64,000 bases of DNA from Ricordea florida (Eukaryota; Cnidaria; Anthozoa; Corallimorpharia; Ricordeidae). The stretch is from positions 15,305,509-15,369,508 of the forward strand of contig OX453282.1 in the NCBI GenBank assembly GCA_949710005.1, read 5' to 3'. Each line of letters starts with the position of its first letter. The stretch's first letter is position 1. Below, one piece after another: positions 1-64,000 of this stretch. Below the pieces are notes generated by a model. The model was not told where the DNA came from. It was given only the letters and a program-made list of their open reading frames with translations, and did no database searches. The translations under genes were made by a program, and so were the position numbers.

Positions 1-76
1 CTTCCACGAGTGACTCGAATCTCGACGCGTCAAGCGCAATTCAAACAGGGTGTGATTCCTTCATTCAGCTACTGCC

Positions 77-352
77 ATGTGTCAAGAAGGTAACAAAGAA
101 AAACGTTGTCAGACCATGGGTGCAGAAGAAATCAACGAAGACAGTGGGTTTTGTGAAGAAAGGAACAACGAAGACAATTGTCAGAGTGTGATGCTATCCA
201 TGTTGTTGAGGGCAGCAAACCCCGTACAACAACGAGAGACTTTGAAATCAGCCACATTTAAAGAGATGGATACGATTGCCTGTTCCTGCATTCAACTCTC
301 CACCATCATCTTTGGCTTGGAGGCTGACATGGCTGAGAAAATCAGCAAATAA
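77..352 (+). CDS. Hypothetical 91-residue protein, virus-like block
   Basis: An ATG-started frame of 91 residues, rich in Glu, Asn, Cys and Gln in its first 40 residues, then a hydrophobic patch with MLSMLLRAAN and a C-terminal LSTIIFGLEAD stretch. I do not recognise a domain. It is the first complete frame of the rightward block and lies 26 bases before the next open frame, as in compact viral genomes. It could also be a broken piece of a longer gene, because the frames on either side show frameshifts. Confidence 0.4.
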   Translation: MCQEGNKEKRCQTMGAEEINEDSGFCEERNNEDNCQSVMLSMLLRAANPVQQRETLKSATFKEMDTIACSCIQLSTIIFGLEADMAEKISK

Positions 353-378
353 AGCAACTGCTCTACTTTGAATGGGAT

Positions 379-567
379 TTGGAAACTTTGCTCAGAAATG
401 CAGACGAGACCGATCTGGATGAAGACTACTTTGGAGATGATGATGATGAATCCATACCGCAAGCATCGCTACCCAGGCCGCCGCCCAAGAAACGTAAAGT
501 TGTCAGTACTGCAGTAAAGAAGAAGAACAAGAAATCAAAGAGTTCAAAAGTTATCAACCCAGAGTAA
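379..567 (+). CDS. Small acidic/basic protein with NLS-like motif
   Basis: A 62-residue open frame (no ATG at its beginning; opens at a TTG) with an acidic run DEDYFGDDDDES followed by PPPKKRKV, a classical monopartite nuclear localisation signal, and a Lys/Ser-rich tail. The acidic-then-basic layout suits a nuclear or DNA-associated protein, but no family is recognised. It may be the C-terminal part of the preceding gene in a shifted frame. Confidence 0.35.
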   Translation: METLLRNADETDLDEDYFGDDDDESIPQASLPRPPPKKRKVVSTAVKKKNKKSKSSKVINPE

Positions 568-594
568 ATCCGTCATTCCACCATTTACCGCTAA

Positions 595-929
595 GGAAGA
601 AATGCACGTTTTTTACAAACGCTTGTGAAGAGCACACCAGCCCTACGTAAACGCCTCATTCAAAAAGCCACCAAGGATCAAATTGACACATTGAGTGAAG
701 TATCTTTAAATCTGTTGAAAGGAAACATACCATTAAGTCGCGCCAAGTTTTTGAGATTGAAAAAAGAAGCCAAGAAAATAAGGGTTTGGCCAAGAAAAAG
801 ACCTCTGTCAAGCACAGAAAGAACATCTTGAATCAACGTAGAGGATTCTTGGCCACTCTGGCTTCCATGCTGATTCCCACGGCCATAGATTTAATAGTCG
901 GTGCCTTCAAAAAACACTGGAAAGTATAA
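595..929 (+). pseudogene. Small basic core-type protein of virus-like element, frameshifted
   Basis: The frame opens after a stop at 592 and encodes a helical, Lys/Arg-rich segment (LRKRLIQKA, then SEVSLNLLKGNIPLS). A one-base shift near 780 moves the continuation to another frame, which carries a basic stretch, RRGFLATLASML and a short hydrophobic C-terminus ending at TAA 927. The order 'basic helical domain, Lys-rich linker, GG/RG plus hydrophobic tail' is the one I associate with small pX-like structural proteins of adintoviruses and related elements. The frameshift makes it non-functional as read. Confidence 0.5.
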
Positions 930-971
930 ACACAAGCATAAAGTATCATCGTCCACATTTTCAGCAACACC

Positions 972-1565
972 ATGAGTCGTGCAAGACGTATGGCCCTTGT
1001 ACCAGAAAATCTTCTTGTCACAATGGCACAAGAAAAAAAAGTCAACACATCACCCTACATTCGTTCTCTGACCAACATGGATCTTGAAATGAAAGCCATC
1101 CTTGGCCTTCCACTGGATAGGAAATTGATGCTTTACGATCAAGTGATGAATCGTTACAGAGGTGTATTGGCACAATATCCATCGCAAGTACCGGCTGTAC
1201 GCATTATCAAAGAAAAACCTGCCAAGAGACCAAGAAGACTTCCTTTTGCCACACCTCTGGGTACAACCTCTCTTGTACAACCACCAGTTGATCCACCAAG
1301 TGAGATCATCGAAAGTTTGCAATCCATGTTTACACCCGCCATCGCCTTCACATCAGGCACAACGTCATCCGCCTTCTTAACTCCACCCGCTACTGTGACA
1401 CCCAGAAAAGGTATGTCAAGAAAACAACCCGCCTCCAAACACATCTTCAGTCCTGCTATGACCAGAGCCAAGACAAAGAAAAAAAAAGGAACGGGCTGGA
1501 ACCGGTATATTCAATGTGATGAGACGTCATTGGTTGAACTACTAAACAGGAAAAAACTGGTGTAA
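972..1565 (+). CDS. Virus-like element protein, 197 residues
   Basis: Intact ATG-started frame. The first 75 residues (MSRARRMALVPENLL, then LDRKLMLYDQVMNRY) form a helical domain I associate with a protein that accompanies the small basic protein in cnidarian adintovirus/Maverick-type elements. The middle is Pro/Ser/Thr-rich, and the C-terminal third is Lys-rich (RAKTKKKKG) and ends in a short helix. It follows the previous frame by 42 bases. The exact role is unknown; a minor structural or DNA-binding role is a guess. Confidence 0.45.
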   Translation: MSRARRMALVPENLLVTMAQEKKVNTSPYIRSLTNMDLEMKAILGLPLDRKLMLYDQVMNRYRGVLAQYPSQVPAVRIIKEKPAKRPRRLPFATPLGTTSLVQPPVDPPSEIIESLQSMFTPAIAFTSGTTSSAFLTPPATVTPRKGMSRKQPASKHIFSPAMTRAKTKKKKGTGWNRYIQCDETSLVELLNRKKLV

Positions 1566-1580
1566 CAGGAAAAAACTTGA

Positions 1581-1621
1581 TGAACCGGAAAAACTGGTTT
1601 CTTATTTCAAATGTGTATAAA
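1581..1621 (+). promoter_or_regulatory. TATA promoter of the zinc-finger gene
   Basis: TATAAA at 1616-1621 lies 50 bases before the ATG at 1672. Upstream are half-matches to the AACCGG word (1583 and the GGTTT at 1596), the same word that forms the array upstream of the leftward genes at 3.67-3.75 kb. Sequence-level inference only. Confidence 0.4.
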
Positions 1622-1671
1622 CGCAGGCACGATTTTACTTGATTTCATCCTTTATCATCGAAAGTTGTTAG

Positions 1672-2350
1672 ATGTGCATCTTTGTAGAACCTCCTCAAGG
1701 AAACACGTTTACGTTTTCATACGGTCCTGCGAAACCAGAACAACCACAACAGCTTTATGGATTCTGTAAAAACACATTGACCACCTTCAATGCGAAAACA
1801 TTTCCCTACACCTGCCACACAAAATGCTACAAAGATGGTGGCTGTGCTTTCTTCACCAAGACAGACAAGTTGGATGATTACTCTGCCGTGTTGCTGTACA
1901 AAGTGAAACCACTCTATAAGCATCTTCCACCGCTTTGTAGACATGGAGATGTGGCCATCATGAATTTGGCCAACACCGAGGAAAAACCAAACAGACATTT
2001 TTTTCAAATATGCCTTCAACAAGATGCTGGATGCTCCGTGCAATTACTTCCAGTGGGCAGATGAAGATCCTAACTCCAAAACCCTTGAATACAATGGTGG
2101 TAGAAGCATTTACACCACAGCCTCATCACCACCACCGCCACCGCCATCACCAGCCCCAGAAAAAAAAGAAAACCACGGGACACCGCTTTTCCTCCCACCA
2201 AGATTCTTGTTTTGGAAGTGGATGGTGAAGCCAGAAGATTTGATGGGAATCTCATGCTACCCAAATAAGGTGAAAAAAGAAAACCCCAACGCAGCAAACC
2301 CGGAAAGGTGGCTCGCTATTTCAGAAACGAGTTGGTCAAACACGTGGTGA
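1672..2350 (+). pseudogene. GRF-type zinc finger protein, frameshifted
   Basis: The ATG frame (1672-2064) contains PPLCRHGD and, after KPNRHFF, changes frame near 2010-2024; the continuation reads CNYFQWADED. C-x-H, then N-x-H/R-x-F-F, then C-x-Y-F-Q-W is the hallmark of the GRF zinc finger, a single-stranded nucleic-acid binding module of topoisomerases, endonucleases and some viral proteins. A Pro/Ser-rich linker follows. The shift makes the gene broken as read. The N-terminal half (Cys/Phe-rich, with CHTKCYKDGGC) may be a second zinc-binding module. Confidence 0.5.
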
Positions 2351-2622
2351 ATGAGGAGACCCGCTACTTCTATCACCATTGGATGATTCCCGAAAGGTTC
2401 ATCACGCCTGAATTCCTGAACCGCCAAACAGATGTCATTGTGGTGGGACCCCACGTTCTTAAAAAACCCAAACAAAAAAAGGAAGCATCATCACCAGTCA
2501 TCATTGAAGAACCCATCACGCTCACAAGAGAGGAGATCTTGGCAAAAGAGATCAACAGCATGGATGATGCCGAACTTGTTCAAGTCATGTTAAGAAAACT
2601 AGAAGAGAAGAAGGAGGAGTAG
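2269..2622 (+). CDS. Hypothetical protein ending the rightward block
   Basis: An open frame following a stop at 2266. It has a basic start, an aromatic-rich region (RYFYHHWM, residues about 30-40) and a Glu/Lys-rich helical C-terminus ending LRKLEEKKEE. No recognised domain. It overlaps the end of the zinc-finger frame, so it may be the C-terminal region of the same protein reached through another frameshift. Confidence 0.35.
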   Translation, partial: GEKRKPQRSKPGKVARYFRNELVKHVVNEETRYFYHHWMIPERFITPEFLNRQTDVIVVGPHVLKKPKQKKEASSPVIIEEPITLTREEILAKEINSMDDAELVQVMLRKLEEKKEE

Positions 2623-2670
2623 GAAAAAGGAACATAATTCTTTTGTAAATATTTTCATTGATAGTGACGC

Positions 2671-2676
2671 AATAAA
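2671..2676 (+). terminator. Poly(A) signal of rightward block
   Basis: AATAAA 49 bases after the last rightward stop codon, just ahead of the convergent leftward genes. Confidence 0.5.
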
Positions 2677-2714
2677 GGGTTGACTCTTCATTGTACAAAA
2701 AAATGGTTGTCTTT

Positions 2715-3074
2715 TTATACATCTTCTTTAATCTTAGTTATAACAAAAGGAAAGTATTTACCGCCGCTGCTTTCCGAGCGAATGATTCCACACAGGACAT
2801 ACACATCTTCTTCTTTATCCAGAAACACATCCACTTTGTAAGAAGATTTTTGCGATAATAGTTCACTGTTCCATCTTTCTTTGTATCTTTTGCATCCAAT
2901 GACCATATCAGCAAAAAACCACAGGCAACATTCTATCTTTTGCGGTAGATCAAATGGCATCCATTGTACCTCTTGAAAATATATGTCCATCTGCTCCTTC
3001 AAGTTGATATAATCGTTCTCGATATTTTTTCCCAACAGCTCATTCATCGTTTGTTGTTTTAATTGTTGCTCCAT
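2715..3074 (-). CDS. Paralogous small protein B of leftward block
   Basis: 119 residues. Its C-terminal 75 residues match the neighbouring gene at 3059-3589 in spacing and motif: Cys-x-W/V-FF, then a Cys about nine residues on, a Trp, Lys-x-x-VF-x-D, Cys, IRS, and PF-x-x-T-x-I. The two genes are therefore tandem duplicates. Start and stop codons of the pair overlap (ATG at 3072-3074, upstream stop at 3059-3061), typical of translational coupling in compact viral genomes. Function unknown; no family recognised. Confidence 0.5.
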   Translation of the reverse strand: MEQQLKQQTMNELLGKNIENDYINLKEQMDIYFQEVQWMPFDLPQKIECCLWFFADMVIGCKRYKERWNSELLSQKSSYKVDVFLDKEEDVYVLCGIIRSESSGGKYFPFVITKIKEDV

Positions 3075-3589
3075 CTGATTTCCGTGAGGATGAAAGGTAG
3101 GTCTTCACTGACAGTGGAACGAATGAATCGACAAGCGATCTTTTCATCATTTTGTGGATCCTCAAACACATTGATCTTGTGGGTTTTCTCTTTGGGTAGG
3201 GTTTCACCTTTCCATTGTGCTTGGTAAAAACACTCACTCCTGCCAAAATTTGCCCAAAAGAACACATTGCATGTAACTTCTTTTGTTTTTCTCTCCCATG
3301 TTGTCCACTCCAGCTGTGACATATGCATATCCAACTGCATCACCACTTTCTCGTAATCTCTTCCCTGCCACTCGTACAAATGCAATGTCTCCAAAGCGTT
3401 TTCCAAGAGTGTTTTCTCATCCATTTCAATAATCGCTCCTTCTGGCGGTGGTAAGTATTTTGTCATATCATCCTCATCCAAGGTAGTCATATACCTGTCG
3501 TACTCATCTCGGGTAATTGCCATACCCTTCATAATCCTATCCATCATGTCTTCCCTCGTTTTGTTTTCGTCGACTACTCTCTCAGCCAT
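3059..3589 (-). CDS. Paralogous small protein A of leftward block
   Basis: 176 residues, intact, starting at ATG 3587-3589, 40 bases downstream of a TATAAAAG box on the minus strand. N-terminal half is charged and helical; the C-terminal module (VFFWANFGRSECFY to PFILTEI) is shared with the next gene downstream. First gene of the leftward block. Function unknown. The good promoter and intact frame suggest recent constraint or a young insertion. Confidence 0.55.
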   Translation of the reverse strand: MAERVVDENKTREDMMDRIMKGMAITRDEYDRYMTTLDEDDMTKYLPPPEGAIIEMDEKTLLENALETLHLYEWQGRDYEKVVMQLDMHMSQLEWTTWERKTKEVTCNVFFWANFGRSECFYQAQWKGETLPKEKTHKINVFEDPQNDEKIACRFIRSTVSEDLPFILTEIRWSNN

Positions 3590-3628
3590 GATGCCTTTAA
3601 GGAATGAAACTCATCATGGTCTCCACCC

Positions 3629-3749
3629 CTTTTATAATCAAAATCATGAATTCATCACAACCCCGTTCAGAACCGGGCCAAACCGGTCAAACCGGTTTTC
3701 CCAATTTGCATACTCGTCAAACCGGTTTTCCTCATTTGCATAACCGGTT
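3629..3749 (-). promoter_or_regulatory. TATA promoter with AACCGGTT/octamer array
   Basis: On the minus strand TATAAAAG at 3629-3636. Upstream are exact AACCGGTT words at 3690, 3720 and 3742, plus near-matches at 3671 and 3681; AACCGGTT is the consensus of Grainyhead/CP2 factors. Between them sit two perfect ATTTGCAT words (3704, 3734), the inverse of the POU octamer ATGCAAAT. The unit AACCGGTTTTCC...ATTTGCAT is tandemly repeated with a 30-base period. Confidence 0.55.
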
Positions 3750-3791
3750 TGACCAGTATGCTAGTTTTTAAACAGCCAATCAGAAGCCTCC

Positions 3792-4286
3792 TCAGGTCCC
3801 ATATCGACCCCCTTTACTACTGCAGCCAAGTCCAGTTCTTTTAGACACATTCTCCTGCAGTTGTACGTCCCCATGACAAAATCGACATGAAACTGACTCA
3901 TGGAGCTTTTCTTGCAGGTACTCTCCACAAACAATGGCTCTACCATTCAATTTTGCCCACAATCCAGCATCTTCTTGTTCTTCTTCGGCTTCTTCAAACC
4001 GAATTTTAGAACGGCTTGCGCTCATTTCAACCGACTGCTTCTCAATCGTATCCGTTTTGCATTCTTGTTCTTCAATTTCTCGTAACCATTCGTCTTGTTT
4101 GAAAAATGAACCTTTGTCGCTTGAAGCGAGCTCTGTTGCCACTTCACAGCTAAATACTTTCTTTCCTTTCTTCGGTCCTGGACGAAGAAAAGGGACACGA
4201 TCTTTTTTTCTTTTTCGAAGACATTCATAGACTTCACCGCGCTTCCAAGATTGCGAATCGCATGGTTTTGTTAAACAAACACACAT
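3792..4286 (-). pseudogene. Mutator-like element protein, N-terminal fragment
   Basis: 164 residues with a basic N-terminus (KGKKVF), a Glu-rich linker and, near the end, CRFCHGDVQLQEN followed by RTGLG. A CxxC pair with an 'x-L-x-EN...R-x-GLG' follow-up resembles the start of the Mutator-like domain found in many animal transposon proteins. The match stops abruptly at GLG near 3830 and the frame runs on for only a few residues into sequence that belongs to the virus-like element, so the gene is cut by the junction. Confidence 0.4.
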
Positions 4287-5298
4287 GCTTAGCTGTCATG
4301 CGACCTCTCCTTATTTGACAGCGCGATGGCAAGAGTTGTCAGCGGCAAATTACAATAATTAAGATGGCGGAATTGTTTTCGCTTAATATCTTCCCGTACA
4401 TTTTGTTTGTGGATTTTTTTTAAACGAAAGCTATTCCTAATATTTATCGAATCATATAAAAATCCAAAATTATGAAAAATTGTCAATTTTGGGTTGGCTG
4501 ATACCTTAAGACAACATCAGTAGTATAAGGTGGTTATAGGGGCAGTAACCAATCAGGAACCGAGAAAGACAAGAGGCTATTTTGTGGAGAACAATGGATG
4601 CTATTTTTTTCAAATCCAAGGTGGCGGAGGTATTTTTCAGCCAATCAGGAGCCGAATTAAGTATTCAAGATGGTGGCACCCATGCAAATGATAGTCAGCC
4701 ATGTTAAAAAACAGCCCTCCAGCCTCGACTGGGAACTGGGATCGGTTACACATATTTCCATGGCCACACAATCAATAAAAGTCAATAAAGTACTTACAGC
4801 ATTTTTATTTGAATACTTTACAGTAATCTTTTATCGATTTCCATGGCGATAAATGGTATGAAGTTTGCAGGGTGCCAGTGTATGAACTGTATATAATTTT
4901 ATTCTTATCTTTATATTTGCACATATATATTTCTATACTAGTACTACTCATGTATTTCTAATATTAGGATTAGTTGTATTTAAGAATAGTTTATATTTTA
5001 ATTCTAGATTTATCTTAGCATTTCCCTTTATTTTCCTTTTATCTTTATGATATTAATGTAATAGTAATGTAATGTAGTTATGCCTTTATTGTAAATAGTC
5101 GTGAGTTTTCAACATGAGCCCCCGGCTCGGGAGATTGGGCAACCACTTCCAACGTCTACGACTTAAAAAATAAAAAATACAAAATACAAACCACATGCAA
5201 ATATATCCATGCTGTTGACATAAGTTGGGAAAACTATCAGTGTATGGAAACAAGACAATGCAATTTTACAGGGACTGGTTCAAGTTTGCCAGGGCTCC
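4287..5298. other. No gene; CCAAT/YY1-like motifs and a LINE-like tail
   Basis: Contains AAGATGGCGG (4362) and similar AAGGTGGCGG and AAGATGGTGG words (YY1-like), and CCAATCAGG words near 4549 and 4639 (NF-Y-like), so this may be an old promoter region. From about 5100 the text 'gagcccccggctcgggag' followed by an A-rich AAAATA run near 5165-5190 looks like the 3' end of a retroelement. No coding frame is supported. Confidence 0.35.
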
Positions 5299-5700
5299 TT
5301 AGATAAACGACACACCAAAATCTAAATTTTTGGATATCTGATTCCCATACAGACATGTGAGGGCATTTCTGAGGAGTGCACAAGCCACATACATTTTGCC
5401 TACACTACTAAGGCCAGTTTTCAAGTTCTTAAAGTCTATAAACTTAAAATAAGTAGCAATATCATTAAAAATCCACTCGCCAGACTCACTAACTGGGCTC
5501 ATGGACTTATTGAAATCCATGATAAAAGGAGTTAGGGCTCTATCTCTAAATGGTGCTTGTAAGTGTATCCTTAAGGGATAGGCAGGATCCCTAAACAGGC
5601 ACAATGGATTCCCTAATGGTGAATGTGCAAATAACTGTAGCTGATCAAGAAGTCTTGAGTCTGCAAGCATCCCTGCGTCATGTTTCCTTCCCTCTCAGTG
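5299..5700 (-). pseudogene. PIF/Harbinger (HARBI1-like) transposase fragment
   Basis: About 130 residues matching the C-terminal part of the DDE_Tnp_4 family: HDAGMLADSRLLDQL, then DPAYPLRIHLQAPF, and a tail SSVGKMYVACALLRNALTCLYG. The Asp in DPAYPL corresponds to the second catalytic Asp. The N-terminal half, with the first Asp, and the MADF/Myb partner gene are absent, so it is a dead fragment. Confidence 0.75.
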
Positions 5701-5911
5701 AATTAAAAAAGAAAACAAAATAATTATTATTTGACGGATGGATACATTTAAATCTTAACAGTAAAGTCCTATGTTGGCGTAAACAGAGGTAGGATCTCAA
5801 GCCAAAGCAAAATTTTCTGAAAGTTTTGTAAAAGTATTCAAAGCAAAGTTACGTTTATAAGACTTTATCTTTCGCAAAAGCCAAAAAATTATAACAGTTC
5901 AATCGTTTCCA

Positions 5912-7160
5912 AACTGAATCACTTACCTTGACTGGTTAAAGAGCTTTTTACACGGAAGACAACAATTTATTGTATTAAATGGAGTCAAGTCGGAATGCTC
6001 ACAGGTGTCTTTCGGTATTCCTCAGGGTTCAGTGCTGGGACCGAATTTATTCACGCTATTTACAAATGACCTTCCTGCTTTAGTCAGCTCGGGGTACCTG
6101 TACATGTACGCAGATGATACAACAGCCTATTGCATAGGAGAATCAGTAGACATCGCTATTGCGCAACTCAACAAGACCTTAAAGGAAGTATATATGTGGT
6201 GTCTAACAAATAGCTTAACACCTCATCCAGGAAAAAGTGAAGTGATGATTCTCAGTAAAGGAACCCCGATGGGGCCATATGCACCAATACAACTAGGAAC
6301 TTCAATACTTAGATGCTCTACAAAAACGCGCCTGCTGGGCATGATTGTCGACCGCAATCTAAGCTGGGTACCTCATGCACTTGAGACCAAGAAAAGATTT
6401 GCTAATAAGCTGAACCTACTGAAACGATCCAGATTTCTTTCAAAGGGCGTGCTAAAGGACTTTTATTTTAAAGTGATATTACCCTCTGTAAAATATGGTT
6501 TAGTTTTGTGGGGATCGTGTTGTAACTCTGACATACTTGATTCCATAGAAAGGCTACATTGTAGGGCGGCAAGAATTATTTTTAACTTGCCCAAGGACAT
6601 GCCGAAAAATGATGTGCTCAAATGTGTTCAATGGCCTACCTTTTCCCTGTATTATAAGTTCAACATCCTCAGGCTGTTTTATAAGGTAAACAACGACAGC
6701 CTGCCCGAGCCCTTGATGGAATCGATTCTTGGCAACTCCAGTCACGGCTATTCGCTACGAGGGAAACAATTTTCTTCTATACCACGATTTAACTCGCGAT
6801 TTATGAAGGACTCACTTAGATATAAGGGCTCTGTCCTTTGGAACATTGTTTTATACCAAGAAAAACATAAACGATTTTCAAGCTTTTTCGAGCTGAGAAA
6901 GCATGTTACAAATAGGTCCTATTTTAAAGATTTTAATTTTAACGCCCTGTCGGCTTCAACAACCCGCCATACAAATAGTGATTTTATATACAATTAGTTT
7001 TAGTTAGTTATCGTAATCATATAGTGGATTAACTTAGTAATAGTACTAGTTAGTAATTAATCAAATAATTAATCTTTATTGTAAATTAAGGATTTGTAAT
7101 TTTAGATATTTAAATGAAATTTTAATTTTTAGTAGAGTAAAATTAAATACACGACCCCAC
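5912..7160 (+). mobile_element. LINE copy A, 5'-truncated, RT C-terminal part
   Basis: In frame from about 5918 (ATG at 6005 is internal) to 6997: reverse transcriptase from FGIPQGSVLGP through the YADD catalytic box (MYADDTTAY) to the thumb and C-terminal domain. The 3' UTR ends at ...ACGACCCCAC (7160), exactly where the second copy of the family (47679-48684, minus strand) ends, so this is a true 3' terminus. The 5' part (endonuclease and RT fingers) is missing as usual for target-primed insertions. The coding remnant is open throughout. Confidence 0.85.
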
Positions 7161-9005
7161 GAACTGCCTTATTTGTCTCAAGCCCCCGATTGCAGATGAG
7201 ACCTTTTTTGCCACATGGTTAATATGAGTGGACCATGATAAACGATCATCAATATAAACACCAAGAGATTTAGCAGAGTAGACTCGTTTTATACTTGTAT
7301 CACCTAATCTGATCTCAGGAGAATAGCCAAGGTTGGCGAGATTGTAATTAGAGCCAATAATCAAAAATCCTGTTTTTTACAGTGGTGTTTAAACTTAATT
7401 TGTTTGCTAAGAGCCACTGTCTAATATTTTCCAGGTCATGATTTGTACCATTCTGTAATTCAAAATAATTTTTACCAGAAACGGTTAAATTAGTGTCATC
7501 TGCAAACATTCTTGGGGTTGATAAATTTAAGCAATTGGGTAAATCATTGATATATATTAAAAATAACAGAGGGCCAAGAATAGATCCTTGAGGAACACCA
7601 CAAGGGATATCTGAAAACTCCGAGAGACAGCCACTTAAATAGCATTTTTGCTTGCGATTAGAGAGATATGAGTAAAACCATTTGTGTGCTGTTCCAGAAA
7701 TACCATACATCTCCAATTTAGCAAGCAAAATGCTATGGTCAACTGTGTCAAAGGCCTTGGCTAAATCAAGAAAGACAACAGAGTTAAGGAAACCATTGTC
7801 AATATTGAAGAACCATTCATTAGTAGCATCTAATAACGAAGTAAGAGTAGAATGCAGGGAACGAAACCCAGACTGGCAATTTGATAAAAGGGAATTTACC
7901 TTAAGGTAGTCATATAGCTGATTATAAATGATTCTTTCAAAAAGCTTAGCAATAACAGAAATGATCGATATAGGTCTGTAATTGTTAAGATCATCAGTGT
8001 TATCTTTCTTATGTATTGGGGAGACTTTAGCATACTTCCACTGATCAGGGAAGATACCACTCGTTATAGAAGCATTGAAAATTAAGCTTAAAGAATGCGA
8101 TATTACAGGAGCAGCCTCCTTTAATAATTTACTTGTCAACTGACTTAAGATAATCAACAAAGCTATAATCAGAGTTGGACAACGATGAAGCAAGCTTAGT
8201 TCCAACGGAAGTGAAATGAGAGTTCATTAGCTCACAAATTTGTTGAGAGTCGGTCACTGCAACATCATCAATCTTAATGCTATTAATGCCTCTGCTTTTG
8301 GCATTACGACCCATTAATTCATTTAATGTCTTCCAGATTGCACGAGGGTTGCCAGAGTTTGAGTCAATATTGGATTTTTAATAATTAGCTTTAGTCCCTT
8401 TATAATGCAATTTGTCTTATTTTTGACTTTCTTAAACTTTATCCAGTCATCTCGATTGCTAGTCTTTATTGCTTGTTTCTTAAGGCAATCCCTCTCTATA
8501 ATCAGTTTACGAATTTCAGAATTTATCCAAGGTGAGTTCTTATTACGCACTCTTCCAGACTTAATGAGTGCATGTTTATTAGCTACAGTAAGGAATAGTT
8601 CTTTCCATTTGGCCCACATAAGGTTGGGATCTGAATAATCAGCTAATATTTCCCAAGGCAGTTGACTCAGGTCCTCTTTAAAACTACTAGAGTTAAATTT
8701 CCTGAAGCTTCTGTAAGTAATATACCTATGCTTAAATTTAGTAGGAACTGAGATTTTTCTAATTACATAAGCAAGACTGTGATCACTAATTCCCAAGTGG
8801 ATAATGCCACTGTCAACTATATGCTTGATATTATTAGTATATATAACATCAATTAACGTCCTAGAAGACTCAGTAATGCGTGTGGGTTCTTTTAACAGCT
8901 GGTGCAGCTGGAAAAGCTCCGCAATATAGTTGAGATTTCTGGTGTTACTATTAGGATTAGAAGCCAATAAATTACAATTTAAATCACCCATCAAAATAAT
9001 TTCAT
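7161..9005 (-). mobile_element. CR1/L2-like LINE, endonuclease and RT remnant
   Basis: Read leftwards: the C-terminal part of an apurinic-type endonuclease (GDLNCNLL, TLIDVIYTN, GISDHSLAY; 8994-8323), a linker in shifted frames (8314-8129), then reverse transcriptase ([44 protein letters not shown]; 8205-7348) and the RT thumb (7364-7161). Several frameshifts separate the pieces, so it is inactive. It is cut at its 5' side near 9005 by a GA microsatellite and at its 3' side at 7160, where LINE copy A ends. FADD replaces the YADD of copy A, so the two are different families. Confidence 0.85.
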
Positions 9006-9028
9006 TTCCAGAGAGAGAGAGAGATCAT

Positions 9029-9112
9029 TAATTATTATGCTTGACAACAGAACTGCAAGTGCTGTCCCCGCTGTATTTGTCGTATCCTTTATATTATATA
9101 TAAGGCCATAGT
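9029..9112. repeat. Solo terminal repeat of a GA-containing MITE
   Basis: About 80 bases nearly identical to the left end of the MITE at 22088-22452 (AATTATTATGC, CAGAACTGCAAGTGCTGTCC, CGTATCCTTTATATTATATA). Here the other end is absent and a short GA run lies outside it. Confidence 0.7.
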
Positions 9113-9408
9113 AGCAGTATGACATTTGAATTTCAAGCCAACTGTATCCCCTGAACCACTACTCTTTCTTGTGGCTGACTTGCATGTATAGAAATGTTAG
9201 GAATAAGATTGCCATGACAAATAATACATGGGGTGCATGGATATAGTTTAGAAACTTATACTCACACTTGATCTTGTATTAATTATTTGTAGTCCAATCT
9301 TAAGGTCCCTACTTTATATAAAAATATTCACACACTCTGTTCCGGTTTATACTTACACAAATTACAATGGAGGATGGTCCTTCTGAAACTGAACAAAATT
9401 ACACTTTT
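9113..9408. other. No gene recognised
   Basis: AT-rich spacer between the solo terminal repeat and the transposase gene's 3' end; no motif stands out. Confidence 0.3.
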
Positions 9409-10799
9409 CTAGTTTGGTTCTACTTGATAACCACCCATCACCCTCCTCATATGAACATAACCTAAAATGGACTTCCAAGCTACAATATCTTCTTGACTTG
9501 ATAAAGTGTACAATCCAGCACGGCGGGACTCTGCAAACCACCTTACATTTGATTTGTGATTTTGTTCATCAGAGGACACAATTCTCGCAAACCAAACCTG
9601 CCCTGCTCGGCCCAAAATCTTCACATGATCATTTTCCTCTGGGTATACAGGAACGGCTACTGCTGTTGGTGGAGGGCCATCAAAGTCGATTGGGAGATAA
9701 AAAGAAGGATTGTCTTTACATGCTGGTTCAGGGTAGAGGATAAACTTTCTCTTTAACTGAGTTGTCATCTGAATACTATCTCTGTGATACTCATGGGGAA
9801 CAAGTTGCACAGTTTCAGTCCAATGATGTTTTATGACTCTGCCATGATTGAAGGCTGGAATGAAATATGTGCCATCAATGAATATAAAGTATTTGTCATG
9901 AAACTCACCAATCAAAATAATTTTGGTAAGTTTCATGTACCATTCTTCCTGAAGAGAAGGCCCACCAGCAACAATGCAACAATCACCAACAGAAAACTTC
10001 ATGATTGTGCCATTTGAATTGACCTTTACTGAATGTTTGGCACATTTAGCCAAATTCGGAACAAGGATGTCTTCTCTGGGGTACAGACGTTGCAGGTGCC
10101 TCTTGATGTCAGACTGTTGGTTGTCTTGTAAAGCTTGCTTTCGCAACTTGCCAAGCAACACTCCATTTTCTGATGCACAACAGATATGTTCATTGTTGCT
10201 CTCTTTGCAGTCAGTAAGCAGAGCTTTGGCTGCCTCAAAGGATGACTCACGAAAATAAACTGCTGATTCCACTTTGTCTATGTCAACAGAGTGAAGTTTC
10301 TTTCCATCCGAATAGCTTGATAGCCTCCCATACTTCAACTCATGTCTACGTATGAAAAGACGGGTGTTTTCTCTCTCGGCAAATGTTTTCTCAATCCCTT
10401 TTGCATTGTGGGTCTGCTGCTTGTGAGTGCGAATTGCTCTCTCAAACACTTCACACGAATAGTTATCTGGGCTGGAATGACGCTTGACATCTTGACTCAA
10501 ATGGGTCGAACACTCCAGATTTTCAGTGCAGATGCCCAAACCGTAATATTCCTCGGCAGCTATGGCATGTGCCCAAGTTAACGAATCCAGATTTTTGATG
10601 TCTTCATCACTCCAGCCCAATGCTTTGGTTGCCTTGTTGTAAAGGAGGCCGACAGTGTTGCATAGCAACATGTGCACATCATATGCTCTTGAAGGAATGG
10701 TTTCGGCCAAGACTTCCCTTGCCACACAACTGTACCTAGATGTGTAAATAAATAAACATTTACTTTAATAAGAATACTGTAACATTAATATAATAAAAA

Positions 10800-10975
10800 T
10801 ATTAAGGCATGATATATCACCCCCCTCCCCCCCTGCGAAATGTGTCAAGCCCGGGCGAGGGCGGGAACTCCTAGGAATTCTTGGCGGGGATGTGCTGTCT
10901 GGTTCTCCAAATCCTGACCTTATTTCAGACCAAAATATGTCCTTTTCCAAACCTGTTTTCACACCTGTCTTCTGT
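10800..10975. repeat. GC-rich dispersed repeat in intron 2
   Basis: A C-rich run and 'aagcccgggcgagggcggg' followed by 'ggcggggatgtgctgtctgg' contrast sharply with the AT-rich intron. It has the look of a high-copy dispersed repeat inserted in the transposase intron; copy number cannot be tested here. Confidence 0.35.
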
Positions 10976-11913
10976 AAGAAGAACTCTTCTTAAAACTGTC
11001 TTCTGTACGTTGAACTCGATTTGCGAAGAGTAATATTGTAGCAACAAGAAAGGAAATTGAATATAAAGCTACCTTGAAATCATTTTGTCCTGAATTTAAT
11101 TTTGAACTGCAACACATATGGAAGAATTTGGCACTTCCACATTGGCCATAATACAATTTTCTTGCCCCAACTCCCTCCAAAAAATTGCACAAGTCTTTTA
11201 TAACCTCTCTTGCATCTGAATTAAGGAGGAAAGTGTATTTATATGCAATCATTGTTATCAGCTTGATTTTCTTCCAATAACTATTTTGTAGTACACTGTA
11301 CCTACTTACTTCAAAAACTCTGCATGTTTCCAGCCCCCAAGTTAATCACTCAGATGCTTCATTTTTGCAACACCACTAGCCCTCTGCTCAGTTGTCCACT
11401 TAACATACTTGAGAGCATCAGAGAAATCACCATGTAGAAGTAACCCCCCAACTGCTGGATCACGGTCATTGACATCCTCATTCATGTTCTCCTCAGCATT
11501 AGCCCACAGTTTGTCCAAAAATTCTCTCCTTAACATGTTGAACACAAGGTGCATTCTGTCAACAGTCATGTCATTAATTGGATCAAATCCATACAGGTGG
11601 TACAGTTCAAATAAACAACTGACACCACTAACCCCAGTTTCAATTTGGATCCTCTTTCTTTGGGTTTTATTTTGGGCTTCATCACACTGTTTGCCATTGT
11701 CCAAGTGATAATTGACACTCCTGAGTTCCTCCCTGTGTCGAAATCTTCTTCTAAAATTCCCATAATAATGATGACGTTTATCTGGAACGTAAGTCCCACA
11801 AACCAAGCAACGCCTGCAACCACGTTTGCCACCTAAAGTAGAAAATAATCCAATAAGTTGTACAATTGATTACCAAGAACTATGCGATAAAACAAATTCA
11901 TTTATTTTTTATA

Positions 11914-12045
11914 ATGATTCAATTTTACCCTTGGTTCAGTAATTTTATTTTCCTCTGTTCTAAACTCATTATGATACAACACTATATCCAAAAACAAAGA
12001 AACTAAAATTTGAACAAAGGATAAAATTTCACCCCAACATATTTC
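11914..12045. repeat. MITE copy 1 (ATCCTTGGTTCA family), degraded
   Basis: Inverted ends 'aattttacccttggttca' (left) and 'tgaacaaaggataaaattt...caacatat' (right) match the terminal repeats of the better preserved copy at 51778-51918. It lies in intron 1 of the EnSpm-like gene. Confidence 0.6.
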
Positions 12046-14099
12046 CTGCAGAGCATGCATTACTCTTAGGTGTGTGAATTTGGGAGACGGCTGAAATGTT
12101 GGCTGCTCTTTTGCACAAGGAATTAAATCTTTCGCAGCACTTTAGAAAACTTTAACAACCATGAAGAAAGAATTCTAAAATAATATTATTTTTAGAGCTT
12201 ACTACATTTTTAAAATGCAAAGCATCTTTTAACACATTACTACTTGTTGATCAAGGAGAATGTTTACTTTACTGGGGAACTTACATACAAAACCATGAAT
12301 ACCTGAAATATTCCTGGAAATGATGTAAATCACATGCGAGTACAGAACACGCAAGCAAGCCGCAAAACCACAACTTAAGTACCATTACTGTTCACGCTTT
12401 AGTTTTCCCATACCTGATTGGCTTTTTCTGTGCAAGACAACAACATCCATAAATATTTCTGGAAGTTTCACAGTAAATAACATTCCAAGAAGAACTTTTA
12501 CATTTGAACCCTTTCCCTCTGGCTCAGTTATATTACATGTTGCTATCAACACCACCACCACCTCCCCCCTCTCCCATGAGAATTTCCATATGCCTCCTGT
12601 CAACAAAAGCTAGGTTTTTTTTTTTCTGGAATAGCCCACAATAGATAAAGGATGCCGGAATATCATAGAAAAGGGTTTTCAAGAAAAAATCCTACCTGAA
12701 CAATACAGTGTAAGTTCTGCATGCGCTTTGATATCTGCTGTTCCACAAAGAACCAAAAATCTTGTTTCATACATGCCTTGTTCAATTGTATCAGTTCCTA
12801 CTTGGAGATTTTCATTGATCCACACTGGTACTCCTAGAATAAAGTACTTTTTTACGTCATCTATAAGTGGTTTAAGAAAGGCATCCATTTTGTGAACAAT
12901 TCCCTCCTCAATGTAGCATGTAGGGACAAAGCTATATACTTGCACAGAATCACCACGTGATCTTTCTTCTTTGCTGATACAAGCACTTGCAATCTGAATA
13001 GTGGCAATGCTTCTTGTCTTTTTAGTGAAAGCATTGAAGCCATCTTTATGGATAATATACGCTTGGTTCAGTGGACAACCTTTCATGGTTTTTGCAGAAA
13101 TTTTAACTTCCTCAAAGCAGTCATTACAAGTGACTGAGAAAGGCTCTCCAATACCCGTGTCATGTGTCTGCATAAAGTGAACAGAAAAAATTCGGCCACA
13201 GTTTGGACAAACTGTAGGAAGTAGAGTCTCTTTGTTACTGTCCCAAAAATAGGAAAGTTCCATAAACCGTGACCCATGCCATATTTCTTTACGCCTCACA
13301 TTTGGTTCATTCAAGTTAAACCATTCTTCTTTGGCTTTCCAATGTTCCATATGACGAAGCAGGAACCTACTATCTATAAATATATCTTCAAAGTTAAAGC
13401 CAAGAACAAAATAATCCACACCATGTTTCCACTCCTTTTCACAGTTCATGCAACACTCTATGTACTCCATTAATGTCACGTGGTCATCACCAAAACAAAT
13501 TTTGTAAAGGCGGGCATCCTGATAACCCAGCCCTTTAAGATACTGGATAACTGTTTTCCAGCTATCGTGTGGGATACGCTCATCTCTGAGAAGTTCATAA
13601 AGGTTACGTAATCCTTCCATTGTTGCTTCTCGAGATGTTCCATTTTCAATTTTGCTCTTCAAATGGCGCAAAAGGAAACCTGTGATATCGTATTCTGGTG
13701 TTTCCGAGTAAGCAGCTTCTGAATCTTGCCGTGAACTAGCGTTCGATTCCTCTAACCGAAACTCATCATCACTGTCAAGGGAGCAATCGGCCAGATTTGC
13801 CTCAGATGTGTCATGTTCCAAGCATCCTTCACTGCTCTGACTTTCTACTTCGGCGTCCTCGAAGCCCGAGCCTTCCTCGAAGCTGGTATGTTCTGTATTA
13901 TCTTCGAAAGAACTATTTAAAACGTTCTGTTGTTCGAAGTGCCGCTGTATAGTTCTTCGATGATACAGAACTCCACCGCGACAATTATCGCAGAAACAGT
14001 ATTTCTTAGAAGCCATTTGACAAAATTCCGCGTCATCGGAAAAGGTAAAAAAATCCTTGAACGTAGTCTCTCGCGCGAAAGTTCTCAGTTTCCCAGCTG

Positions 14100-14520
14100 G
14101 GTGGGGGGGGGGGGGTACTTAACAAAGTTTGATACGGAGAGGCTCCTCTTCGAGGTCCAACCCCTCACCCTTTCATATACCATTTTGAGAAAAAGGTACT
14201 TTCGCATACATACCACTAAAGAAAAGGTACCTTTTTACATACCTACTTAATAACATTATATCCCTTTTCTAAATCCTTGGAATAAGAAAAAAAAGGCAAT
14301 ATACGGGAGAACAGTCGCGAGGTGCGTCTGTCCGAGATACTTTAGTTAAACACCGTTTTTTACCGTTTTACGTAAATGACAGATTTCCCTACCCTTTCAT
14401 ATAGTTAAACTCGTGAAATCCCTACCCTTTTATACACCTGAAACCCGAAAAAGAAACCCCTTTCAAGCAGAGCAGAGCCGTATAGCCCGTTGGGTCATAA
14501 AGAGTACCCCCAGGCCTCCC
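14100..14520. repeat. Dispersed repeat rich in ACCCTTT/AAAGGTAC words
   Basis: Starts with a G13-type run near 14103, then multiple 'ccctacccttt', 'aaaaggtac' and 'cccttttctaaatcc' words and a Pu/Py-skewed tail to 'gtacccccaggcctccccc'. Looks like a high-copy repeat in the gap between two divergent genes. No coding frame. Confidence 0.4.
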
Positions 14521-14529
14521 CCACCGCGG

Positions 14530-14709
14530 GATGTTGTTTTCCCGCCAGATTTCACGTGACGTGAGGGAAACAAAAGAGTGACGCACTAACTATACCAAAA
14601 TGCTCTTCGAGACTGGTGTACTTTTCCCGCTCTTTGTAGTATATTGCGTTCTTCAAAGGTTCTTTTGCTCTTTAGGCTTTGTTTCTCGCACAAAGAAACT
14701 TAATTGCAG
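14530..14709 (+). promoter_or_regulatory. Promoter and untranslated first exon of host gene
   Basis: TTTTCCCGCC (14537; E2F-like), TCACGTGACGTGAG (14552; E-box/CRE-like) and a second TTTTCCCGC near 14623 precede a non-coding stretch ending TTGCAG|GTAGGG at about 14709, a good splice donor. The coding ATG at 14860 follows TTTGCAG|ATCT, so a 5' UTR intron of roughly 145 bases is likely. E2F and E-box sites would fit a growth- or cell-cycle-linked gene; inference only. Confidence 0.4.
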
Positions 14710-14859
14710 GTAGGGGCCCATATTTTATGATTTGAGCATTTATCTCAATATTTGGGCTGCTTTTGAACGTTTTTGCGTCGAATTTGAAGCTTCCTAAAGT
14801 CATGAGAATAGCCTTACATTCATGCGTATAAATAAGCAAGCTTACTTGTTTGCAGATCT

Positions 14860-17800
14860 ATGGACGCGAAAGATTTTTTAAAGCAAAAAGGACTAACTGA
14901 ATTGATCGAAGTTGTCGTCGAAGAAAACAAGGTAACCTTATGTTGTAATCGATAAGCTAAGCGTTTGAGCCATGCGGAGCTCTATCAGATTTAGCCACAG
15001 TTAGTACTGCTCCCTGGCATAGTTAGTAGAGGCGATCAGTTTGAGAGAAACATAAAAAAACCTTTAACACCGTGAACGATGGCTTACAAAACGCAGCAAA
15101 TACAAAAGAAAGCACGGATGGACAAAACTGAAGTAGATTAAAACGGATTAAAATAATAGGTTTGAATACTGTTGAACCTATCAGGTTTTTTTGTAATATG
15201 AAGCGTGTCACAGAGATGTATTTGTGTCATTTTCAAGTAATTTCTTTGCTAATTTTAAGTTCAAAGAAAAAAAAGGCTTGATACATTCTCAAATGGGGGA
15301 TCATGGACCTTGGCCAAAAGAGGGCCAGGCCGAGGGTCATGATTCATCATTGATACGGGTGCACATGTAATTACTACCCTTCTAGGTACAGGGTGCAGAT
15401 GAAATGCACTGACCTGATTTCCAAAATTTGCTTGCAGCAGTAACAAGATCACGTCTTGCAAGAGGAATTTAAAAAACATTGATGGTGTCTTTGTGGAAAC
15501 TGTCTTATGCCATTGTTTTATTGGGCAATTCCAGAAATTATCCATACCCAACCACGGACGGCTTCCAAGTTTTAACCCCCCCCCCTTGCCTTCGGAAATC
15601 CTAAAAGGCGTCCGTGGTATGGTATGGATATTTTCTGGAATCGCCTATTTATAGTGAATGATTTTTGGTTTGTTTTTCTATTCCAGTTTAAAACGTTAGA
15701 TGACTTAAAACTTCTTGCAAACAACCAGAAGTTTCTAAAGTCAATCCAAATACCAGTATGCTGGCAAATAAAGTTTGTGAATGCCGTCAAAGAACTAGAA
15801 AATAGTATGGATGGAAAGTGTGTATGTACTTATTTCTTTTACTCTCAAGACAAAGTTTGAGGAGAGAGCAATTCAGTTGTTAACAGCAGTATATAGTTTT
15901 GCTTTATGCTCTTTAAGACTGTTGTAAACTTTGGCTGAGCTGATGTTAATATTTTAAACCCATAACTTTTCAAAACTCAGCCTCAACACTGTTATGAAAA
16001 GTTGCTGAAAAACTCCATCAAAATGGAGTGGCTTTAACTTTAAACAAACTAATTCCATTTTATGTTTTTACTTGGCAGGGCAAGAAACATGTAACAATTC
16101 TAGTAAAAAAGGTGGTGAAAATACAGAAAAATTAAGTGTCCTTCATGACAATGATGCTGGCAATAACAGCAAAAAAGCCATCTCCGCATCTCAAGAACTT
16201 TCAAAGAAACAGCTGGTGGAACTGGCTAAAAGCGATATGACTGCACAGTCAGTGAACATAAAATACAATGAATTGAACAAATTTATATTAGCTGAGATCA
16301 GGCGTAATGAGCAAAAGGTAAATACATTTAAATGCTTTCCTGAAAATGCTGTTCTTGCCTTTTGTTTTGCTGGTAAATGTTCTCATTCTTAACAAGTGTG
16401 TAGTAAAGCCTTTGAAAGAGATTAACATGCAATGGTTGTGCTCTGAGACAAAGTGTAAGGATCTGAAATGCTCTAAAAAAATGGTGTGAGCGCTTAGTTT
16501 TTCTAGTCAGCCAGAAGGCATAACTCACCAGTGGTGACCAAGCTTTGCTGCAGCACAGCCCTGGCAAGCCCTGGTGAATCGGTTTTTGTTTTTGTTCTTC
16601 AATTAGCATGAACAACAAATCACTATCACCTGGTAAACACTACAGATGTAGCTATATTTTAGTGGTGGAAACTGCATGCTCAATAACAAGGTGCTGAAGG
16701 TGAAAGTAGCATTTAATATGACTTATCATAGACAGACATTATGACCTTTTTATATGAAGTTACTGCACATATTTTCCCTTCTAATAATTATTATTTTAAT
16801 AGTGGAAAGGTGCTGGAGCTCTAAAAAGATGTGATAGCACCAGTGAGGAAGATGCCAAAATTAATATGGAAGTGGCTGATGAGATTGTGGACAATCCTGT
16901 TTTAAACAAGTGGTATGGGACATTTACCATTGGAGAACAGGGTGTGTTCACTATTAACAGAACAAAAGCCAAAATGCTGCTGGGAAGAAAACTATCACAG
17001 CAAAGAAAACCTTCTGCCTACAAGAGAAAGGTAAACATCTTCTACTCAGCTGCATCAAGGCATAATACGAGGCATTTTTTGATGATCCCTAGTTTTATAT
17101 CTCTCGGTTACACTGTAGGCTGATTTTAGCAGGCTGTTCCTTTTTCAGTATGTCCCACTATTTTTTAATCCAAAACATTACTTTCATCACCAAAATGTCT
17201 CTTGAAAACATCTTTGAAAAGAAAATATTTAAGGTAATATGTCAAACATGAGACACAATTTTTGATCACAGATCATTCACTGAGAAGAGAGTTGAAAATA
17301 CAACTTGCAGCAGAGTATTATTTTTGGAAATACAAGTACACTTTAGATTCTGAACCATGCTATACAAATAAGGGAAAGAAAAGGGCTGAGATGTAACTCG
17401 ATAAACACTGGAAACACACAAAGTAAAGTTCTTGAATTTTGGGTAAGCAGAAAATGCTTTGACTTGTATCAGGCAAGGAACTGTGGTTGAAAGAGAGTCT
17501 TTAATGTTGAAACCAAATCAAAATAATATATGCCCCTCTTTTAGGATGTGCTTTTGACACTGAAAGGGGTGATGAATGATCTTTGTGAGCATTTGCGAGC
17601 ACAAGCAGAGATAACAAATTGGCCTTGCGAGCAGTTAAAAAAAATAATAAAAATTTAAGCGACCATTCATCACCCCTACTGAAAATTACAACATTGTTCT
17701 TAAACCAGAAAGATAAAAGTAAATGTCTTGGTTTGAACAGAAGCTGTAAATTACTGAACCACCTTCCTTTGTTTTGTGTGTAACTTGTACAGTAGTACTA

Positions 17801-20800
17801 TGGAACCCAAAGTTGTGTAGTAAAAGGTGTGTAATGTATGTCTCTGAAGCTCCATTTTTCACTGATCAATGTTTGATGGAACTAGTTAAAAAAGATACAA
17901 CAGTATGCTGTATCATGTGGACAGTGTTTGATATAACAAGGTAATGTGATACTTTTCTCTATGTGCAGGCAAATGCTAACTCTGGAGATTCCAGTGCTAC
18001 AAAGGTGATTAAAATATTTCCGGTCTCTAAGTCTCTTAATCCTCTTAAAAAGTGCATATGAACATTGTAAATCATTTTGTGTAATACAGGTGAACTTCTT
18101 TTGATGGCCACCTCTCAACTTAATACAATGCTAAATAATTTGTTTTTCTCCCGGCCAATAGTCATAAAAAATTATTAATGCACTCCTTTATAATAGCGAG
18201 CTCTCTACAACGGCAATTGCCGATGCAATAGGCTACTTTCGATACATTAAAATTCAGCATGATAATGAGTCTTACAGGACACAAACAAAGAAAATGAATT
18301 CCATTTCCTTTGTACCTTTGTTCATTTTTTTTTTGTTTGAGTCCTTGAAGACTCATTATCATGCTGAATTTTAATCTACCAAAAGTGGCCTATTGCATCC
18401 CAACTGCCAAGACAACCTGTCCACAATGGCCTTTTTATAAGTGAGCAAAGTACAAAATTAACATATTCATTGTACATTACTTACCTTCTCTAGAGAAAGT
18501 TTCTATTTTGGTCTATATTGTATTGCTATATTTCAAATGTGATACACCATAACATTATTAAAATAATAAGCATGTTTTATACAGTGGAAGCTCTTGTGAA
18601 AAAAGTGTTGTAACTGGAGCTGGCTGCTTACAAGAATATTATTGTTCTGTTCCACTAGTGGAATAACATCATAATTATATTTTTATTGACATTATACTTG
18701 CACATCATTGTTGAGAACGCATGTTTATTTCTTTAGAGAGCTAAAACAAATGTTGAAGGCAGTGGAGAAGATGTGATTGAGGTAGTGAATTTTCATTCCA
18801 CTTGTAGTTATGAAACCTGTTGTTCAGGACTGTACTCCGGTGGTATGTAGCAATAATTTTTTTGTGCCCTTTGACAACTAGACGATCTTAGCCCTTGATC
18901 AAAACAAATAAGCTGGGCACTCTGCATTTCAAAGGGCTAGAGATTTTTGTCCTCAAACTATTTTATTAGAGCACAGCATTGGTTGTCTGTTATGCAGTCA
19001 AAGTTTATAGTGATTTTAAATAAGGGAACTTCTTTTATTTTACAGAGAGCTGAAGTAACTACATTGGAAAGAAAGATGAAAGATGAAGACTCAGAGTCTG
19101 ACCAAGAGGTAAATTTCCTTTCATCTTGCTGCAGAGGAACTTACTGGTCAATGCTGTATTATGCTAATTTCTAATCCTAGCCTACATGTAGTAATATGCC
19201 TTGCAATGTGATGCTTTGCCATTAGAATTCTGATGCATGTGAGGTCTGGTTTAAACATGTTGTACTATACATGTCCCAAATCTAATGCAGATAAACACAG
19301 TTCCTCAATTAGCACTGAGAGGTAATGAAATGCATCGCCTACTTTTTTCCCTAAACTGAAGTAGTACAGTGGAACCTTGATAAAATGAACCACTATTTGA
19401 CGAAGTCCTCAGTGTAACAAACAATTTTCTTTGCCCCAGTAACATGAAAAAGTAGAAAGAACCTCATTATAGCAAGCATATTAATTATTTTGCCAGTCCC
19501 TTGGCCCCTTGTTATATCGAGGTTCCACTGTACAAGGGAGATTATTATAAAGCTCCTTATTGAAAAAATTGGTCGCTCTATTTTTTATTAGACCCCTTGG
19601 GTACAAGTCAGTAACAATACATTTTGCTCATTAGCATTAGATTCAGCACACATGAACTTTGACATTTTAACTGGTTCATACTTTACAGGCAGAGGGCAAA
19701 ACGAAGAATAAAAGAAATAGTCCTTTATCCCGATACGAGCGGGAAAAATTGAAGCAGGTGGAGGAAAACAACCTGATGTTATTGAGACAAAACATAGTAA
19801 GCTATTACAATAATTATTACTTGTAAATGAACAATTACATACCTCTTCCTAACCTTGTTTTTCTCAGTATTGTTATTTACAGACAAGGTTTTTTCCTGTT
19901 GATTTATGGCCCAAGGGCAATAAATCAACAGGAAAAAACGAGAAATGGTACTTTACAGTACGGACTCCAAAAAACAAGGTCCGTAAGGTATTATGTCTCT
20001 GAATTTTATAGGGCGCACGGGAAGGAAGCTTTAAGATTCATATTCTTTTGTACTGAGAGTTTAAATAATGAATTTCATATAATTAGAACTGCAAGGGGAA
20101 GAATAGCCTGGGACCAGGCTCCTTGATGGGGAAAAAAGGCAAAGAGCAGGGAGAAAAGGAGTGCAAAACTAATTGGCAAGCGAATGAAGCGAGCCAAGCG
20201 GGGGACTAGGGAAAGGGAAAGGACGCCGTCTCTTTCCCTCCCAAGTCACCCGCTCGCTGATTTTTTTTTTTGCGCTTTCCATCCTGTTTCTTGCTTTTTA
20301 TCCCACCAAGGAGCCTGGGCCTAGGCTACGGAAGAAAGTAGATAGATACAACTTATGCAGCAGCAAAAGAAACGTAAAATAAAATTCAAGCTTGTACAGG
20401 ATTCCAATATTTTACCTATGCAATTAGAGTGCTGCACCAGTATCAGTCAATGTACCTGGAAAGATCCTCTTTGCATTTAGAATAATATTAATCTCAACAT
20501 GTCGTCTACATTTGTGTGTAATATGCAATGTTGCCAGCTCAAACAGTTTTTGCAGGAAACAGATCTATTGTTACTGTCAGAAAACCTCAAAATAACAGTG
20601 AATTGTGCTCTGCAGAGGACAAAAGTCCAGCTATACAACAATGATACTTATACTATGTATTGTCCACTAATTAACTGATGGATATACACGTATGTACATT
20701 ACATTCTGACATGCATACCTTTTTTTCTCTTTCAGATTTCTCATACCTTTGCGTCAATAACCGCCTTGTTTTTCCTTAATGCGAAAAAGCTTAGTGATGT

Positions 20801-20981
20801 CACTGTCATGAATGTTAAAAAGGCCCTTACACAATTGGGTGTGACTGTCCCTAAAGGACAGTCATATGGCAAAGAATCATTAGTGATACTCCTAGGTAAA
20901 GAACTTTTTCGCAAGGGTAAAGTCAGGAGAAAGGATGAAACCAAAGTGGTTTCCAAAGATAACCTTGTACTTGCTGAGTAA
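14860..20981 (+). CDS. Host gene with nine coding exons, SAM-like N-terminus, 389 residues
   Basis: Coding exons: 14860-14931, 15687-15819, 16079-16317, 16803-17030, 17969-18004, 18737-18781, 19046-19108, 19689-19796, 20736-20981. All introns are GT-AG; the phases close (only intron 2 is phase 1, others phase 0), giving 390 codons with one terminal TAA. Residues about 1-65 (FLKQKGLTELIEVVVEE, then SIQIPVCWQIKFVNAV) read like a SAM-type helical bundle used for protein-protein contact. The middle is Ser/Lys/Asn-rich with a compact module NKWYGTFTIGEQGVFTINR; small exons 5-7 encode charged linkers; exon 8 is a coiled coil (YEREKLKQVEENNLMLLRQ); the last exon is a basic helical domain ending in a Lys/Arg-rich tail. 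I do not recognise the full architecture; a nuclear scaffold or DNA-binding role is a guess. It is the only gene here with no sign of damage. Confidence 0.7.
15534..15645. repeat. MITE in host-gene intron 1
   Basis: About 39-base inverted ends: 'ggcaattccagaaattatcc' on the left and the inverse of 'ggatattttctggaatcgcc' on the right, continuing through CATACC and CCACGGACG; C-rich centre. Short foldback element. Confidence 0.65.
17564..17677. repeat. Short inverted-repeat element in intron 4
   Basis: AGGGGTGATGAATG near the left end is repeated inverted as CATTCATCACCCCT at the right end. About 114 bases. Confidence 0.5.
18212..18408. repeat. Foldback MITE in intron 5
   Basis: Roughly 60-base inverted ends containing a perfect 25-base core (18249-18273 against 18349-18373, word CAGCATGATAATGAGTC), flanked by GATGCAATAGGC on both arms. 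About 75 bases of unrelated spacer. Confidence 0.75.
19367..19530. repeat. Tigger/pogo-type MITE with TA target duplication, intron 7
   Basis: Starts CAGTGGAACCTTGATA and ends TATCGAGGTTCCACTG, flanked on both sides by TA (19365-19366 and 19531-19532). CAGTGGAACCTCG termini and a TA duplication are characteristic of pogo/Tigger non-autonomous elements. 164 bases. Confidence 0.8.
19889..19938. repeat. Perfect 19-base hairpin in intron 8
   Basis: Arms TTTTTTCCTGTTGATTTAT (19889-19907) and its exact inverse (19920-19938) around a 12-base loop. Immediately downstream a second small inverted pair, ACGGAC and GTCCGT. Probably the core of a very short foldback repeat; no signs of a structural RNA gene. 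Confidence 0.7.
20104..20328. repeat. MITE with TAGCCTGGGACCAGGCTCC ends, intron 8
   Basis: About 28-base inverted ends (left TAGCCTGGGACCAGGCTCC, right inverse TAGCCTAGGCCCAGGCTCC) followed by similar purine-rich subterminal stretches. GGAAGAA occurs on both sides (directly left, one base away on the right), a possible target duplication. Confidence 0.7.
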
Positions 20982-20998
20982 TCCATTTCTTAGGAAGT

Positions 20999-21004
20999 AA
21001 TAAA
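20999..21004 (+). terminator. Poly(A) signal of host gene
   Basis: AATAAA 18 bases after the TAA of the nine-exon gene. Confidence 0.55.
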
Positions 21005-21479
21005 TTATAGTTATATTTTGTACGTGATTTTTTCGAAGAATTAAGTTGACTATAAGGAGGAAACATGAAAAAGAATTGAGGACTCACTGTACACACATAT
21101 GTAGAGTGATTGTACTAAACCCGTGAAACAGTATCAAACAGAAAGTGCCAAATGAGTGTAGTGAACAGAAGAGTTTAATGGAATTATAGTTTTGCAGTGT
21201 GTAGTAATCTGTCTGTTTCACAGGTTATGTAAAATCGCTTTAAAGGTTGCAAAATAACATAATATATGAAAATTTATTTTAATACAATCAGTTTCTATGA
21301 GCATATTATTGGAGTAGGTTTATTATTCGCTATTACTAAACTTAACTGTAGCTTAACGCTTAAACAGGCAGCTGTAGCAACAGTTGAGATTCTATTGAAA
21401 GGACATGTAATATACACATTATTTTTACATGGAGTTATATTTGCAATAAAATTATATACATTTACTGATATATGAACTC

Positions 21480-22085
21480 CGTGGTCATTTTACTAACATT
21501 TTATGCAAAGTTTTGTTTACTTTTTATAGAGATTTTATCAATATTTTACACTGTCCATTTTTTACGCTTCCCATTTTACGTGCTTTATTTACAGAGAAAA
21601 CATTAACATTTTGCTCAGATTTTGTGCAATAAAACATTTACATTTTACAAACATTTCATGTACTTTACCTAACGATTTTGTGGAATTCTTTTGGTATACA
21701 TTTTACAGACATTTCATGCACTTTTCTTTCGCTCACTTTTTACAGAGATAACATGGAGATTTTATACTTACGGGTTTACAGACATTTTTTCTCCTGTAAT
21801 TTTTACAGAGAAAGTAAAGAGATTTTACAGACATTTGTTGTTTTTGGCGTAAAATCACTGTAAATTTTAAAACAAATTTACAGATATTTTAGTAAGATTA
21901 TATACACATTTCATGCAATCATAGTGAAGAAAATGTGTTAAATTTACAGACTTTTTACGGACTTACAAAATCTCTGTGAATGCGCGCATTTATAGAGTTC
22001 GTAATTTACAAAGGAAATCTAGACATTTTACAGAGATTTCACCAACTTTTGTGAACTCTGTAAACAGTTCAAGTTTTCCAGTGAG
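21480..22085. repeat. Keyword repeat built on TTTTACAGA
   Basis: Over about 600 bases, words such as TTTACAGA, TTTTACAGACATTTCATGC and the inverse TCTGTAAA recur every 15-40 bases with little similarity between them. It is bounded on the right by the GA-containing MITE. No gene. Confidence 0.6.
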
Positions 22086-22087
22086 CA

Positions 22088-32430: not shown

Positions 32431-34195
32431 ATACATACTTTATTGACTTTCCCCTTAGAGGCTTTTCAAAGACAATACAACAATAATTTAAAAATACTTG
32501 AAAACTCTAAGATAATATTCAGAATTAAAATTAATTAACTAGAATTAGGAATCTATAAAATCCTTGATAAGTTTACGTTTAAGATAAAACTTAAAGGCAG
32601 ATACTTTCTCGAGAGTTTTTAGAGAGCTATCCATGGAGTTCCAGATACTGACTGTTCTGTAGTAGAACGTTCTCTGACCACTGGCAGACTTAAAAAGAGG
32701 AATGTTCAGCATTTGTGAACTTCTTGTGGCACGTCCTCTTATTTCTCCTCGCTTACTGAACTGGGAGGACAGATACTCCGGCACGCGAGATGTTAGACAT
32801 TTATAGGTCGTGATAGCGCTCCTGAAATATAACTGAGTCGCGACTGGTAGCCATTTGAGCTCTTTTAAAACTGGTGTAATATGATCATATTTGTGTGTAC
32901 TGGTCGCAATTCGAGCGGCAAAGTTCTGAATGCCTTGTAATTTATTTATATTACTTTTTGATGTATTCGCCCACACGTTCGAACAATAAGAAAGTTTACT
33001 AAAAACTAAAGTATTTATAATAGTTAGTAGGGTGCATTTGTAAAAAAACATGCTTTGTGCAGCTTATTTGACCGAGACAAGACATACGGGAGGAGACAGT
33101 TTTAGTAATGTGTTCGTCATAGGTCAGGTTCTTGTCCAAAATCACCCCAAGATCTTTAGCGGTGTGTTCCGGTACGAGTTCTCTTCCCATGAAGGTGAGG
33201 CTGGGAGTGTCCAGTCTGGAATGCATTTGCCTGCTGCCAAACACCATGAGTTTAGTTTTGCTTGGGTTCAACAATAAATGGTTGTTGGAACACCATTGGC
33301 CTATTCTATGCAAATCAACTCTTAAGTCAGCAAAGGCGTTTACCGTATCTTTCATTTTGAAGGATTTAACTAGCTTAGTGTCGTCCACATAGCTCTGGAC
33401 GCTGCAATTCTGTGGTGCTGAAGAAAGATCATTTGTGTAAATGCTAAATAAAAGTGGTCCCAATATACTTCCCTGCGGAACGCCACAGACTATGGGCAAG
33501 GGCTCTGACAATGTTGAATGGATTCTAACCACTTGTCGTCTATCATTAAGATAGTTACCAAACCACTGGATAACTGGGTCTGAGGCGCCTACATCTCGCA
33601 ACTTCAAAATTAGGGTTTCGTGGTTGACACTGTCGAATGCCTTACTCATGTCTAAGAACACTACCGAAGTCAACATCTTCTGGTCCATCGCTTTAAGAAT
33701 AGTGTCGGTTGTTTCTATGACAGATGTTTACGGTTGAGTGCCATTTTTTGTTGCCGCTTTGGGACTTTGTTAACCTGTCGTTTAAATGCAAGTAAGAAGT
33801 GAATTGATTATGTACGACCTTTTCACAAACTTTTGATAAAACTGGTAGGAGAGAAATTGGTCTATTGTTATTTGCCAGTTCGTGGTTTCCACCTTTATGG
33901 GTAGGTGTCACTTCAGCTAATTTCCAAGCAGTAGGAAATTTGCATGTTTCAATAGAAGTGTTGATAATTGATGTAATTACTGGAAGAATCGGGTTTAGGC
34001 AGTCCTTCAAAACACGAACAGAAATCTTGTCGATCCCTGGGGCTTTGTTTGATGGCATTGATGATATTATGCGTTCAATCTCGCCACTGCTTACGGTATT
34101 CAAATGAAACTGCTCGCATGAGGGATATTGTCTTGGGACAAAATAATTTCGGTTGAGTGTTATGTTGCATTCATTAACCAATGACTAACAGCTAT
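32430..34195 (-). mobile_element. CR1/L2-like LINE with RT in three frames
   Basis: Minus strand: RT N-terminal part (SSGEIERIISSMPSNKAPG, RPISLLPVLSKVCE; 34181-33693), central part ([36 protein letters not shown]; 33688-32999) and C-terminal part (ELKWLPVATQLYFRS; 33051-32545). Two frameshifts. YVDD replaces YADD. The 3' end has an (ACAT)n run at 32431-32446. Inserted within the virus-like gene block. Confidence 0.85.
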
Positions 34196-34362
34196 ATCGC
34201 TATTAGCGGTTGGTTTAACAGCATTATATTTATTTATGCGTTACTTTTATTAACCTAAACAAGATCCAGAACACAAAATCCAAATCAAAGAACCAGAACC
34301 TAAAAAACCAAAATGTGGTATGGAGTAGGTTACTTAAAGATTGCATAATTTAAACGGATATA

Positions 34363-34476
34363 ATGTCAACGGATCAAAATAAGCTAGTTAAAACAGTCAT
34401 GGATGCCTCAGTATTAGTAGGATTATCCGTAGGTGTAGGATATTTTAAAAAAAATTATTCAAAGAAAGCTTTCTAA
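34363..34476 (+). CDS. 37-residue membrane-type protein of virus-like block
   Basis: ATG 34363 to TAA 34474. Residues about 10-25 (VMDASVLVGLSVGVGYF) form a single membrane segment followed by KKNYSKK, so the C-terminus would face a negatively charged compartment. Small single-span proteins are common in dsDNA virus membranes. Assignment is by composition and context. Confidence 0.35.
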   Translation: MSTDQNKLVKTVMDASVLVGLSVGVGYFKKNYSKKAF

Positions 34477-34479
34477 CGG

Positions 34480-34775
34480 ATCCTAGTAATAGGACTAGAA
34501 ATACGACTCCCGCAAAACCTCGCGAAGCTAGTATTTGAAGAAGTCACAATGGTTTTAGCTATCAGCCTAATCCCCATTATTCTATTCATTACTTCATGTT
34601 TGGTACTCAATTAGTGACACCTTGTGCAAATTACATGATCAGTATACCGCTGAACACAGAGCTTATAAATTTGCCTTCACTTAGCTCTCTTACTGCCACT
34701 GAGAGTGCACCAGAGAGAATAGAATTAATTTATTGTCCTTACCCAGAATACAGAGTTGATGAAGTATCACAATAA
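34480..34775 (+). pseudogene. Virus-like protein fragment, in-frame TGA
   Basis: Open in one frame from about 34480 to TAA 34773 except for TGA at 34536. The part after it (SHNGFSYQPNPHYSIHYFMF, then TPCANYMISIPLNTELINLP) has the look of a folded beta-rich protein rather than random translation, with regular hydrophobic spacing and no low complexity. I do not recognise the family; it follows the small membrane protein as in a compact viral gene array. Confidence 0.35.
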
Positions 34776-36118
34776 GATTCACTTACCAGAAATTGAAAAT
34801 GATTGTAAATCTTTTGCAGGTGAAGTGTTGAAGAATTTATATGAATTCCTGTGTTTACCACAGTGTAAAAACCTGTGATTTTTTTTGTTTTATTTTCTTA
34901 GTCTCTATTGCTTTGTCTGCTTTGTTGCACATCACTTTGAACGCAATAGGTTCTAATTATACCGAGGATGAGTTGAATGCTCCTATTGTTTTTTTTTTAT
35001 ATATTCTATTGTTATCATTGCATGAGATCCATTGTAATAAGAATCGTCTGATCAGGTATTTCGTGTACTGCAGACATTATTTAATTCATTCCTAGGAAAC
35101 CAGAATTGAGAACATAATGAATAGTGCATGTACTCTCTTTAATTACATTAGTGCCCCCTGTGATAGATAGAAAATTCCTCTTTCCCCAAAAGAGATGCCA
35201 TATCAACAGAAGTGTGAGATCCAATGTCATAACATTAAAAAAAAAATTGGGGGGTGGGGGGGGGGGAAGGAGGAGGAAAGAATTGAATTGTACAAAGACT
35301 GAATAAAGGTTTGGTAATAGTGAGTGCCAACTATATAGTAGGTTGTTGTGCTATATTTAGAACATATCATAAAAACAGTGTAAGAAAGAGTTATTTAATA
35401 GTTCATATGCTGAAAAAGATGGCTGCACTAAATATTGCTTTAAAAAAATTAATGTGAAATCAACATCAAGTAGTCAACAGTATACACCAGAGGAAAGTTT
35501 ACTTGTGCTGTTACAGAAATAGTTAAAATATCCCTAGCCAACCAGGGATTAGTATATGATTTTGAATATACGAAAATTTCAATTCTAAAAACTGCAGAAG
35601 AGAAATTTAATAGAAGTATGTTTTTTTATAAAAACAGTCATTGCAGCTCGAGTTATTGAAGTTGTCAAAACAAACTATAATGCCAAAATGTCAACTGCCC
35701 AAAACATAACTGTAACCAATGATATACAGTAACTATCAGAAGCACAACTCAGATTTTTGTAATAAGAAATGCTTTATTTTCCAATAAATGAAACTACTAT
35801 TAACAGTATTATACAAACAGTGCTTGTAAAATTTGCAATGTGTTCATTGCCAACTCTACACTGGAAATGTCTTCATAATGGAAATATAACGTATTTATTA
35901 TCTGGAAAATATCAATTTGGTATTTTTTTATAATATCAATATAGAGAAGAACTGCTCATTTATAGGGAGTGAGAGAGTTTACAATATAGCTGTTATCCAA
36001 ATTTGTTGTGATTTTTTTTTTAACACATTGTACTACTTTTAAGAGATTCCAACTTACCTGGATGATTACATGTAGCAGCTGTCTTTACTGCTTGAAAGTG
36101 ATTAAGTTCATTAAAAAA
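34776..36118. other. No gene recognised
   Basis: AT-rich; a purine run with 'ggggtgggggggggggg' near 35250-35268. This should contain the 3' end of the Helitron, but I could not identify a CTRR end with hairpin by eye. Confidence 0.3.
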
Positions 36119-39100
36119 TTAAAAGTTTTGGTAAATCATGGATGTGTTGTCTGCTAAGTCAAGTAGTCTTTGTTCTTCTGTCAGTCGTTCTTGCAAACGC
36201 TTACACTTACCTATGCCCTGAAGTCTTTGGAATGGCATTGGCTGAATTACAGCATGCTGTAAAGACCGAACTCTTGATGTTGCAACAAAGGTACATCCAG
36301 CTGCTCTTTCTGATTTTCCAATGTCTATGACTACTTTATTTAGTGTTTGTCCTTGTGACTTGTGAATAGTCATTGCATAGCTCAATCGAAGTGGCAATTG
36401 AAGACGAGAAAGTTTCTTGTTGTCATCTTCCCATTCAAACCGGTGAGGTGGTACAGGTATAGAAAGGGGGTCATCATCTATAAAGGCTGGACCTCTGTAG
36501 TGGGGAAAGTGTACAAGTACAGCTACGGGTAAGCATGGTGGTGGTTTATCTGGATGAAACAGAAGTTCCTGAACTGTCCCAACTGTCCCATTGCACAGTC
36601 CAACTTCTTGCCAAAGGTTAGAAGTGAGCATGACAGTTGCACCTCGAGAAAGGAACACTTCAGACTGCAGGCCTCCTGCATCATCAGATTTTGCAGCACT
36701 GGCTCCTATACCTGAGTGAACTGCTGATATTCTTGCAATAGGATTACCAAGTCTGCACAACTTCTCATAGTTGTACCTTGCAACATTTTCCTTATCATAG
36801 AACAGTCGTACTGCATCTTTGAAATCTTCCATGTTTACATTTTGTGGTGCTCTTTCTTGAAGTTTGTGCCAGTCTTCTTGTGTTACTATTCCGTCTCTCA
36901 TCCTCAATAGTAGTTCTCTAAATTCCTCTGCTTCAGGGTTATTTCCATTCTGTCGAACATTCTCATTCAATACAACCACATTTTCAAACAGAGTATAAAC
37001 TGAATAGCCCTGTTGTGCTAACACAGTAGCTGCTGGTGGTGAATAAAGTGGTCTATCTCCTACAGGTGGTAACTGTGCAAAGTCACCAAAAAGGATTACT
37101 GAGTATCCTCCTAAAGGTGTGTTGAGTTTTCCTGAGGCTTGACGTAGACGCTTGTCAACCCATGCCAAAGTTCTCTGTCCAAGCATTGAGAATTCATCTA
37201 TAATGAGATAATGTTTACCCTGTAATCTGAGTTGTAGACGTTGTAAGGCTGCTCCTTGCAAATCTGTTTTGTTTAGAGTGCGCACTGGTAGTTGTAAGGT
37301 AGAGTGAAGAGTGCTTCCAGCAATGTTGAAACCTGCAATTCCAGTGGTTCCTGTGAGAATACACTGATCTCCCAGAAGATGAGCCAATGCATTTATTAGA
37401 AATGACTTTCCTGTTCCAGCGGTTCCTGTGATAATCATGTGTAGAGGTTCTGTAGGTACGTTTTCATTTGGGCGTCTTTTGTGTTGCTGAACAATACTGT
37501 ATGCAAGATTTTGTCTGTGGTTCAGTGCTGTTAAATCCACAGGTTGCCTTTCCATTTCTTGTATGTGTGCAGCTTCTCTCACTTCATTTCGTTGTTTTGC
37601 TATCCACTTCTCTGATTCCCGAAGGAGGTTCGGAGGCATATTTCTTGAGGCAGATGTCCAGTCAAAATCAGGTGCATCATCATTAGCTGTGCTATTACCG
37701 AAGTGTTGGTTAAACCTACAAAGCAGTATCCATTCTTCAACTTCCTCTTGCTGTTGGTGCATCATATTCTCATCATCCTCACCATCGTTTTCATCCCCAT
37801 CATTTTCACTGTTCCCATTGTGCACCATTGCTTGTTCAAGCTCCTGAGCAAATGTTGGTATACACTGCTGTCCAGTCTCAGAATTTAGGAAATTCTTATA
37901 GCATTCAATGAACACTTCATCACTTTCCTCAAGTCCATCCCAGGCAGAGTCTACTGATTGATGCCATGGCTTGTACTTTACCAGCTGAAATTTACAGTAC
38001 TTACCATAATTCTTACCAGAAGGATTAGGAGAAAACACTGGAAAGCTTCTGATTATCACCTCCTGTTTACGTTTTCTTATGTCTCCCTTTGTAATATAAA
38101 AATCTGATGCAAACTGGAGTAGATTTAGCCGCATAATTCCAGGAACTTGTTCTCGCCACTGAACCCTTGATGCATAATGATCACGCAATGAGGGATCCAA
38201 AGCACCGTGGTTTACTTCTTCATCTTGTCCTCCACGTACTCTTTGGCTTCCATCCAGAGAAATGCAGAGAAAGCTGTAAGTACAACTGTACAAAGGTTTT
38301 CCAAGAAGCATATGGGCTGTTTCCTGAGATCCAATGTCACGTTCTCCTGCAACTTGAATCATGGCTCGGCGTAAAGCAGATGATGCACTGTCTGTATGGC
38401 GTAACTTATTGATGGCAGATTGGAGAATCTCTGTTGCCTGTTGAGATCTTGGCTCACCTTTGGTTGCATACTTGGCCATATAGCGAATGCATTGGTCAGT
38501 GTCAACAATTGCTTGCAAATCCACATTTGCTCTCCAGTTCTGAAGCATTAAGCGATTGTGTGAGTTGATGCGGTCATCATTCCTCTTGGTGATAAGTGAA
38601 GCTCTTACTCTTGCCTCAGTTATCTGCTGCACTGTCAGTTCATCTTGTCCACCATTATCTCCCTTAACAATTAGCTCAAAGTCAATGCTGGTCTGTTCAG
38701 TGCAATCCTTTGGGTAATTGAATCGGCACTGTGGTTGTTGTCCATGTTTGCTACGTAAACAATATGCTGTACTGCACCTGGTGTGACGTTCCACTGAATT
38801 GACCAGAGAGTGGTAGTCATCATTTTCATTTCCAGTTTCTTGAATGGGTATAGCAGAAGGATGTGGGTTTGGTACTGCCCAATTTCCATCTGGAAGAGCT
38901 TCATTCATGGTGGTGAGAAGCCAGTCTGCATATTGAATAACTCTTGCTTTGGCTTCAATTCCTGCTTCTATGGCTGGTGTAAAGTCATTTACCATGTCTT
39001 GATAGTTGGATTCTTCATGTTGCCTGTCCAATATTTGCTTAAGCTTCCACCCTTGAGCAGCTTTTTTTACAAGTTCACAGAGTCCTGGGTCATTCTTGAG

Positions 39101-41857
39101 CTTTGCACAACCATGTGCATGAATACTTCCTCGAGCTTGCTATTCATAACGAAGCCATTTCCATTCAGCATACAAAACTTGATCCAACCAATGTTTATTA
39201 AATTCATCAAGTCTTGCTACGAAGTGGGAGTCTGTGATATGTGGATGGTTTATGACAGCTTTTATCCGTATAGCAGGTGTTGCATTGTTTGGTTCCTCTA
39301 GCAGTTTATGAAGATCAGGCCAGTAGTTGTCAGCTGCACTAAATGTGAAGAAAAATGTTGGTGCTCCCTTCTGTTCTATAAGAGCTTTAAGTTCCAAGTA
39401 GCGTTGATACCAGTATTGTCTTGTTCCTTGAATCTTTGCCACATAACGCTGAACTCTGTTCATTAGTTGCTGTGCAGACATCTGTCGAACCATTTCTTGT
39501 AGTTCTTCTGTGGTAAGGTTAGCATCTTGAGGGTTCTGAGTGAGGTAAACCCTAGCTTGTGACAGCAACTGATGCCTCTGCTTCATGTTCAGTGCCCAGT
39601 AGGGAAACCTTGGATGGGATGCAAATCTCCACACAAACTGCCCTGTTGAGAAATGTTCTGCATACCTGATAAGGTGTTTAAAACCCTCAGTTAATGTTAC
39701 CTCCCTTAATCTTCTCTTGTTTGTGGGGTCTCCTCTTCCATGTGGAAACAGTGTGGGGAAGGCCATTGTAGCCAGTCCTTCTGTCTGGAATTCATTGATG
39801 GGATCTCCTTCATTGGATGGCCAGTCCAGTGGGTCTTCACCATTAATAAAGGCACGAATAGCGTCTTGTTCCTGTTGTTGAACCTGTTGAAAAGGAAGGA
39901 AAGAACTGCTTTCCTGTTCACTACTATTTGCTTCATTCTGGTAAGGTACCTGTTCACATATTTCTTGTATCTGCTGCTCTTCTTCTGTCTCTTGGACATG
40001 AACTGTAGGCAAATTTGTCGGAACTCCATCACATGGTAGGCACTCAAGAGCTTCATGGTTTATTTCAATGTCTGAGTAGTAGGGATTGTTGTCCTTTAGC
40101 CATGCCAGTGCTTGCATCACCTTGCGTCTTCTAACTCTGCAGTCCCTGCTGCTGTTGTCTGCACCATATCGCCTTATCACAAGGAAGGGAAGTTCTTCTA
40201 CATTGGGTGGCAGTCTTGTTATGAATCCTTGAATGTCTTGAGGAAGGTTCAACACATGTCCTTTGTAGCCACGCTGTCCTCCATGTTTACGATAAATACA
40301 CATTATTGGGCAAGCTCTAGCGATAAGCATCTCCTCTACATCGGTAAGATTCTGTAATTCATCTGGTACTGTGCCCGGATCCATGTCATTCTCCGCTGAA
40401 AACAGTTTTGTAGTTTCTTTATCCCTCTTACATCTTAGACACTGGTATGTCTGAAGAGTAAGTCCTTGCACAGTTGGCCATGTTTCTTTACATGTTAGAC
40501 ACTGTCTGTGTTCCAAGCTGTTGATGTTGTTGTGGAAAGCTGCCATGCTACTTTGAACCCATTGCTGCTGGTGCAGTCGCTGTTCTGAATTCATCCATCC
40601 ATGTGTAAGATACTCCTCTCTCGTCTGTTCCACGTGTTGTCTGTTTAACTGTACTTCCTGCCTACGTGCAGCGCTGCATTGTCGCGACATCTCGAGTCTC
40701 GAAGATCTTTGTTCGTCGGTTTCCATCTCTAAAGCGCGATTTGTGTTTAATCTAAGATTATGTAATCTACTGTTACGTTCACACTGTGATTCTACTTGTA
40801 ATCTCATTTCGCTATAAGTACTAAGTGACTGTAATCTTTCAAGTCGTTCTTGGTCTGTTTCTGTTCCCCTTATCCTGGCAGTATTTTCACGTAAAATCGT
40901 TAATCTGTTTTGCCGTTCGTCTTCCGATTCTGTCTGTATTCTGTTAGCAGTATTTTCGCGTACAATCCTTAATCTGTTATGTCGTTCCTCCTCTGATTCT
41001 GTCTGTATTCTGTTAGCAGTATTTTCACGTAAAATTCTTAATCTGTTTTGCCGCTCGTCTTGTGATTCAGTCTGTATTCTGTTAGCAGTAGTTTGGCGTA
41101 AAATCCTTAATCTGTTTTGCCGCTCGTCCTGTGATTCAGTCTGTATTCTGTTAGCAGTATTTTCGCGTACAATCCTTAATCTGTTCTGTCGTTCTTCCTC
41201 TGATTCTGTCTGTATTCTGTTAGCAGTATTTTCACGTAAAATCCTTAACCTGTTTTGCCGTTCCTCCTCTGATTCTGTTTGTAATCTGTTAGAAATATTT
41301 CCCCGCAATCTCTCCAATCGTTGAAATCGTTCGTATTCAGTTTCTGTCCTAAGTCGTTCTGCTGAATTTTGTCTCAGTATTTGCAGTCGGTGTTGTCGCT
41401 GTTCGTTAGTTTCGTTATGCAATCGTTCTGTCACGTTTAGTCTAGCTAAAGCAAGTCTTCGTTGTCTATCACTAACACATTCACTTTCAAACATACCTTG
41501 GTTGTATTGCCTGTGGTAATCCAGTCTCCTGCTCCTTTCTTCCGCTGATTCTTGCGGTCTCCTTTGCCTTCTTTGAGCAAGCAGTTGTTGTCTTTGCTCC
41601 GATGTCTGTTGTTGTCGTCGCTGCCGTGTTCTCTCCCTCTCGGCTTCGAGTCGCGCTTGTCGTTGTGCTGATGTTTCGGCGCTGAAACGCGCTTGGCGAC
41701 GATCTCTGGCTGCTTGGTTTATTCTCTGTCGGCGATCCTGTAGTTGGGATGTACTTGCAGGACGAGTGAAATCGGTTTCGGCAAAATTTTGCATAATTTT
41801 CAAGAGAGTAATCAAATACACTCCGGTCCTCAATAAGTGAATATTGAAATACGCCAT
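36119..41857 (-). pseudogene. Helitron Rep/PIF1-helicase, one in-frame TAG
   Basis: 1913 codons in one frame, interrupted only by TAG at 39140-39142. Order: Gln/Arg/Glu-rich N-terminus with 23-residue repeats (about 190-320), Cys-pair region with CLTCKETWP...CLRCKRDKE and a DUF6570-like part, Helitron-like N domain (FPTLFPHGRGDP, FFTFSAADNYWPDL), the Rep HUH motif QARGSIHAHG at 39112-39139 directly after the TAG, Rep tyrosines in RYMAKYATK (residues 184 and 188 of the second part), then a PIF1-type helicase: Walker A GTAGTGKS, Walker B LIIDEFSML, QLPPVGD, and TIHKSQGQTL. No nuclease or OTU extension. ATG 41857 lies only about 20 bases from a TATA box, so Met22 (41792-41794) is the more likely start. 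Nearly intact; probably recently active. Confidence 0.85.
40900..41290 (-). repeat. 69-base coding tandem repeat in the Helitron protein
   Basis: Six or so units encoding ANRIQTESEEERQNRLRI-type 23-residue repeats (variants RIVREN, RILRQT). Predicted long charged coiled coil; copy number is likely variable between element copies. Confidence 0.8.
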
Positions 41858-41875
41858 AACGAGGCACGTAACCAG

Positions 41876-42003
41876 TATTTATAACCTCTGGTATGAAACC
41901 GGTTCGAACCGGTTCAAACCGGTACCAAAATGCGTCCTGTTGCTAGGTAACCAACAATATCAGTCGCTGTGCGCAAGCGCGATAATCCTGTTGCCAGGTT
42001 ACC
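41876..42003 (-). promoter_or_regulatory. Helitron promoter: TATA, AACCGGTT triplet, paired X-boxes
   Basis: On the minus strand TATAAATA (41876-41883). Upstream, AACCGGTT at 41897 and 41907 and AACCGGTA at 41917, spaced exactly 10 bases. Further up, GTTGCTAGGTAACC (41939) and GTTGCCAGGTTACC (41990), both matching the RFX X-box palindrome, with TGCGCAAGCGC (NRF1-like) between them. Consensus matches are from established motif knowledge; binding is untested. Confidence 0.55.
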
Positions 42004-42085
42004 AGTAAACAGAGACACGTAACCGCGAACGGACACCTTTAAAATATAGATATATATAAACATATATATAAATATATATATATAT

Positions 42086-42172
42086 ACATATATAAAAACT
42101 CTCGGCTCGATTTACTCGGGCTTGCAAGCCACGTGGTCTGACCGGAAGCGACACGATTAGTAACCTCGCTAC
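42086..42172 (+). repeat. Left inverted terminal repeat of virus-like element
   Basis: Contains GGCTCGATTTAC, CGTGGTCTGACCGGAAGCGA and CACGATTAGT, all found inverted at 48797-48882 with over 80 per cent match by eye. An AT-rich microsatellite flanks it on the outside on both sides, and the pairing extends a few bases into it (TACATATATAAA). Confidence 0.7.
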
Positions 42173-42218
42173 GCTCGGCCTTCGGCCTCGCTTCGCGAGG
42201 AATTACAAATTACGCAGA

Positions 42219-42299
42219 ATGGTTGCTGTGTTAGCTTCAAGTATGGCTTTAAAACACTATCTAGAAACCCAAAAGATTTTACCTAAAAGCATCTCATGA
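42219..42299 (+). pseudogene. C-terminal tail of a virus-like gene
   Basis: 26 codons, MVAVLASSMALKHYLETQ and a short tail, ending at TGA 42297, twelve bases before the next gene. It looks like the end of a larger protein whose remainder has been lost against the terminal repeat. Confidence 0.3.
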
Positions 42300-42310
42300 T
42301 TTAAGCTATA

Positions 42311-42814
42311 ATGGCGAGTATCGCAATCATGATTAGTGGAGTGATTTTAAGTGCTACCGCGTTCATCGGAGGTTGTGCTATAGCTAACGCAATAAAAGGT
42401 GATAAGTCTGACGAAGCTGAAGCCGAACTGGAAAGGCATAACAAAGCTATGGAAAAATATAAGGAAGATTATAACGATTATAATTATTTCCTTGAAAAAC
42501 GACAGAAACTAATTGATTGGTTTGATAAACAAAAAGACGCAGCTTATGATGCTGATCAATATATAGAAGATACGAATAAGGCGTTTGTATTATATAGTCA
42601 TACACACCCAGATTTTACCCTAAAGGAGCCAAAATTCTCAGATTATTATAGCCGGATCGAGTCCAAACCAGAAAACGGGAGAATTTATTTACGTTGGGGG
42701 AGGCATGTCAGCATTGGCTTATCTAGCAAGTCGATTCCTATAATTAAGGATTCCTATACACTAAAATTAAAATGGCAAAATGAAACCATGGGACCCAGAA
42801 GAAGAACCTGGTAA
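42311..42814 (+). CDS. Virus-like membrane protein with coiled coil, 167 residues
   Basis: Starts with a hydrophobic anchor (residues 2-30: ASIAIMISGVILSATAFIGG), followed by a charged coiled coil (EAEAELERHNKAMEKYKEDY) and a C-terminal region with KEPKFSDYY. I recall similar proteins (short N-terminal hydrophobic segment, 'Glu-Arg-His' coiled coil, then 'LSDFY') associated with virus-like elements in cnidarian and other invertebrate genomes, with no known function. Frame ends at 42814 and overlaps the next gene's ATG (42780) by 35 bases. Confidence 0.5.
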   Translation: MASIAIMISGVILSATAFIGGCAIANAIKGDKSDEAEAELERHNKAMEKYKEDYNDYNYFLEKRQKLIDWFDKQKDAAYDADQYIEDTNKAFVLYSHTHPDFTLKEPKFSDYYSRIESKPENGRIYLRWGRHVSIGLSSKSIPIIKDSYTLKLKWQNETMGPRRRTW

Positions 42815-43190
42815 AACAGAGGATGACCAGTTTACCATTGGACTTGGTAGGTTGACGCCAATGCGTAAAAAATTAAGATTTTTTAATAGAATAAAAACAT
42901 CAACCAATTGGGAACGTACAGGCGCAAGACCTAAAACATCTATGGACGTTAGATACCAAAAATTGCCGCAGGAGGATATTGAAATGCAACGTATGGATCA
43001 ATTAAAACCGGATGAAGGGGCATCGAATAAGGCTGTAACTAGATTGAAAAGTAAATTCTCTAATGTTAATTTTAAAAATCTTGAACCCTGGGAGGATGAT
43101 ATGGGGAACGTGATGGTAAAATTATCTAAAACAGATGGGAGGCATAAGCCCTATAGAATCAGACATATGCCAAACTATGTTGATGCTATG
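42780..43190 (+). pseudogene. Virus-like structural-type gene, 5' part, cut by insertion
   Basis: ATG 42780; charged N-terminus (KPWDPEEEPGKTEDD), a basic stretch (RKKLRFFNRIK) and a folded-looking region ending RIRHMPNYVDA. At about 43187 the reading enters the CTATGT-rich insertion; the frame then ends after a few repeat-derived residues at 43217. The probable continuation is at 47511-47678 and 48685-48806. Confidence 0.45.
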
Positions 43191-46100
43191 TTTTTACTAT
43201 GTTGCACTATTTTTTAGCTATATGTTGCTCAAATCTACCTATGTATTTAGTAGGTAGCATGCTTCACTACATAGTCCAGGGTATGTAAAGCATATATTAA
43301 AGCTATGTTAAGGCTATATGAAAATCACATAGTCTCTACATAGCTATGTCAATACTATCTAAAATCAAAACATAGTTTTTAGATAGCTACGTACTTACTA
43401 TGTGACAAATTGACATAGCATGTACATAGAATGCTCAAAAGAAAAATCACCATTTAAGAGGCACATAGCTTTTACATAAACTATTTATTTCCTATGCACT
43501 TAATATAGTTACCATATATGCTATATTTTTACTATGTGAAAAACGAGTAAAGGGATGCTACATAGTCCAGGGTATGTAAATCATATATTAAAGCTATGTT
43601 AATGCTATATGAAAATCACCTAGTCTCTACATAGCTATGTCAATACTATCTAAAATCATAACATAGTTTTTAAATAGCTATGTATTTTCTATGTAGTGGG
43701 CAGTCCTGCATTTCCTTGCTGCATATGTTTTATGTATGAACTATGTATGAAACATAGTGCTTAGATTTTACATAGCTCAGTTTATGTTCTATGCCCTGAA
43801 TTGTGAAAGTAAATTCATGCTATGTACTTACTATGTGACAAATTGACATAGCATTTGCAAAAAATGCTCAAAAGAAAAATCACCAGTTAAGAGGCACATA
43901 GCTTTTACATAAACTATTTATTTCCTATGCACTTGATATAGTTACCATATATATTATGTTTTTACTATGTGACAAATGAGCAAAGGGAGGCAGCATTTAT
44001 ATATAAGCTATGCATTTCCTATGTACTGGATATAAAAGTGAAGTTCACTTATCTGAGGCTACCCACACAATTTTTTTGTATGTTTTTGGTATGTCATTTT
44101 TCAAAACATATCTTAAACATAGCTTAAAAACATACCCCAAAAGTACTTTAACATTTCCAATTGTAAGACATATCCAAAACATAACTTAAGACATACCTAC
44201 GAAATATGTAATTTTTTGGAGGAGAAATGATAGAGGAAAATGGCATACCAAAAACATAGGTCAGAGACAATCACCCTTGCAGGAACTCAGTATGTACTTC
44301 TCAGATAAAAAAAAGTACAATTGGAGTACACTTCATTTATATTTTGATGAGAAAAGTATAAATGAAGTATATGCCCAATGTACTTAATTGATACTTAAAA
44401 CGTGAAGGTACACTTCAAGTGTACGTCAAACTAAGTTAAAATGGTCTGAGCACTAACTGTCGAACTAAAAGTATACTTTAAGTAGACTATTTATTAGACA
44501 GTCACTGTTCAGAAACGTGATCTGTCCAAGTAATATTTCATATTAAGTCCCACATAAAAAAAAACTAAATATTCTTAAGTTAAAAACGTTTGCCTGCAGA
44601 CTCTTGCTGTGTAATTTTGTAAAAGGATAAACGGAAATGGACCTTGTATGGTAATACATGTTCATCAGGATTAAATATTGTTGAATCTGTCGTTTTTTAT
44701 AACGTAACAGCCCTGTTTGGTTTCTTGAACAATTTCGATGTCTAAGTGTCTTTTTTCCATTATGTGTACTGCTGTAGTCTGCGTCAGCTGAGGCTGGAGT
44801 TCATAATTTTTTCTCCACCAGGTCGATCGCTATAACAAAATTCAGGCACCGCACGACTCGAAGCTGATATTCTAAACAGGTCGTTTGTACTCACTTTATA
44901 AACTTGGGAGACCAAAAGAGCACATAAAGAAATCCGTCTTTTCGGAAATCCCATGAATTAAGGAATTATTTTGACTAGGGTAGTTCCTTCTGAAGCAAGA
45001 GCTAATACCCACTCGCGGCCACTCGTCCGCCATATTGAGATAAGACTGCCGTCGACGCCCTGGAACGAGATGAATGTCTGCTAAACCAATCAGAACATGC
45101 AAATTCTCAAGTGACTTCCGGTCGTGCGGCAAGCTCAAGCGGTTGAATTTGAAAATTGCGATCGGTTATTTATCATGCAGTTCGCGCGCTTTTGAACAAG
45201 GGACGATCAACTTGAACGTATGGTACGTGGATTAAATCAAACGTTTTCAATGGCTTGGTGAGAAGCAAAGCCGTATAAATTAACAAGTATTTTGGAAAAA
45301 CACGATCAAGATTTTTCTGGGAATCATTCAAAAGCGCGCAATTCGTGGTGAGTACAACAGTGCCATCCTTTACTTCACTCAGACATACTATATACACTGT
45401 AGCTTTGATTTAACTTTTTTTAAGAAGACAGTTGGAAGGGGCTATATGTTGATTCGAATGAACACAATGGACTCTTTTGTTATTCATCAGTATGTACATA
45501 AGTGGACGGGTATTCTGAAATCTAGCCGAACTTAAGTAATAATATCCTGACAGTAAAAGTAACATGAACTCGGGCGCTGCTTCATACAGCTCCTTTTATT
45601 AAGAACTGCATATTTGTGTGTTAAGATTATTTCGAAAAGCTGGCTTATTTTGGCTGACAAATTAAGCACCCTATTAGATTTTCCGTTAGTTTTTAAAATG
45701 GATTCTGGTTTATAAATAGCAGAAACTGGAGCAAATGATATCATACGTAAGGAATTAGTATGTATATATTTTAAATTTTTGTAGCACCTGACGTACATTA
45801 TTTTTTTGTGTCAGAATTTCCGTTTTGAATTTGATTTGCAGGTTTTGAGTATAGACAGATGCCCTCCCAACTGTTCATCGATGGGGGAAATAATATATTT
45901 CGAGGAACAGGACCAAGACCAAATTATAAACATTCTGCAAAGCTTACAACCTTATAAACTATAATATTATATGACCCAGCTGTCCCTTCAGCCAACACCA
46001 CATGTAGAGTCAGATGAGTCCAACAATTTCTCTGATTAAAATAAAAATGTTGATGAATTTGAAGATGAAGATTTATAAGCCAAGTTGTCACAAAATATTA

Positions 46101-47510
46101 CTTTAAAAAACAACAATTAGATCTGGTCAAGAGTTAATATAAGAATATTTTGATAGTAAAAATTAATCTGTTAAACATGATTAAATTTCCTTACTTTGGA
46201 CTTCTATCCAGATTTACAATAACTATTCTGCAAACGAACTTTTTCTGCGAAACAATTTCTTAAGGCTGCACAAATTACCGGTACTTGATTTGTTTTGTAC
46301 TATGATTAATAACAACTTTCTTGTAAAGGTCTTAAAGGAAGCTGAAAAAGGGAGAGCATAATTTAAACCTGCTAACTGTGTCAGTAACTCAAATGGACCA
46401 GCTTAAGTGTAATATTTTCATTTAAATTTCCCCGGCTAGGCTATTTTTATGATCTATTTCATTGCCACCAGATTTCCTTTTGATCATGAGTGAAAATTAT
46501 TTAAAGTTGATTTTAATATTTTTCAAATACACATTAAGACTATTTATTTTCCTTTTTATGAAAAAAAATTTTTACTTGTGTCAAAGCTATCCTTTACCAT
46601 ACTTTTTTCATCTGTATATGTTTTAACCCTATTCTATTGATGATTTTGAGTTAAATGTATAGGATATTACCTACCACTATCTAAAATCAAAGCAAATCCT
46701 ATTCACAAGCTATTTAGTCAACTGTGTTTTCCCTATTTTAATGCTATGCAAAATATATGTGAACTATATGTAAAGACTATGTTTATCATGTTTGCTCCAT
46801 TCCTAGGCTATCTAAAATCTAAGCAAATCCTATTCACAAGCTATTTGGTCAACTGCGTTTTCCCTATTTTAATGCTATGCAAAATATATGTGAACTTTAT
46901 GTAAGGACTATGTTTATCATGTTTGTTCCATTCCTAGGCTATCTAAAATCTAAGCAAACCCTATTCAAAAGCTATTTAGTCAACTGTTACCTATTCCCTT
47001 TTATTATGTAAACTCTATTTCAAACCTATGCAAAGGCTATTTACTCTGTGTTTTCCCTATTTTAATGCTACGCAAAATATATGTGAACCTTATGTAAAGA
47101 CTCCGTTTATCATGTTTGCTCCATTCCTAGGCTATCTAAAAGCTAAGCAAACCCTATTCAAAAGCTATTTAGTCAACTGTTCCCTGTTCCATTTTACTAT
47201 GTAAACTCTATTTCACTTCTATGTGAATTCTATTTAATTTCTAGGATTTTCAATTCAAATGTCTATATAAAGTTGAGTGTGAGGTCCAAAAGCTAAGTAA
47301 CTTGTATGTCTAGGCTATGCAGAAACTATGTCATTTCTTCCTTTATTCCTAATTCTAAAAACTGCATAGCTCTTAAGTAGGTTCCGTTTGACTAGCGAAA
47401 ACATAGCATTTCTGATACCAAAAACATAGTCCTGGCATAGAAACAACATAGGACAATTAGCATAGGTTTTACATACTCTGTGACAAAGCATTTGCATAGA
47501 TTCTACATAG
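43187..47510. mobile_element. 4.3-kb insertion made of keyword repeats
   Basis: Ends CTATGTTTTTACTATG (left) and CATAGATTCTACATAG (right), an imperfect inverted pair. Outer left arm (43190-44050): more than 25 exact ACATAG/CTATGT words in both orientations, plus internal direct duplications about 290 and 425 bases apart. Inner left arms: GTATGT/ACATAC words (44060-44260) and AAGTAC/GTACTT words (44285-44480). Outer right arm (46650-47510): CTAT-based words in a roughly 130-base tandem repeat (46677, 46807, 46937). The centre has no keyword repeats and no supported gene. Probably a non-autonomous DNA transposon with nested insertions. Confidence 0.5.
44980..45180. promoter_or_regulatory. GC-richer promoter-like island inside the insertion
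   Basis: GTCCGCCATATTGAG (YY1-like), ACCAATCAGAA (NF-Y-like) and GACTTCCGGTC (ETS/GABP-like) within 130 bases, in a locally CpG-rich patch, a combination typical of metazoan TATA-less promoters. Flanked by an unremarkable frame on the minus strand (45138-44896). A gene driven from here was not identified. Confidence 0.35.
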
Positions 47511-47678
47511 TGTCTGATTCTACAAGGGAAAATGCAGATGATCAGATGGTTGCAGACTTTAAAAAACTGCCAGATAAAGTGAAAGGATTTTTAGGAGCTA
47601 CCGCTGAGGAGGTTGTTGATACCAATGACCAGGAAATAGTTAGAAAAAGAGGCCTTATTGATAAACTCAACTCAGCTT
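47511..47678 (+). pseudogene. Virus-like gene, middle part between two insertions
   Basis: Open frame with charged, helical content (MVADFKKLPDKVKGFLGATA, then EEVVDTNDQEIVRKRGLIDKL). Starts where the keyword repeats end and stops where LINE copy B begins. Composition and the absence of stops suggest it continues the gene starting at 42780. Confidence 0.45.
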
Positions 47679-48684
47679 GTGGGGTCGTGTATTTAACTTT
47701 AACTCTACTAAAAATTAAAATTTCATTTAAATATCCAAAATTACAAAACCTTAATTTACAATAAAGATTAATTATTTGATTAATTACTAACTGGTACTAT
47801 TACTAAGTTAATCCACTATATGATTACGATAACTAACTAAAACTAATTGTATATAAAATCACTATTTGTATGGCGGGTTGTTGAAGCCGACAGGGCGTTA
47901 AAATTAAAATCTTTAAAATAGGACCTATTTGTAACATGCTTTCTCAGCTCGAAAAAGTTTGAAAATCGTTTATGTTTTTCTTGATATAAAACAATGTTCC
48001 AAAGGACAGAGCCCTTATATCTAAGTGAGTCCTTCATAAATCGCGAGTTAAATCGTGGTATAGAAGAAAATTGTTTCCCTCGTAGCGAATAGCCGTGACT
48101 GGAGTTGCCAAGAATCGATTCCATCAAGGGATCGGGCAGGCTGTCGTTGTTTACCTTATAAAACAGCCTAAGGATGTCGAGCTTATAATACAGGGAAAAG
48201 GTAGGCCATTGAACACATTTGAGCACATCATTTGTCGGCATGTCCTTGGGCAAGTTAAAAAAAATTCTTGCCGCCCTACAATGTAGCCTTTCTATGGAAT
48301 CAAGTATGTCAGAGTTACAACACGATCCCCACAAAACTAAACCATATTTTACAGAGGGTAATATCACTTTAAAATAAAAGTCCTTTAGCACGCCCTTTGG
48401 AAGAAATCTGGATCGTTTCAGTAAGTTCAGCTTATTAGGAAGACTTTTCTTGGTCTCAAGTGCATGAGGTACCCAGCTTAGATTGCGGTCGACAATCATG
48501 CCCAGCAGGCGCGTTTTTGTAACGCATCTAAGAATTGAGGTTCCTAGTTGTATTGGTGCATATGGCCCCATCGGGGTTCCTTTACTGAGTATCATCACTT
48601 CGCTCTTTCCTGGATGAGGTGTTAAGCTATTTGTTAGACACCACATATATACTTCCTTTAAGGTGTTGTTGAGCTGCGCAATAG
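47679..48684 (-). mobile_element. LINE copy B, same family as copy A
   Basis: 1006 bases on the minus strand, 5'-truncated within the RT (coding remnant 48646-47843, frame starting MWCLTNSLTPHPGK), nearly identical to copy A at 5912-7160 in protein and in the 3' UTR, with the same 3' end GACCCCAC at 47679. No clear target duplication could be read. Confidence 0.85.
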
Positions 48685-48806
48685 AAATTCTCCAAAAAAC
48701 TATAGAGAAAGAACAACAAGAAATGGATGATCTCGAAGGACAATACGAGGAAATACGAGAGAGCTACGTGGCGACCACTAAAATACTTCCCTGCGAAGCG
48801 AGGTGA
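48685..48806 (+). pseudogene. Virus-like gene, 3' part
   Basis: Coiled-coil segment (EKEQQEMDDLEGQYEEIRES) ending at TGA 48804-48806, which lies inside the right inverted repeat. Probably the C-terminus of the gene that starts at 42780 and is interrupted twice. Confidence 0.4.
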
Positions 48807-48882
48807 CTAATCGTGTCGCTTCCGGTCAGACCACGCGGCTCGCTAGTTCGTGTAAATCGAGCCAATAGTTTATATATGTATG
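48797..48882 (-). repeat. Right inverted terminal repeat of virus-like element
   Basis: Inverse partner of 42086-42172 (see there). Outside it, a TATG/TGTA microsatellite at 48874-48955. Confidence 0.7.
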
Positions 48883-51800
48883 TAGGTATGTATTTATGTA
48901 TGTATGTATGTATGTATGTATGTGTGTGTATATATGTGTGTATATACACACCTGTACTGTGGGGACCGTTCGTTTTGTGGGGACCAAATCGGGTCCCCAA
49001 AACTACATTGCCTTTAAGTGACTTGTTTTGGCCAGAAACGTATTCTACAGTATAAAAAAGTGATGTCCTCACAATGCCATGTGGTGTAAAAGATAAGTGA
49101 GTAAGTTAAACTTTGTTTTTTTTTTCAATTTTTTTTAATAAAAGTGGTTCACTAAGATGGTTGAAAACTGGCTATGAAATTTGTTTTAGGAAAACCCTTT
49201 ATTCCAGCCAATACACACATATGTTAGATGTAGCAGATACACAGGTCACATATACAGTTGTAAGGTACTTTACTGACTTCACTTCTAAGAATGATAATTT
49301 CATAATGACAGTGGCTCAAACAATAGTTGACTACTTAAAATGCCTGAATTGGCCTTCCAATATATAATATTCCAGTATACTCACAAGTTATCACATACAA
49401 CTTAATTTCCTTTTCTACATAACAATAATGCTGGTCTTGGAGAAAGACTAATAAACAAAAATAAAAGACAGAAAAACAGTGTTGGCTTATTTACCAACTG
49501 AAGGTTGTGACAAAATGGATTCACCTAAGTCAGGTTGCAGACATCATGACGAAAACATTTAGAAAGTTAGACCACAATACAATTAGCTTTAATAATAAGA
49601 AATACAAGCACTCCATGGGGAAAAAAAGACGCCGACTGCTTGGATTAAAATTGCCATTTGTGGCATGCCAAGGAAAATAACGTTTAGGATTTTGCACTAA
49701 TGATCTGCACTACTTAGCCCAAAGCACTTGTTTTGAGAATAAGTATTTTTTACATGGTGACATCTCATATAAAAAATTAGTACCTTTAAAGAATTACATT
49801 CTGGCAAATTCTCTGTGCTATCTTAATCTTCTAAGTCATGTTCCACTCATCAATAATTGATTTTTCTCTTACGTTTTATTTGGAAAATGTGTTAAGTATT
49901 AAGACACTTATAGCAAAACCTCTATCATTTTGGTGGATCCATTCTAGTGACAATAATGCTAATTATAAATGTCACTATATATCCTGTAATATTTTGGTGA
50001 CCTACACATAAACAGTGCTGCAAAATACTTCTTTGTAGTAGGACATATATCCCCAGATGTATAATTTACAGACATATCACACTTGGCAAAATGGGTCAGA
50101 TGACTGGCATCCCTCATGTTTGGGTTGGTGCAGAGGAGAGAGCAATTGCCCAATTGGTTGGGTTTGTTGGTTCTCTACTCTGCTCTGAGGGTTTTTTTCC
50201 CGGTGCTACAGTTTACCTAGTCTCACTAAAAAACAATGTCTGATTTAGTTTTGGTTGTTTATAATCATTTTTATGGAGATGAAGTGTCCCAGGTGGGATA
50301 TGTACCTAGGCCTCAATTGCTTCATAGGTAATAGTGATGTCCAATGCAGTACATTGCCCAACACAAGATACTAGCTGGAAGAAATACTATCATTAGGGAG
50401 ATTAGGCCATCTTTGACTAGTTTTCAGGGTTGCAAAAACAAGTGGCAGATGTCCCATGAGGAGCATTAACTTGACATCATCTTTAATCTGAAACAAATTA
50501 CACATTACTGGTATTTCATACATAATTTCAACAGAGTTTCAAGAGCTTGGAATTAGCAAGATACTTGCACCACGCCACACACACTACACTGTATTTATGA
50601 TTTTGTGTCTGCAGTGTTTACTGTCTTCGTTGCATTCCTTGCATTTATTTGATCTACATGTAGATCAAACATATCCATCCAGCCTTTTTGTGTCACAAAC
50701 GAATGTTTGATTTATCCAGAAAAGTCAAACTTAGATGAACTTTAATCATGGATTGAATTCAGCAATCAAACCAAAATGGACACTAAACTTTGTGTTAGTT
50801 TAATTTCCAAACCAATCGAACTCATTCAAACAAATCAAACCCATCATCAACCTGAATCTCTTGGACAGGGCTTTTGCTAATTTGCATGTATCCAATGGCG
50901 CATTTTTTTTTTTCCAATTAGCCCAAAATCGAATCCAACTGCGCATAAAAAAAGCACAAACAAGCAATCTTGGCTTATATTTCATCAGCCATTATTACAT
51001 CATTTAATTTAACAGGATGTGTCCGTCACCTTGAATTGGTCTCTATTGTTGCTGTACCCTTTGGCTACCAAGTGGACAAAAGCAATTAAAAACTGCAAAA
51101 AATTATGTAGAAAAATCAATTTGTCGAAAATTATCAAAAACTGACACCACCAAATAAAAGTACTTCTCAGCAGCTTTCCAACGAATGGTCATTTTGTATA
51201 GATTCACCCAAAGTTAGAACCACATAGTTTGACTTAAGTTTTACTTTGGTAGTCAAAGGGTTTGAGTGTCAATTTTACAGCTTCCACCCTTAAGAACAGC
51301 GAAGAATAAGCTATTCACTCTGGAAAAAGAAAAATCAAACTAAACATTTGCATTACAAAAATTGCGCATTTTGCCACATTATTGCTCCCTAGTTGCCGCA
51401 TAATTTGAATTTAACCCTCCCTTTCACTACTGGAGTGGACAAGAACTCTAAACTACAAATTCTTCGAAACAATTATTTTACATAACAAAATATCAAAAAC
51501 CTAACAGCACCATACATGTAAAAGTATTCCTCTGTACCTTTTCAATGCATGGCCATTTTGCATGGTTTTGTCCAAAGATGATGCATGGTTTTGTCCAAAG
51601 CAATTTGGTTTTATCTAAAAAAGGTTTAAATTAGTGAAAGGTTTAATTAATATAATTTAATATACATTCCATGCACAAACAGCACCCTTTTCACATAACT
51701 GTTCGAACACCCTTCTCTAATCCTTGATTGTCACTAGTTTAATATACAAGATGTTTTAAACTTATCGAGGACAATAGATATGTTGTGATATAATTTTATC

Positions 51801-52070
51801 CTTGGTTCATTTTTTTTATTTTTCTGGTCTTATTCTCATTAATTCGCATAAATTATCATACGCAAGAATAATGGAGAAATCAGAATTGAACCAAGGATAA
51901 AATTGTACCACAACATATGTAAACAGTGACTTGGAGGGCAAAAACTGTAGGACCTTTCAGCATATTGGACATCTGGGAACAACTTACTGTCACGAGTTCG
52001 GAAATCGAACGTTCGATTGAGCCCGATTCTCCATTTTTGCTTTACGGTCAGATCGTTCTATGGTCAGGTC
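48883..52070. other. No gene; minor repeats only
   Basis: Contains the outer microsatellite, a 'gtggggacc' inverted motif (48955-49005) typical of small DNA-transposon relics, a 'ctctactctgctctgagg' SINE-like patch near 50170-50250, the palindrome TTGATCTACATGTAGATCAA at 50648, and a diverged direct duplication (GTGGACAA...AAAAGTA...CATTTTG) at about 51072-51230 and 51436-51590. None of the short frames looks like a gene. Confidence 0.35.
51778..51918. repeat. MITE copy 2 (ATCCTTGGTTCA family)
   Basis: 141 bases with about 35-base inverted ends: ATATGTTGTGATATAATTTT with ATCCTTGGTTCA on the left, and TTGAACCAAGGATAAAATTG...CAACATAT on the right. Shares its ends with 11914-12045. Confidence 0.75.
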
Positions 52071-52074
52071 GTTC

Positions 52075-52204
52075 TGTAAGCATGTCCCATCATGCTTTAG
52101 GACTTTTCCCATGATCCTTTGATTTGTCTCTCGCCATGTTAGCAGCCATGTTGGCTTGTAAATAAAGTCTTGTTAGAATTTACGGAGCTTGTCGACTTAT
52201 TACA
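52075..52204 (+). repeat. 5' LTR
   Basis: 130 bases, TG...CA, containing AATAAA near the 3' part (TAAATAAAGTC) as poly(A) signal. Confidence 0.9.
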
Positions 52205-52218
52205 TGGTGTCAGGAGTG
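52205..52218 (+). promoter_or_regulatory. tRNA primer-binding site
   Basis: TGGTGTCAGGAGTG starts directly after the LTR end; the TGG start matches the CCA end of a tRNA. Which tRNA cannot be settled by eye. Confidence 0.6.
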
Positions 52219-52322
52219 TTGTAACCCGCTCCTTCGTTCGCTGTCCCGACTCGCCTCTCCTGGACAAGATTACAAGCTCGCAGTCTCGCTCTCAACTCAC
52301 GTGGCTCGAGTGATTTTCTCGA

Positions 52323-54061
52323 TTGCTTGTCTTCTCTCCACGTTTCTCTCTTTTCACTCACAGATCAGACTCTGTTGCACAATGGGCAAAGATCGACCGA
52401 TCTTCGATGCCAGCTCACTGGATCGCCGCCGTGCTTTCAAATTTTTTTGTGGCGAACTTTCGAGACTTCTGCATTATGGAAGACTACATAAATCCGGCTA
52501 AACCCATCGACAGTGAGGACTACTGGATAACAGCCAAACGTCCGAAAGCTATGGCCGCCCTCCGTCGCGCATTTCCCCAAGCGGACTGGGACGTCTTAAC
52601 TACCACCATCGACGCTCAAATATCAGAAGAAGAAAAAACAAAATCCTGCTCAGTGGCTCGCCAAGCTTTCACAACATTACCTTGGTGGGGAACCAATAAT
52701 TCAAAGCACACACCATTTTCTTCGAAAGCTGAAACAAGAGCCAGGTATGTCGATTCGAGCGTGGCACACTCTCGTGCGTTTACAATACCAGAAGTGTAAT
52801 TTTCCAACTGCAGTGGATGACAGATTGCAAAGGGACATTTTTGTCATTGGCTTAAATGATTCATTTAGACATTTTCGCAGTGACATAATCTCTCATGAAG
52901 ACTTAACATCCCTCACTTTTGCTCAAGTCATCTCCAAAGCGCGTGATTTTGAGGCCAGCATTCAAACTGACTCTGCCATCACTCAGCAACATGTTGAAGA
53001 AGCAGCTAACAAAGTCACATCCACTGAAGACAGACCAAAAGGGCCTTCTCGTCCTCCGCGTCGTCCAATCCCTCCTGCCATTTCACAAACTAATTCCAAA
53101 ACTTGCATTTGGTGTGGACGTACACCCCATGCCACTCGCCGTGCCTGCCCTGCTTCGAATGATACATATCATGCCTGTGGAAAACGTGGGCATTGGCAAC
53201 AGGTGTGCAGGGCTTCTTCTGCAAAAGTTGTTTTGGATATGGAACAGGTTACCCACACCGATCCTCATCAACCCGCCTATTTCATCACGCATGACGTCTG
53301 TCAAGTGTCATCGTCACCGAAAGGCATCTTTGTTGACCTTGACCTCAGTCCTCCTGCATCTACCTCACCACCCATCAAGCGACTCAGATTTCAAGTTGAT
53401 TCAGGCTGCTCCTGTAACACCATACATATCACAGACCTTAACAAGCTACCTCCAGTGTCAGTGAACCCATCTTCCGTTCGTCTCCTGGACTACTCAAAAG
53501 TAGTCATTCCAACCACCGGGCAAACTACACTGCAGTGCACTCGCCGTGGAAAATCCTATGAGATTGTAGTCCAGATCATCACTGCGGAGTACTACTATGC
53601 TCCTCTCTTGAGCCTGGCCGACAGAACCCGCCTGGGAATTATTAACTATGATGTGGACACCGTCAACCAATTGGAGACTACCACATCGTCCCCACCACCT
53701 CTTAGTGAGTTAACCTTAGATTACATTAAACTCACACATCCAGAATTATTTGAAGGCTTAGGCAAACTGAGTGAACCCTTCTCCCTCACCCTCAATCCTG
53801 AAGTGAAGCCTATCCAAGCGGCCATTCACCGCTATGCTGCGCCCAAGCAACCTGTCATCAAGGAAGCACTGGATAAGCTCATCCAAACTGGTCAGCTGGT
53901 TCGAGTAAATGAACCCACCCCCTGGATCTCTAACATGGTGGTTCGGGAGCGTCCAGCAACTGCTACTAAACCTGCTTAAGTCCGTATTTGTTTGGACCCC
54001 TCACAAACCATCAACAAGGCAACCATCAGACCTGTTTACCCCATACCTACCCTTGAGGAAA
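52323..54061 (+). pseudogene. Gag-protease and start of RT, frameshifted
   Basis: Gag N-terminus in one frame (YINPAKPIDSEDYWITAKRP), a shift near 52630, then the Gag C-terminal part (52747 on; LTFAQVISKARDFEA), two zinc knuckles (CIWCGRTPHATRRAC; the second, YHACGKRGHWQQVC, has Tyr where the first Cys is expected), an aspartic protease motif QVDSGCSCN, and the RT start (DKLIQTGQLVRVNEPT). The frame stops at TAA 53977; a shifted continuation has the RT strand 'VRICLDPSQ'. The remainder of RT, including the catalytic box, is absent after about 54061. Confidence 0.85.
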
Positions 54062-55708
54062 ACATTTCACCGCTTCCATGTTGAATATCGCAAAGGTTCT
54101 TCTCTTCACATTGCTGACACTCTATCTCGAGCTCCTCTTCCCATCACCTCTCATAAGCAACTTCAAGATCAGCTGGTGTACCGAGTCGAGTTTGAATCCA
54201 ATAATCCTGATCTCCCTAGTTTCCAAGACAACACTCTCCACGACATCAGAACGACAGCTAGCACAGATCCTGAGCAGATCATTCTCCAGACTCTTACCAC
54301 CAAAGGATGGCCCAACGACAAAGCTGCGGTTCCACAGTTGGCACGACCGTACTGGTCTGTACGTCATGAAATCACTGTTCATGATGGATTGCTCTTCAAG
54401 CAGAATCGTGTCATCATTCCCTCTTCGCTTCGTGATAGTCTCTTACACAAACTCCATGCCGCTCACCGGGGCCCTGAGTTTACTCTTCGTTACGCTCGCA
54501 GCTGTCTGTTCTGGCCAGGCGTTAACAGTCAAATTACCGACATGTGTCAGTCCTGCGGTATTTGTGCCCAGCACGCTCGTCAGCATCCACGGGAGCCACT
54601 CCAACCATACCCAGTACCAACTCTACCATGGCAACTAGTTTCCCAGGACTTGTTTGCACTCAATGGTTAGGCTTATCTAGTTACAGTTGACCATTACAGT
54701 GACTTCTATGAAATTGATCAGCTTCCAAACATTCAGTCTTCAGCAGTCATTCAGGCTACAAAGCAACATTTTAGTCGACACGGGATTCCCCACACTCTCA
54801 TCACAGACAATGGTGCTCAATACACTTCTGATTTATTTCAAACATTTGTTAAGAAGTACCAATTTAATCATATCACATCTTCCCCATACTGGTCCCAGTA
54901 AAATGGACGAGCAGAAGCTGCTGTCAAATCAGCCAAGCACATTCTTCTCACAGCAGAGGATGTGGACTTAGCCCTATTGTCTGTCCGTAACACTCCACCT
55001 GCCGGACACACCTATTCGCCTGCTCAGCGCCTGTTTGGACGTACACTTCGCAGCGATCTGCCTCAGCTTCCAGCTTCATTGGAGCCTTTTACTCCTCCAC
55101 GTGACACCGTGGTAGCTGATCATGTCCATCGTAAACTGCAGCAGAAAAACTCGTATGACAAACATGCAAGTGCCCCTCTCCCTAATCTTCCTCCAGGAAG
55201 TTATGTTTATGCAAAACCACCACCCACTTCGTCAGCTAAATCCTGGGTCCGTGGAAAAGTGGTTGGTTCAGCCGGTCCTCGGTCGTACCTCATTGACACA
55301 GGCAACAGTCAAATCAGAAGAAACCGTGTCCAAATTCAGCTTGCACCACCGCAGCATGCAGGTGACTCCCCGCCTCAGGACCACTCTGTGTCAACTCTCC
55401 CTGACAAACTGTTCTCTAGTTCATTACCACCATCAGCACCTCCATCTTCGACTCCAAAGTTTTCAGCAAGTCTGTCTCCAACACCATCAAGGCCTTCCGA
55501 GGGCTCCTCGTCAACGCTATCTCCAGTCCCTGTAACCTCTCCGTCGCCTTCAGCTGATGACATTTCACCAGCAGCGTCCCTTCCTCCACTCAGTCCTCAC
55601 ACACCCTCACAGACATCTCCTACCATTTCATCGCCCAGTTTGCCTAAGCCTCCAAATATAACGCGCAGTGGTCGAATTACTCGACGTCCTGCTAGATACT
55701 CTGACTAA
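54062..55708 (+). pseudogene. Integrase and C-terminal Pol, two in-frame stops
   Basis: Begins in the last strand of RNase H (EYRKGSSLHIADTLSRA), then the H2C2 zinc-binding domain of integrase (HAAHRGPEFTLRYARS... with CQSCGICAQH), TAG at 54667, the core with DHYSDFYE and TDNGAQYTS, TAA at 54899 just before NGRAEA, and the C-terminal domain (YDKHAS, PPGSYVYAKPPP) with a long Pro/Ser-rich tail. The two stops and the missing RT make the element inactive. Confidence 0.85.
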
Positions 55709-55891
55709 ATTATGCTGGACATCAAACTTAGTGTAATTCACTTTTCTTGTCACAGGATCAGAATACCCACTTTTGTAGCTGAGAATGAGACTGGACTGAA
55801 GAGAACACTGACATTATAAGTTTATTCTTTATTTGTTATGTATTAGCTTTTTACATTGTTTCTTTTGAGTTCCTGTTTGAAGAAGAAAGCG

Positions 55892-56021
55892 TGTAAGCAT
55901 GTCCCATCATGCTTTAGGACTTTTCCCATGATCCTTTGATTTGTCTCTCGCCATGTTAGCAGCCATGTTGGCCTGTGAATAAAGTCTTGTTAGAATTTAC
56001 GGAGCTTGTCGACTTATTACA
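55892..56021 (+). repeat. 3' LTR
   Basis: Matches the 5' LTR except two transitions (GGCCTGTGAA against GGCTTGTAAA). Confidence 0.9.
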
Positions 56022-56025
56022 GTTC

Positions 56026-56662
56026 CATAGTAGAGTCGAATCATTCCAAAATTTCCGGCTCGGTGTTTGGTTGACAGAACGTGAATATAAATGTGTTACC
56101 ATATCCCTGACTGTAATCGAACTTACGTCATAACCTGATTTATCACTTCCCGGTGTGAAAGTACTCTAGCAAACGTCTCGTAGTGGAGCGGCAAACTCCT
56201 GACAAACTTGACTCGATCTATCACGTTAACAGTTTATCGTCTTGATCGATCGTACGAGTGGCACTTCGCCATGTTTGCAGTGAAATCAATACGGATCTCT
56301 ATTCACTATTTCTTAAGTCTTATTTTATTTTTTTTTTTATCTGGCTGTTTCTAGGTGGAAACGAATCTGACCTTATTGTGGAATGATCCAACTATTTTTG
56401 TGGAACGATCTGATCAGATTCGATAATTTTATCGATTTGGTTCAATGCCGAGCTCAATTCGAACGCAATCCATGAATTTAATCGATTGAAATTCAGTTCC
56501 ATTGGGTTCTTTTCATTTGCTTTGCTAAAGTAAGAGGTATAGGAAGAAAAAGACGAACTTACCTGTTTAAATCCCTGTTTAACAGGACCGAACAAGTAGC
56601 CATATCTGCATACTCATTGGCTGCTCCTACAGTCGCACTTATCTTTATGGTGATCGGCGATA
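56026..56662. other. No gene recognised
   Basis: Unremarkable AT-rich sequence; a minus-strand 67-codon frame at 56595-56392 has no support. Confidence 0.3.
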
Positions 56663-56668
56663 CCGCTG

Positions 56669-56950
56669 TATGGTGGCCCATTAGGGCCATAGATTTTTTT
56701 ATATCTTTCAATTTTTTTTTTTTTTTTAGTTTTTATTCTGTTTTTTTTTTCCTTTTATTTTTTTTTTAGTTTTATGTTTATTTTATTTATTTAGTTTTTT
56801 TTTTCAAACTGTAATTATTTTTCAAAAAAAAAGAAAACAATAAATAAAAAAAATAAACAAATTTATTTAGAAATTAAGAAAAAAAAATTCGCACGTGGCC
56901 CATGAGGGCCATAAGCCCACAGAGGCCATAGCCCATCAGGCATTTCGACT
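56669..56950 (+). repeat. Left terminal inverted repeat
   Basis: Outer end TATGGTGGCCCATTAGGGCC (itself a near-palindrome), long T-rich/A-rich centre, inner end GCCCATCAGGCATTTCGACT. Confidence 0.85.
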
Positions 56951-56985
56951 TATGCACAGTTTGTAAGTCGCGCGGGCAAGACAAA

Positions 56986-58879
56986 ATGGTGACGAGAGTT
57001 AGAAATAGCGATTGGCAAGAAGATCAGAATTTGAGGGGTGATTTGATCAAGTATGTGAAACAAAATTTGCGCCGAAAGGAGATTTCAGACTTAGTCCAAA
57101 TCAGGTATTCTATCTATGCATGGAGCCATCGCACTCTCACTCGTCGACTCCAATATTTCGGCATCCAGTCTACGGACTATAGCGTGGATATTGACGATGT
57201 ACGCGATGCTGTCGAGAAAGAAATGAACGGTCCTGGCAATCTACTCGGCTACAGAGCTTTGCATCAGAAAATTCGTGAAGTTCATGGCTTGAACGTGCCC
57301 AGAAATCTAGTATATGCCATGATGACCGAGGTGAACCCACAAGGACTCAAAGAAAGAGGATGCATTGGGAAAGAATGTGTTTATATCATACGTAAGCAAA
57401 CCACAACTTTTTTAGAGTTTAAAGATTCGGGTTTAGTTCCTTTATGAGCGTTTTAAGTCAAGCAAGACATGCTTAATTCCACCTACCGTAGATTGGTTGA
57501 TTAAAATTACCTTATGTTGGACATGAGCCGAGAAGTCTTCACCAAAGATCGGACAATCGTCCAAAACGACGAATCATGGACAAAGTACAGTGCAGGATCG
57601 ATGTACTCGAAGAGTTTAACAAAATCAGTTTCCTTTAAAATCTTCACTTCCCGATTGCAGAGGAAAGAAAATCTACTTAGTCTAGAACAAAGAATCCAAA
57701 ACATGATACTCCTTTATCCTGTCCCTTTTAAAGATAGCTGCCCCAAGCCACAAGAGGTATATATCATTAGCACAAGAAATCTTCTTGAAGATGCCCAACT
57801 GATCCGAGTGAGGGATAACATTGTTATGACAAAATTAAGACAAAATATCTCCTGAATATCCCCTCTTTTGTCCCAGGAAGTGTAACCCTTTTTAATTTTA
57901 TACTGAAATAGGGACCAAATTTCACATTGTCACTTGATGGTCATGACAAGATGTGTGGATATCAAAACTGCATGTTTCCTCTGTGCACTTTTTATGGTGG
58001 TCAAGACACTTACAGTGGGAGAATAAACTTCTTGAGGATTTGGACCACCAAAAGCAGCCCCAAAATTATTGGCAGGTTCTACCTGGATTATTTATATGAA
58101 TTCAAAGTAAAGGTTAGCACATACTGTCACTTGTAAAAAAATTAACACATGCATAAACAGGATGTTTTCAAGATCTAAAGCATCTTTTCAGTCGGACATG
58201 GAGATGATGATCCAACAGTAATAACAAGATATAATAAGTAATACAGTAACAATAAGTTGAGACAATTCAAATATGAAAACACTGAAGCCCCCCCCAAGAT
58301 TCAATGTATTGATATTGGCCTCAATTTGTCTATACATGAGAAAACCACTGAATTGGTACAACCTATAATTCACCAATATATCACCACTACCACAATTATC
58401 TAACTAGAACTGATTTAAAATTTTATTTAAAAGTTACTGTAAGAAAGCTGAACTTTCATTTAATTTCAATAACCAAAATGGCCAAAAGTAAAATACTTTG
58501 GTTTTGTTTGTAGGAATTTGTTGGCGTATGTGTACATTCCAGTTCTCCAAAAGGAACTTGACACATTCAGAATTTCTATATGGAACAACCATCGGCCCGA
58601 AAACAAAAGGGTAAAGAGCTCCCCACAGGAATACCAGAACACATTTACCATTGTCTAGAGAAGTATGGTGGTGAAAAATGTGGTTTCCCCATTACGGAGC
58701 AACAACTTGTGGAAGTTGCAAACTTATCAAAGGTCTTAGATGATACAGATGATTATTTGGAGCCAAATTTCCGCATGGAATGTGAAAGGCATATCCCAGA
58801 CACTGATGAGATAGAACCTGCTGAGGCTGCAAATGCTTACTTGTACTTAAAAGCTAATTTTGATCCCAACAGGGTTTGA
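56986..58879 (+). pseudogene. Integrase-like (rve) transposase, catalytic exon missing
   Basis: Exon 1 from ATG 56986 encodes helix-turn-helix-type sequence (SHRTLTRRLQYFGI) and a region GPGNLLGYRALHQKI...VPRNLVYAMM typical of a family of animal integrase-core proteins. Exon 2 (about 57911-58108, after TAG|GGACC) has SLDGHDKMCGYQN with the first catalytic Asp and IIGRFYLDYLYE. Exon 3 (about 58516-58879) has the C-terminal region (WNNHR, then GIPEHIYHCLEKYG, ECERHIPDTDEIEPAEAANA) with a one-base shift near 58590. Between exons 2 and 3 the part with the second Asp and Glu (normally 'DxGTE') is not found, so the enzyme should be dead. Confidence 0.7.
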
Positions 58880-59307
58880 CTTTTTGCCATGATACAGTGA
58901 ATTAATGCTTTGTCAACCTGAACTTGTAACAAGATTATAACCTAGTCTTATACCCCATTCACACCAGGAAAATGTTTTGCTAAGCAAATTTAACAAAATC
59001 AAGATCAGCAATAGAAAAGTGAGTGGCTGAGTTTTACATAGGGTCAAGTGAGCTGTACCTTTTTTTGGCTGTGTTGAATTTGAAGTCGAAAACCATTCAG
59101 TTAGCAACCTCAAGAGAGAAAACAATTTCAAAGTAGGTTCAACAAAACAACTTTCAAACATGTTTAAGCTTTGGAAATAATCGGATATGAGTGCAACAGC
59201 AACAAGGAAACATTAACACAAAACATGCCCGTATTAAAAATTATGTTACATGTACATTCTTCTGTAGTGGCATATTACTCTTGATCAAGTTTGAGGAGAG
59301 TACAGTA

Positions 59308-60510
59308 TTAATTACAGACATGCACTTCCTCAAATTTGTCAATGGCAGAATAAGACAAGTTTCCAGAACAGAAGAGAATGGTGTTATCATTTGCATCCCT
59401 TAAGTCTGCACTGGCTATTTCAGGATCGCAAAGACAGTAACCTTTTCCTTGAATGTCAACAACCATAAGTTTTTTGCCTGACTTTACATAGGTGTAATGG
59501 ACAAAGGTCTCTGCTTTTAGAGAGGCTTCACTTCCATCACGGTAGATGTCTCCTGTATTGTTAACATACTTGGAGAATGGGGTGGTGTCGTCCAAAAACT
59601 TTTCAACAGATACGTACTCCCCGTTTAGTTTGCCTAAGAAAACTTTCGTGTAGGAGAATGTGTCACCAAACTCCTGTGGCTTCTCCAGTTCTAAGTTCTT
59701 CGCAAATCTGCGGGCCAGCGAATTCATTTGAACAGCTTTACGTGTATGACCTTCTAAACTATTAAACAACTCCTCAATGTCACGAATTTGGTCTTCCTTC
59801 ATCTTTTTCAATACATACATACCATCCCGAATTCCTGACAGTGCATTTGCCACATAAGCATTGCGGAAGGTCCCGCTAGCAAATTTTTCCTTTTGTAACG
59901 AAAATCTTGCTTGAAATGGTTCGCACCATGTCATGTCCTTGACAGAAAACTCCTCAAGTGTCAAAGTAACAAAATCAGTTTTGGGAGTAATTACCTTTCC
60001 AAGCCTTAACATTGAACTCAACGGCATGGTTGCAGCCATCATGGATTTTTTGGGGGGATTTATACCTTCTACTCTCACAGACTTGCTTGGGCTCGCGGGT
60101 GCTGACTGAGGAAATTCGTCAAGCCGATCACGCCGTAGATTCAGGGCATCTGGCCTCGCAGTACCAGGTTCGATAAATCTGATGTGAAGCAATTTCCAAT
60201 TCCTTATTTGGCTTGTGTCGGTGTAAGATGGTCCCCTCTCACCAGCAAGCAGATCACACTCCATATCGGTAAGCTGGAAGTGTTTTTTGCATGCTTCTTT
60301 AATATTTTGGAGCGTGGCTTCGCAATCGAGGGGAACCAAGGTCAGTGCACCGATACGTGAATATTTTTGGCACTTGCCTTCAACAGATGAGGAAAGGCGT
60401 TGCACTGTTAGAAATTCAAATCCATTTGACTCTGTTTTGCTGTTTCCTGCTCTTTTCTTGCCCACTCTCGCTCTAAACGCATCCCAATCCTGCTTTTTCC
60501 GCTTCGACAT
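59308..60510 (-). pseudogene. Alpha-kinase domain protein, stop in the zinc module
   Basis: 400 residues, intronless. N-terminal 180 residues are unrecognised (basic start MSKRKKQDW, then a ubiquitin-like-fold-sized region). Kinase domain about 180-400: FASGTFRNAY (211-219 loop), VLKK (233-236), VEKF (302-305), FVHYTY (336-341), VVDIQGKG (350-357), CDPEI (361-365), GN at 383-384, and HVCN (397-400). These are the signature elements of alpha-kinases (eEF2K/MHCK/TRPM7 type), Ser/Thr kinases. The TAA at 59308-59310 falls within the C-terminal zinc module; reading past it shows YCTLLKL, the expected second part. Possibly partly functional but the zinc site is lost. Confidence 0.8.
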
Positions 60511-60585
60511 TTCGTAGAAATACCGATGGTGTTAGGCACATGCACAAGAACAATTACTATCCCAGAATGCATTGGCGATACCTAG

Positions 60586-60886
60586 AGTCGAAATGCCTGA
60601 TGGGCTATGGCCTCTGTGGGCTTATGGCCCTCATGGGCCACGTGCGAATTTTTTTTTTTAATTTCTAGATAAATTTTTCTAATTTTTTTTTATTTATTAT
60701 TTTTTTAAAAAAAAAAATTAATTACAGTTTGAAAAAAAAAACTAAATAAATAAAATAAACATAAAACTAAAAAAAAATAAAAGGAAACAAAACAGAATAA
60801 AAACTATAAAGAAAAAAAAATTTCTAAAGATATAAAAGATATAGAAAGATATAAAAAAAACTCTATGGCCCTAATGGGCCACCATA
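60586..60886 (-). repeat. Right terminal inverted repeat
   Basis: Inverse of 56669-56950 with a few indels in the A/T-rich centre. Confidence 0.85.
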
Positions 60887-62110
60887 CCGCTGTTCAGTAA
60901 AAACCCAACACTCTCCTGTAGCACCGCTGTTCAGTAAAATCCACTATTCCCTAGCGAATTTGCCGGGAAAACCTATTGTCTTTTCGGTTCTTTCTATGGC
61001 TTTCGAAAGCGACGGGATGCATTTTGCACATATCTAAAGGGTAAGTGATTTAGAAGTTGTATCAAATGGAAATTTTTAAGCGATAGGGAGTAAATACCTA
61101 ATTTGACTGGGTTAAATAGACAAATAAGCTTACAACGCGCGAAGCTACATTTGCAGGAAGATTTGCTACATGTACAGAAAAAAAAATTGTATGTAAGTCT
61201 ATAAGAACATTCAAACATTACATGTACTACTTAAACAGTAACAGTCGAAGTCGATAAGGCCCGTGTTTGGCAAGATTTCCGCACAGGTCCCTACTTCATT
61301 ATGCATACGCTCCTTTGTTTCAAGAAAACAATAGCGATAACAATAGGGGCGTCGATAAAAGCAGGAACATGGAACATTCCGGAACATCCCGGAACATGAA
61401 AATTTTTTAAAATCTTAAAGAAAATAATAGCAAGAAGTAAATAAGGCAGTAAATATAAACATAACTAAAGAGCCCAAAAAATAAAACTAAAGAAAGAAAG
61501 AAACTGGCTTGTAATTCTCGAGTACTCTACACTAGTTTAAACAACCAAGAAATCCATGTGAAATCGTCTACGTATGAAACAAATAAGAAAACTTACCTAT
61601 ACTGGTCAGAGTCCCACATTTTCCTGCCGATCGCCGTCATCAGTTTTGTACAGCGAACGAAACGAGTTTTATATCATAGATACTGAGATTTCCTCACGAA
61701 AAAAAGAGTACGTAAAAATGATACGTAAAATGCATTAGCCAATAGGAAACGCGAACGATGAAAACTCACTAATGAAAAAACGTCGTTCGTCCACTCACAA
61801 ACGCGAACGACGAAAACTCACAAGCGAACAACATCGCATCGCGATTTCGATGAAATTTGAACCTGTAAGCTTCAGTCAGGTTTTCTTTTCTTCAGCTGAA
61901 AAATGTTTATAAAAGTTGTGAAGGTATAAACTGACGTTTTATTTCTTGTGTTACTTCATTAAATATTTGATTTTGAAAGAGAAACTGACGTTTTATTTAT
62001 TCTAGTTTTACATGCATACATTGCAGTTGAATGGGTTCCCCAAACTTGCGCGTAAGATTGACAAATAAATTTTGGCTTTTCAAAAATCTCAGTATCTATA
62101 AAATAAACAA
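60887..62110. other. No gene; short repeats
   Basis: ACCGCTGTTCAGTAAAA occurs twice (60886 and 60919) just outside the transposon. A small GGAACAT array at 61366-61398 and two related 'gcgaacgaYgaaaactcac' words (61750-61825) suggest minor dispersed repeats. No supported coding frame. Confidence 0.35.
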
Positions 62111-62260
62111 ATTACACCATGGAAAATGCTTTTTACAATTTTTTATTCACTTGTTGATTTGTATCAGAAAACTCACTCGTTCGCTGCGCTCACTCGTTCA
62201 TTTTCTGATACTACTCAACTCGTGAATAAAAATCGTACGCGCGCATTTTCCATGGAGTAA
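62111..62260. repeat. MITE with CCATGGAAAATGC ends
   Basis: About 55-base inverted arms (ATTACACCATGGAAAATGC... TTTTTATTCAC ... GTATCAGAAAA, repeated inverted) around a centre with CTCACTCG repeated twice. 150 bases. Confidence 0.75.
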
Positions 62261-62399
62261 TCTCTATATAATTAAGAAATCGTTGTATAAATACGCTCCA
62301 AATTCTTACATACGAAAGAAACAAACTAAGTAAAAGTTCGCAGAAACTGAATGCCTACCTTTTTTTTGCTCTTAAAATTGTCCTTCGGCTCTTTGTCAA

Positions 62400-63065
62400 T
62401 TCACCAAAGCACTGCAAAGTGTAGGTTTGTTTTCTTTCCGGTATAATCCACGGCTCTTTCCAGCCGAATCACGAACGGTGCATTGAGAGGTTTATCGCAC
62501 ATTGTACAAATCAGCGATATGCTCAATGATGTTTCCGAATGGATCAGTTTTGTTTTGCTGACGCCACAACCACTCCTGTAGGTAGCTTTCAAACAGACCC
62601 ATGGATGTTCCTGTACGAGGCATACTTCGTTTTACTCCCCATCATGTACTTTCAATGCTCTGCGTGTGAGCACGCATGTCAGGGTCGACGAAGTTTAGGC
62701 GGTGGTTAACTGTGAGATGATGATAGCCCTCGTCTTGTAAGCAATCGTAAGCTTTCCACATGTCACTCATCACGCGTGTTCCAGGTGATATTTGAGCGCG
62801 GATAATTGGCAAGAGTGTTTCTTTATCCCTACGCTCTACCGGAACAAGGAAGCAGTCCTTGGTTTCACAGCAAATGCCACAAAAGACCCACTGTCCTTAT
62901 CGATGTAGCGACCTTTGCGATACTTCATCTTGCCAAACTTAGACTCATCAATCTCAACAGTTCTACCAGGACCGCCTATCGGCCTTGCATGTCGTTTCAT
63001 TATTCTGTCTACACAAACCTCCCGGCAATAGTTATTCCAATCTATTACCGTTTGAGGCGAGTGTT
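62400..63065 (-). pseudogene. Merlin (ISXO2/IS1595-like) transposase relic
   Basis: Minus strand: WNNYCREVCVDRIMKRH, then GGPGRTVEIDESKFGKMKYR (first catalytic Asp in VEIDE), a one-base frameshift after RYIDK, CFLVPVERRDKETLLPII, DMWKAYDCL (second Asp), HTQSIES followed by TGA, GVKRSMPRTG, and a C-terminal tail with LFESYLQEWLWR. This order is that of ISXO2-like DDE transposases, known in animals as the Merlin superfamily. The N-terminal zinc domain is not found. Inactive. Confidence 0.75.
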
Positions 63066-64000
63066 TTTAATGAAATTGCTGGTTGGGTTTCCCCATTTCT
63101 AGGAAAAGTTGATTTGTCAAAGCATTTGCCACGTAAAGTAGGGTTAGACAAATTATGCTCATAAATTTGACCAATGTGCTTTTTAGCGTCACCCTAAAAT
63201 TCTTTCCAATATGCCGAAAATTATGCTCGTGTCAGACCATTCTGCTCGTGTGATGCTGGCCGAAATTTCGCCCTTGAATCCATGGTTTCACCCAAACGAA
63301 TCCCCGAAAAGAACCAAAACTGCCCAAAATGCTGTTTCCTAGTCAACTGAGCACTTTATGGCGATGAAGATCGGACATGCTCGGAAAGCAGGTCAAAGCA
63401 AGTTTCACTGGGCTGTTGACTTTTACCTTTCGCTTTCTCTTCTCCCCTTTTGTTTCGCCTTTTTTTTTTTTGCTTTGCTTTTTTTCTCTTTTGCTGGGCT
63501 TTTTCCGGTCTTCCTTTTGGTGGGAAAAGATTTTGGTAAACTTTGGGAATTATGGAATTAGATGGAAAGTAGTGCAAGTGGGTTCAGAGAATTAGTTTTT
63601 TATATTTTTTGTAGATTTCACATGGGTATTCATCTTTGCTGCTTTGGGAATTCATTTGTCATAAATTTGAAAGCGAGGCTTGGTGGCAAAACAAGGCAGT
63701 CTAACGAAAACACGCATGTTATGGCTATTGATTTCTTTTTAAGATGTTTTTTTGACAAAATTATAAATGGAAAAGCAAAGGCGATATTCAAGGGTAAGCA
63801 CTAATCGGATAATTGAAGTAATAAAGATAAATAATTAAGAAAGGCTTCAATTTTTTGTTTGCAAAGGGCTCAATATTTTTCATCTGACCTGATTTTCCTT
63901 AGGTCAAAAAGTAAGTCAAGTAATAATTATTATAGATAAGATGTTGCTGTCAGTCAGGTAATTTATATTATGTAACTGGCTACAAGAGGCCATAGTTTTT
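63066..64000. other. No gene recognised
   Basis: 'aattatgctc' words near 63150, 63220 and 63240 suggest a small dispersed repeat. A pyrimidine-rich stretch lies at 63425-63510. Open frames here have repetitive or biased composition. A plus-strand frame at 63562-63804 (80 codons) has no recognisable feature. Confidence 0.3.

Follow-up and report, generated by a model that had tools for sequence, protein, structure and literature searches.

The window is a 64,000 nt stretch of Ricordea florida DNA, and positions 56669–60886 of it hold a 4,218 bp element that lies between two copies of CCGCTG (Table 1). The element carries a transposase gene on the plus strand and an intronless alpha-kinase gene on the minus strand, arranged tail to tail. 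Its ends read TATGG..CCATA. The alignment of the two terminal inverted repeats, 282 and 301 bp in length, has 262 identical and 9 mismatched positions and 41 gap positions, most of which fall in A/T runs. It scores 424, compared with 34 or less for 100 shuffles. The terminal motif recurs inside both repeats, at positions 56895–56913 on the left and 60623–60641 on the right (blastn).

Table 1. Positions of the element's features in the window.
Feature	Position	Strand	Basis
Target site duplication, left copy CCGCTG	56663..56668	+	direct reading; identical to 60887-60892
Left terminal inverted repeat, 282 bp, start TATGGTGGCCCATTAGGGCCATA	56669..56950	+	alignment with right arm
Transposase, N-terminal part	open frame 56986-57447	+	relatives matched up to 57372
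Transposase, segment with first catalytic Asp (SLDGHDK)	57912..58109	+	74% identity to P0122 101-165
Transposase, C-terminal part, two frames	58512..58879	+	frames differ between the matches to P0122 248-285 and 276-365
Alpha-kinase gene, single exon, 400 aa	59308..60510	-	Pfam Alpha_kinase, E 5.5e-29
Alpha-kinase domain, residues 211-400	59311..59880	-	part of kinase ORF
N-terminal domain of kinase protein, residues 33-113, predicted ubiquitin-like (beta-grasp)	60172..60414	-	AlphaFold2, Foldseek
Right terminal inverted repeat, 301 bp, end ..TATGGCCCTAATGGGCCACCATA	60586..60886	-	alignment with left arm
Target site duplication, right copy CCGCTG	60887..60892	+	direct reading; perfect 6-bp match

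Two other loci of the same genome, L082 and L083, represent the empty site. Each displays one CCGCTG, lacks the kinase and is about 91% identical to both window flanks (251 of 275 and 255 of 279 alignment columns). In a third candidate, L084, only the right side was matched and the left flank was without a match. Thus the 4.2-kb element with inverted repeats of about 290 bases and a 6-base duplication, as described in the initial annotation, is found, and so are the empty sites with a single CCGCTG that it had proposed to look for.

The transposase of the window copy is in pieces, and its raw open reading frames show no significant Pfam match. The similarity to relatives lies on the plus strand. 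Residues 1–87 and 101–165 of the relative P0122 match nt positions 57112–57372 and 57912–58109, and residues 248–285 and 276–365 match positions 58512–58625 and 58595–58864. The N-terminal part has 70% identity to residues 1–87 of P0122 and 82% identity to residues 1–129 of P0169. A frame change near position 58595 breaks the last stretch. The segment at about residues 166–247 of P0122, which contains the second Asp and the Glu, has no counterpart in the window copy, and a six-frame reading of this copy gives no trace of the two motifs. Two of the three catalytic residues are missing and the first D alone is kept. All four relatives that were scanned (P0122, P0123, P0126 and P0129) match the Pfam "Integrase core domain" PF24764. 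DD39E is present in the transposase of the sister element C10 and in four of six relatives checked; the remaining two are spaced 38 and 43.

The kinase sequence matches the alpha-kinase family PF02816 with 102 bits (curated cut-off 21.3) over profile positions 1–182 of 185. Eight kinase positions are identical in 73 to 77 of 77 relatives. The open reading frame ends directly after HVCN, and the closest relative, P0001, is 12 residues longer. At the C-terminal site CNxxC is found in 69 of the 77 relatives, a variant in three and neither in five. Three sister copies in the same genome keep the complete CNxxC; the window kinase is without its last Cys, which we take to be part of the alpha-kinase zinc site, and its zinc site is therefore incomplete. 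The window copy is defective, with a transposase that lacks two catalytic residues and a kinase that lacks the C-terminal 12 residues. The initial annotation had listed two genes here, and both are present, the kinase without introns as described; however, neither is whole.

The N-terminal domain of the kinase protein is ubiquitin-like (beta-grasp) by predicted structure. The top Foldseek matches of this domain are largely ubiquitin-like chains with weak scores (best E-value = 3.4e-3), and they include TmoB-like and ESX-3 chains, which presumably are ubiquitin-like also. A structure comparison with the full-length kinase model alone gave a list filled by kinases. A viral source of the kinase was considered and rejected: an IMG/VR scan, seeded with six short peptide patterns, turned up no relative of it, and no viral model matched the full-length kinase model in Foldseek at E ≤ 0.001.

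Three sister elements of about 4,596 bp are present in the R. florida genome. They are 99.4%–99.9% identical and have both genes open or nearly so. Their flanking duplications are CACTAC/CACTAC, GAGGAC/GAGGAC and GGCTAC/GGCCTC, the last agreeing at four of six positions. Among related copies, the duplications CACTAC, GAGGAC, CTTCTA and GACCTG are perfect, that of the C2 copy agrees at four of six positions, four others agree at five of six and two copies have none. The terminal inverted repeats of the window and related copies are about 290–360 bp in length (window arms as given above). The sister elements have been recently mobile, the two genes stand linked, and mobile elements with this gene pair are common in the genome.

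Of 134 kinase candidates in the genome 104 were scored, and of 605 transposase candidates 103. The 112 kinase matches amount to about 76 loci. A kinase match is found within 10 kb of 19 of the 44 close transposase matches, 17 of these 19 pairs being convergent, and of none of the 61 distant transposase matches; the expectation for a random point is about 0.003 kinase loci. Since 25 of the 44 close and all 61 distant matches have no kinase match within this distance, the kinase is not universal in the transposase family. A tree of 104 kinase sequences shows transposase-linked kinases in both halves. Copying as part of the element probably accounts for the greater part of the kinase expansion here. 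Two checks proposed in the initial annotation bear it out: the gene pair recurs in the genome within similar ends, and the kinase expansion is largely linked to the element. Among the matches scored, a solitary kinase at an intron-bearing host locus, which would have spoken against it, was not seen.

Ten of the 22 long kinase matches have no transposase match within 10 kb. Seven of the ten are copies of a derivative element, near-identical to one another and each with a broken kinase; two are unaccounted for, and the tenth, L008, has a transposase remnant at most 1.5 kb away. The one derivative copy that was read to its end has almost no transposase. The derivative has multiplied with a broken kinase, thus the element can do without a functional kinase in cis. 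The dN/dS ratio is 0.42–0.54 for L010 compared with L009 and L011–L013, 0.72–0.98 for comparisons with L023, and 1.4–2.7, on very few changes, for L006–L008; it is undefined for the remaining young copies. The ratios among young copies are mixed and the changes too few.

The kinase and the transposase are also linked in other, mostly cnidarian, sequences. Among the matches listed, ten source-sequence lengths are common to the 139 kinase and 115 transposase rows for which a length is given. No fungal row was identified among these matches, most of which bear no species name. Nine of the ten are at least 5 kb, compared with a mean of 0.03 after jitter. The length 4612, common to P0083 and P0209, may be due to chance, as about one coincidence is found in the jittered lists. 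Adjoining gene models carry the pair, i.e. gene13470/gene13471 and Seg1936.5/1936.6. The divergences of kinases and transposases match only moderately (rho 0.48, 77 of 5000 permutations), and with the C10 pair added rho is 0.31–0.41 (71–190 of 3000 permutations). P0110, a gene model in which an integrase domain and the kinase are joined, carries PF00665 and was left out, as it resembles a retroelement polymerase gene that annotation has merged with the kinase.

Judged by its termini, the length of its target duplication, its DDE transposase and its pair of genes, the element fits the IS3EU superfamily, whose definition (6-bp duplication, termini, inverted repeats >30 bp) was taken from PMC10045372 and PMC12730594. 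CCGCTG flanks the element on both sides and is single in the two empty sites, the termini are of the TA..TA type and both repeats exceed 30 bp. The D, D, E residues are present in the lineage, the window copy keeping the first. The opposite gene orientation of IS3EU elements with a kinase is found in the window and in the three sisters read end to end.

TET-carrying fungal IS3EU families, according to PMC12730594 (2025), have a transposase and an alpha-kinase in opposite orientations and termini TAYGG..CCRTA. They share with the window element the 6-bp duplication, these ends and inverted repeats of >30 bp, and with its lineage the DDE transposase and the oppositely oriented alpha-kinase. The window element differs in that its host is an animal, its inverted repeats, like those of related copies, are about 290–360 bp in length and no third gene is recognised between its two genes; some fungal elements have as third gene a TET/JBP dioxygenase, linked by PMC12730594 to escape from methylation-based silencing. 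The fungal kinases are likened here by presence and orientation as described there. The combination of kinase and transposase in IS3EU is therefore already known from fungi, and animal evidence is added here. The pairing had first been called unusual; a kinase in a cut-and-paste transposon is so, but the pair was in print.

GingerRoot and IS3EU are one lineage according to PMC10045372. By description, GingerRoot resembles the window element in its 6-bp duplication, mostly TA..TA ends and integrase-related transposase, whereas the word "kinase" occurs 0 times in that paper. Styx of Zymoseptoria shares the IS3EU-related transposase, 6-bp duplications and acquired extra genes but has a 36-bp inverted repeat and other extra genes; the single mention of "kinase" in the text refers to a duplicated neighbouring gene (PMC10853768). 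No alpha-kinase transposon in animals was found in the titles and abstracts listed, including those of all 36 papers that contain "IS3EU"; Repbase and subscription journals may contain such families. Term searches gave no match in PMC9674265, only eIF2-alpha kinase in PMC6505742 and no kinase in PMC9587614; a Pfam enrichment table in PMC5295586 has an alpha-kinase row. Unlike the cellular alpha-kinases TRPM7, MHCK A, eEF2K and ALPK1, the kinase of this lineage is a stand-alone protein of 400–430 aa, encoded by a single exon inside a transposon and with a predicted N-terminal ubiquitin-like domain.

The window feature is very probably an inserted, now defective cut-and-paste transposon of the IS3EU kind, from a lineage that carries a transposase and a resident kinase. 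An intact element has long inverted repeats TATGG..CCATA, 6-bp target duplications and two convergent genes. One encodes an integrase-like transposase of the DDE type, DD39E in the intact sister, that cuts and inserts the element, and the second encodes the 400–430 aa protein with its putative ubiquitin-like domain followed by the alpha-kinase domain. As a resident accessory gene the kinase would act in trans, where it may enable transposition by phosphorylating the transposase or a host protein of chromatin or repair. We propose a trans-acting accessory of transposition; that its function is such phosphorylation is possible, on balance somewhat doubtful.

A rather unlikely alternative is that the kinase acts in trans against host defence, and not on transposition as such, e.g. 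by changing proteins of silencing or of DNA-damage signalling. The TET/JBP dioxygenase of some fungal IS3EU elements, with its link to silencing escape (PMC12730594), is consistent with such a role. The separate predicted ubiquitin-like domain could be a docking part of the kinase protein.

A kinase recently captured from the host and carried passively by one transposon family would suit its lack of introns, the multiplication of copies with a dead kinase and the fact that alpha-kinases are ordinary cellular enzymes. However, the convergent pair is also found in this genome with kinases only about 35%–44% identical to that of the window, the eight kinase positions are kept across the relatives, and both genes also stand together in other sequences and are reported for fungi (PMC12730594). 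This linkage is old and widespread, which makes passive carriage highly improbable. The kinase, which was first annotated as cargo, does lie inside the element, as it does in the sisters, but is more aptly described as a second gene resident in an old lineage. A chance pairing, in which a kinase-free transposon inserted in or beside a separate host kinase gene, would account for the kinase matches without a transposase nearby, but is rejected as next to impossible because the inverted repeats and the 6-bp duplication enclose the kinase gene, both empty sites lack it, and three near-identical copies at different sites carry it together with the transposase.

With the kinase taken as a resident gene, a protein kinase owned by a transposon is unusual and suggests that phosphorylation supplied by the element may control transposition or escape from silencing. 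It is quite possible, if slightly on the doubtful side, that an old transposon lineage of fungi and animals took a ubiquitin-like/alpha-kinase protein as a transposition factor; the majority of alpha-kinase genes in some animal genomes, like those of rust fungi, would hence belong to transposons and set phosphate marks for the element, not for host signalling. The young near-identical copies make the role of the kinase testable. Some cnidarian gene models named after host kinases, e.g. "TRPM6" and "eEF2 kinase" of Exaiptasia, are probably transposon genes, and such annotation would distort kinome counts.

The position given for the element in the initial annotation is exact: CCGCTG is found at 56663–56668 and again at 60887–60892, with 4,218 bp between. 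Both ends of the element are TATGGTGGCCCATTAGGGCCATA, inverted relative to each other. Alignment of the arms (282 vs 301 bp) matches 262 positions, with 9 mismatches; 41 positions are gaps, chiefly in A/T runs, and the score is 424 versus at most 34 in shuffles (n = 100). The terminal motif occurs a second time near the inner end of either arm, at 56895–56913 and 60623–60641. A search of the R. florida genome (537.8 Mb, 48 contigs) finds two empty loci, on contigs C12 and C5, that display a single CCGCTG without the element and align to both window flanks (251/275 and 255/279 identical columns); a third flank match, on C11, covers the right flank alone. The insertion made the 6-bp duplication, and the window copy has decayed.

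IS3EU elements are described as ending in TA..TA, with TSDs that are usually 6 bp long (PMC10045372), and fungal IS3EU families as having TAYGG..CCRTA termini and TIRs over 30 bp (PMC12730594). The window element displays all of these listed features (termini, 6-bp TSD and TIR length), and it is by them that it is assigned to IS3EU. Rust fungi show an alpha-kinase expansion, with 79 and 39 PF02816 genes in two table columns; transposons are not mentioned in the passages that describe it (PMC4469406). This expansion may belong together with the fungal IS3EU alpha-kinase.

Complete copies on contigs C10, C13 and C2 are 99.4%–99.9% identical across about 4,596 bp; thus the two-gene unit, transposase together with kinase, has moved recently. 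Two of the three have perfect TSDs, CACTAC/CACTAC and GAGGAC/GAGGAC, and the third has GGCTAC/GGCCTC (4/6). Each encodes a kinase of 428 aa, and each has a transposase frame that matches all 404 residues of the related transposase P0132 at 83%–84%. The first ATG of the C13 transposase lies later in the frame, giving 371 aa; the C10 transposase carries D146, D210 and E250.

With 104 of its 134 candidates scored, the kinase query has at least 112 genome matches, which collapse to 76 loci; P0132, with 103 of 605 scored, has at least 105. Among scored candidates, 44 transposase matches have at least 45% identity, and 19 of these have a kinase match no more than 10 kb away, 17 in convergent orientation (the 19 contain two rows for a single C5 locus); none of the 61 weaker matches (<45%) has one. 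A randomly placed point would have about 0.003 kinase loci within this 10-kb distance. Of the kinase matches, 22 exceed 1,050 nt, and for twelve of them a transposase match lies no farther than 10 kb away; seven of the remaining ten are a broken-kinase derivative, and at another of the ten, L008, the remnant of a transposase lies at most 1.5 kb away.

These seven loci (L019–L022 and L025–L027, on C9, C10, C16, C12, C5 and C3) share one sequence, 99.5%–99.7% identical to L019 across 2.9–3.2 kb. All start with the same terminus, preceded by seven different flanks. The stop codon tally in the kinase match is equal in six, L025 having one more. Since near-identical copies with a broken kinase sit behind seven different flanks, kinase-dead derivatives have multiplied. 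The right end is known from one copy, the other six being recognized by the left terminus and the 2.9–3.2 kb. That copy is 3,449 bp long, with TSD CTTCTA/CTTCTA and arms 94% identical; its first 20 or so bases are those of the C10 element, and its transposase is almost wholly gone, with short matches to the start only. The mobilizing transposase was presumably supplied by C10-type elements.

Shorter derivatives are also present. A query of the inner left arm plus transposase start has 31 genome matches, from which 17 regions were retrieved and read for termini; seven (L062, L063, L064, L069, L071, L073, L075) have both. The flanking six bases agree fully in L064 (GACCTG, 6/6) and at 5/6 in L062, L063, L073 and L075; no duplication was seen in the L071 flanks. 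Four of the seven (L062, L063, L064, L071) are 1.2–1.4 kb derivatives that retain both arms, whole or partial, together with the kinase's 5′ portion. The derivative L069 (C14:6505600–6508000) is palindromic, its terminal repeats enclosing two kinase fragments in inverted arrangement; its flanks match in inverted form, without direct duplication.

In the protein database, ten equal contig sizes are common to kinase and transposase rows, nine of them at least 5 kb, among the matches listed that give a size (139 kinase, 115 transposase); the chance level with jittered values is a mean of 0.03. Equal size was taken as the same contig, gene order being outside this comparison. Two of the nine, a 64-Mb chromosome and a contig of 3.65 Mb, weigh little as linkage evidence. 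Shared contigs with a species name are two from Exaiptasia and one from Dendronephthya, and two further pairs are adjoining gene models (gene13470/13471 and Seg1936.5/.6). Among the matches listed, the nearest named relatives of both proteins are from the anthozoans Oculina, Acropora, Exaiptasia and Dendronephthya; Saccoglossus, Lottia and Clytia give single matches each. In a midpoint-rooted kinase tree of 104 sequences, transposase-linked kinases are found in both halves. Kinase divergence tracks transposase divergence to a moderate degree (rho 0.48, 77/5000 permutations, 11 pairs); with the C10 pair added, at three overlap limits, rho is 0.31–0.41 (71–190 of 3000).

Among 77 relatives, each of the kinase positions K235, H338, D352, Q354, G355, D362, H397 and C399 is conserved in between 73 and all 77, which argues that kinase activity has been maintained; we take the catalytic and zinc-site residues to be among these eight. 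dN/dS values from young copies are mixed. Cut and paste would be carried out by the element's transposase, and the kinase may be a trans-acting accessory whose candidate substrates are that transposase and host proteins involved in chromatin, repair or silencing.

Other features in the window
Feature	Position	Strand	Remarks
Helitron rolling-circle transposon	36119–41878	-	two large adjoining ORFs: Helitron_like_N, PIF1 helicase, STPR repeats
Adjacent ORFs of 290 aa and 335 aa	23814–25691	-	one with Myb-like domain; no Pfam match for the other
Retroelement-like ORFs	52314–55708	+	by eye; no Pfam match for two pieces
ORF pair, apparent end of one reverse-transcriptase element	5918–6997; 47843–48763	+; -	by eye

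The two members of the ORF pair lie on opposite strands, about 41 kb from each other, and are near-identical across most of the shorter one.
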